This document shows, piece by piece, positions 1 through 35,776 of a stretch of 35,776 nucleotides of DNA. Both the position numbers and the translations under genes were made by a program. Location: assembly GCA_016867815.1 (NCBI GenBank), contig VGIR01000027.1, positions 1-35,776 of the forward strand, given 5' to 3'. Origin of the DNA: a candidate division WOR-3 bacterium. Its GTDB lineage: Bacteria; Hydrothermota; Tepidihabitantia; Tepidihabitantales; Tepidihabitantaceae. Every line of letters starts with the position of its first letter. Position 1 is the stretch's first letter. The notes beneath the pieces are model-generated. The model searched no databases. It saw only the letters and a program-made list of their open reading frames with translations, and had not been told where the DNA came from.

Positions 1-2
1 AG

Positions 3-176
3 GCGTACCTGGCGGCTGCGGTCATGAACCTCAAGTGCCTGGTGGCACACGGCGGCGGACGTCCGGCAGTGACGCAGGCCGCCCAACTGCTGCGGCGGGC
101 AGCCACGGCAGTCTACTCAGCTATCAAGACAGCGCTCTGGCGACCGTCCCGCGTCACATCCGTGCTCGCGGTCTGA
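3..176 (+). CDS. IS transposase, C-terminal fragment (cut by window edge)
   Basis: The reading frame enters from the left edge and ends at TGA 174-176, leaving 57 residues. It begins AYLAAAVMNLKCLVA, which matches the C-terminal AYLTAAVMNLKCLAA of the complete transposase at 31719-33125. In the complete protein this stretch follows the catalytic Glu region of a DDE transposase. The tails after it differ completely, so this is a related but distinct element and not a recent duplicate. An inverted-repeat end follows 20 bp after the stop. The rest of the gene lies outside the window, so intactness cannot be judged. Confidence 0.8.
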   Translation, partial: AYLAAAVMNLKCLVAHGGGRPAVTQAAQLLRRAATAVYSAIKTALWRPSRVTSVLAV

Positions 177-196
177 AATCACACCCCCAACAGTAG

Positions 197-211
197 TTTC
201 TCAACAGCCCC
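197..211. repeat. Terminal inverted repeat of the left-edge IS
   Basis: TTTCTCAACAGCCCC is identical, in the matching orientation, to the 15-bp end at 31698-31712 of the complete IS. It lies 20 bp past the stop of the transposase fragment, the same arrangement as in the full copy. It marks the right boundary of the partial element. Confidence 0.75.
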
Positions 212-552
212 ACAGTCACCATATTTCGACCTCCGTCAAGGCGGGATTGAATCCGACATCCATCGGAAGTAGGATACGCCTGGCTCCGGTCATGTCAAAT
301 CGGCGGGCGTCAGTCGTCATCGGACCCGAGATAGGAGCAAACTTCGACCGGCCCTTGGTGACCTGGTGTCTTGGTGGTGAAACTCCGTCCGGGACAGTCA
401 TCGTCGGGAGGAGGGGAGAAGTCGGAGTCGGGTTCGTACCTGGCCTCACCCTCAACCTTGGCCTCAACTTCTTCCAGCGCCTGCTTCATCTTCCTGATGA
501 AGTCGTCAGCGTGAATTCTCCGTGGAACTTGGGAGAGAGCCTGCCAGTGAGC
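212..552. other. Spacer without a supported gene
   Basis: No gene is convincing here. A minus-strand frame at 216-467 encodes 83 residues; its C-terminal half looks somewhat protein-like but has no recognisable family or ribosome binding site. Positions 354-390 carry a spacer word (TGTCTTGGTGGTG followed by ACTCCGTCC) that recurs at 12897-12938. From 541 the sequence grades into the 24-bp repeat array. Confidence 0.5.
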
Positions 553-864
553 CTACCGGAGAGCTGGGGAGAGTGCCTACCAGAGAGCTGGGGGAGGAAT
601 CTACCATAGAGCAGGGGGAGGAGTCTACCGGAGGACTGGGGGAGGAATCTGCCAGGGAGTAGGGGGAGGAATCTACCAGAGAGCAGGGGGAGGAGTCTAC
701 CAGAGAGTTGGGGGAGGAGCTTACCGGAGAGCAGGGGAGAGAGTCTACCAGAGAGCAGGGGGAAGAGCTTACTAGAGAGCAGGGGGAGGAGCTTGCCGGA
801 GAGTTGGGGAGAGAGTCTACCAGAGAGCTGGGGGGAGAGCCTACCGGAGAGCTGGGGGAAGCAT
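553..864. repeat. Minisatellite, 13 tandem units of 24 bp
   Basis: Thirteen head-to-tail units of exactly 24 bp follow each other with no insertion or deletion. The first half of the unit is close to CTACCRGAGAGC and the second half close to WGGGGGAGGAGY; a half unit precedes the array at 541-552. Most differences between units are transitions. Because 24 is a multiple of three, long frames stay open: 8-residue PESWGESL-like repeats on the plus strand and LSGRLLPQ-like repeats on the minus strand (frame 486-1379). Neither frame has a convincing ribosome binding site or a recognisable non-repeat domain, so the array is treated as non-coding. No unique spacers separate the units, which excludes a CRISPR. 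Confidence 0.9.
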
Positions 865-1032
865 CCCCCCAGGGGAGGAGTGGATAGCCCTCGTATTGCC
901 CCCGTATGGCTTTTACCGCGATTCTGGACTAGATATCCATCGGGATTGGGGCACTGCTGTATTCCGCCCGGAGTCAGGCCGAGAGCCGCAGCCGTTGTCC
1001 GGTTCGGCAGGCGGCAGGAACCCCGTACAGGG

Positions 1033-1308
1033 CCGGATGCCCTCCCGGATCCAGGGGGGGATGCTGGCCCGGATAGCGTCCCGGATTCCGGGAGGGGTGC
1101 CCCTCCTGGTTCCCCGGGGGATTCCGGCACGGGTCCGGGGAGAGGTCCACACCCGGATCCCCACTGGGATACGGGGAGAGTATCCCGCCCGGTACCGGGG
1201 TCGGATTCCCGGAGAGATGTCCTCCCGGATGCCGAGTGGTATCCCCGGACAGATGCCCAGCCAGATGGCTGGGGATATTCCCCAGGATATAGACGGAGAG
1301 TCTCGGGG
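1033..1308. repeat. Degenerate minisatellite, about 23 units of 12 bp
   Basis: Reading from 1033 in steps of 12 gives units such as CCGGATGCCCTC, CCGGATTCCGGG, TCGGATTCCCGG and ACAGATGCCCAG, with a consensus near CCGGATNCCSGG. Phase is kept to about 1308, then fades towards 1330; weaker units appear between 916 and 1032. It lies 170 bp downstream of the 24-bp array and its unit is exactly half as long. Several frames are open across it (896-1387 and 793-1440 plus, 486-1379 minus), as expected for a period divisible by three. No protein family is recognised. Confidence 0.8.
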
Positions 1309-1380
1309 AGGGAGTACCCCTCTACGACCCCCGGACGTGGAATGCGTGACTTGCGCGATGTCATTTGGGCTAGAAACACC

Positions 1381-2005
1381 TGTTTAGGGGCGTCTGAAGG
1401 TCATGTCTGGGCTGGTCGAGGGCCATTTGCTGCCGGTTAGAAGACCCACAACCAGTAGTATGGGCTGGGCGTCGGACCACAATTCTGCCGCCCACTCCTC
1501 GGCCCACAGGCCGCCTGGGGGGTAGCATCGGCAGACCTAGGAAGTCAAAGATCAGAAGCTAGAAGTCAAAAGCCAACGCGGTGAACATCGAGACGAGCAA
1601 CGTCGCGAACAACCGCTGGAGCAACGACTGGCTCGACTTCGCGAAGAACGCGCGGTACAGCAGAGGATTCAGGTTGAGGTTGAGGTCAAGGTTGAGGTCG
1701 GGATGAAGCGAAGGACACAGCTCAAGATACAAGCGATTACGCAACCGGTGATACTTCTGCCGATACTTCCCGACGTACTTCGCCGGGTGCTTCGCGAGAA
1801 CCAAGTGCGCGCAGCGCAAGTTTTAGATCAAACGCTCCGACGTGTTCAACATCGCGGCTCCGATCAGGCCGTAGCGCTGCCGCGGAAAGCGGGGACAGTC
1901 CCGCGGAGCGCCAACGTCGAACTTGGCGCGGTACAGTCCCCGTTTTCCGCCTTGCTCGGTCTGCAATGCGGGCGGGAATCCGCTGCCGGTTCCCGCCCGC
2001 GCGGG
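1381..2005. other. Long spacer with short-word repeats, no supported gene
   Basis: No gene, tRNA or rRNA is seen. Contents: (i) 1541-1578, an AGAAGT/AGAAGC word cluster ending in AAGCCAACGC, shared with 13946-13985; (ii) 1671-1700, five hexamers of AGGTTG type; (iii) a long hairpin at 1882-1950, listed separately. A minus-strand frame at 1559-1819 (86 residues) contains an LNLDLNLNLNP stretch made by the hexamers and merges into the word cluster at its C-terminus; it may be a decayed gene but is not recognisable. Confidence 0.55.
1882..1950. repeat. Large nested hairpin with GGGGAC-type arms
   Basis: The left arm GCGGAAAGCGGGGAC (1882-1896) pairs with GTCCCCGTTTTCCGC (1936-1950): 14 of 15 Watson-Crick pairs plus one G-U. 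Inside, GCGCCAA (1908-1914) pairs with TTGGCGC (1923-1929) around an 8-nt loop. The shape resembles REP-type palindromes. It ends 56 bp before the FBPase -35 box, so it could also terminate upstream transcription, although no clean U-run follows. Confidence 0.6.
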
Positions 2006-2034
2006 TTGACTGGCGGGCGGTATTGGTCTAATAT
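2006..2034 (+). promoter_or_regulatory. Sigma70-like promoter of the FBPase gene
   Basis: TTGACT (2006-2011), a 17-bp spacer and TAATAT (2029-2034). Start of transcription is predicted near 2041, giving a leader of about 18 nt that contains AAGGAGG (2048-2054) four bases before the TTG start at 2059. This is a normal leadered promoter, unlike several others in the window. Confidence 0.7.
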
Positions 2035-2058
2035 TCCCTACTTACCTAAGGAGGATCC

Positions 2059-3180
2059 TTGCCTAAGAACGCATCAGCAGTCACTAAGCAGAAGCCCGTG
2101 ACAGTCTCAGTCATCAAGGCCGATATCGGCGGCTATGTGGGCCATTCGGCATCGCACCCGGAAATCCTGGCTCTGGCTCGGAAGTGGCTCGCCAAGGCCA
2201 AGTCCGCGGGAACCATCGCCGATTTCCATGTCTCTGCCTGCGGCGACGACCTCGAGCTGGTGATGACTCACTGGATGGGGAATGATGCCAAGGTCATTCA
2301 CGGTCTGGCCTGGGACGTCTTCAGCAAGGGTACGGAGCTGGCCAAGAAGCTGAAGCTCTATGGCGCCGGGCAGGATATGCTGGCCGATGCTTTCTCCGGT
2401 AACGTGAAGGGCATGGGGCCGGGCGTGGCCGAGATGACCTTCGTGGAGCGGAGGAGCGAGCCGATCGTCGTCTTCTGCGGGGACAAGTGCGCTCCCGGGG
2501 CGTGGAACTTCCCGCTCTATAAGATGTTCGCCGACCCGTTCAACACCATCGGCCTGGTTATCGACCCGAGCATGCACGAGGGGTTCAAGTTCGAGGTGCA
2601 CGACATTCACGGCGGGCGGGATATCTTCCTGTCATGCCCGGAGGAGATGTACGACCTGCTCTGCCTCATCGGCTCGCCCGAGAACTACATCATCAAGAAC
2701 GTCTACACGAAGAAGGGTGAGATTGCCGCGGCGAGTTCGACCCAGAAGCTGGCCCTGATTGCCGGCAAGTACGTAGGCAAGGACGACCCGGTCTGCATCG
2801 TGCGCGGCCAGTCCGGGTTGCCGGCCATCGGCGAGATTCTCGAGCCGTTCTCGTTCCCGCACATCGTGTCGGGCTGGATGCGGGGCTCGCACTACGGTCC
2901 GCTGATGCCGGTGTCGGTGGCGCAGGCGACGCCGTCGCGGTTCGACGGGCCGCCGCGGGTGATCGCGCTCGGGTTCCAGGTGAACGACGGAGCGCTGGTC
3001 GGGCCGCGGGACATGTTCGACGACCCGTCGTTCGACCTTGCCCGGCAGCAGGCGAACGAGATCGGGGAGATGCTGCGCCGCCACGGGCCGTTCGAGCCGC
3101 ACCGGCTGGGCCTGAAGGACATGGAGTACACCACCCTGCCGCAGGTGCTCGACAAGCTGGTCGGAAAGTCGAAGAAGTAG
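2059..3180 (+). CDS. fbp: Class V fructose-1,6-bisphosphate aldolase/phosphatase
   Basis: Archaeal-type bifunctional enzyme of 373 residues that condenses triose phosphates to fructose 1,6-bisphosphate and dephosphorylates it to fructose 6-phosphate, the committed step of gluconeogenesis. Family signatures seen in order: IKADIGGYVGHSASHPEIL (metal/phosphate region), GMGPGVAEM, DPFNTIGLVIDP, QSGLPAIGE, and SGWMRGSHYGPLMPVS followed by RFDGPPRVIALGFQ. The Tyr-x-x-Lys pair that carries the aldolase Schiff-base lysine is present as Tyr210 and Lys213 (ENYIIKN), so both activities are expected. The TTG start is fixed by AAGGAGG four bases upstream and by the N-terminus just ahead of the conserved domain. 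In the family, this enzyme is typical of archaea and deep or thermophilic autotrophic and gluconeogenic bacteria. It is monocistronic with its own promoter. Confidence 0.93.
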   Translation: MPKNASAVTKQKPVTVSVIKADIGGYVGHSASHPEILALARKWLAKAKSAGTIADFHVSACGDDLELVMTHWMGNDAKVIHGLAWDVFSKGTELAKKLKLYGAGQDMLADAFSGNVKGMGPGVAEMTFVERRSEPIVVFCGDKCAPGAWNFPLYKMFADPFNTIGLVIDPSMHEGFKFEVHDIHGGRDIFLSCPEEMYDLLCLIGSPENYIIKNVYTKKGEIAAASSTQKLALIAGKYVGKDDPVCIVRGQSGLPAIGEILEPFSFPHIVSGWMRGSHYGPLMPVSVAQATPSRFDGPPRVIALGFQVNDGALVGPRDMFDDPSFDLARQQANEIGEMLRRHGPFEPHRLGLKDMEYTTLPQVLDKLVGKSKK

Positions 3181-3301
3181 CGGGTCCGGGAACAGGCCCG
3201 AGTCGAGTTCGGTAGACCGGTCCGAGGCGGAGATGCAACCGTGCGTCAGTTCGCACTGTCTGTATCGTATGACGGGCGCAGCGAACCCGAAAGGAGAGCC
3301 T

Positions 3302-3364
3302 GTGACGCTCGACCTGCCGTTACCCTGCAATCCCCATTCCGTGGAAGGCGCTGAACGTGAGTAG
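3302..3364 (+). CDS. Possible 20-residue leader peptide ahead of moxR
   Basis: AAAGGAGAG (3290-3298) lies 3 nt before a GTG at 3302, the best Shine-Dalgarno in this gap. The frame runs 20 codons (MTLDLPLPCNPHSVEGAERE) to TAG 3362-3364, overlapping the GTG start of the MoxR gene at 3357 in another frame. The MoxR start has no Shine-Dalgarno of its own, so termination-reinitiation coupling is plausible. Conservation of the peptide is unknown; it may only be a translational primer. Confidence 0.35.
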   Translation: MTLDLPLPCNPHSVEGAERE

Positions 3365-4352
3365 CGTGCGGTCGCAAGGCGACGTCGAGGCGGTCCGGCG
3401 GCTGGGCGAAGCCCGGGCCCGGATCGAGCAGGAAGTGGCCAAGGTGATAGTCGGGCAGAAGGAAGTAGTCGAGCAGGTGCTCACCTGTCTGCTGGCGCAC
3501 GGTCACGCGCTGCTCATCGGCGTGCCCGGTCTGGCCAAGACGATGCTCGTGAACACCCTCGCCCGGGTCCTCGACCTGTCGTTCAACCGGGTGCAGTTTA
3601 CGCCCGACCTGATGCCTTCGGACATAACCGGCACCGAGATAATCGAGGAGGACGCGACCACCCGGCGCCGGGGTTTCCGGTTCGTCGAGGGTCCGGTGTT
3701 CGCCAACGTGGTGCTGGCCGACGAGATAAACCGGACACCACCCAAGACCCAGGCGGCCCTGCTGCAGGCTATGCAGGAGTACAACGTGACGGTGGCCGGC
3801 CGGACCTACGCGCTGCCCACACCTTTCTTCGTGCTCGCGACGCAGAATCCGATTGAACTCGAAGGCACGTATCCCCTGCCCGAAGCCCAGCTCGACCGCT
3901 TCATGTTCTCGGTCTTCGTGGACTACCCGAGCCCGGATGAGGAGATGGAGATAGTCAAGAGTACGACCTCGGCGTACGTACCGGACCTGGCCCGCGTGCT
4001 GACGGCCGCGGAGATTTCCGAACTGCAGGGGCTGGTTCGCCGCGTACCGGTCGCGGACGAGGTCATTGCCTATGCTGTCCGGTTGGCCGGCGCGACCAGG
4101 CCGACGGGCGAGACCAGCCCGAAGTTCGTCCGGGACTGGGTGAGTTGGGGCGCGGGGCCGCGCGCCTCGCAGTACCTGATCCTCGGGGCCAAGACCCGCG
4201 CAATGCTGGCCGGGCGCTACACGCCGGCCAGCGATGACGTGCGCGCGGTGGCGCGGCCCGTGCTTCGCCATCGCATCGTCACCAACTTCGCGGCGGAAGC
4301 CGAGAACGTGAAGCCGGATGCCATTGTCCGCAGGCTGGTGGAGGAGCTGTGA
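3357..4352 (+). CDS. MoxR-family AAA+ ATPase
   Basis: A 331-residue AAA+ chaperone-like ATPase of the MoxR/RavA branch, thought to remodel or activate partner proteins, often with a VWA-domain protein. Walker A is GVPGLAKT (about residues 55-62), Walker B VVLADEINR, followed by TPPKTQAALLQAMQE, sensor 1 in VLATQNPIELEGTYPLPEAQLDRF and the C-terminal lid. Length is normal for the family. Usual partners (DUF58 and VWA proteins) are not adjacent; instead the gene overlaps the YceD gene by 4 bp (GTGA), implying co-translation. GTG 3357 is the only good start in frame before a stop at 3303. Confidence 0.9.
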   Translation: MSSVRSQGDVEAVRRLGEARARIEQEVAKVIVGQKEVVEQVLTCLLAHGHALLIGVPGLAKTMLVNTLARVLDLSFNRVQFTPDLMPSDITGTEIIEEDATTRRRGFRFVEGPVFANVVLADEINRTPPKTQAALLQAMQEYNVTVAGRTYALPTPFFVLATQNPIELEGTYPLPEAQLDRFMFSVFVDYPSPDEEMEIVKSTTSAYVPDLARVLTAAEISELQGLVRRVPVADEVIAYAVRLAGATRPTGETSPKFVRDWVSWGAGPRASQYLILGAKTRAMLAGRYTPASDDVRAVARPVLRHRIVTNFAAEAENVKPDAIVRRLVEEL

Positions 4353-4879
4353 AGAACCCCTTGAACATACCGCTGGCCTCGCTCAAGCAGGGCGAGAACA
4401 AGCTGAACTTCGAGCTGCAGCCGCATGACCTCGACCTGCAGCTGCGCGAGGTCGCCGAGAACCCGTCATTCGAGTTCATTGTCGGGCCGGTCGCGGTCGC
4501 ACTGGCGATAACCCGCAGCGGCCTGCGGCTGATGGTGAGCGGCTCGGTGTCGTATCGCGCGAAGCTCGAGTGCTCGATGTGCGCGTGCGAGTACGAGTGG
4601 GACTTCTGTGAGCCGTTGACCGCCGAGTTCCTGAGCTGCGATGAAGAGGTGGAGGAGCCGGGCCGACGGCGTGAGTGCGATGACCAGGGAGGGCTGCACG
4701 GCAACTGGCTTGACCTCATGCCCATGGTGCACGATGCAATCCACCTGGCGGTTCCCATTGCGCCCCGGTGCCGGCCCGATTGCCGGGGGCTGTGTCCCGA
4801 CTGCGGTGCGGACCTGAACCAGGGCCAGTGTGGTTGCGCGCTCGTAGCCGCGTCGAAGACCGTGCCCGGGTTGCCCTGA
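4349..4879 (+). CDS. yceD: YceD/DUF177 family protein
   Basis: A 176-residue member of the DUF177 family, linked in other bacteria to 23S rRNA accumulation and normally encoded just upstream of rpmF (ribosomal protein L32). Seen: a central Cys motif (LECSMCACEYEWDF), the acidic middle, and the diagnostic C-terminus with VHDAIHLAVPIAPRCRPDC, RGLCPDCGADLN and a final CGC, a likely metal-binding Cys cluster. The GTG start overlaps the stop of the MoxR gene. No L32-like frame follows in 4880-5042, so the classical yceD-rpmF pair is broken here. 4880-5042 holds only a spacer word (about 4946-4976) and the next promoter. Confidence 0.85.
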   Translation: MKNPLNIPLASLKQGENKLNFELQPHDLDLQLREVAENPSFEFIVGPVAVALAITRSGLRLMVSGSVSYRAKLECSMCACEYEWDFCEPLTAEFLSCDEEVEEPGRRRECDDQGGLHGNWLDLMPMVHDAIHLAVPIAPRCRPDCRGLCPDCGADLNQGQCGCALVAASKTVPGLP

Positions 4880-5006
4880 ACCCGACATTGGAGCCACAAG
4901 AGCACGATGGACAGGAAGCGAACGGGTTCGGGTTGCCAACCTCCGTTTCACTCCGTCTTCGTCTCTTCGTCACCGTCGATCTCGGTTCTGGCGGGCCGCG
5001 TGTGAG

Positions 5007-5036
5007 TTGACAAGAGGACGTTCGCGGAGATACTGA
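5007..5036 (+). promoter_or_regulatory. Promoter predicted to give a leaderless mRNA
   Basis: TTGACA (5007-5012), an 18-bp spacer and TACTGA (5031-5036). The GTG start at 5043 is 6 nt past the -10 box, where transcription should begin, and no Shine-Dalgarno precedes it. Confidence 0.5.
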
Positions 5037-5042
5037 TACACA

Positions 5043-5510
5043 GTGAACATCGATCTTTCCAAGTACATGCGCGACGACGATGAGAAGAAGCCCCAGTCGA
5101 CCGTAAGGGAGTTAATTCTCTTCAACCGCTGGGGCAAGGCCACGCTGCGCCTGCGCGACAAAGTGATATACGACTACAAGGGCAGGGCGCGCGGGTTCGT
5201 GGTGGGAACGACGGTCTATGATGTCCGCGGCGAGCACCGGGGTTTCTGGCGGAGTCTCCTCATGTCGGACCGGATGCACCGAGTCATCGGCTACGCGTAT
5301 GGGGCGAGCATCCAGGGCCTGGTCCTGCCGCCGGTCGAGTTCCCTCCTCTCGTCTACCGCGACGACCCGCCGCCGCCGCTGCCGGAAGGGCTGACTGACC
5401 TGGAGTGCCCGCCGTTTGTCGCGGTCTGGTCGATGATGCAGTTCGAGAACCTGCTGCCCAATTTCGACGAAGAAGAGGAGAAGCGGGTGGTGGAGGACGA
5501 GGAACTTTGA
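5043..5510 (+). CDS. Conserved-looking protein of unknown function, 155 aa
   Basis: Family not recognised with confidence. It is a soluble protein with a charged N-terminus (MNIDLSKYMRDDDEKK), then a strand-rich core of repeated beta-hairpin-like segments (WGKATLRLRDKVIYDYKGR, VGTTVYDVRGEHRGFW, MHRVIGYAYGASIQG), a Pro-rich linker (DDPPPPLPEG) and a very acidic tail (NFDEEEEKRVVEDEEL). The spaced Y-D-x-x-G units recall small beta-flower-type domains, but that is only a shape similarity. No signal peptide or membrane segment. It is transcribed alone from the promoter at 5007-5036. The GTG start fits a leaderless transcript. Confidence 0.65.
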   Translation: MNIDLSKYMRDDDEKKPQSTVRELILFNRWGKATLRLRDKVIYDYKGRARGFVVGTTVYDVRGEHRGFWRSLLMSDRMHRVIGYAYGASIQGLVLPPVEFPPLVYRDDPPPPLPEGLTDLECPPFVAVWSMMQFENLLPNFDEEEEKRVVEDEEL

Positions 5511-5658
5511 AGCGCCGCGCGCGTGACCTGCGGCGCAGACCGCCGGAAAGAGCCGGGGACTTTTAATCGAAGCAGTACGCGTCTGCCTTGCGGGCAGTCG
5601 CCAAGTGGTCGAGCGTCCGCAAAGGAAACGGGTGATCGGTAGCGTGCGAGGAGGCACT

Positions 5659-6138
5659 ATGTTCAGAGTGACTGCACTGTGTCTGGCGCTGGGTTTTCTG
5701 GTGGTGGCCGGGATCGGCTGCATGAAGTGCGGCCAGGGCGTGTCGCAGAAGATCGCCGAGAAGGCGATTGAGGGCGCAGTCGAGAAAGCGACCGGCGGCA
5801 AGGCGAACATTGACGTCGGCAGCAACGTCGACTTGTCCGGGCTGCCGGAGTTCCTGCGCTATCCGGGCGCAGTCGCCAAGTCCCGCTGGGCGATGAGCAA
5901 CGAGGGCACCACCGGCACTGCGTATTCGTTCGAGATCCCGGATCCGACCGCGGCCGTGGTCGACTTCTACAAGAAGGCTCTGGCCGGGTGGAAGAACGCT
6001 TCGACCATGGAGAATGACGAGGCGACCGTGCTTGTCTACAGCACGGAGGACGAGAAGCAGAGCGCGGCGGTTACGGTCGGCAAGGACAAGGAGTCGGGCA
6101 AGACGCTGCTGACCCTGCTCTACACTAAGAAAGACTAG
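5659..6138 (+). CDS. Small predicted lipoprotein or secreted protein, 159 aa
   Basis: Start chosen at ATG 5659 because CGAGGAGG (5647-5654) lies 4 nt upstream; a longer frame to 5605 has no such site. The N-terminus is a signal sequence (MFRVTALCLALGFLVVAGIG) followed by Cys21, consistent with lipid attachment although the -3 residue is not ideal. After a Lys/Ala-rich stretch the mature part has SGLPEFLRYPGAVAKS and DPTAAVVDFYKKALAGW, a pattern seen in small periplasmic proteins in which a helix packs on a sheet. No function can be assigned. It is followed directly by a strong hairpin, so it ends its transcription unit. Confidence 0.7.
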   Translation: MFRVTALCLALGFLVVAGIGCMKCGQGVSQKIAEKAIEGAVEKATGGKANIDVGSNVDLSGLPEFLRYPGAVAKSRWAMSNEGTTGTAYSFEIPDPTAAVVDFYKKALAGWKNASTMENDEATVLVYSTEDEKQSAAVTVGKDKESGKTLLTLLYTKKD

Positions 6139-6154
6139 CTCGCGCTGGTGTCAA

Positions 6155-6182
6155 GGCGGCAGGCCGGGAGCGGCCTGCCGCC
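6155..6182 (+). terminator. Rho-independent-like terminator
   Basis: GGCGGCAGGCC (6155-6165) and GGCCTGCCGCC (6172-6182) form a perfect 11-bp GC-rich stem with a 6-nt loop, followed by TGCTTGTTTGG. It lies 17 bp after the lipoprotein gene. The T-tract is interrupted, so efficiency is uncertain. Confidence 0.65.
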
Positions 6183-6324
6183 TGCTTGTTTGGCGACTTC
6201 ATCAGCCGCATCTGAAGCTGCGCCGACGCGGAAGACGCGAAGCGAGTTGGTCAGGAATGCACCTGCCCGTTTCACGTCGGTTGCGTCTTCCAGTTGCCTT
6301 TGGGTTGCGGGCGCCCGAGGCGGC

Positions 6325-6352
6325 TTGACTACCGGGACGGCGCGCCTATAAT
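6325..6352 (+). promoter_or_regulatory. Consensus promoter, leaderless start predicted
   Basis: TTGACT (6325-6330), a 16-bp spacer and a perfect TATAAT (6347-6352). ATG 6361 lies 8 nt past the -10 box, at or next to the expected transcription start, with no room for a Shine-Dalgarno. It should drive the ferredoxin-SppA-BFD run that follows. Confidence 0.7.
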
Positions 6353-6360
6353 CGGCCTCC

Positions 6361-6906
6361 ATGCCCAGAACACCTGCGAGAGATAGACCAGTGCCTTCTA
6401 CGCACCGGCGAACCGGAGTGCTGTCGCAGATGGAACTGGCCGCGACGGTGGCCGAGCCGACCAAGGAACGGCTGGAGGCAGGGCCGGTGGTGATGGTGGA
6501 GTGCATTGAGAACATCCCCTGCAACCCCTGCGCCTACGCCTGCCCGCGCAAGGCGATTACCATCGAAGGTGAACTGACCGACACTCCCCAGGTGGATTTC
6601 TCCAAGTGCAATGGCTGCACTCTCTGTATTGCCAAGTGCCCGGGGCTGGCGATATTCGTCGTGCACAAGAACTTCTCGACGACCGAAGCGGCAGTGACCA
6701 TTCCATACGAACTGCTGCCCCGGCCCGAGGCGGGCGCGAGGGTCGAGTGTCTTGACCGCGCCGGCCGAACGGTGGGCAAGGGCAGGGTAGTGAAGGTGCT
6801 TGACAGCAAGGCTTTGAACCGCTGCGCAGTAGTTACCGTGGCCGTGCCGAAACGCTTCTGGAATACGGTGCGCAGCATCCGGGTCGGGCGAAGGGGGAAG
6901 GGATGA
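6361..6906 (+). CDS. Two-cluster 4Fe-4S ferredoxin-like subunit
   Basis: A 181-residue electron-transfer protein with two Cys motifs: C-x5-C-x2-C-x3-CP in CIENIPCNPCAYACP and C-x2-C-x2-C-x3-CP in CNGCTLCIAKCP, enough for two [4Fe-4S] clusters. The C-terminal half (about 100 residues) is a beta-rich domain ending in VPKRFWNTVRSIRVG. Proteins of this layout accompany the BFD [2Fe-2S] and DAO-family flavoprotein subunits of multi-subunit amino-acid dehydrogenases; both occur 2-4 kb downstream. The leaderless ATG is used as start; an internal ATG at residue 24 (MELAATVAEP, after a GGAG) is an alternative. It overlaps the SppA gene by 4 bp (ATGA). Confidence 0.82.
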   Translation: MPRTPARDRPVPSTHRRTGVLSQMELAATVAEPTKERLEAGPVVMVECIENIPCNPCAYACPRKAITIEGELTDTPQVDFSKCNGCTLCIAKCPGLAIFVVHKNFSTTEAAVTIPYELLPRPEAGARVECLDRAGRTVGKGRVVKVLDSKALNRCAVVTVAVPKRFWNTVRSIRVGRRGKG

Positions 6907-9110
6907 TGGCAGGGCTTGCGCTCCTACTGGCGCTGGCGGGGACGCCTCAAATGCCGTTGTCACTCGCCGGGACCGATGACGCACTGGCAGTTTTCGGGAA
7001 CCCGGCCGGGCTCGGGGTGCGGCCGGGAACGGAGTTCTACGCCTTCTACCGCTTCCAGCCGGTGCTCTGGTCCCGGGCCCTATCCAACACGACGTTCCTG
7101 GCCAAGGCCGGGCCGCTGGCCGCCTACTGGGAACCGGAGCCGTCGCGGTATGGCATTGCGCTGGGCGTGGGTGACAAGGGCATCTACTCCGGTATCCGGT
7201 TCAGGCGTGACTCGCTCAACCACTGGGACCTGTCGGCCCTGGTAAGGGCGGCGCGGCAGGTATCGATCGCCGCATGCTGGGATGACTTGAACCACGATTT
7301 CGGCCGGGTCGCACTCGGCGCAGCCGTGCGGCCGTTCGGCAACCGGTTGACGTTGTTCGGAGAGACATACCTGGCGCTGCCGCTCCGGCCGATGGCCGGG
7401 CTCGAGGCCGAGCCGGTGGACGGGTTGAAGCTGGGACTGAAGGCGTTCTTCAGCGAGCACGCGGGCGATTCGCGGCTCGTAGCGAGTCTGTCGCTTGGCC
7501 TGGGCAAGGCGGGCGTCGGCGCCTTCGGCACCTACGACCCGCGCGCGGCCGGCGCGTACGTTCGGTTCGCGAAGCAGGGGCGTCGAATTGCAGCGCTGGA
7601 CGGAAAACGATACGTGGAGATTGAACTGAATGAGCGGATTGCTGACCGGAAGCCGGGCTTCAGTCTCAGCTCCGGGAGCGTACGCACGTCCTGGCAACTG
7701 CTCGATCTGATTGACCGCGCCGGTAGAGACCAGAGCGTGGGAGCACTCGTGCTCCGGATTGACGGCATCAGCGCGAGCTTCGCTCTGCTCCAGGAGCTGC
7801 GCCAGGCGCTGGCCGGGTTCCGGGCACAGGGCAAGAAGGTCATCGTCTACGCGCCCAGCTTCGGGATGGGAAGCTACTACGTTGCCTCGGTGGCGGACCG
7901 GGTATGGACCCACCCGCTGGGCGACGTCACCATCCCGGGCATGAGTATCGGAACGATATTCCTCAAGGGTACGCTGGAGAAGCTGGGAATACAGTTCGAC
8001 GGCACGCGGCACGGGAAGTACAAATCGGCAATCGAGACGTTCACCGAGGACTCCCTTACCTCACCGAACCGGGAGCAGCTCGAAGAGTACCTGGATGCTC
8101 CTTACGGTGAGTTCCTGGCCGCGGCTGCCGCCGGCCGCCGTGTCAGCCGCGACAGCATGGAGACTCTGGTCAATACCGGGTTCTTCAATACCGAAGAGGC
8201 GAAGCGGGCGGGGCTCGTGGACACGACCTGCTACCACGACCAGCTCGACAGCCTGCTCAGCAGGGAACTGACGGGTCTGCGCAAGGTGAGCGAGAAGCAG
8301 TACCGGGAAGGCTTCGCCGCCAGCGAGGATTGGGAACCGAGGCCGGCAGTCGCCATAGTCTACGCGAGCGGTTCGATCGCCGCCGGCGAATCGCGAACCG
8401 ATTTCCTGACCGGCGAGATGACCATGGGGGCACAGACCATGGTGCGGGCAATCCGTCAGGCCAGGAACGACAAGCGGGTCAAGGCACTGGTCCTGCGGAT
8501 CGACTCGCCGGGCGGGGACGGATTTGCTTCCGACATGATCTGGCGCGAGCTGGAGCTCTGCCGGCAGAAGAAGCCGGTCATTGCCTCCATGGCCGGGGTA
8601 GCCGGCTCGGGCGGATACTACATCGCCTGCAACGCGACCAGGGTCTTTGCCCTGCCGACAACTCTGACCGGTTCCATCGGCGTGTTCAACTTCAAACTCG
8701 TCACCGAGGGGTTGTACAACAAACTCGGGGCGAGGCGACAGGCGGTCAAACGCGGCGAGCACGCGGACGCGATGTCGGACGCCCGCGTCATGACCCCGGA
8801 AGAGGACTCGATGATGCAGGCGCAGGTGGACTATTTCTACAACCAGTTCGTGCAGAAGGTCGCAGACGGCAGGAAGCTGTCTCTCGAGAAGGTCGATTCA
8901 GTCGGCCAGGGACGGATATGGTCCGGGCTGGACGCGAAGCGCATCGGCATCGTCGACACGCTCGGCGGTTTCCTGGACGCGGTCGGATATGCGAAGCAGG
9001 TCGCGAAGCTGGAGGAGTGCGACTATGTCGTGCTGCCGGCGCCCAAAACCGGGTTCGGGAGCATGGTTGGTGACTTCGCCCAAAATCAAGTCAGAAAGGT
9101 CCTGCGGTGA
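6903..9110 (+). CDS. sppA: SppA-type signal peptide peptidase with N-terminal beta-barrel-like domain
   Basis: A 735-residue protein. From about residue 225 it is a tandem SppA of the 67-kDa type, a membrane-associated Ser-Lys protease that degrades cleaved signal peptides. The catalytic Lys is Lys374 in GKYKSAIE, the nucleophile Ser569 in AGSGGYYIA; the oxyanion loop LRIDSPGGDG precedes it. The first 220 residues are not part of SppA: after a short signal-like sequence comes DDALAVFGNPAGLGVRPG, a motif found at the start of PorV/FadL-like barrels, then amphipathic strands with many Gly/aromatic turns. The protein may therefore sit in the outer membrane with the protease in the periplasm; this is inference. 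It overlaps its neighbours by 4 bp on both sides, so it is co-translated with redox genes. Confidence 0.88.
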   Translation: MMAGLALLLALAGTPQMPLSLAGTDDALAVFGNPAGLGVRPGTEFYAFYRFQPVLWSRALSNTTFLAKAGPLAAYWEPEPSRYGIALGVGDKGIYSGIRFRRDSLNHWDLSALVRAARQVSIAACWDDLNHDFGRVALGAAVRPFGNRLTLFGETYLALPLRPMAGLEAEPVDGLKLGLKAFFSEHAGDSRLVASLSLGLGKAGVGAFGTYDPRAAGAYVRFAKQGRRIAALDGKRYVEIELNERIADRKPGFSLSSGSVRTSWQLLDLIDRAGRDQSVGALVLRIDGISASFALLQELRQALAGFRAQGKKVIVYAPSFGMGSYYVASVADRVWTHPLGDVTIPGMSIGTIFLKGTLEKLGIQFDGTRHGKYKSAIETFTEDSLTSPNREQLEEYLDAPYGEFLAAAAAGRRVSRDSMETLVNTGFFNTEEAKRAGLVDTTCYHDQLDSLLSRELTGLRKVSEKQYREGFAASEDWEPRPAVAIVYASGSIAAGESRTDFLTGEMTMGAQTMVRAIRQARNDKRVKALVLRIDSPGGDGFASDMIWRELELCRQKKPVIASMAGVAGSGGYYIACNATRVFALPTTLTGSIGVFNFKLVTEGLYNKLGARRQAVKRGEHADAMSDARVMTPEEDSMMQAQVDYFYNQFVQKVADGRKLSLEKVDSVGQGRIWSGLDAKRIGIVDTLGGFLDAVGYAKQVAKLEECDYVVLPAPKTGFGSMVGDFAQNQVRKVLR

Positions 9111-9508
9111 AGATGAAGCGTGTTCGAGTGGTCAAGCGGTCCAGTGGTCGAGTGACGAGGCGGACAGCCAAGCCTCGTAGTGCACGCACTAGATCACTGG
9201 ATCACGGGACCACTAGAGCACTCTCTTCCGCTACCGTCTGCCGTTGCGAGGAAGTGAGCGAAGCCGACGTGCGGCGGGTCATCCGCATGGGCTACCACTC
9301 GCTCGAAGCCGTGAAGCGGGTCCTGCGTACCGGCATGGGGCACTGCCAGGGACGGGGTTGCCTCAAGCTCGTCGCCCGAATGATACAGGAAGAAACCGGG
9401 ATCCCCGCATCAGAGCAGAAGATGCCCAGGCCAAGACCGCCGCTTAAGCCTCTGCCGCTGGGTTTGCTGGGAGCCTTTACAGATGAAGCCCGAAGCACGA
9501 AGCCCTAA
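9107..9508 (+). CDS. BFD-like [2Fe-2S] protein
   Basis: A 133-residue protein whose residues about 43-95 form a bacterioferritin-associated-ferredoxin-like domain: VCRCEEVSEADVRRVI (C-x-C) and MGHCQGRGC (C-x4-C) supply four cluster ligands. Such domains pass electrons between the FAD subunits of sarcosine oxidase, opine oxidase and dye-linked proline dehydrogenase complexes. It starts with GTG overlapping the SppA stop (GTGA). The first 40 residues are an Arg/Ser/Thr-rich extension (VKRSSGRVTRRTAKPRSARTR) encoded by a DNA hairpin repeat (9128-9213), unlike the family; the original start may have been nearer the domain. Confidence 0.85.
   Translation: MKMKRVRVVKRSSGRVTRRTAKPRSARTRSLDHGTTRALSSATVCRCEEVSEADVRRVIRMGYHSLEAVKRVLRTGMGHCQGRGCLKLVARMIQEETGIPASEQKMPRPRPPLKPLPLGLLGAFTDEARSTKP
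9128..9213. repeat. Hairpin repeat inside the BFD gene
   Basis: The left arm 9128-9154 (GTGGTCAAGCGGTCCAG...) and right arm 9187-9213 (...ATCACGGGACCAC) are both 27 nt and largely complementary (about 20 of 27, best at the ends). The short palindromic word TAGTGCACGCACTA lies in the loop. Similar words occur at 5601-5615 and 34403-34430. The element is in frame with the BFD protein. Confidence 0.6.
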
Positions 9509-9583
9509 GTCCGAATGAAGCACGAATCACACAATGACGAAACGCTGACCTGTTCCTGCTTCGGGTTTGAGTCATTCGGACTT
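9507..9583. repeat. Spacer word repeat with inverted 12-mers
   Basis: AAGTCCGAATGA (9507-9518, overlapping the BFD stop codon) is repeated exactly as its reverse complement TCATTCGGACTT (9572-9583). The sequence around and between is made of words such as CGAAGCA, CGAAGCC and CGAATCA. The word AGAAGCTAGAAGT appears on the minus strand at about 9596-9610, as also at 1554-1566. It may act as a terminator or mRNA-stabilising fold between the BFD and flavoprotein genes. Confidence 0.6.
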
Positions 9584-9626
9584 GATGCGTCATTCGAACT
9601 TCTAGCTTCTGGTTTGGAGTCCGCAC

Positions 9627-10760
9627 GTGCGTAGCTCAGCCGACGCGGTCGTGATCGGCGCCGGCGTCATAGGTGCCGCCACCGGTTACTACCTGGCGAA
9701 GCAGGGTCTGAAGGTGCTGGTGCTGGAGCGTGAGTTTCCGTGTGCGGGCTCGACCGGTCGGTGCATCGGCGGAATCCGGGCCCAGTTCTCCCATGACCTG
9801 ACAATCAGGGTGATGATGGAGAGTGTCCGGATGTTCCGGGGACTGGGCGAAGAACTGGGTGAGGATGTGGAGTGGTACGAAGGCGGTTACCTCTTTCTCG
9901 CCTTCGACGAAAAGCGGAAGCAGGCGTTTCTCGATGCGATAGCTATCCAGAAGAAGTACGGTCTCGACGTCCGTTTCGTTGCGCCGGACGAGTGCGAGAA
10001 GATTGCCTCCGGGCTTGATTCGACCGGGCTGCTCGGCGGCGCATACTGCCCGACCGATGGGCAAGCCAACCCGTTCAAGGTGACGTACGGATACCTTGAA
10101 GGCATCAAGCGGCTCGGCGGCGGGCTCGTTGTCGGCTGTGACGTCAAGAAGGTCAACACCCAGGGTGACAAGGTCATCTCGGTCACCGATGCCAAGGGCG
10201 ACGAGTATGCCTGCAACATGCTCTTGAATGCGGCCGGGTGCTGGGCCGATGAGGTCGGAGCCATGTCCGGCGTCAAGGTCCCGGTTGCCGCCGACCGGCA
10301 CGAGTCGGTTGTCACGGAAGCGGTCGAGCGCGTGTTCGACCCGATGCTGGTTGACTATCGTTCGGACGGGTGCTACTTCGTGCAGCACTCGGGCACCGGG
10401 CATTTCATAGGCTGCTACACACCGGTGCCCCTGGTGCCCGGTCACAACGTCGATGCTACCGATGAGTTCATCACCGAGATGCCGCGCCGCATGGTGCGGT
10501 TGGTGCCGAAGCTCGCCGGTGTCAAGGTGCTCCGGCAGTGGGCAGGTTCCTACGAGATGAGTCCGGACGGGAATCCCATTTGCGGCGAAACGCCGGTGCG
10601 CGGCCTCTACGTCTCGACCGGGATGAGCGGCCACGGCTTCATGTTTGCTCCGGCACTGGGCAAGCTGATGGCGGAACAGATGGTTTCAGGCCGGGCCTCG
10701 ATTCCGCTCGACGAGTTCTTCCTCTCCCGCAGCTTCGGCAAGGCCGAAGCGATGAAGTAG
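9627..10760 (+). CDS. FAD-dependent oxidoreductase, DAO family (sarcosine oxidase beta-like)
   Basis: A 377-residue flavoprotein with an N-terminal Rossmann dinucleotide fold (ADAVVIGAGVIGAATGYYLA, GxGxxG at residues 11-16), the covalent/contact FAD region CAGSTGRCIGGIRAQFS, and the C-terminal DAO signature WAGSYEMSPDGNPICGETP with GLYVSTGMSGHGFMFAPALG. It resembles the beta subunit of heterotetrameric sarcosine oxidase or proline dehydrogenase, and HcnC/OoxB; substrate is likely a secondary or N-methyl amino acid but cannot be fixed from sequence. With the BFD and ferredoxin genes it makes three of the usual subunits; the pyridine-nucleotide-type alpha subunit is absent from the window. GTG start; 118 bp after the BFD gene. 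Confidence 0.87.
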   Translation: MRSSADAVVIGAGVIGAATGYYLAKQGLKVLVLEREFPCAGSTGRCIGGIRAQFSHDLTIRVMMESVRMFRGLGEELGEDVEWYEGGYLFLAFDEKRKQAFLDAIAIQKKYGLDVRFVAPDECEKIASGLDSTGLLGGAYCPTDGQANPFKVTYGYLEGIKRLGGGLVVGCDVKKVNTQGDKVISVTDAKGDEYACNMLLNAAGCWADEVGAMSGVKVPVAADRHESVVTEAVERVFDPMLVDYRSDGCYFVQHSGTGHFIGCYTPVPLVPGHNVDATDEFITEMPRRMVRLVPKLAGVKVLRQWAGSYEMSPDGNPICGETPVRGLYVSTGMSGHGFMFAPALGKLMAEQMVSGRASIPLDEFFLSRSFGKAEAMK

Positions 10761-10789
10761 TCGGCGGCCGCCAGAGCGTCCGCGGTTCC

Positions 10790-10846
10790 GTCATCCTGAG
10801 TTCGAAGCAGGATCTCTCAGAGTTCCACCACATAGACACGAGGAGT
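10790..10846. repeat. Two spacer words between convergent genes
   Basis: 10790-10816 reads GTCATCCTGAGTTCGAAGCA plus GGATCT, a word type commonly met in spacers of many uncultured-lineage genomes. 10825-10846 (CCACCACATAGACACGAGGAG) belongs to the same class as the minus-strand word at 12897-12927. Neither is coding. Confidence 0.5.
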
Positions 10847-10870
10847 CCGGGCGGCCGCAGACGCGCCCGG
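10847..10870. terminator. Hairpin between convergent genes
   Basis: CCGGGCG (10847-10853) pairs with CGCCCGG (10864-10870) around a 10-nt loop. It lies between the ends of the flavoprotein gene (plus) and the helicase gene (minus), a natural place for a bidirectional terminator. No T-tract on either side. Confidence 0.4.
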
Positions 10871-10886
10871 GCGGCACGCCTCGCTT

Positions 10887-12833
10887 CTACTCGGCGTCCT
10901 GGAAGAAGCGGTCGATATCGGCGAGATTGGTGGTGAGGCGCAGGCCCTTGGGCAGGGAGTTGAGAAAGACGCGGCCGTAGGGCCGGTCAACGATCCTGCG
11001 GTCCAGCACGCAGACAACGCCCCGGTCCTGCGCGGTTCTGATGAGCCGGCCAAAGCCCTGGCGGAAGCGGAGGACCGCGGTCGGCAGTTGGTAGGCGGTG
11101 AACGGCTCCAGGCCGTTCTGTTTCATCCGTTCCGCTATGGCAGACAGGCGTGGATCATCAGGGACCTCGAACGGCAGGCGGCAGATGATGAGGCAGGAGA
11201 GCGCCTCGCCGGGAACGTCGATGCCCTGCCAGAACGACTGGGTGGCAAAGAGGACCGAGTGTCTGTCTTCCTGGAATGCGGCGAGCAGTTTGGGCAGGGG
11301 CAGGTCGCCCTGGCGGAGGAAGTTGTACCCGGCCGGCGGAACCAGGTCACAGACCGCATTCACCGATTCGTAGCTGGTGAAGAGGACGAGCGCGCGACCT
11401 TTGCTCTCGTGGATTATCGCGGCGATGGCCCCGGCCGCGGCGCGGGTGAATTCGTCCCCGGCAGTCGGCGCCGGCAGCCTGGGCGGAACGAACACCAGGC
11501 TCTGGCTTCCGTAGTCGAACGGCGAGTCGAGGCGGATCTGGCTGAAGTCGTCGAGCCCGAGCCGTTCGGAGAAGAACCCGAAGTTGCCGGCAACCGTGAG
11601 CGTGGCCGAGGTGAGGATGACCGGTATGCCGAGGTCGTAGACGTGTGCGCGAAGCATGGGCGTGACGTTGAGCGGCGCGGCGAAGAGGCAGAGGTTGTCG
11701 CCGGCCGGTTGCTCGGCCCAGTAGACCGAGTTCTCGGTCGCAAAGTCCGAGAAGGCCGCAAAGGCGCCGGTGGTGGCGCGCAGGCGGTGGACCGCGACCG
11801 CGAATTCGGTTGCGGCGAGTTCGTCCTTGATCTCGGGCGCGGCCTTTTCCATGGCATCGGCCAGCCGGGTCAGGGCCGAGGTCGCCTCGGCGGCAGGCAG
11901 GGCTTCGCGCAGGCGCGTGCGGCCGGGGCCGGGCAGGCGGGCGACGGTGTCTGTGAAGAACCGGCTGGTCGCTTCGCGGCTTTCGTTGGTCGCGGCTTCG
12001 ACGTCCTTGCGCAGCCGGGTGCGCGCGCCGAGCATGCGGGCGAGTCCGCCGCGCCCCGGGCCGAGCACGTCGTCGAGCAGTTCGGCAACCGAGCGCTGGG
12101 AGAGGTCGGCGCCGAAGTGGCGGACGCAGGCCTCCTCAAGCCGGTGGGCCTCGTCGAAGATGACCGCGTCGGGTTCGGGCAGCAGGTCGCCGGCACCGGT
12201 CACGCTGGCGAAGAAGAGCGCGTGATTGACGATGAGGAGCTGGGCGTCGGACCACTCGCGTTTCGCCCTGTAGTAGAAGCAGGCCTTGCGATACGGACAG
12301 AGCTCGCGCCGGCAGGCGACTGAGTCGCGGGCCACGCGCCGGGCGACGGCGGCGGGCAGGGGGTGGGGGTAGTCGAGGAGCACGCCGGTCTCGGTCGTGT
12401 CGGCCCAGTTGAAGAGCCGGCCGGCAGCACTTGCGTCGGCGCGCGAGTCGAACAGCCCGCGGGCCAGTTGCGTCTCGATCCGGAACCGGCAGAGGTAGTT
12501 GCCCTGGCCGTAGGCCACCGCCACCCTGGGTGCGGAGTCGAGCAACCCGGCGGCGAGCGGGACGTCCTTGGTGATGAGTTGGGATTGGAGTATGCGGGTG
12601 TAGGTCGAAACGGTGACCCGTTTGCCGCTCTGTTTGGCCCAGAGCGCGGCCGGCACAAGATAGGCCAGGCTCTTGCCTACTCCGGTGCCGGCTTCGATGG
12701 CCAGGCGTCCACGGTCGCTCAGCGCAAGCTCGACCTGCCGGGCCATTTCGAGTTGCTGCGGCCGGTGTTCGTAGCCGGGGAGGACGCGGCTCAGCGGGCC
12801 GTCGGGCTGGAAGCAGGCTGCGGCAGGAGTCAC
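10887..12833 (-). CDS. dinG: DinG/XPD-like ATP-dependent DNA helicase
   Basis: A superfamily 2 helicase of 648 residues from the chosen GTG (12833). In order: the Q-motif-like PGYEHRPQQLEMARQV, Walker A IEAGTGVGKSLAYL, motif Ia VSTYTRILQSQL, Fe-S domain cysteines (CRRELCPYRKAC plus an earlier Cys in NYLCRF), LLIVNHALFF, the Walker B FDEAH box, then the second motor domain with ALVLFTSYESV, ATQSFWQGIDVPGE and FGRLIRTAQDRGVV. The Fe-S cluster marks the XPD/DinG family, which unwinds 5'-3' and acts on R-loops and damaged forks. The open frame extends upstream to 13394, but that part overlaps the Minf_1886 gene out of frame and has no domain, so it was cut. Start precision is moderate. Confidence 0.88.
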   Translation of the reverse strand: MTPAAACFQPDGPLSRVLPGYEHRPQQLEMARQVELALSDRGRLAIEAGTGVGKSLAYLVPAALWAKQSGKRVTVSTYTRILQSQLITKDVPLAAGLLDSAPRVAVAYGQGNYLCRFRIETQLARGLFDSRADASAAGRLFNWADTTETGVLLDYPHPLPAAVARRVARDSVACRRELCPYRKACFYYRAKREWSDAQLLIVNHALFFASVTGAGDLLPEPDAVIFDEAHRLEEACVRHFGADLSQRSVAELLDDVLGPGRGGLARMLGARTRLRKDVEAATNESREATSRFFTDTVARLPGPGRTRLREALPAAEATSALTRLADAMEKAAPEIKDELAATEFAVAVHRLRATTGAFAAFSDFATENSVYWAEQPAGDNLCLFAAPLNVTPMLRAHVYDLGIPVILTSATLTVAGNFGFFSERLGLDDFSQIRLDSPFDYGSQSLVFVPPRLPAPTAGDEFTRAAAGAIAAIIHESKGRALVLFTSYESVNAVCDLVPPAGYNFLRQGDLPLPKLLAAFQEDRHSVLFATQSFWQGIDVPGEALSCLIICRLPFEVPDDPRLSAIAERMKQNGLEPFTAYQLPTAVLRFRQGFGRLIRTAQDRGVVCVLDRRIVDRPYGRVFLNSLPKGLRLTTNLADIDRFFQDAE

Positions 12834-12896
12834 TCGGGTTGGACAATCACAGACGGGCAGGGACGGACAATGGCCGCGGGCGTGGGGTTGCTTCCT

Positions 12897-12938
12897 CTTG
12901 GTGGCTTTGTGTCTTGGTGGTGGATTCCTACTCCGTCC
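12897..12938. repeat. Spacer word shared with 354-390
   Basis: Reads CTTGGTGGCTTTGTGTCTTG followed by GTGGTG and, a few bases on, ACTCCGTCC. The copy at 354-390 has the same order of words with a 4-bp shorter join. On the minus strand it is the CCACCACCAAGACACAAAG type, related to 10825-10846. It lies between the Minf_1886 gene and dinG and overlaps the last codons of the former. Confidence 0.65.
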
Positions 12939-13299
12939 TGCTCGAGTCACCGATGTCATAGGAGCCGACGAAGGCATCATCGAAGTCGTACACGGCGTGG
13001 AAGTCTTCGATACGGTCTTCCTCGGTCTTGGACAGGAGTCCGGCGTCGACGAGGTTGAAGACCAGGTTGCCAAAGTCGTCGGTGGTCCTGACACCCCAGG
13101 ACCTGAGGACTGCGTGAGCCATCTGGCCGTAGCGCTTGAGCGCGAGGTCCTTGATACCTTCGAGCAGCTCACGGCCGGTGACGTGGCGGCGCTGCTCCAG
13201 CCGCTGCCAGGTGTAGCCGAGCGCATCGTGGACGAACACGTACGCCTCGGACTTGTACCGGGGGTCTTTGGCAAGTATCTGGGGGAGCGGATTCTCCAC
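12928..13299 (-). CDS. Minf_1886-family protein of unknown function
   Basis: A 123-residue protein of the small conserved family known as Minf_1886, found in several diderm phyla; its function is unknown. Typical features seen: LPQILAKDPRYKSEAYVFV, HDALGYTWQRL, HVTGRELLEGIKDLALKRYG, VLRSWGVRTTDDFGNLVFNLVDAGLLSKTEEDR and an acidic C-terminus with FDDAF. No signal peptide or membrane segment. GTG start; TACAAT ends 6 nt before it, so a leaderless mRNA is predicted. It lies 94 bp upstream of the helicase gene on the same strand and is divergent from ogt. Confidence 0.85.
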   Translation of the reverse strand: MENPLPQILAKDPRYKSEAYVFVHDALGYTWQRLEQRRHVTGRELLEGIKDLALKRYGQMAHAVLRSWGVRTTDDFGNLVFNLVDAGLLSKTEEDRIEDFHAVYDFDDAFVGSYDIGDSSRTE

Positions 13300-13305
13300 C
13301 TGCCG

Positions 13306-13333
13306 ATTGTAGCGCGTGCGGGCGCAGGCTCAA
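13306..13333 (-). promoter_or_regulatory. Minus-strand promoter, leaderless start predicted
   Basis: On the minus strand TTGAGC (13333-13328), a 16-bp spacer and TACAAT (13311-13306), then 6 nt to the GTG at 13299. The -35 hexamer is part of a spacer word repeat (about 13320-13367), suggesting that repeat sequence supplies promoter parts. Confidence 0.55.
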
Positions 13334-13340
13334 GCTCAGG

Positions 13341-13358
13341 CGCTAGCACAAGCGCAAG
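13341..13358. repeat. Spacer word shared with 31559-31576
   Basis: CGCTAGCACAAGCGCAAG is the reverse complement of 31559-31576 (CTTGCGCTTGGGCTAGCG) with 17 of 18 matches. Around it are further CAAGC/CAGGC words. It lies in the divergent gap between the Minf_1886 gene and ogt. Confidence 0.6.
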
Positions 13359-13421
13359 CAGTTCAGGTACTTCTGCATTCCGGCCTCTGCCCACGTTTGG
13401 GCCTCGTGAGGCGGCGCTTCC

Positions 13422-13449
13422 TTGACTTTCCCCTCACACGGTCTATGAT
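13422..13449 (+). promoter_or_regulatory. Promoter of ogt, leaderless start predicted
   Basis: TTGACT (13422-13427), a 16-bp spacer and TATGAT (13444-13449), then 8 nt to the GTG at 13458. No Shine-Dalgarno is present. It is divergent from the promoter at 13306-13333. Confidence 0.68.
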
Positions 13450-13457
13450 AGCCGTCT

Positions 13458-14054
13458 GTGAATAGACCCAATTCGGACGCAGTCAGGCGTCGTTCATGTC
13501 GGCTCGGGCCGCATGGGGTAAGGGTCGATTTCCGGGGCGGCAAGGTCACCGGCATCACCTTTGGCGCGAAGGGTGTCGGCGATGATCGGAAGCTGGCAAG
13601 AGACCTCGGAGAAGTGCTCGATGGTGGCAGGATTCCCGAGTATCTGCATGTCGATACAACCGGGCTGTCCGAGTTCACATGCGAGGTACTGGGCCGCTGT
13701 GCAGGTATTCGTCCCGGACAAGTGATGACCTACTCAGAACTCGCGCGGGCCGCGGGCCGTCCCAAGGCCGCGCGTGCCGTTGGTCAGGTGATGGCCAACA
13801 ACCCGTACGCTCTCTTGATTCCGTGTCACCGCGTGGTGGGTTCGGACTACGCGTTGCACGGTTTCGGCGGGGGCCTGGCGATGAAAGAGTGGTTGCTTGC
13901 GCAAGAGGGCTGGCAGTTTGAGGGGAAAGGGCGCTCACGCAGACTGAAGTCAGAAGTCAGAAGCCAAGAGCCGAAAGCCAACGCTCCAAGGCGGCGGCTG
14001 GAAGCCGGGAGCGAGAGGCGAGGGGCGAGAGGCGTGGCCGGCGGCCGTGGCTGA
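13458..14054 (+). CDS. ogt: Methylated-DNA--protein-cysteine methyltransferase (Ogt/MGMT family)
   Basis: Suicide repair protein that takes alkyl groups from O6-alkylguanine. The C-terminal ATase domain spans about residues 73-155: the helix-turn-helix region RPGQVMTYSELARAAGRPKAARAVGQVMANNP, the active-site IPCHRVVGS with acceptor Cys123, and GFGGGLAMKEWLLAQEG. The N-terminal 70 residues form a shortened beta domain. After residue 155 comes a tail of about 43 residues rich in Arg/Lys/Ser (KSEVRSQEPKANAPRRRLE) encoded by a spacer-type word repeat (13946-13985); the family normally ends near EG, so the tail is probably acquired by loss of the original stop. The gene overlaps the next by 8 bp. 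Confidence 0.9.
   Translation: MNRPNSDAVRRRSCRLGPHGVRVDFRGGKVTGITFGAKGVGDDRKLARDLGEVLDGGRIPEYLHVDTTGLSEFTCEVLGRCAGIRPGQVMTYSELARAAGRPKAARAVGQVMANNPYALLIPCHRVVGSDYALHGFGGGLAMKEWLLAQEGWQFEGKGRSRRLKSEVRSQEPKANAPRRRLEAGSERRGARGVAGGRG
13946..13985. repeat. AGAAGTC word repeat forming the Ogt tail
   Basis: GAAGTCAGAAGTCAGAAG continues as CCAAGAGCCGAAAGCCAACGC. The same words, with the same AAGCCAACGC end, occur at 1541-1578, and CAGAAGTCAGAAGT occurs at 34371-34384. Here it is read through in frame by ogt. Confidence 0.7.
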
Positions 14055-14685
14055 GACCATTGAGCGGCTGGTGGTCGGACCGCTTGCCACCAACTGCTAC
14101 ATTCTGAAGTCTGGCGCCGAACTGGCCGTGGTTGACCCGGGCGGGGACGCTGAGATTGTCCTTGCCAGGGCGAAAGAACTCGGCGGGAACGTGAAGTACG
14201 TCATCGATACCCATGGGCACATCGACCACATCGCAGCCAACCGTGAGGTCATTGAGGCGACCGGTGCCCAGTTGTTGATTGGCGAGCTGGACGCGAAGCT
14301 GCTCGCCCATCCGGATGGGAATCTGTCGAGCCTGATGGGTATGAGATTGACCTCGCCGGCCCCGAACCGGCTGCTCAAAGAGGGCGACAAGGTCGTCGTG
14401 GGCGAGGCGGAGATGAAGGTATTGCACACACCCGGCCACACACCGGGTGGAATCTGCCTGCTGGCCTCGGGCTACGCCTTCACCGGTGACACGCTGTTCG
14501 TTGATTCCATCGGCAGGGTGGATTTCCCCGGAGGGTCGGAAGGGCAGATGCTGGCGTCGCTCAGCCGCCTCCAGGCAGTCCTGAGCAAGGAGACCGAGTT
14601 GTACCCCGGGCATGGTGAGTCGGGAGCGTTCGGCAGGGCGCTGCTCGTCAATCCGTTCCTCGGCAGCATCGGGGTGAGCGTCTGA
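14047..14685 (+). CDS. MBL-fold metallohydrolase (glyoxalase II-like)
   Basis: A 212-residue hydrolase of the metallo-beta-lactamase fold. Seen: TNCYILKSGAELAVVDPGG at the N-terminus, the zinc motif THGHIDHIAAN (H-x-H-x-D-H), VLHTPGHTPGGICLL with the third His, and FTGDTLFVDSIGRVDFPGG with the bridging Asp, then YPGHGESG with the last His. These are the family's full set of metal ligands. Such proteins hydrolyse thioesters such as S-lactoylglutathione or related substrates; the real substrate is unknown. Length is normal. GTG start overlaps ogt by 8 bp, so the two are translationally coupled. Confidence 0.9.
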   Translation: MAETIERLVVGPLATNCYILKSGAELAVVDPGGDAEIVLARAKELGGNVKYVIDTHGHIDHIAANREVIEATGAQLLIGELDAKLLAHPDGNLSSLMGMRLTSPAPNRLLKEGDKVVVGEAEMKVLHTPGHTPGGICLLASGYAFTGDTLFVDSIGRVDFPGGSEGQMLASLSRLQAVLSKETELYPGHGESGAFGRALLVNPFLGSIGVSV

Positions 14686-14730
14686 TTGTGAGTGACAAGC
14701 GATGATCTTCAAGATTGGACAGGAGGAAGA

Positions 14731-15822
14731 ATGCCCAAGGTGAGAGTCGGCATTATCGGCATCGGCAACTGCTGCAGCAGCCTGGTTCAGGGCGTGCACT
14801 ACTACCGGAAAGCCAAGGCCGGCGATTCGATTCCCGGAATCATGCACGCGAATCTGGGAGGCTACGACATCGGCGACGTTGAGTTCACTGTGGCCATCGA
14901 CATCGACAAGAACAAGGTCGGGAAAGACCTGTCGCAGGCGATCGCGACCAAGCCGAACAACACGCTGAAGTTCACGGACGTGCCCAAGACCGGTGTCAAG
15001 GTACTGCGGGGCATGACCCACGACGGGCTCGGCTTCTACCTGTCGCAAGTCATCGAGAAAGCGCCCGGCCCGACCGCCGACATCGTGCGCGCGCTCAAAG
15101 AGACGAAGACCGACGTGGTCGTGAACTTCCTGCCGGTAGGCAGCGAAGAGGCGACCAAGTGGTACGTCGAACAAGTACTCAAGGCCGGGTGCGCGTTCGT
15201 GAACGGCATCCCGGTGTTCATCGCCTCGCAGAAGTACTGGCACCGACGGTTCAAGACTGCGGGTCTGCCGGTGCTTGGGGATGACATCAAGTCCCAGGTC
15301 GGCGCGACCATCATGCACCGGATGCTCGTGTCGCTGTTCAATGACCGTGGGGTCAAGTTGCTCAAGACGATGCAGCTCAACGTTGGCGGCAATACCGACT
15401 TCATGAACATGCTCGAGCGCTCGCGGCTGAAGTCGAAGAAGATCTCCAAGACCGGCGCGGTCACGTCGCTCCTCAAGTACGACATCGGCGAGGACAACAT
15501 CCACGTCGGGCCTTCGGACTACGTGCCGTGGTTGCTGGACCGGAAGTGGTGCTATCTGCGGATGGAAGGCCAGACCTTTGGGGATGTGCCCCTGAACGTT
15601 GAGCTGAAGATGGAAGTCTGGGACTCGCCCAATTCCGCCGGCGTGATGATTGACGCGGTTCGCTGCGCCAAGCTGGCACTGGATTGCGGCCTATCCGGCA
15701 GCATCATCGAACCGTCGTCGTACTTCTTCAAGACGCCGCCGGTTCAGTTTCCGGATGACGTGTGCCGGGACAAGACCCAGACCTACATCAAGAAGTACGG
15801 CCAGAAGACGAAGAAGGCATAG
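14731..15822 (+). CDS. ino1: Inositol-3-phosphate synthase
   Basis: A 363-residue NAD-dependent enzyme that turns glucose 6-phosphate into 1L-myo-inositol 3-phosphate, the first step of inositol lipid, compatible-solute or glycan synthesis. Seen: [19 protein letters not shown] (NAD-binding Rossmann fold), [12 protein letters not shown]-type segment at residues about 124-136, [28 protein letters not shown], and the substrate region [22 protein letters not shown]. Length and motifs match the bacterial/archaeal short form. The start is ATG 14731, 5 nt after AGGAGG; a longer frame to 14692 lacks a site. Possible role: inositol phospholipids or di-inositol phosphate in a heat-adapted cell. Confidence 0.93.
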
Positions 15823-15833
15823 GATTCCGAGGT

Positions 15834-15876
15834 CCGAGGATTCCAAGGTCTGAGCATATGATCTTGGAGTCCTCGG
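15834..15876. repeat. Imperfect palindrome between ino1 and tmk
   Basis: CCGAGGATTCCAAGGTC (15834-15850) pairs with GATCTTGGAGTCCTCGG (15860-15876). All 17 positions pair in RNA, 15 Watson-Crick and two G-U, around a 9-nt loop. The words GATTCCGAGGTCCGAGGATTCC repeat just upstream in part. No U-run follows, so it is more likely a spacer repeat or processing site than a classic terminator. Confidence 0.65.
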
Positions 15877-15897
15877 TTCCTTGACGGCGACAGACTG

Positions 15898-16536
15898 GTG
15901 CGTGGCGTTCTCGTAACTTTCGAAGGCGTCGAAGGTTCCGGCAAGTCGACTCAAGTCGAGCGGCTGACGAAGCGGCTGGCAGCGTCAGGGGTTGCGTGTT
16001 CGGCATTCCGTGAGCCGGGTGGAACCGAGATCGGCGAGGCGATCCGTCGCGTGCTGCTCAATCCCCGTCATTGTGAGATGCACGCCCTGACCGAGTTGTT
16101 CCTCTACCTTGCAGCCAGGAACCAGCTTGTCCGAGAGAAGGTTATGTCCGCGCTGTCCGCGGGCAAGGTCGTGGTTCTTGATCGCTTCGGAGATTCGTCG
16201 GCAGCCTACCAGGGCGCCGGGCGTGGTCTGGACCAGAAGCTGGTCGCGCGGCTGAACAAGCTGGCAACCGCAGACCTGAAGCCGAACCTGACCTTGTTGG
16301 TGGATGTACCAGTCAGAGTAGGGCAGGGGCGAAAGGCCTCCGGTGTCCTTGACAGACTGGAGCGCGAACGGGTAGAATTTCACGAGCGGGTGCGCGACGG
16401 CTACCTGCGGGTGGCAAGGCGCGCGCCCGGTCGATTCAGGGTCGTTGATGGCACGTTGCCTGCCGATGAGCTTGAACGGCTGGTCTACCGTCACGTTGAA
16501 GAACTGCTGAAGCGAAAGGTTGTCCTGAAGCAATGA
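15898..16536 (+). CDS. tmk: Thymidylate kinase
   Basis: A 212-residue kinase that phosphorylates dTMP to dTDP in DNA precursor synthesis. Seen: P-loop FEGVEGSGKSTQ, the DR-x dTMP-binding motif FREPGGTEIGEAIR, LTELFLYLAARNQLV, VVLDRFGDSSAAYQGAGRG, and the LID region GRKASGVLDRLERERVEFHERVRDGYL. Length is normal. GTG start (VRGVLVTFEG) at the conserved N-terminus; no strong Shine-Dalgarno. It overlaps the CtpA gene by 4 bp (ATGA). Confidence 0.93.
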   Translation: MRGVLVTFEGVEGSGKSTQVERLTKRLAASGVACSAFREPGGTEIGEAIRRVLLNPRHCEMHALTELFLYLAARNQLVREKVMSALSAGKVVVLDRFGDSSAAYQGAGRGLDQKLVARLNKLATADLKPNLTLLVDVPVRVGQGRKASGVLDRLERERVEFHERVRDGYLRVARRAPGRFRVVDGTLPADELERLVYRHVEELLKRKVVLKQ

Positions 16537-18071
16537 AGCGAAGAGTAGCGCTGGTCACGACTCTGGTGGTGCTCTCCCTGTGCCTGGGCGGTTTGTTCGG
16601 GAGGCTTTGGGCCCAGAAGACCGGGGGTCTGCTCCAGAGTCTGCAGACCTTCTCCCGGGTGGTTGACATAGTCATGTCCACGTACGTTGAGAGGATCGAT
16701 CCGGACAAGATGATCCGATCCGGCATCCGGGGGATGCTGGGTTCACTTGACCCCCACACGGAGTTCCTGGACGAGCGCGATTTCAAGGAACTGAGGGTCA
16801 TGACCGAAGGTCAGTTCGGGGGCATCGGCATTCACATCGGCATGATGGACCAGCAGCTTACGGTCATTTCTCCCATCGAGGGCACACCGGCGGAACGGGC
16901 AGGTATCAGGGGCGGAGACCGGATTGCCGAGATCGACGGCAAGTCGACCGTGGACTTCACGACCGATGACGCGATAAAGGTTCTGCGGGGTGAGCCGGGG
17001 AGCAAGGTGAAGCTGGGGATTTCCCGCCCCGGCGTGCGCGAGCTGATTCCATTCGAGCTCATCCGGGCGATCATCAACATCAAGGCCGTGCCCTATGCGG
17101 CCCTGCTTGACGACGGTATCGGTTTCGTTCGACTCGCCGACTTCTCCAAAACCGCAACCCAGGAATTGCGTCGCGCCATTGACTCGCTATTCGCCGCGGG
17201 AGCTACCAAGTTGATCTTCGACCTTCGCTCCAACGGGGGCGGCCTCCTGGGAGAGGGGCGAGACGTGACGGATCTCTTCCTGCCGCCCGGCAAGGTCATA
17301 GTTCGAACCAAAGGCAGGATTCCTGACAGCAAGCGCGACTACGTGTCCGAAACGCAGGATGTGCACGGAGGTGAATTCCCGCTGGTGGTGCTGGTGGACC
17401 GGGCCAGCGCATCTGCCTCCGAGATTGTCGCCGGCGCCCTGCAGGACTGGGAGCGAGGCCTGATTGTTGGCGACACAACGTACGGCAAAGGGTCAGTCCA
17501 GACGATCCACCCGCTCGGTCCGGAGATCGCAGTCAAAGTGACAACCGCGTTCTGGTACACACCGAGCGGGCGCTGCATCAACCGTCTCCATGACAAGGAG
17601 AGTGCGATCATCCAGGATACGGTACAGGATACCACCAAGGCATACTATACGCTGGGCTGCCTGCACCGACGGGTGTATGGCAGGGGTGGCATTGCACCCG
17701 ACGTCTACGCGGCATACCCCAGGCTCAGTCCTCTGGCAGTCCGAATGACCCGGGATGCCTACTTCGATTTCGCGGTTGACTATGCCAACTCGCACGCCGG
17801 CTTGACCGCGGACTTCCGTGCGGATAGGGCCGTGCTTGAGCAGTTCCGCGAATACCTCAGGACGACCAAGAAGGTCGAATTCACTCCGGTTGAGTTCGAC
17901 TCTTCGAGCGCCATCTTCGTCCGCGAGATCGAACGCGAAGTGGCGGCGAAGCTGCTGGGCATGAGAGGTGACTACCAGGCGCGGCTGCGGTCTGACGAGC
18001 ACGTGAAGAAGGCGGTCGAGTTGTTGAGGCCTGTCCAGTCTCTGGCCGAACTGCTGAAGGGACTCAATTAG
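16533..18071 (+). CDS. ctpA: C-terminal processing peptidase (S41, CtpA/Prc family)
   Basis: A 512-residue periplasmic serine protease. N-terminal signal/anchor (RVALVTTLVVLSLCLGGLFG), then SGIRGMLGSLDPHTEFLDE, a PDZ domain (GGIGIHIGMMDQQLTVISPI ... AGIRGGDRIAEIDGKS, about residues 95-180), and the S41 core with LIFDLRSNGGGLL, VLVDRASASASEIVAGALQD and TTYGKGSVQTIHPL. The dyad is Ser294 and Lys319, 25 residues apart as in CtpB and Prc. Such proteases trim or degrade envelope proteins from the C-terminus. It is co-translated with tmk and followed by mutM after 33 bp. Confidence 0.93.
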   Translation: MKRRVALVTTLVVLSLCLGGLFGRLWAQKTGGLLQSLQTFSRVVDIVMSTYVERIDPDKMIRSGIRGMLGSLDPHTEFLDERDFKELRVMTEGQFGGIGIHIGMMDQQLTVISPIEGTPAERAGIRGGDRIAEIDGKSTVDFTTDDAIKVLRGEPGSKVKLGISRPGVRELIPFELIRAIINIKAVPYAALLDDGIGFVRLADFSKTATQELRRAIDSLFAAGATKLIFDLRSNGGGLLGEGRDVTDLFLPPGKVIVRTKGRIPDSKRDYVSETQDVHGGEFPLVVLVDRASASASEIVAGALQDWERGLIVGDTTYGKGSVQTIHPLGPEIAVKVTTAFWYTPSGRCINRLHDKESAIIQDTVQDTTKAYYTLGCLHRRVYGRGGIAPDVYAAYPRLSPLAVRMTRDAYFDFAVDYANSHAGLTADFRADRAVLEQFREYLRTTKKVEFTPVEFDSSSAIFVREIEREVAAKLLGMRGDYQARLRSDEHVKKAVELLRPVQSLAELLKGLN

Positions 18072-18090
18072 CGCGGCGTGCAAACCGCGC
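18071..18090 (+). other. Small hairpin between ctpA and mutM
   Basis: GCGCGG (18071-18076) pairs with CCGCGC (18085-18090) around an 8-nt loop, starting at the last base of the ctpA stop codon. It ends 14 bp before the mutM ATG and could tune translation or attenuate the operon. Confidence 0.35.
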
Positions 18091-18104
18091 GGCAGCCCTA
18101 CTGA

Positions 18105-18941
18105 ATGCCCGAGCTTCCCGAAGTCGAGACGATTCGACGCCTGCTAGGTCCGCAGTTGACGGGGAAACGCATAGCGGCAGTCAGGTTCGGCGCCAAGCGG
18201 GTTACGATGCACCCCGGGCCGGCCGGGGTGAGACGCCAACTACTCGGGGCGGCGATCTCGAAAATGGGCCGCCGGGGTAAGTACCTGGTATTCCGTTTGA
18301 GCAACGGACGGGACCTCGTCCTGCACCTGGGAATGAGCGGCCAGGTACGCAGATTCGGCAACGTCCCGATGCAGCCGCATGAGCACATGAGGCTGGAGTT
18401 TTCAGACGGAGAGACAATCTCCTTCGTCGACGCGCGCAGATTCGGCAGGGTGTGCGTCACGGATGTCGGCGCAGTGCCGAGGGCCATCAGGGGCATGGCG
18501 CGCATGGGGCTTGAGCCGGTCGAGAAAGGCTACAGCGCCGCGTACCTGGGTGAGCGTCTGAGCGGTCGCAGGGCCCGAGTGAAGACCCTGCTCCTTGACC
18601 AGAGAGTGGCCTGTGGTGTCGGGAACATCTACTCGGACGAGGCCCTGCACCGGGCGCGAATCAGGCCCGACCGCCGGGCAGGCAGCCTGAAATCACCTGA
18701 AGTGTCCCGGCTTGCGGCAGCCCTGGGAGACGTGCTTACGGACGGGATCAGATGGTGCGGTACGACCATGAGAGATGGTGGGTACAGACTCGTAGACGGC
18801 GGAGCAGGTTCGTTTCAGGATCGTCTGCGGGTGTACGGTCGCGAGGGTGAAAGGTGCCGACGTCGGGGATGCAAGGGCGTGGTCCGGCGGCAGAGACTGG
18901 GCGGGAGGAGTGCGCACTTCTGCCCGGTTTGTCAGAGGTAG
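18105..18941 (+). CDS. mutM: Formamidopyrimidine-DNA glycosylase (Fpg/MutM)
   Basis: A 278-residue base-excision enzyme that removes 8-oxoguanine and formamidopyrimidines and cleaves the abasic site. The N-terminus MPELPEVETIRR gives the catalytic Pro2 and Glu3; the conserved Lys lies in HLGMSGQVRRFG; the helix-two-turn-helix has LLLDQRVACGVGNIYSDEALHRARIRP; DGGYRLVDGGAGSFQDRLRVYGREG follows. The C-terminal zinc finger is unusual: C-x4-C (CRRRGC) then C-x2-C (CPVCQ), where the family normally has C-x2-C first. Four Cys remain, so zinc binding is likely kept. ATG 18105 is set by the essential N-terminal Pro. Confidence 0.93.
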   Translation: MPELPEVETIRRLLGPQLTGKRIAAVRFGAKRVTMHPGPAGVRRQLLGAAISKMGRRGKYLVFRLSNGRDLVLHLGMSGQVRRFGNVPMQPHEHMRLEFSDGETISFVDARRFGRVCVTDVGAVPRAIRGMARMGLEPVEKGYSAAYLGERLSGRRARVKTLLLDQRVACGVGNIYSDEALHRARIRPDRRAGSLKSPEVSRLAAALGDVLTDGIRWCGTTMRDGGYRLVDGGAGSFQDRLRVYGREGERCRRRGCKGVVRRQRLGGRSAHFCPVCQR

Positions 18942-19012
18942 CCATGGGTCATCCGCCGGTCAGATCCGGGTCGCGCAACTCGGTCTTCGAAGTTCCGTTG
19001 CGGGGGAACTAG

Positions 19013-19969
19013 GTGACCAGCGCACCCCTGGGAATCATCTGCCACGGTGGGGCGGGCATCATCGACGATAAGGCGGGATATGCCGCAGGGCTGATCGAGG
19101 CGATCGACGAGGGCTACCGCCTATTGAGGCAGAGTGCGAATGCTCTGGAGGCCGTTGTGGCCGCGGTGAGGATAATGGAGGACAACCCCCTGTTCAACGC
19201 CGGGACCGGCTCCGACCTGACTATTGAGGGTCTAATTGAGATGGACGCTTCGCTGATGAGTCAGGATGGCAGGTTTGGGGGTGTCGCCGGTATCTGGGGC
19301 GTCAAGAACCCGATCCTGGTGGCTGAGAAAGTGATGACCGATACGGATCACCTGCTGCTATCCGGGTTCGGTGCGACCGAGTTTGCCCGCAAGCTGGGAT
19401 TTGATGAACACAACGTCATAACGGAACGCGCGCTGGCTCGTCTGCAGCGAGTCACCGACCACGGGTCCAGATACTTCCAGAAACAGAACCAGCAACGGTT
19501 TCCTTCCGGGATGCCGCAGGAGTCGGGAGATGGAGCGGAGAACGCGCCCGTGGGCTACGCGGGTACGGTCGGGGCCGTTGCCAGGGACAAGCATGGAAGC
19601 CTTGCGGCCGCAACTTCTTCAGGCGGGATTGTCGGCCGGATGCGGGGCAGAATCGGGGACGCCGCGATTATCGGGGCAGGCACATACGTCGGGCTGAACG
19701 GGGCGGTCTCATGCACCGGTCACGGCGAGGAGATTATGCGCCGGTTGCTCGCCCGGGACATCGCCGAAAGGATGAAAACCATGCCTGCGTCCACGGCCAT
19801 GATGCTCGTCATTTCTGAAGCGAAGAGGAAGAAGCTCGCCTTTGGGGCGATCGGCATGGATGCCAAGGGTGGCTTCAGCTACGGTCACACCACGCCGGAC
19901 ATGGCCTATGGGTACAAAGTCAGTGAAAGGGTGTTTCTCTTCACAGAAGAGAAACAGAAACCGCGCTGA
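19013..19969 (+). CDS. iaaA: Isoaspartyl peptidase/L-asparaginase (Ntn hydrolase)
   Basis: A 318-residue plant-type asparaginase precursor that hydrolyses isoaspartyl dipeptides and asparagine. Seen: GIICHGGAGII at the N-terminus, NPLFNAGTGSDLTIEG, EMDASLMSQDGRFGGVAGI, and the autocleavage site GYAGTVGAVARD with Thr185 as new N-terminal nucleophile of the beta subunit. After it AAATSSGGIVGRMRGRIGDAAIIGAGTY matches substrate-binding residues, then CTGHGEEIMRR. No signal peptide, so likely cytoplasmic. GTG start. It precedes the envelope block but is separated from it by 89 bp and may be functionally separate. Confidence 0.92.
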   Translation: MTSAPLGIICHGGAGIIDDKAGYAAGLIEAIDEGYRLLRQSANALEAVVAAVRIMEDNPLFNAGTGSDLTIEGLIEMDASLMSQDGRFGGVAGIWGVKNPILVAEKVMTDTDHLLLSGFGATEFARKLGFDEHNVITERALARLQRVTDHGSRYFQKQNQQRFPSGMPQESGDGAENAPVGYAGTVGAVARDKHGSLAAATSSGGIVGRMRGRIGDAAIIGAGTYVGLNGAVSCTGHGEEIMRRLLARDIAERMKTMPASTAMMLVISEAKRKKLAFGAIGMDAKGGFSYGHTTPDMAYGYKVSERVFLFTEEKQKPR

Positions 19970-20058
19970 GTCGACTGAGGGCGACGCCGTCAGTGGTCGG
20001 CGCAGGCCACAACCGAATGGGTAGCGGCGGAATCGTGGCAAGGGTGCCTCGCGGGCGT

Positions 20059-22947
20059 ATGGAGCACCATGCTGCCGGCCTCGGACTGGTAGTGGTCATG
20101 CTTCTCACGGCCGTACCGGCCATGGCGCAGTACTCCTACTTTGGCGAGAACAAGGTGCAGACCCGTGACTACCAGTTCCGGACCTACGAAACCGAGCATT
20201 TCAGAGTGCTGTTCTACTCAGGTGGAGAGGGCCTGGCTGAGTTCGCCGGAAAGTCGGCAGAGGAGTACTACGCCCAGACAGCGAAGGACCTGGGTGTCGA
20301 GATTGAGGGCAAGATACCTCTGATCGTGTATCTGTCCCCCGGGCAGTTCAGCGAAACCAACGTGATACTGGATGTGATCGGCGAGGGCGTCGGGGGGTTC
20401 TCCGAGCTGATCAGGAATCGGATCGTGATTCCATTCAACGGGTCGTACAACGATCTCCACCATGTCATCGGCCACGAACTCACCCACATCTTCGAGTTCC
20501 AGATGTACTACCGGTCGCGGCTAGCGTCTCTGCTGGGAGCTATCGACGAGTTCAGCATTCCCCTCTGGGTGATAGAGGGCTTCGCTGAGTTCCAGTCCGG
20601 CTGGGTGAACGTCAGCTCGGATGCCTTCATGCGCGACCTCGTCGTGAACAACCGGCTGGTGCCGCTTCCGGACCTTCACGATGGGATGGGCTACCTCGTT
20701 TACCGGGAAGGCGAGTCGTTCTTCCGCTATGTCGAGGAGAAGTACGGCCGGAGGAAGGTGTACGAGTTCATGCTCGCGCTCCGGAACAAGCGGAGCCTGG
20801 ATGGGGCTTTCGCATCAGTCTTCGGGGTGACGGTGAAGCGGTTCAGCACGGACTGGGAGAGCTACCTGCGCGTGAAGTACTGGCCCCAGGTGGTGAAGTT
20901 GGACAACTTCAACCGTCTGGCAAGGCGCCTGACCAACCATGTGGATGACGGCTCGGTCTACAACACGGCACCGGCTATCTCGCCGAGCGGGACGAAGATC
21001 GTGATGATTTCGGACCGGTCGGAGTATGTCGACGTATACGTGATTTCGGCTTTCGACGGCCGGGTACTGAAGCGCCTGGTCAAGGGTGGGAGGTCAGGCG
21101 GGTTCGAGTCCATGCACCTCATCCGACCCGGGGTAGCCTGGTCTCCAGATGAGGAGATGATCGCAGTGGCTACGACCAGCGGGGGACGGGACAATCTCGC
21201 ACTCATCGACTATGCGACCGGCAAGGTCAGACGTCGCATCTACGGCGATCTCGATGCCATGTTCAGTCCCCGGTTCTCGCCCGATGGCAGCAAGATCGTT
21301 TTCGTGGGAGTCAAGAACGGGTTCAGTGACGTTTATGCCACACCAGTCAGCGGCGGTGAGCCCACACGGGTGACGTACGACATATACGAGGAGCGCGATC
21401 CGGTCTTCTCTCCAGGCGGCGACTCGATAGCCTTCGTGTCCGATCGGCCGGACGAGGGCGAGATTTGGGTACCTGGCCGCTATGCGGTTTGGACCAGGAG
21501 CAAGGCCGGCGAAATGGAGAGGCTCACCGACCGCGGAGGCCAGCTCTCACACCCCGAGTTTTCTCACTCCGGTCAGTATCTGCTCTATGCTGCCTCTGAT
21601 TCGGCCAGCAACGTCTACGCGTACTCGCTGGCGACGAAGCGCATCGTGCGACGGACGAACCTGCTGGGCGACGTCTCGTACCTCACGCTTTCACGCGACG
21701 ACCGCAAGCTGTCCTTTGCCTACTACTCCAATGTCGGTTGGGATGTCGCAGTCATGCTCGATCCGTTTGAAAACCTGCCGGTGGACTCGGGCAAGCCGTA
21801 CCAGCCTCCGCTGGACACGTACGCGTTCGAGAAGACCGGCCTCGATTTCAGCCGGGTTAAACCCGTGGGTTTCAACCTCTCCCTCGACTATGCGGCCGGC
21901 GCAGCTTCTTATGGAGGTACCTCCGGTGGCTTCGAAGGGGTGGTGGACATAGCGTTCAGCGATATGCTGGGAGACCACCGGTTCGAATTGTACACGGATT
22001 TGTATGGCGACATCCTGAACTCCAACCTGCTCTTCCAGTACTGGCACCTGCCTAGGCGAATTGACTACGGTTTCACCTTCTTCCAGCTCCAAGACGTCCG
22101 CCGCTACAACCCCTACCACATCTACGAAATCGACATCAACCGGGGACTGCAGGCGATAGGAGCTTATCCGCTCGATCGCTATTTCCGAGTCGAAACCGGA
22201 CCGACCGCCTACTACAGTGACGTGGAACGCGACACCTGGGTGGACTATCCCACGGTGCCGCAGTCGGGTTGGTACGTTGACAGCCTTTGGCGCGAGCTGG
22301 TCCTGTCCGGCGAAGCTGCCGTGGTCTTCGACAACACCTACTGGGACTATAACGGACCTGCCCGCGGCACCAGGGCGCGGCTTGGTGCGGATGCGTCTCT
22401 GTTTTCGACCCGGCAGTTCAGTAACGTCTTTCTGGACGTCCGCAACTACCAGAGACTCGGGCGCAGGTTTGTGTTCGCCAGCCGGCTGTTCGGCGTGTCC
22501 AGCTACGGCGTGGACGCCGACCGCTACTATGTCGGTGGGATTCGGTTCCTCGAGTATGCGCCCGGGCAGCTCGTGGTTAGAGGATACGAGCCGGCTGAGT
22601 TCTACGCGGACAACGGGCCGTCAGCGGCCACGTTCAATCTCGAACTGAGATTCCCGTTTGTCGACCGGGTCAAGCTGGCATTCCCGCTGCCGATCGAGTT
22701 CGGCGGCATCAGGGGAGTGGCGTTCCTTGATGGCGGTGTGGTCGTACCAGCGCCCGGGGATACGACCCGGCACTTCAAGCTGTGGGATGGCGGCACGGAT
22801 CGGTTCGGCGACCTGAAACTGGGAGTCGGATTCGGCGCCAGGGTGACACTATCCTATTTCCTGCTGAAATTCGACTTCGCCAGACCGCTCTCGAAAACCG
22901 ATGACAGCGGTTGGAAATTCATCCTCGGACTGGGTACCGATTTCTAG
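20059..22947 (+). CDS. Zinc peptidase / TolB-like propeller / Omp85-like barrel fusion
   Basis: A 962-residue outer-envelope protein. ATG 20059 gives a clean signal peptide (MEHHAAGLGLVVVMLLTAVP, cut after AMA-Q); the longer GTG frame at 19993 hides it. Residues about 30-260: a gluzincin-like peptidase (peptidase MA type) with HELTH at 139-143 and the downstream WVIEGFAEFQSG supplying the third ligand. Residues about 280-600: a WD40/PD40 beta-propeller (repeated SPDGSKIVFVG, FSPGGDSIAFVSDR, LSRDDRKLSFAYY blades). Residues about 610-962: a surface-antigen/Omp85-like barrel (RGTRARLGADASLFSTRQFS, FVFASRLFGVSSYG, FNLELRFPFVDRVKLAFPL, GVAFLDGG) ending in aromatic-x-Phe (GLGTDF), the usual C-terminal barrel signal. 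Function unknown. Four bases separate it from the next gene. Confidence 0.82.
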   Translation: MEHHAAGLGLVVVMLLTAVPAMAQYSYFGENKVQTRDYQFRTYETEHFRVLFYSGGEGLAEFAGKSAEEYYAQTAKDLGVEIEGKIPLIVYLSPGQFSETNVILDVIGEGVGGFSELIRNRIVIPFNGSYNDLHHVIGHELTHIFEFQMYYRSRLASLLGAIDEFSIPLWVIEGFAEFQSGWVNVSSDAFMRDLVVNNRLVPLPDLHDGMGYLVYREGESFFRYVEEKYGRRKVYEFMLALRNKRSLDGAFASVFGVTVKRFSTDWESYLRVKYWPQVVKLDNFNRLARRLTNHVDDGSVYNTAPAISPSGTKIVMISDRSEYVDVYVISAFDGRVLKRLVKGGRSGGFESMHLIRPGVAWSPDEEMIAVATTSGGRDNLALIDYATGKVRRRIYGDLDAMFSPRFSPDGSKIVFVGVKNGFSDVYATPVSGGEPTRVTYDIYEERDPVFSPGGDSIAFVSDRPDEGEIWVPGRYAVWTRSKAGEMERLTDRGGQLSHPEFSHSGQYLLYAASDSASNVYAYSLATKRIVRRTNLLGDVSYLTLSRDDRKLSFAYYSNVGWDVAVMLDPFENLPVDSGKPYQPPLDTYAFEKTGLDFSRVKPVGFNLSLDYAAGAASYGGTSGGFEGVVDIAFSDMLGDHRFELYTDLYGDILNSNLLFQYWHLPRRIDYGFTFFQLQDVRRYNPYHIYEIDINRGLQAIGAYPLDRYFRVETGPTAYYSDVERDTWVDYPTVPQSGWYVDSLWRELVLSGEAAVVFDNTYWDYNGPARGTRARLGADASLFSTRQFSNVFLDVRNYQRLGRRFVFASRLFGVSSYGVDADRYYVGGIRFLEYAPGQLVVRGYEPAEFYADNGPSAATFNLELRFPFVDRVKLAFPLPIEFGGIRGVAFLDGGVVVPAPGDTTRHFKLWDGGTDRFGDLKLGVGFGARVTLSYFLLKFDFARPLSKTDDSGWKFILGLGTDF

Positions 22948-22951
22948 GTCG

Positions 22952-24124
22952 GTGCGGAGTTCGATCACTGCCCTGGCTGCCGTCCTGACACTGTCATGTG
23001 CCGGCGTCCTGCGCAATGCTCGGCCTGTGGCGCCGGAGCAGGCAGGCGTGGGTGCGTGGGCAAAGCTTGCGCAGCTCAGATCGTTCCGGTTCTCGCTTAG
23101 CTTCCACACGGACGCGCCGCTGCCGATCGAGGTCAGGTTCACCGGCGTGCGCGAGCAGGCGGATCGGGAGGTCTGGTCCGGGTACATGCGCCGTCGAACT
23201 GAGCTGTCAAAGGTGGAGTTGAGGGCCGAAGGCCCGTACCAGTTCGAGAGGGAGCGGTCCGGCTGGCGTCGGACCAAGCGCGGGACTGAAACCAGGGTGC
23301 TGGAGCAGGGCGAGGGGACTTTCCGCGGCAGGCCACTCGAGTTCGTGGGTACAGAGCGCGGCCGCTACAGGTTCGTGTTCAGGCCGGACCTCCCGATCCT
23401 CGACCCTACTCAATCCAAGAAGCTGGTCGGGGTCATGGAGGTGGATCCCAATTCCGGGCTGCCGGTTCGCCTCTATTGCAGCGATTCAGCCGGGACGGCG
23501 GAATGGGAACTGCGGCTGGGGCGGTTCAATCGTGCCGGGTCGGTCGACGTCCCCTACGAACCGGCGATGACGCTCGATGCTACTCCAACCAAGAGACTGA
23601 ACCGGAGTGCGTTCGGGCTGGCGACGGCAGTAGTCAATCAGAGGTTGACGCGGTTGGGCTGGGACGGGCGGCTGCGCCGGACCGCGCGTGGACTGACACT
23701 GCTGCTCGGGCAGACCAAGTCGCGGCGCCAGGTCGATCTGCTCTTCAGCCGGGGCCGCGTCGAGGTATGGCAAGGTCGTTGGGTGAGTGCCGGCGAAAGC
23801 ACCGGCGCGGGGGTCGAGGTCGGCGGGGATGCTTCTCGCCGGGTTCTGCTGGAACTTCTGTTGGCGGAGAACGAGCGAATCGCGGCCGAGGTTCGCGCGG
23901 CCACTCCGCTCTCAGCCGCCCTCGCTACCTCAGTCGAGATCTCCGCTGACGGAGGACTGGCCGTTCTTGTGGTGGACGGCGCCGCCATGTCGTCAGCCAG
24001 CCCAGGGCCGGGCGGCGAACTGCTGTTTCAGGATATGGGCAACGAAGATGACGTGAGAGTCATCGCGGCTCTGGCCAACGGTGGCGTCACCCCGTCTGAA
24101 TTCCGGGTTACGGTCCGGCCATGA
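22952..24124 (+). CDS. Predicted outer-membrane lipoprotein, 390 aa
   Basis: GTG 22952 follows the upstream stop by 4 bp and gives MRSSITALAAVLTLSCAG, a clear lipoprotein signal with Cys16. Residues about 30-200 look like a LolA/LppX-type antiparallel sheet (SFRFSLSFHTDAPLPIEVRF, EGPYQFERERSGWRRTKRG, GRYRFVFRPDLP, GVMEVDPNSGLPVRLYC). The second half contains ATAVVNQRLTRLGWDGRLRR and GLTLLLGQTKSRRQVDLLFS, reminiscent of the SecD/SecF first periplasmic domain fold, and ends with a strand-like RVTVRP. No function can be assigned. Its place between the Omp85-like fusion and the PorU-like peptidase points to a job in outer-membrane assembly or secretion; that is inference. Confidence 0.72.
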   Translation: MRSSITALAAVLTLSCAGVLRNARPVAPEQAGVGAWAKLAQLRSFRFSLSFHTDAPLPIEVRFTGVREQADREVWSGYMRRRTELSKVELRAEGPYQFERERSGWRRTKRGTETRVLEQGEGTFRGRPLEFVGTERGRYRFVFRPDLPILDPTQSKKLVGVMEVDPNSGLPVRLYCSDSAGTAEWELRLGRFNRAGSVDVPYEPAMTLDATPTKRLNRSAFGLATAVVNQRLTRLGWDGRLRRTARGLTLLLGQTKSRRQVDLLFSRGRVEVWQGRWVSAGESTGAGVEVGGDASRRVLLELLLAENERIAAEVRAATPLSAALATSVEISADGGLAVLVVDGAAMSSASPGPGGELLFQDMGNEDDVRVIAALANGGVTPSEFRVTVRP

Positions 24125-24151
24125 CGGGCAAGGGCTGCCAGGCTGCTTGAC

Positions 24152-27100
24152 TTGAACCTCTACCATTCTAGACTCGTCTTCACGAAGACAAGACTGCTGC
24201 TTCTCCTCTTCTGCACACTCCCGGCCGCGCTGCCGGCCTCCCTGAACGTCCAGGTCTCGGACGAGAACGGAGTGTCGTTTCGATACGTGCCGGGACAAGT
24301 CAGGCTGACTGACTCCCCAGGCGGTCGCCAAGTCGTCGACTTCGATGACGCCGACCATCTCGCACAGCCCGGCGAGCCCGACTTACCGGGAAAGACGGTG
24401 CGCGTCGGGATTCCGCAGACCGGTGGTGTGCGGCTCAACTTCAGAACCGGACCGGAGCGCAGTCTGCAGTCGGTGCGACTGGCAACCGTGCCGCACATGT
24501 CCTGGAACGGCGACTCGTCGTGGTACGACGAGCTGCCGGACGAAGCCGTGGCTCTCTCGCGGCAGCCGGCCGAAGTCGGGCAAACAGAGGTCCTGCGCAG
24601 GAACAGGTTCGTGACGGTTCTGCTCAGCCCTTGCCGGTGCGACCCGGGGACGAACGGCTTGAGCTACTATGAGTGGATCGACGTGTCGATTGCCTTCGAG
24701 CACAGGCCATGGCGGAACAACGAGCCCGATCCGCTCGACGGTGCCGTGGCCGAGATGATGCTGAACGGCACCGAGGCGCTGGACTGGAAACTAGACTGGA
24801 CCGGGCCCGCGTCATCTCAATCGGTCTCCGCGGCTGCCGTCGGTCAGTTCCAGCGATCGTCGCACTGGCTCAAGATCAGTGTCGATTCCACCGGGATCTA
24901 CGGTGTCTCCGGGCACGATCTGGCCGCGGCCGGCCTGAGCCTTTCCGGGCTGGATCCGGCGACGCTTGCCATGTTCACCATCGGTGAGCACGAGCCAAAC
25001 AAGTCATATCCCGATAGCATGCAGCGGGTGCCGATACTCGTTCAGGGCGATCATGACGGCCGGCTCGACCCTGACGACCGCGTAGTGTTCTACGGCCTTG
25101 GGCCCAGCCACTGGGTCGGGAGGTGTTCGGCCTACGTCAAGAATCACTTCTCGCGACATAACGTCTACTGGCTGACCTGGGGAGGAACGCCAGGGGGGAG
25201 GATTCCTCTGGAACCGGGACCGGACACGGCCGGCACGCCGGTCGTATACATCGGGTCGGAAAGGCTGCACCAGGAGAAGGACCTGGACTGTCCGGCTCGC
25301 TCCGGACTGCTCTGGATCTGGTCGCAGATCTTCAAGGCGGCGGACCGCGACGTGGCGAAACTCGACCTGCCCCTGGATATCACCTCACCGGTACAGGTGC
25401 GGCGAATCGCCGGCAGCCTGCTGGCCGATGCGGGCGGGAATCGCGTTTCGGTGCTGTTCAACCACCGTCAGGTCGTTTCGTATGACGTTGCACAGTCCCT
25501 GCCAGCCAACCCGTTCAACTTCGCCGTCGATACGACGCTGCCGGCAAACTCCGGCCGCAACGTGCTGTCTCTTGAGCTGACCGGGCAAGGTCAGAAGCGG
25601 ATCTATCTTGACTACCTGGAGGTGGACTACTTGCGGCGGCTCTCTCTGCGTGAGGGTCAGCTGCACTTCCTGTATGACGATACCGGCAGTTTCCGGTTCT
25701 GCCTCAGGGATGTGCGTGAGCGGCCCCTGATGTTGGAGGTGACTGACCCTTACGCTCCGAGGATGTGCGACAGCGCCGACTGGTCCGGGGACAGCGCACG
25801 GTTCTGCGTACGTCTTGCCCGGCCGGCCGAGTTCGCGGCGGCGGGAGCGGGCGGATTGCTCAAGCCTGCGCGCATGGAACTGCGCCGGCCAGGCCGCCTG
25901 AGCGATATCGAGCGGCAGGCTGACTACTGGGTGGTGACGCCCAAGGAGTTCTTGAGTCCGGCCCAGCAACTGGCGCGCTATCGAACCGGGCGGGTCGCCG
26001 GTATCACTCACGCCGTCGCCCAGGTGGCGACGCTCGACGACATCTACGATGACTACGCGTTCGGCATGGAGGAACCGGGGGCACTGAAACGCTTCTTCAC
26101 CGACAAACACCCGGCCTACGGGCTCCTGGCCGGCGACGCAACCTGCGACTACAAAGCGGCGCTGGGCGAACGCCCTCCCGGAGTCCCCGCCTATGAGTAC
26201 GGGCTGGGGCTGAACCCCGATGCCTACGACCGGAGCGCGCTGGCATTCGACGCCTGGTACGCTGATTTTGACGGTGAGGGCAACAGCCCGGACATGGTGC
26301 TGGGCAGAGTCACGTGCCGCAGCGCGGCCGAACTCCGTCGATTCGTGGACAAGGTTATCGAGTACGAGGCGCAGCCGGCCGGGTTGTGGAACAAGCGGTA
26401 CCTGCTGCTCGCTGACGACGAATTCCTCGGGGAAGCCAATCCGAATGACCCCAAGAGGTGGGATCCCATCTCTTTCGGCCACATCATGTACTGCGAGGCG
26501 ATGGGTCTGATTCCCGAAAGCCAGCTGGACCTGGTCAAAGTCTACCTTACGGAATGGCCCTACGCAGGCATCAAGAACAAGCCGGGCGCGCACGCCGAGC
26601 TGGTACGGCAGATGAACCTCGGCGGGGTCGTTCTGGTTTTCTTCGGACACGGTGCCGGGTTCGATTTGACCCACGAGAGCGTGCTCAACATATCACATGT
26701 TGCGCAGGTCCAGAACGGTCACCATAGTCCGTTCTGCTACTTCGGCAGTTGTTCGGTTGGACGCTTTGAGGATACCCAGTCCGAGTGTATCGCCGAAGAG
26801 CTGGTGCGGCAGCCGAGTGGTGCGATCGCTTCGGTCGGTGCGACCAAGGCTACAGTAGCCGGGTCAAACCTCGTCTTCGCCCGGAGTCTGCTAACCCCGT
26901 TGTTCACCCAGCCCGATTCGACCATCGGCCACAGCTTCTTCCAGGCGTGGCCATATGACAGGATATACCACCTGTTCGGTGATCCCGCAACCGTGCTGCG
27001 CCTGCCTCACGCTTCGAACCAGGAGTTGGCGGTCGTGCCTGATACACTCAGCCCCGGGACGCGATTTCGCGTCGACGGCCGGGCTGACTCCACCGAAGCC

Positions 27101-28057
27101 GAGTTCGCCTGGTTGCTGCGCGGTCCCAGGAGGATCCGCACCTACCGCTCATTCCGGGGAACAACAAGCTACGAGTTGCCGGGTTCGGACCTGGCGCGCG
27201 GAACCGGCGACGTGGCCCAAGGGGAGTTCGCGTTTCAGGGCATATTCCCACTTGGCGTGCCTCTGGATACGGTCTTCGTGCCGAATGGCAACTATGCGCC
27301 GGTCGAGCGATCCTGCCGGGCGAGCATCTCGGCCTGGGGCGGTTCAGGGGACATGTCGTTCCTGAATGACACGATATGGTACTCAGGCGATCCGGCCACC
27401 CGGGATGATACGACACCACCTGTGGTTGGCTTCTACCGGCACGGCCACCCGCTGGAGAGCGGGACGCCGGTGCCGGTTGACTTTGAGCTGGAAGGCGTGG
27501 CTAGCGACAGCTCGGGCATAATGATCGCACCGGTCGCGGGAGACGCGCCGGTCTTCTACGTCAATGACCCGGCCTACGCGACCGATCTGACCGACCTGCT
27601 GGTCTTCGACGACCGGTCGTCGTCAACAGCCCGTTTTCGCCTCGCCCTGAAGCTGACCGGCCCGGTGGATTCGCTCTTCGTCGCGGTTTCCGACAATCTG
27701 CTCAATCGGGCCGTGGTCGGCATCGCGGTCAAGCCGCTCTTGTCGGACGTGCTCAGGGTTGAGTCGGTGCTCCCGTACCCGAACCCCGTGCGAACCGGCT
27801 GCAAGTTCACCTTCGTGCTCAGCAGGCAGGCAGACGTGCGCCTGCGGGTCTACTCGCTGGCAGGCCGCCTGGTGCGTGACCTTGGCTTCCGGCCGGCAGG
27901 CTTCGGGTACAATGGCATCGAATGGGATGGCCGCGACGGCAGCGGCAACGTGCCGGCGAACGGAGTGTACCTTTACGCGCTCACCGCCCAGGTAGACGAA
28001 GGGCCGGGCCGCCGGCAGCAGGTTACCGTGCGGGACAAACTGCTGCTGCTCAGGTAG
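24152..28057 (+). CDS. porU: PorU-like C25 peptidase with FlgD-like C-terminal domain
   Basis: A 1301-residue secreted protease of the gingipain family (C25). Signal sequence TKTRLLLLLFCTLPAALPA, then a gingipain-type propeptide (about 30-230), a long strand-rich region, and the caspase-like core (about 590-930). His833 in VLVFFGHGAGF and Cys867 in CYFGSCSVG form the catalytic pair, 34 apart, like gingipain R. The C-terminus (about 1205-1301) is a FlgD-type Ig domain: PYPNPVRTGCKFTFVLSRQ ... LRVYSLAGRLVRDLG ... GIEWDGRDGSGNVPANGVYLY. In Bacteroidota PorU is the T9SS sortase-like enzyme that attaches cargo and sits next to porV; a PorV-like gene follows here. TTG start; no better start in frame. 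A secreted C25 protease that is not PorU is the alternative. Confidence 0.82.
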   Translation: MNLYHSRLVFTKTRLLLLLFCTLPAALPASLNVQVSDENGVSFRYVPGQVRLTDSPGGRQVVDFDDADHLAQPGEPDLPGKTVRVGIPQTGGVRLNFRTGPERSLQSVRLATVPHMSWNGDSSWYDELPDEAVALSRQPAEVGQTEVLRRNRFVTVLLSPCRCDPGTNGLSYYEWIDVSIAFEHRPWRNNEPDPLDGAVAEMMLNGTEALDWKLDWTGPASSQSVSAAAVGQFQRSSHWLKISVDSTGIYGVSGHDLAAAGLSLSGLDPATLAMFTIGEHEPNKSYPDSMQRVPILVQGDHDGRLDPDDRVVFYGLGPSHWVGRCSAYVKNHFSRHNVYWLTWGGTPGGRIPLEPGPDTAGTPVVYIGSERLHQEKDLDCPARSGLLWIWSQIFKAADRDVAKLDLPLDITSPVQVRRIAGSLLADAGGNRVSVLFNHRQVVSYDVAQSLPANPFNFAVDTTLPANSGRNVLSLELTGQGQKRIYLDYLEVDYLRRLSLREGQLHFLYDDTGSFRFCLRDVRERPLMLEVTDPYAPRMCDSADWSGDSARFCVRLARPAEFAAAGAGGLLKPARMELRRPGRLSDIERQADYWVVTPKEFLSPAQQLARYRTGRVAGITHAVAQVATLDDIYDDYAFGMEEPGALKRFFTDKHPAYGLLAGDATCDYKAALGERPPGVPAYEYGLGLNPDAYDRSALAFDAWYADFDGEGNSPDMVLGRVTCRSAAELRRFVDKVIEYEAQPAGLWNKRYLLLADDEFLGEANPNDPKRWDPISFGHIMYCEAMGLIPESQLDLVKVYLTEWPYAGIKNKPGAHAELVRQMNLGGVVLVFFGHGAGFDLTHESVLNISHVAQVQNGHHSPFCYFGSCSVGRFEDTQSECIAEELVRQPSGAIASVGATKATVAGSNLVFARSLLTPLFTQPDSTIGHSFFQAWPYDRIYHLFGDPATVLRLPHASNQELAVVPDTLSPGTRFRVDGRADSTEAEFAWLLRGPRRIRTYRSFRGTTSYELPGSDLARGTGDVAQGEFAFQGIFPLGVPLDTVFVPNGNYAPVERSCRASISAWGGSGDMSFLNDTIWYSGDPATRDDTTPPVVGFYRHGHPLESGTPVPVDFELEGVASDSSGIMIAPVAGDAPVFYVNDPAYATDLTDLLVFDDRSSSTARFRLALKLTGPVDSLFVAVSDNLLNRAVVGIAVKPLLSDVLRVESVLPYPNPVRTGCKFTFVLSRQADVRLRVYSLAGRLVRDLGFRPAGFGYNGIEWDGRDGSGNVPANGVYLYALTAQVDEGPGRRQQVTVRDKLLLLR

Positions 28058-28096
28058 GGTGTGATGACTGCGGTCTCGCCCACGGAGTCCTTTAGC

Positions 28097-28124
28097 TTGA
28101 CCTTGACACCTCCCAACCTATAAT
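28097..28124 (+). promoter_or_regulatory. Promoter of the porV-like gene
   Basis: TTGACC (28097-28102), a 16-bp spacer and a perfect TATAAT (28119-28124). The leader of about 20 nt carries AAGGAG (28139-28144) before ATG 28153. The porV-like gene can thus be expressed apart from the porU-like gene. Confidence 0.72.
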
Positions 28125-28152
28125 TGTTTGTGACTACCAAGGAGAAGTTCGT

Positions 28153-29268
28153 ATGAGGAAGAAAGCCTGCTGGCTTGTGTTTGCAGCCCTGCTCGGGGTC
28201 GCAACCGCTAGCCAAAACCCGGGTGCCGTGTTCCTGATGATCTGGCCTGCGGCCCGACCGACCGGACTCGGCGGGGCCTTCACGGCGCTGGCTGATGACG
28301 CGAGCAGCGTCTACTACAACCAGGGGGCCATGGCGTTCCTGCAAGGAACTCACGCCACGCTGATGCACAGCAACTGGCTGCCGGGGTTGTACCCGGGCAT
28401 GTACTACGAGTATGCCGGTATCACGCACCAACTGCCGGGCTATGGCAGCGTCGGCGGAAACATCATCTATCTGACGACCGGCGAGACCGACGTCGTCAAT
28501 GATCGGGGAGATTTCCTCGGCCGCTACACCACGTTCGATGTTGCCGTGGCCGGCGGGTACGGCTATGCGGTTATGCCCAATCTCGGCGTCGGGGTCGGGG
28601 CCAAGTTCATCTACTCATTCCTGGTGCCGGACTGGGTCTGGGCGGCGATGCCGGAACTCGGCATCGAGGCGGGCGGCACCGGTATCACCTGGGCCCTGGA
28701 CGCGGGCGCTCTGTACAAGCCGTTCGACTTCCTGAACGTCGGACTCGCGTTGTCGAACATAGGACCGAACATCTCATACACCTCTTCCGGCGAATCCGAT
28801 CCTCTGCCGCGCATGCTGCGTCTCGGCGCATCTTACTTCCCGGTCAAGAACGACGTCGTGTCCGTGGCCGTAGTCCCCGAGATCTCGAAAATCCTGGTCG
28901 GGATGTTCTACGACACGACCGGCACCAAGACATTCAACCGCAAGCTGCAGGAAGAGATGCGTGATGCCTGGAAATCAATCGGGGTCGAGGCCAAGTTCGT
29001 CAACCTGCTCTATGCCAGGCTCGGCTACTTTGAGGATCTGACCGGTCAGCGTGGCGGCATCGTGCTGGAAAAAGAGGACAGCCAGACATACCACTACGGG
29101 ATCGGTGACGTGCTGATCCGCAGGAACCTCGGGAGCTTCAAGTCCATCGGCCTCTGCTTTGGAATCGGTGTCGAGTACGCGAAGTTCAAGTTTGACCTGA
29201 GCGTGGACCAGTTGATCTACGACTTCCCGACCTCGAACTACAAGTTCTCCTTCTCCTACCAGTTCTAG
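28153..29268 (+). CDS. porV: PorV/PorQ-family outer-membrane protein
   Basis: A 371-residue barrel of the FadL-related PorV family. Signal peptide MRKKACWLVFAALLGVATAS, then the family hallmark PTGLGGAFTALADDASSVYYNQGAMAF, followed by Gly/aromatic-rich strands (GYGSVGGNIIYL, LGVGVGAKFIYSF, DAGALYKPFDFLNVGLALSNIGPNI, PRMLRLGASYF) and a terminal SNYKFSFSYQF with C-terminal Phe for BAM recognition. In Bacteroidota T9SS, PorV binds cargo C-terminal domains and shuttles them to PorU. Here it directly follows the PorU-like gene with its own promoter and Shine-Dalgarno. Other T9SS parts (PorK/L/M/N, Sov/SprA) are not in the window. Confidence 0.88.
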   Translation: MRKKACWLVFAALLGVATASQNPGAVFLMIWPAARPTGLGGAFTALADDASSVYYNQGAMAFLQGTHATLMHSNWLPGLYPGMYYEYAGITHQLPGYGSVGGNIIYLTTGETDVVNDRGDFLGRYTTFDVAVAGGYGYAVMPNLGVGVGAKFIYSFLVPDWVWAAMPELGIEAGGTGITWALDAGALYKPFDFLNVGLALSNIGPNISYTSSGESDPLPRMLRLGASYFPVKNDVVSVAVVPEISKILVGMFYDTTGTKTFNRKLQEEMRDAWKSIGVEAKFVNLLYARLGYFEDLTGQRGGIVLEKEDSQTYHYGIGDVLIRRNLGSFKSIGLCFGIGVEYAKFKFDLSVDQLIYDFPTSNYKFSFSYQF

Positions 29269-29311
29269 AGCAAGTTGACTGCAGTCCCGGCGCATTCGAC
29301 AGGACGAGTCT

Positions 29312-30610
29312 ATGCCTAATCTGACCGTCGTCGGCGCGCAGTGGGGGGACGAGGGCAAGGGCAAGGCGGTTGACTTTCTTGCCCGCAGCGCGGGGGTGGT
29401 CGCCCGGTTCCAGGGTGGTCCGAATGCCGGGCACACGGTCTGCGTAGAGCGAAGCACATTCACGTTCCACCAGATACCGTCGGCCATTCTCAGTCCGAAA
29501 GCTACCTGTGTCATCGGCTGCGGATGCGTCATCGATCCATACGTGTTCGAGCACGAACTGGCCGCGTTGCGCCGGAAGAAAGTGCCTCTCGGCCAGCGGC
29601 TTGTGGTCGACTGCCGGGCGCAGATGATCCTACCCTATCACAAGCAACTCGACCGCCTGCGGGACGAGCAGTCGTCCAGGCAGCGTATCGGCACTACCGG
29701 CCGCGGCATCGGTCCGGCCTACGCGGATAAGGTGAACCGGACCGGCATCCGTGCCGGTGATTTGCTCTCGGAAGAGGTCTTCAACGACAAGCTGAAGCAC
29801 AACCTGGCCGCTGCCAACTTCATGTTGATGGACAGATACAAAGCTGAGCCGATCCCGTTCAAGTCCGCCGCTCACGCATACTGGCAGGCGACCCGGCGGA
29901 TAGCGAAGATGGTCGGCGACGGCAGCCGGGTCCTCGGGCAAGCGCTCCAGCGCGGAGGACGGGTGCTGTTTGAGGGGGCGCAGGGGATGCACCTCGACAT
30001 CGACCTCGGCACGTATCCCTATGTCACTTCCTCTTCTACCTGGGCAGGAGGCGTGTCGCCGGGAACCGGCATCAGCCCGGTCTGGCTCGAAGAAGTGGTC
30101 GGTATCGCGAAGGCGTACACCACCCGCGTCGGGCTTGGACCTTTCCCCACCGAGATGAGCGAGACCGAGGCCGATCGGTTGCGCGCGCTCGGCAACGAGT
30201 ATGGGGCGACTACGGGCCGTCCGCGACGATGCGGATGGTTCGACGCGCCGGTGGTGCGGGCCTCGGTGCGGCACAACAAGCTGACCGCCCTCATCATCAC
30301 CAAGCTTGATGTCCTGGATTCGTGGGAGGAGATCAAGCTCTGTCACAGCTACCGGTTTGACGGCCGCGAGTTCCCGGAGTTCGATCCCTTCCACGCGGCG
30401 GAGTTGTCACCGCAGTACGAGACGATGCCGGGCTGGCGCGAGAAGACCTCGGGCTGCCGTTCGTTCGGTGAACTGCCGGTGCGGGCCCGACGCTACCTGG
30501 CGCGGCTCGAAGAGTTGTGCGCCTGCCCGATTGCGCTTGTCTCGGTCGGCAGCGAGCGCAGCCAGACGATCCCATTCAAGTCAAACAAGCTGCGATGGCT
30601 CAGGCAGTAG
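29312..30610 (+). CDS. purA: Adenylosuccinate synthetase
   Basis: A 432-residue enzyme that joins IMP and aspartate with GTP in AMP synthesis. Seen: VVGAQWGDEGKGKAVDFLA (P-loop-like GDEGKGK), QGGPNAGHTV, the IMP site IGTTGRGIGPAYADK, LFEGAQGMHLDIDLGTYPYVTSS, and YTTRVGLGPFPTEM, then RRCGWFDAPVVR, ITKLDVLDSWEEI and the guanine site at the end (SVGSERSQTI). Complete and of normal length. ATG start with GGACGAG upstream. The stop codon is the first base of a long hairpin that reaches the hypB start. Confidence 0.95.
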   Translation: MPNLTVVGAQWGDEGKGKAVDFLARSAGVVARFQGGPNAGHTVCVERSTFTFHQIPSAILSPKATCVIGCGCVIDPYVFEHELAALRRKKVPLGQRLVVDCRAQMILPYHKQLDRLRDEQSSRQRIGTTGRGIGPAYADKVNRTGIRAGDLLSEEVFNDKLKHNLAAANFMLMDRYKAEPIPFKSAAHAYWQATRRIAKMVGDGSRVLGQALQRGGRVLFEGAQGMHLDIDLGTYPYVTSSSTWAGGVSPGTGISPVWLEEVVGIAKAYTTRVGLGPFPTEMSETEADRLRALGNEYGATTGRPRRCGWFDAPVVRASVRHNKLTALIITKLDVLDSWEEIKLCHSYRFDGREFPEFDPFHAAELSPQYETMPGWREKTSGCRSFGELPVRARRYLARLEELCACPIALVSVGSERSQTIPFKSNKLRWLRQ

Positions 30611-30691
30611 CAAACGCCGAGCGCCAATCTCCGAGCGCCGAAGTCTGGAAGCAGACATTCGGCGGTCGGCGTTCGCACAACGGAGTTTGCT
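30609..30691. repeat. Long hairpin that buries the hypB ribosome binding site
   Basis: The left arm begins at the purA stop (AGCAAACGCCGAGCGCC...) and the right arm ends 1 nt before the hypB ATG (...CGGAGTTTGCT). Matching blocks: AGCAAAC with GTTTGCT, CCG with CGG, CGCCGA and CGCCGAA with TCGGCG and TTCGGCG, and GTCTG with CAGAC at the tip around GAAG. The hypB Shine-Dalgarno (GGAG, 30682-30685) lies in the paired right arm. Confidence 0.65.
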
Positions 30692-30692
30692 G

Positions 30693-31358
30693 ATGCCTGA
30701 GATTCGGTTGATGCGCCGGGTGCTGGCGAGCAATGACGCGCTCGCCGCAGCCCAGCTCAAGGTGCTTGACCGGCACGGCGTGCTCGGAATCAACATCATG
30801 TCCGGGCCCGGCGCGGGCAAGACCAGCCTGGTTGAGAGAACCGCTGAGGCGCTTGGTCGGAAGTACCGGATCCAGGTCATCGAAGGCGACATCCAGGGCG
30901 ACCTCGACGCGCGGCGGGTCACAGCCAAAGGCGTAAGCTGTGTGCAGATAAACACGCAGGGCGCGTGTCATCTTGACGGCCTGATGCTCGGCCCGGCAAT
31001 GGGGGAGATTGACTTCGGCAAGCTCGACCTGCTAATCATCGAGAACGTGGGCAACCTCGTCTGCCCGGCCGAGTTCGCCCTGCCGGCTCACTACAACGTC
31101 ACGGTCATCTCCACGCCCGAAGGCAGTGACAAACCGGTCAAGTATCCCTTGATGTTCTCCAAGTCCGATGTCCTCGTCATCAACAAGATGGACCTGCTGC
31201 CCCACGTGGACTTCGACCTGCCCGCGCTTAAGAAGGTCGTGCGCAAGCTCAAGCCCGGCATCACCTTCATCGAGACGTCGGCCAGGACCGGCGCCGGCGT
31301 GGACAAGTGGGTCGCCTGGCTCGAACAGAAGCTCCGCGCCCGCCGCAAGAGCCGGTAG
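30693..31358 (+). CDS. hypB: HypB-like nickel-insertion GTPase
   Basis: A 221-residue SIMIBI-class GTPase that helps load nickel into [NiFe]-hydrogenase. Seen: LGINIMSGPGAGKTSLVERT (P-loop, Lys43), VIEGDIQGDLDARR (switch I Asp), INTQGACHLDGLML with the conserved Cys-His of the metal site, LLIIENVGNLVCPAEF (switch II and second Cys), INKMDLLPHVDF (NKxD, guanine) and ETSARTGAGVDKWVAWL. No His-rich N-terminal tail. hypA and other hyp genes are not adjacent, so hydrogenase genes must be elsewhere. ATG 30693 chosen as it starts at the conserved domain, after GGAG. Confidence 0.92.
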   Translation: MPEIRLMRRVLASNDALAAAQLKVLDRHGVLGINIMSGPGAGKTSLVERTAEALGRKYRIQVIEGDIQGDLDARRVTAKGVSCVQINTQGACHLDGLMLGPAMGEIDFGKLDLLIIENVGNLVCPAEFALPAHYNVTVISTPEGSDKPVKYPLMFSKSDVLVINKMDLLPHVDFDLPALKKVVRKLKPGITFIETSARTGAGVDKWVAWLEQKLRARRKSR

Positions 31359-31367
31359 GCCCGGCTC
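31349..31367 (+). terminator. Possible terminator overlapping the hypB stop
   Basis: GAGCCGG (31349-31355) and CCGGCTC (31361-31367) form a 7-bp stem with a 5-nt loop holding the TAG stop, followed by GCGCTTTCCTTC. Weak T content. Confidence 0.4.
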
Positions 31368-31697
31368 GCGCTTTCCTTCATCCCAGTTTGAGTCTCAGGG
31401 ACGAGCCGAATCGGCGGGGCCTGCTACATTCGCGTGAAGGGCGCGGTTCATTCAAATGAACCGAATGGTCTGGACTCGGGGATAGGGGAGAGGAACGGTG
31501 AGGCTGAGAGGATATGGACGCATACTGGCCGGAAGCGTTCAGGCGGTTTGAGCTTGTGCTTGCGCTTGGGCTAGCGGGCTACGCCCGCGCCAATCTGCAA
31601 TCTGCAGTCTGCAATCTGAAATGCCTCGTGGGAGCTTCCCAAAATGGGGTCCATGGCCGCATCTTGACGCGCTTCTGGCTAGGAATTGGGGAAAGTG
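31368..31697. other. Spacer with word repeats and a possible transposase relic
   Basis: No intact gene. 31559-31576 matches the word at 13341-13358. 31600-31618 is a tandem of CAATCTG / CAGTCTG heptamers. Directly after it, in the plus-strand frame, comes CNLKCLVGAS, resembling MNLKCLVA at the end of the left-edge transposase, so the last 80 bp may be a decayed third transposase end. The IS at 31698 is inserted at the end of this stretch. Confidence 0.5.
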
Positions 31698-33212
31698 GGG
31701 GCTGTTGAGAAACCACCCTTAGATTGGTGACGATGCTGGCATCGGCTGGTCTGACCTAGGACTCGGCCTGAAGAGCCGGATGAAGAGCATGAGAAGAAGT
31801 GCCGCCAGGCACTTCAAGTTCATCACCGCAGCCGTGAGATAGGCCTGGATCGCCACATTCCATCGCCCGCGCCGGACCGCACGCCGCAATCCGTGTAGGG
31901 TTTTCGCCTCGCCGTGCTTACCTTCTACCCGCCATTGGTGCCTTTGATACAGTTCTCTAGTATCGGCATCCCAGCCGCGTGCTTTGCGCCGCCGGGCACG
32001 GAGCAGCGCTTCATACCCGAGCACGATCCTGATCGTCCGATGGCAACTGCTCGGCGGTAGACAACGCTCCCGTAGCGGGCAATTGCGACAGTCGCATGAT
32101 CGTGACTGGTAGACTCTACTGCTATCATCCTTCTCTTTGCCCGGATGTAGCGTCTTTCCACCCGGGCAGTGTACCAACTCATATCGAGCATCGTACTTGA
32201 AGCGCCGAGCCGGTAGCTTCCTGGCTATACCGGGCTCGCGCTGCGGCGGTATCACCGCTTCGATCTTGTTCTTCTCCAACTCGGCGTAGTTGCGTGGATG
32301 GGCATAGCCGGCATCGGCCGTAACCGTCTTTACCTCGCGCTCGGTGTTACCTTCTACCCGCGCCACCTGTTCCAGCAGTTGTTTCCCCTCGCTATCTTCC
32401 CCGGTCGTGACCGCGACATCGACGATTACTCCCGTCCGGTCATCCACCGCCGTATTCTGCTTGAAACACGGCTCCATGCGCCGCTCGTGACTGGAAGTCG
32501 CTATCGTCGCCTCGGGATCAGTCAGACTGTGCTTCTCTATCTGCCCCTTGTGACTACGAGGAGGTCCCTGCCGGGACGGAGCCACTGCCCGCTGCTCATT
32601 ACCGTTCTCCCCTGAGTTCTCTAAGAGTACCTGCTCGGCATGGTCTTCGACCACGCTCTCCCAACTCACATCCGCCCGGATCAGCGTCGCATCAATGTGC
32701 ACCGTCTCACCGTCCACCAATCCGGCCGTGCAGCAAGCCGTTACCGTCCGCTGAAAGATATGCTTGAATCGCTCCTCACCCCACCGCTGCCTTATCCGCG
32801 TCAGACTGCTGTGGTCTGGCAACTCCTCATGCAACCGGTAGCCGGCAAACCACCGCATCGCCAGGTTTACCTGCGCCTCACGCATCAGCTTACGGTCATG
32901 GACGATGCCGGCAAAGAATCCGGCCAACATCAACCGCAAGGCCGCCTCGGGGTCGATACTGGGACGGCCATTGTCGGAGCAATAGCAGTCCGCCACCTCG
33001 TCCCGCAGCCAGGACAAGTCCAACACGCGGTCAAACCGCTTCAGGATATGGTCATCGGGCACCAGATCCCGGAGCGGACAGGCGACGAAGATGTCCTCGC
33101 GCCAGCGATCCTGATTACCTACCATTGTCAGGGGTGTCCTTTCGGTTGGGCGCCACTGCCTATTCGGACGCACCAGCCGCCAGAAAGATGTCAAGCCTTT
33201 TTCAACAGCCCC
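31698..33212 (-). mobile_element. Complete IS element, 1515 bp, with 5-bp target duplication
   Basis: The ends are GGGGCTGTTGAGAAA (31698-31712) and its inverted copy TTTTTCAACAGCCCC (33198-33212), 14 of 15 matching. AAGTG occurs immediately outside both ends (31693-31697 and 33213-33217), the mark of insertion. One transposase gene fills it on the minus strand. The layout and the DUF772 plus DDE transposase suggest the IS1182/IS5-like group. It is intact, so the insertion looks recent. The partial IS at 1-211 is a relative with the same end sequence. Confidence 0.88.
31719..33125 (-). CDS. DDE transposase, IS1182/IS5-like
   Basis: A 468-residue transposase. N-terminal DUF772-like region (ILKRFDRVLDLSWLRDEVADCY ... 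GRPSIDPEAALRLMLAGFFAG ... LHEELPDHSSLTRIRQRWGEE), then the RNase-H-like core: first Asp in VHIDATLIRADVSW, second in VTADAGYAHPRNYAELEK, Cys-rich insertion HCPGGKTLHPGK ... SCDCRNCPLRERCLPPS, and the catalytic Glu in WRVEGKHGEAKTLHGLRR. No frameshift or stop. ATG 33125 is chosen because AAAGGA lies upstream; the frame opens at 33194 next to the terminal repeat, which is a less likely start. Confidence 0.9.
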   Translation of the reverse strand: MVGNQDRWREDIFVACPLRDLVPDDHILKRFDRVLDLSWLRDEVADCYCSDNGRPSIDPEAALRLMLAGFFAGIVHDRKLMREAQVNLAMRWFAGYRLHEELPDHSSLTRIRQRWGEERFKHIFQRTVTACCTAGLVDGETVHIDATLIRADVSWESVVEDHAEQVLLENSGENGNEQRAVAPSRQGPPRSHKGQIEKHSLTDPEATIATSSHERRMEPCFKQNTAVDDRTGVIVDVAVTTGEDSEGKQLLEQVARVEGNTEREVKTVTADAGYAHPRNYAELEKNKIEAVIPPQREPGIARKLPARRFKYDARYELVHCPGGKTLHPGKEKDDSSRVYQSRSCDCRNCPLRERCLPPSSCHRTIRIVLGYEALLRARRRKARGWDADTRELYQRHQWRVEGKHGEAKTLHGLRRAVRRGRWNVAIQAYLTAAVMNLKCLAALLLMLFIRLFRPSPRSDQPMPASSPI

Positions 33213-33274
33213 AAGTGTCTCTCTTTTCCCCTGCTTGGGTCTACACTCACATCGCCGCTGCCGCGGCGCCCGGA

Positions 33275-34201
33275 CTAGTCTGCTCGGCGCTTGACGTATA
33301 GCCGACCACCCGCGTAGTCGTAGATGGTGTTGAACCGCGCAAGCAGGCTCCCGCCGATGACCGCTTCCGCACCCGGCTGCTTGCTTCGCACCCGGTCCGG
33401 AGCAAACCCGATTGCGATGTCCTTCAGTTGATGGGTGTCGAGCCGGACCAACGCGGCCCGTCCTTTGTGCCCGTACACGTCGCCGGAAAGTCCCCTTCCC
33501 AGGTAGACCGGCTCAGCGTCCTCCGGTACCTGGAACTTTGAGCTGTCCGAAACCAGCAGAATGAACTCGGCATTGTCGGCGAGGTCAATGTAGCTATCCA
33601 GTTCCTGCGGCTCCTCGCCGCTCAAGCTCACGCGCGTCTTCACCCAGGGCGTGTTGACCCGGTGCACAACCATCGGCAGCATAGTCCAGGTTGAATCAGG
33701 CCTGAATTCCGACTCGTGCAGTTTGATTACCTTTCGATCGTAGTCGATCTCTACGACCCAGTGGCCGAGGAGTGACGTGCCGATAACTCCGTCCCCGCCG
33801 AATCCGTCCATCAGGCCGTCGGTGAGCCAGATCACGCGTTGATTCCTGAACTCAACTGTGCCGGCTTTGAAAGTGCCCGAGTCGCTCATCCGGCCGCGTG
33901 CCGGATCGCCGTCACCGGCCCCGGGAATCCGCACCTCGAAGACCGGCCCGGGAAAAGTGCTATCAGGGATCGGCTCGTACAAGAGCACGCCGTCGTACAT
34001 GCCGGTGTCGAGTACCAGGCGGAGGAGGCGCGACTGGCCGATCTTCACCGGCACCATCACGGTGCCGCCCCGCATTTCGAACGGGATTTCTCCGGTCGCG
34101 GCTTCGGCTCGGGCTGTGATCGGGCGCGAGGCGCACGCGACCGTGATGCAGACAAGTGTTGGTGCTACCAGCGCGAGTGCGGACGGGTGCGGCTTCTTCA
34201 C
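33275..34201 (-). CDS. Retropepsin-like aspartic protease, probable lipoprotein
   Basis: A 308-residue exported protein. Signal peptide KKPHPSALALVAPTLVCITVA followed by Cys23, a possible lipidation site. The motif VPVKIGQSRLLRLVLDTGMYDG has the catalytic Asp65-Thr-Gly of the bacterial aspartyl protease (clan AA) family; GFGGDGVIGTSLLGHWVVEIDYDRKVIKLHE and AEAVIGGSLLARFNTIYDYAGGRLYVKRR match the two hairpin ends such proteins show, so two related domains are present, the second Asp being unclear (ELDSYIDLADN). It may cleave or only bind peptides. GTG start with GGAGG (34207-34211 on the opposite strand) upstream. Confidence 0.78.
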   Translation of the reverse strand: MKKPHPSALALVAPTLVCITVACASRPITARAEAATGEIPFEMRGGTVMVPVKIGQSRLLRLVLDTGMYDGVLLYEPIPDSTFPGPVFEVRIPGAGDGDPARGRMSDSGTFKAGTVEFRNQRVIWLTDGLMDGFGGDGVIGTSLLGHWVVEIDYDRKVIKLHESEFRPDSTWTMLPMVVHRVNTPWVKTRVSLSGEEPQELDSYIDLADNAEFILLVSDSSKFQVPEDAEPVYLGRGLSGDVYGHKGRAALVRLDTHQLKDIAIGFAPDRVRSKQPGAEAVIGGSLLARFNTIYDYAGGRLYVKRRAD

Positions 34202-34422
34202 TAGACCTCCATTGTCAGGTCAGGGCTGTCGAACACTCCATGGCTGTTCACCTACTACCATATGCTCGGCGATTGGAGGGTACGAGCGGGAGAGGCTGCA
34301 GGAATCCGGGTCGGCGCAGGGATTGGGACTAAGCAATGGGGTGGACGATGCCACGTCAGGAGCTGCAAGGCAGAAGTCAGAAGTGCCGGGGAAGGGATCA
34401 GCGGTCGAGCGGCCGGAAGCGG
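34202..34422. other. Spacer with repeat words
   Basis: No gene supported. CAGAAGTCAGAAGT (34371-34384) is the same word as in ogt and at 1541-1578. From 34403 it carries the first copy of a 28-bp direct repeat. It contains the leader and Shine-Dalgarno of the aspartic protease gene at its left end. Confidence 0.5.
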
Positions 34423-34430
34423 TCACCCGG
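34403..34430. repeat. Direct repeat, left copy
   Basis: Starts GGTCGAGCGGCCGGAAGCGG; the right copy at 34737-34764 starts GCTCGAGCGGCTGGAAGCGG. The two 28-bp copies match at 24 positions. They bracket the small Cys-rich gene; the left copy overlaps its last codons. Confidence 0.6.
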
Positions 34431-34674
34431 AGCGAGGCACCTCCTTCCAGCCCAGCGCCACGCCGTAGTATTCACAGCGGGGCTCTTCCTTGGGGTCGCG
34501 GCGATGACCGGGTTCGAAGAATCGGTGGCCCACAAAGAACCAGCGGCAGCTCGTGCCCTCGCACGCGAGGCTCTTGGTATGCAGACAAGGCGGTGTCGGT
34601 CCGCCGCAGTACTGGCCGGGCAGCGAGAATACGATGTCGCATCCGACCTGCTCTCTGCTCGGCTGCCCGTTCAC
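34423..34674 (-). CDS. Small Cys-rich protein of unknown function
   Basis: Start placed at GTG 34674, 6 nt after a TACAAT box with TTGACA 17 bp further up, so a leaderless mRNA is predicted; this gives 83 residues. It has six Cys: GCDIVFSLPGQYC, PPCLHTKSLACEGTSCRWFF and RCEYYGVALGW, plus several His and aromatic residues, a pattern fit for metal binding or disulfides. No signal peptide is seen, favouring metal binding in the cytoplasm. No family recognised. Direct repeats flank the gene. The consensus promoter is the main reason to believe it. Confidence 0.55.
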   Translation of the reverse strand: MNGQPSREQVGCDIVFSLPGQYCGGPTPPCLHTKSLACEGTSCRWFFVGHRFFEPGHRRDPKEEPRCEYYGVALGWKEVPRSG

Positions 34675-34680
34675 GGCACG

Positions 34681-34709
34681 ATTGTAGATGTCCCGCAAAC
34701 GGCTGTCAA
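34681..34709 (-). promoter_or_regulatory. Promoter of the Cys-rich gene
   Basis: On the minus strand TTGACA (34709-34704), a 17-bp spacer and TACAAT (34686-34681), then 6 nt to GTG 34674. This is among the best sigma70-like promoters in the window. Confidence 0.62.
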
Positions 34710-34736
34710 CTGTGACCGGGGGTCAGGCAATCAAGT

Positions 34737-34764
34737 GCTCGAGCGGCTGGAAGCGGTCGGCCGG
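34737..34764. repeat. Direct repeat, right copy
   Basis: Matches 34403-34430 at 24 of 28 positions in the same orientation, 334 bp away. It lies just upstream of the promoter of the Cys-rich gene. 34765-34897 shows no gene. Confidence 0.6.
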
Positions 34765-34897
34765 CTTGGGCTTGAGCTGCGAAGTCCTGAGAGGCCTGTC
34801 AGTAGACGCCAGCTGTCAGACGTTGTCCGTGGGCCGCCAGTGACGGAAGGGGAGACGCGTCCGTGTGTCGGTGAATGCGCTCCCAGGATGCTCGGAT

Positions 34898-35463
34898 TCA
34901 CTTCAGCCCGAAACTTGCGACCATGGCGCGGATGCGGAAACCGGCTCCGAAGACCTGAACCAGGCCCACGTTTCTCTGATTCGCGACCAGGTACCCGCCC
35001 TCGAAGCCAAGGCCAAGACCCAAGTATTCCACCTCCGCGTTGACCATGAAACGCATGCACGGCTGTCTCGCGTCCGTCGCGAAGGGGAACCAAGTCCCTC
35101 GACGTAGATGTCCGGCACCATCGAGTAACAGAGCAGCGTGCGCTTTGGATTACGGTACAGATCATAGCCGAAGTACAAGGGCAGGAAAGTCGTCAGCCCG
35201 ACCGGCTGCGTGCCGGCGCTCATGAATGCCCCGGCCTCCATCGGTGCAAGGCCGAACCGGAATCGGGACAGCGAACAAGATAGTTTCAATGCGCGTATGG
35301 CGAACATCCGTGGCGTGGTGAAGTTTGGTGACGAAGGGTCATACAGCACATTCAGGCTCACGACTTCCATGTGGATGAAGCGGCTCGGAATCGCCGGAGT
35401 CTGCGCATCGGCTGCCGAAGCCACGACGGCCGCCAACAGACCGGCAAGAACGACAATCCTCAT
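34898..35463 (-). pseudogene. Secreted barrel-like protein, interrupted by a frameshift
   Basis: Read from ATG 35463 the frame starts with a signal peptide (MRIVVLAGLLAAVVASAADA) and continues with strand-like segments (MEVVSLNVLYD, FRFGLAPMEAGAFMS, TTFLPLYFGYDLYRN, CYSMVPDIYVEG). At about 35096 it shifts: adding one G to the GGG run restores a continuous protein (EGTWFPFATDARQPCMRF, VEYLGLGLGFEGGYLV, VQVFGAGFRIRAMVASFGLK) that stops at 34898. The whole would be about 188 residues, like a small outer-membrane or secreted protein. The second half is plainly protein-like in the shifted frame, so the deletion is recent or an assembly error. An alternative start is MSAMRIV at 35472. Confidence 0.72.
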
Positions 35464-35472
35464 TGCCGACAT

Positions 35473-35776
35473 GTTATGCCTCGCGGGCGGCGGTGTCAAA
35501 TCGGCGCGGGTTGGACGGCTGACGGTCTACAGCTCACGGCTGATAGCTTGCGGCTGTGACGAAGTCACGCTCTCTTGACGCGCTTCGGATTGAGTTAGGT
35601 AAGGGTGTCCGCAAGTCCCCCGCATCTCCTACGACCCGCATAGCCTCGGGTTGATGTTCATCAGGCGGAACCTCTTGGCAAGCGACGCAGGGGCGCTCCC
35701 GCGCCCCTGCCGCTCCACGCGACGTGACACCCTTCCTTACTGCTGACTTGGTCAAGTGGCACGGATGTCGCAGGGG
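35473..35776. other. Right-edge spacer with words and a perfect palindrome
   Basis: No gene supported. 35515-35557 is a run of ACGGCTGA / ACAGCTCA / GCGGCTG words followed by GTGACGAAGTCAC. GCAGGGGCGC (35687-35696) pairs perfectly with GCGCCCCTGC (35701-35710) around TCCC. A minus-strand frame at 35534-35755 (73 residues) is made largely by these repeats and is not accepted as a gene. Confidence 0.5.

Follow-up and report, generated by a model that had tools for sequence, protein, structure and literature searches.

The analysed window, 35,776 nucleotides from the genome of a candidate division WOR-3 bacterium, carries four same-strand (+) genes across positions 20059–29268, which encode, in order, a Peptidase_MA/propeller/Omp85 fusion, a lipoprotein, a PorU-type C25 protease, and a PorV barrel. 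The open reading frames and Pfam matches bear out the four genes and the identities that an earlier, sequence-only reading had given them, and the spacing of 4–27 bp that it described for three of the four agrees with successive intergenic gaps of 4, 27, and 95 bp. The rest of the genome was examined through family searches and chosen stretches.

The protease (24152–28057, + strand; 1301 aa from a TTG start) is sortase-like and contains the Pfam families Propeptide_C25, Peptidase_C25 (E 9.5e-54), and FlgD_ig. It matches the T9SS_sortase model NF033707 with 357 bits (E 1.5e-106) over residues 235–1283 and model positions 3–1081 of 1095, and its best PDB match is PorU (6za2). Its score is below the NCBIfam PorU equivalog cut-off (357 versus 420 bits), which an ortholog with the same gene order in a relative (G029) passes with 448.7 bits, and a plain C25 protein in another relative (G007, L047) scores 41 bits on the PorU model. 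Because the PorU homology is full-length and not confined to the C25 domain, the protease is set apart from a plain secreted C25 enzyme, the identity that would have undermined the earlier reading. The catalytic residues His833 (GHG motif; codon at 26648–26650) and Cys867 (GSCSVG motif; codon at 26750–26752) lie where they had been placed, and this dyad aligns in all 22 WOR-3 PorU-type sequences and in the PorU of Parabacteroides distasonis, with which the protease shares an amino acid identity of 21.6% (residues 239–1300). The identity as PorU is assigned at the sequence level, and the proteolytic activity is putative. A PorU tree was not decisive owing to long branches and uneven composition, and was not used as evidence. 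A second PorU-like protease is encoded in the same genome.

The last gene (28153–29268, + strand) encodes a PorV-family outer-membrane barrel, the shuttle protein of the type IX secretion system (T9SS), recognized by Pfam PorV and by NF033709 (168.9 bits, PorV/PorQ family cut-off 90), with a PorV-family E-value of 2e-49; it stays below the PorV equivalog cut-off (105 versus 250 bits). A profile match to 6h3i_F was obtained (1.1e-08), and in fold its predicted model comes closest to translocon-bound PorV structures of the T9SS (8gl6_F, 2.3e-17; 6h3i_F, 4.9e-15), with FadL lower (1.3e-10). The proposed PorU–PorV pairing holds by sequence, architecture, and gene order, the last being the Bacteroidota order as observed directly in the P. 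distasonis record. A promoter-like site, TTGACC-16-TATAAT, was computed upstream of porV (28097–28124, + strand; 11 of 12 consensus matches), and an element of the same kind precedes porV at all 11 loci of the family.

The first gene (20059–22947, + strand) lies in an open reading frame spanning 19993–22947, within which the in-frame ATG at 20059 yields a good signal peptide. The predicted exported product joins a Peptidase_MA-type metallopeptidase, a TolB-like beta-propeller, and an Omp85 barrel (Pfam Peptidase_MA_2, 1.1e-10; PD40, 1.2e-16; Omp85, 9.7e-10). Since it scores 32.5 bits on the NCBIfam BamA model, with an equivalog cut-off of 297, it is filed as a member of the Omp85 superfamily and not as BamA. 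The adjoining lipoprotein gene (22952–24124, + strand; open reading frame 22901–24124) is taken to start at a GTG that gives a lipoprotein signal and the 4-bp gap, and Cys16 of its product is invariant (alignment A3). No Pfam or NCBIfam family matches the lipoprotein. Its AlphaFold model (pLDDT 86.2) suggests a LolA/LolB/LprG-like N-terminal and a SecDF-P1-like C-terminal domain, with Foldseek matches to LprF (4.5e-07), LolA (1.9e-06), and SecDF (3aqo_C, 3.1e-06). A sequence-level relation to SecD or LolA was considered and dropped, as the likeness appears in the fold alone. The predicted fold thus resembles both the lipid-binding fold of LolA/LolB/LprG and the periplasmic P1 domain of SecDF, but differs from these systems in joining the two domains in one lipoprotein without the SecD membrane helices.

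The four-gene order is found again in several WOR-3 genera and in one other family, and the fusion gene adjoins the lipoprotein gene in WOR-3 relatives, that other family included. Adjacency of porU and porV extends to 11 other WOR-3 genomes, making 12 with the window, and in four of the relatives (G006, G012, G017, and G008) the pair stands apart from the Omp85-fusion and lipoprotein genes. The E-values of the C25, PorU, and PorV family matches, together with a gene order kept over deep divergence, rule out chance. The order of the four genes is thus conserved, as a single module would require, but a strict one-operon view is weakened by the separate promoter-like site kept ahead of porV. The fusion is linked to secretion by synteny, and roles for the two upstream genes can be proposed from synteny and predicted fold. 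Most likely, they encode envelope helpers co-expressed with porU–porV, which may act in barrel or lipid handling or in the periplasmic holding of cargo. As conserved neighbors of porU–porV, both genes are new candidate accessory factors.

The earlier reading had noted that neither motor nor translocon genes were in view. This holds for the window itself, yet the same genome encodes the translocon outside it: a search for SprA/Sov detected a full-length homolog that scores 445 bits on TIGR04189 (cut-off 200). SprA was also found in 31 of 31 relatives, and when 100 genomes of the WOR-3 phylum were searched, 94 had SprA_N. The module is consequently no orphan without a translocon, and the idea that the barrel-protease fusion substitutes for a known translocon part is not supported, given the same finding.

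Cargo domains of the kind carried by PorU are likewise abundant. The FlgD-like C-terminal domain (CTD) of PorU (27740–28054, + strand; FlgD_ig, 1e-07) was recovered by the genome search with at least 132 matches, i.e., at least 131 places besides the window PorU. A genome lacking both SprA and other proteins with this CTD would have spoken against the earlier reading; here both are present. Among 13 aligned CTDs, a Gly is invariant and a near-terminal Lys is present in 12 (alignment A2), in agreement with published accounts of Type A domains (PMC11285876; PMC10994853). The CTD of the window PorU is below the TIGR04183 cut-off (16.4 versus 23 bits), which proteins of three relatives pass (G006, with 48 bits, G013, and G029).

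Taken together, the window very probably holds the porU–porV attachment and shuttle part of a T9SS core found in nearly all of the WOR-3 phylum. It is a variant of the T9SS and not a new secretion route, with the motor unaccounted for. We infer a transport path in which proteins with a signal peptide and a FlgD-like CTD would enter the periplasm via Sec and cross the outer membrane through the SprA encoded elsewhere in the genome. PorV would then take up the cargo by its CTD and hand it over to PorU, which may cut the CTD and attach or release the cargo. Within this uncultured phylum the translocon is near-universal, and a single genome encodes more than 100 candidate cargo proteins.

Like the Bacteroidota T9SS, the WOR-3 system comprises SprA, PorV, a PorU with the His/Cys dyad, the porU–porV order, and CTDs with conserved Gly and Lys. 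In contrast to it, the CTD of the window PorU matches FlgD_ig but falls short of TIGR04183, the Omp85 fusion and the LolA/SecD-P1-like lipoprotein lie upstream, and the genome's own SprA has 1876 aa, whereas that of P. distasonis has 2472 aa. Reviews treat the T9SS as specific to Bacteroidota or as merely possible in other FCB phyla (PMC7463736; PMC11285876), namely Chlorobiota, Ignavibacteriota, Rhodothermota, Gemmatimonadetes, Cloacimonadota, and Fibrobacterota (PMC11285876). The WOR-3 system is an extension past Bacteroidota of the same kind, but WOR-3 is absent from that list, and none of the papers searched brings WOR-3 and 'type IX secretion' together.

A further difference from Bacteroidota concerns the PorL/PorM motor (GldL/GldM), regarded as the power source of the T9SS, and the PorK/PorN ring (searched as GldN); GldL, GldM, and GldN were not recognizable in WOR-3 in searches run without a positive-control genome. 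Two independent GldM models, one GldL model, and one GldN model (Pfam, NCBIfam) were used. Without such a control, GldM was detected in none of 31 genomes and none of 100 phylum-wide, GldL in none of 31 genomes, the window's own genome being included for both, and GldN (PF19841) in 0 of 60 above cut-off; GldM was not detected in 20 other SprA-bearing genomes either. Two candidate controls were set aside: the P. distasonis record contains sprA and porU–porV but is only 388 kb long, with no gld annotated in the approximately 170 kb read, and the 'Ignavibacterium' MAG (L090) belongs to the same phylum as the Zixibacteria loci. Because the searched GldL, GldM, and GldN were not recognizable, we infer that the system is powered either by a motor that has diverged strongly or by another complex that is proton-driven. 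Translocons of F. johnsoniae with the motor removed stall with substrate bound (PMC10994853). Given this stalling, comparison with a T9SS core in which no known motor is recognized offers a way to test what drives the release of substrate.

It is quite possible, though somewhat short of an even chance, that WOR-3 has the canonical T9SS in full, with a PorL/M motor and a PorK/N ring too diverged for the Pfam and NCBIfam models to recognize. SprA, PorV, and PorU of WOR-3 are just 21–27% identical to those of P. distasonis, so small membrane proteins could escape detection, the more so in searches without a T9SS-positive genome. Against this, the GldM models, GldL, and GldN all gave nothing above cut-off in WOR-3, GldM was not detected in the 20 other SprA-bearing genomes, and SprA_N, likewise a T9SS family model, was detected in 94 of 100.

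The other proton-driven complex would be an ExbB-ExbD-ExbD-TonB set from an eight-gene cluster, outside the window, that also codes for a barrel of the PorV/PorQ type and a large TPR protein. The cluster was found in six WOR-3 genomes (G000, G003, G006, G009, G013, and G029), partially in two more (G030 and G019), and intact in one SprA-bearing Zixibacteria genome. Its barrel comes near the PorV/PorQ family cut-off (85.9 versus 90) and, like several other cluster proteins, carries a FlgD-like domain, and its TPR protein weakly matches PorW/SprE. The name 'PorZ-like' for the first gene was rejected, as the NCBIfam match spans the C-terminal domain only. However, the cluster lacks a direct link to SprA or porU, is absent or not seen in SprA-bearing G028 and G023, and has TPR matches that are generic. 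Its architecture of one ExbB, two ExbD, a TonB-like protein, TPR, and an outer-membrane barrel is shared with the Myxococcus Agl-Glt machinery (AglR/Q/S, GltG, GltC, and outer-membrane barrels), which is not a T9SS (PMC3169522), although the WOR-3 barrel is of the PorV/PorQ kind and FlgD-like domains recur in the cluster. It seems unlikely that this complex, acting via the TPR protein and barrel, drives the T9SS in place of PorL/M in WOR-3 and perhaps in other non-Bacteroidota FCB phyla. If it did, PorL/M would be a Bacteroidota-specific replacement, and type IX secretion would not be defined by it.

Two explanations outside the T9SS fare much worse than a porU–porV part of a T9SS core. Tight gene spacing and an order kept in several genera and another family would suit a self-contained, SprA-independent export complex with the Omp85-protease fusion as channel, but this is highly improbable given the near-universal SprA, the four genomes in which porU–porV is not beside the other two genes, and the separate promoter-like site of porV. 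That an ordinary secreted C25 enzyme and an ordinary FadL-type porin became neighbors by chance, both kinds being widespread and a plain C25 protein occurring in a relative, is hardly credible and already contradicted by the full-length PorU match with its conserved dyad, by PorV as the best fold match of the barrel, and by porU and porV being neighbors in 12 genomes of WOR-3 and also in Bacteroidota.

Core components of the type IX secretion system (T9SS) were found in the WOR-3 genome, namely the SprA translocon, the PorV shuttle, proteins with cargo domains and a protease of PorU architecture. The system is homologous to the T9SS core and is predicted to work in the same manner, and the name "complete canonical T9SS" should not be used for it. 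The occurrence of T9SS in other FCB phyla has already been allowed for (PMC11285876), and C-terminal sorting domains have been noted in uncultured bacterioplankton lineages including SAR406 (PMC5596340). Among the papers searched, none linked WOR-3 to type IX secretion.

The window is one entire contig of a 3.37-Mb genome that is 95% complete. All four genes of the module proposed by the sequence-only reading (20059–29268, + strand) are real, lie on a single strand and occupy the positions assigned to them. The ORF of the first gene starts at 19993, and the ATG at 20059 begins a good signal peptide; its product carries the Pfam domains Peptidase_MA_2, PD40 and Omp85. The lipoprotein gene, with zero Pfam matches, starts with a GTG at 22952, 4 bp past the end of the first gene. 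A TTG 27 bp beyond it begins porU (Propeptide_C25, Peptidase_C25, FlgD_ig), and a gap of 95 bp leads to porV (Pfam PorV). A DDE transposase gene (31719–33194, - strand) lies close to the downstream flank.

The claimed PorU-like C25 peptidase was borne out. The protein matches nearly all of the NCBI PorU model (357 bits, E 1.5e-106), with the score falling short of the strict cut-off of 420 bits, and its top PDB match is PorU (6za2). In G029, which belongs to another family, the ortholog with matching gene order scores 448.7 bits, above the cut-off, whereas a plain C25 protein from a relative reaches just 41 bits. The catalytic His and Cys are kept in 22 of 22 WOR-3 sequences and in the PorU of Parabacteroides distasonis, to which the window's protein aligns locally over residues 239–1300. 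The PorU tree was uninformative because of long branches. A second PorU-like protease (L043, contig C35, 10441–14529, - strand; 353 bits) has no adjoining PorV, and its neighbour gene resembles a chromate transporter.

The PorV barrel scores above the PorV/PorQ family cut-off and below the narrower PorV cut-off. The top two PDB matches of its moderate-confidence structure model (pLDDT 71.6) are PorV of T9SS translocon structures, with FadL far behind. As proposed, the gene order is that of Bacteroidota: P. distasonis has porU directly before porV. Between the two genes, a promoter-like TTGACC/T-16/17-TATAAT element occurs at each of 11 loci from the WOR-3 family, with a weaker -10 in four, while the rest of the spacer varies. 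This putative site agrees with the report that the PorV shuttle is probably produced in excess or recycled (PMC12618676), though matching a consensus does not prove transcription.

The upstream gene encodes an Omp85 superfamily member that fails the NCBI BamA cut-off. Family searches with the lipoprotein gave zero matches; its structure model (pLDDT 86.2) has fold matches to LolA/LolB/LprG and to the SecDF P1 domain, and from the order of secondary-structure elements we infer a probable LolA-like domain at the N-terminus with a SecD-P1-like one after it. The Omp85 fusion–lipoprotein–porU order recurs across genera, in five genomes of the same genus and in G009, G013, G007 and G014, and is kept in G029 at 24–47% identity with one inserted gene. 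The proposal of a single module held only in part: the order is conserved in several genera, but the Omp85 fusion and lipoprotein are a frequent neighbour of porU and not an obligate part, since four genomes (G006, G012, G017, G008) retain just porU-porV-purA-hypB.

The translocon and further candidate cargo, which the earlier reading had suggested seeking elsewhere in the genome, were both detected. The sprA gene (L041, contig C32, 11913–19836; 1876 aa, scoring 445 bits where the cut-off is 200) lies between dxs-like and comEA-like genes, a neighbourhood kept in most relatives examined. SprA_N is present in 31/31 relatives and in 94/100 genomes of the phylum, and SprA relatives also occur in MAGs titled TA06, Zixibacteria, Gemmatimonadetes, Cloacimonadota, Calditrichota and Neomarinimicrobiota. 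A profile built from the C-terminal domain of PorU and 12 others of the same genome matched at least 132 places, a lower bound from scoring 150 of 280 candidates. A Gly and a Lys close to the end are common to the aligned domains; we take these to be the L-beta3-beta4 Gly and the C-terminal Lys reported for domains of the T9SS (PMC11285876, PMC10994853). The TIGR04183 cut-off is reached by such domains in proteins of G006, G013 and G029. Separately, the 388-kb "plasmid 23" of P. distasonis (NZ_OY725768.1; L247, L248) looks like a piece of chromosome, as it carries sprA, porU-porV and housekeeping genes including alaS and a mur cluster.

For the motor and ring, GldM_1st gave no match above cut-off in 31 WOR-3 genomes, in 20 other SprA-bearing genomes or in 60 genomes sharing a phylum with L090 (DYGG01000002.1). 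Full-length GldM had no match in 100 genomes, GldL_N none above cut-off in 31 and GldN none above cut-off in 60. These results are absence of detection and not proof of absence, because 0 of 14 control genomes were positive and no T9SS-bearing Bacteroidota was among them. L090 is titled Ignavibacterium, probably wrongly, since it shares its phylum group with the Zixibacteria loci.

ExbB-type genes number two or three per genome in ten WOR-3 genomes, one cluster being Tol-Pal. The second (L201, contig C28, 8191–16219; also L204, L206, L208, L209, L213, L216, L219, L224) reads ExbB–ExbD–ExbD–TonB–C-terminal-domain protein–lipoprotein–TonB-dependent receptor; the linkage of ExbB–ExbD–ExbD–TonB to the C-terminal-domain protein and the receptor is found in most genomes, with not every gene seen at each locus. 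In several WOR-3 genomes, a T9SS-type cargo gene sits between the TonB and TonB-dependent receptor genes. The third, of eight genes (L200, contig C91, 2908–11062; also L214, L225/L203, L215, L211, L223, L207, L217), reads FlgD-domain protein–PorV/PorQ-type barrel with a FlgD-like tail–large TPR protein–ExbB–ExbD–ExbD–TonB–FlgD-domain protein. It is kept in most WOR-3 genomes checked (partial at L207 and L217), was not seen in G028 or G023, and is intact in one SprA-bearing Zixibacteria genome (L227, 280–11389). Its composition is like that of Agl-Glt of Myxococcus (PMC3169522), and from composition alone we hypothesize that it may have a role in type IX secretion, as a candidate energiser.

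Elsewhere in the window, the product of the gene at 6903–9110 has peptidase domains of the S49 (SppA) type and an N-terminal NPAGLG motif that recalls FadL/PorV barrels; this protein is possibly a protease-barrel fusion.
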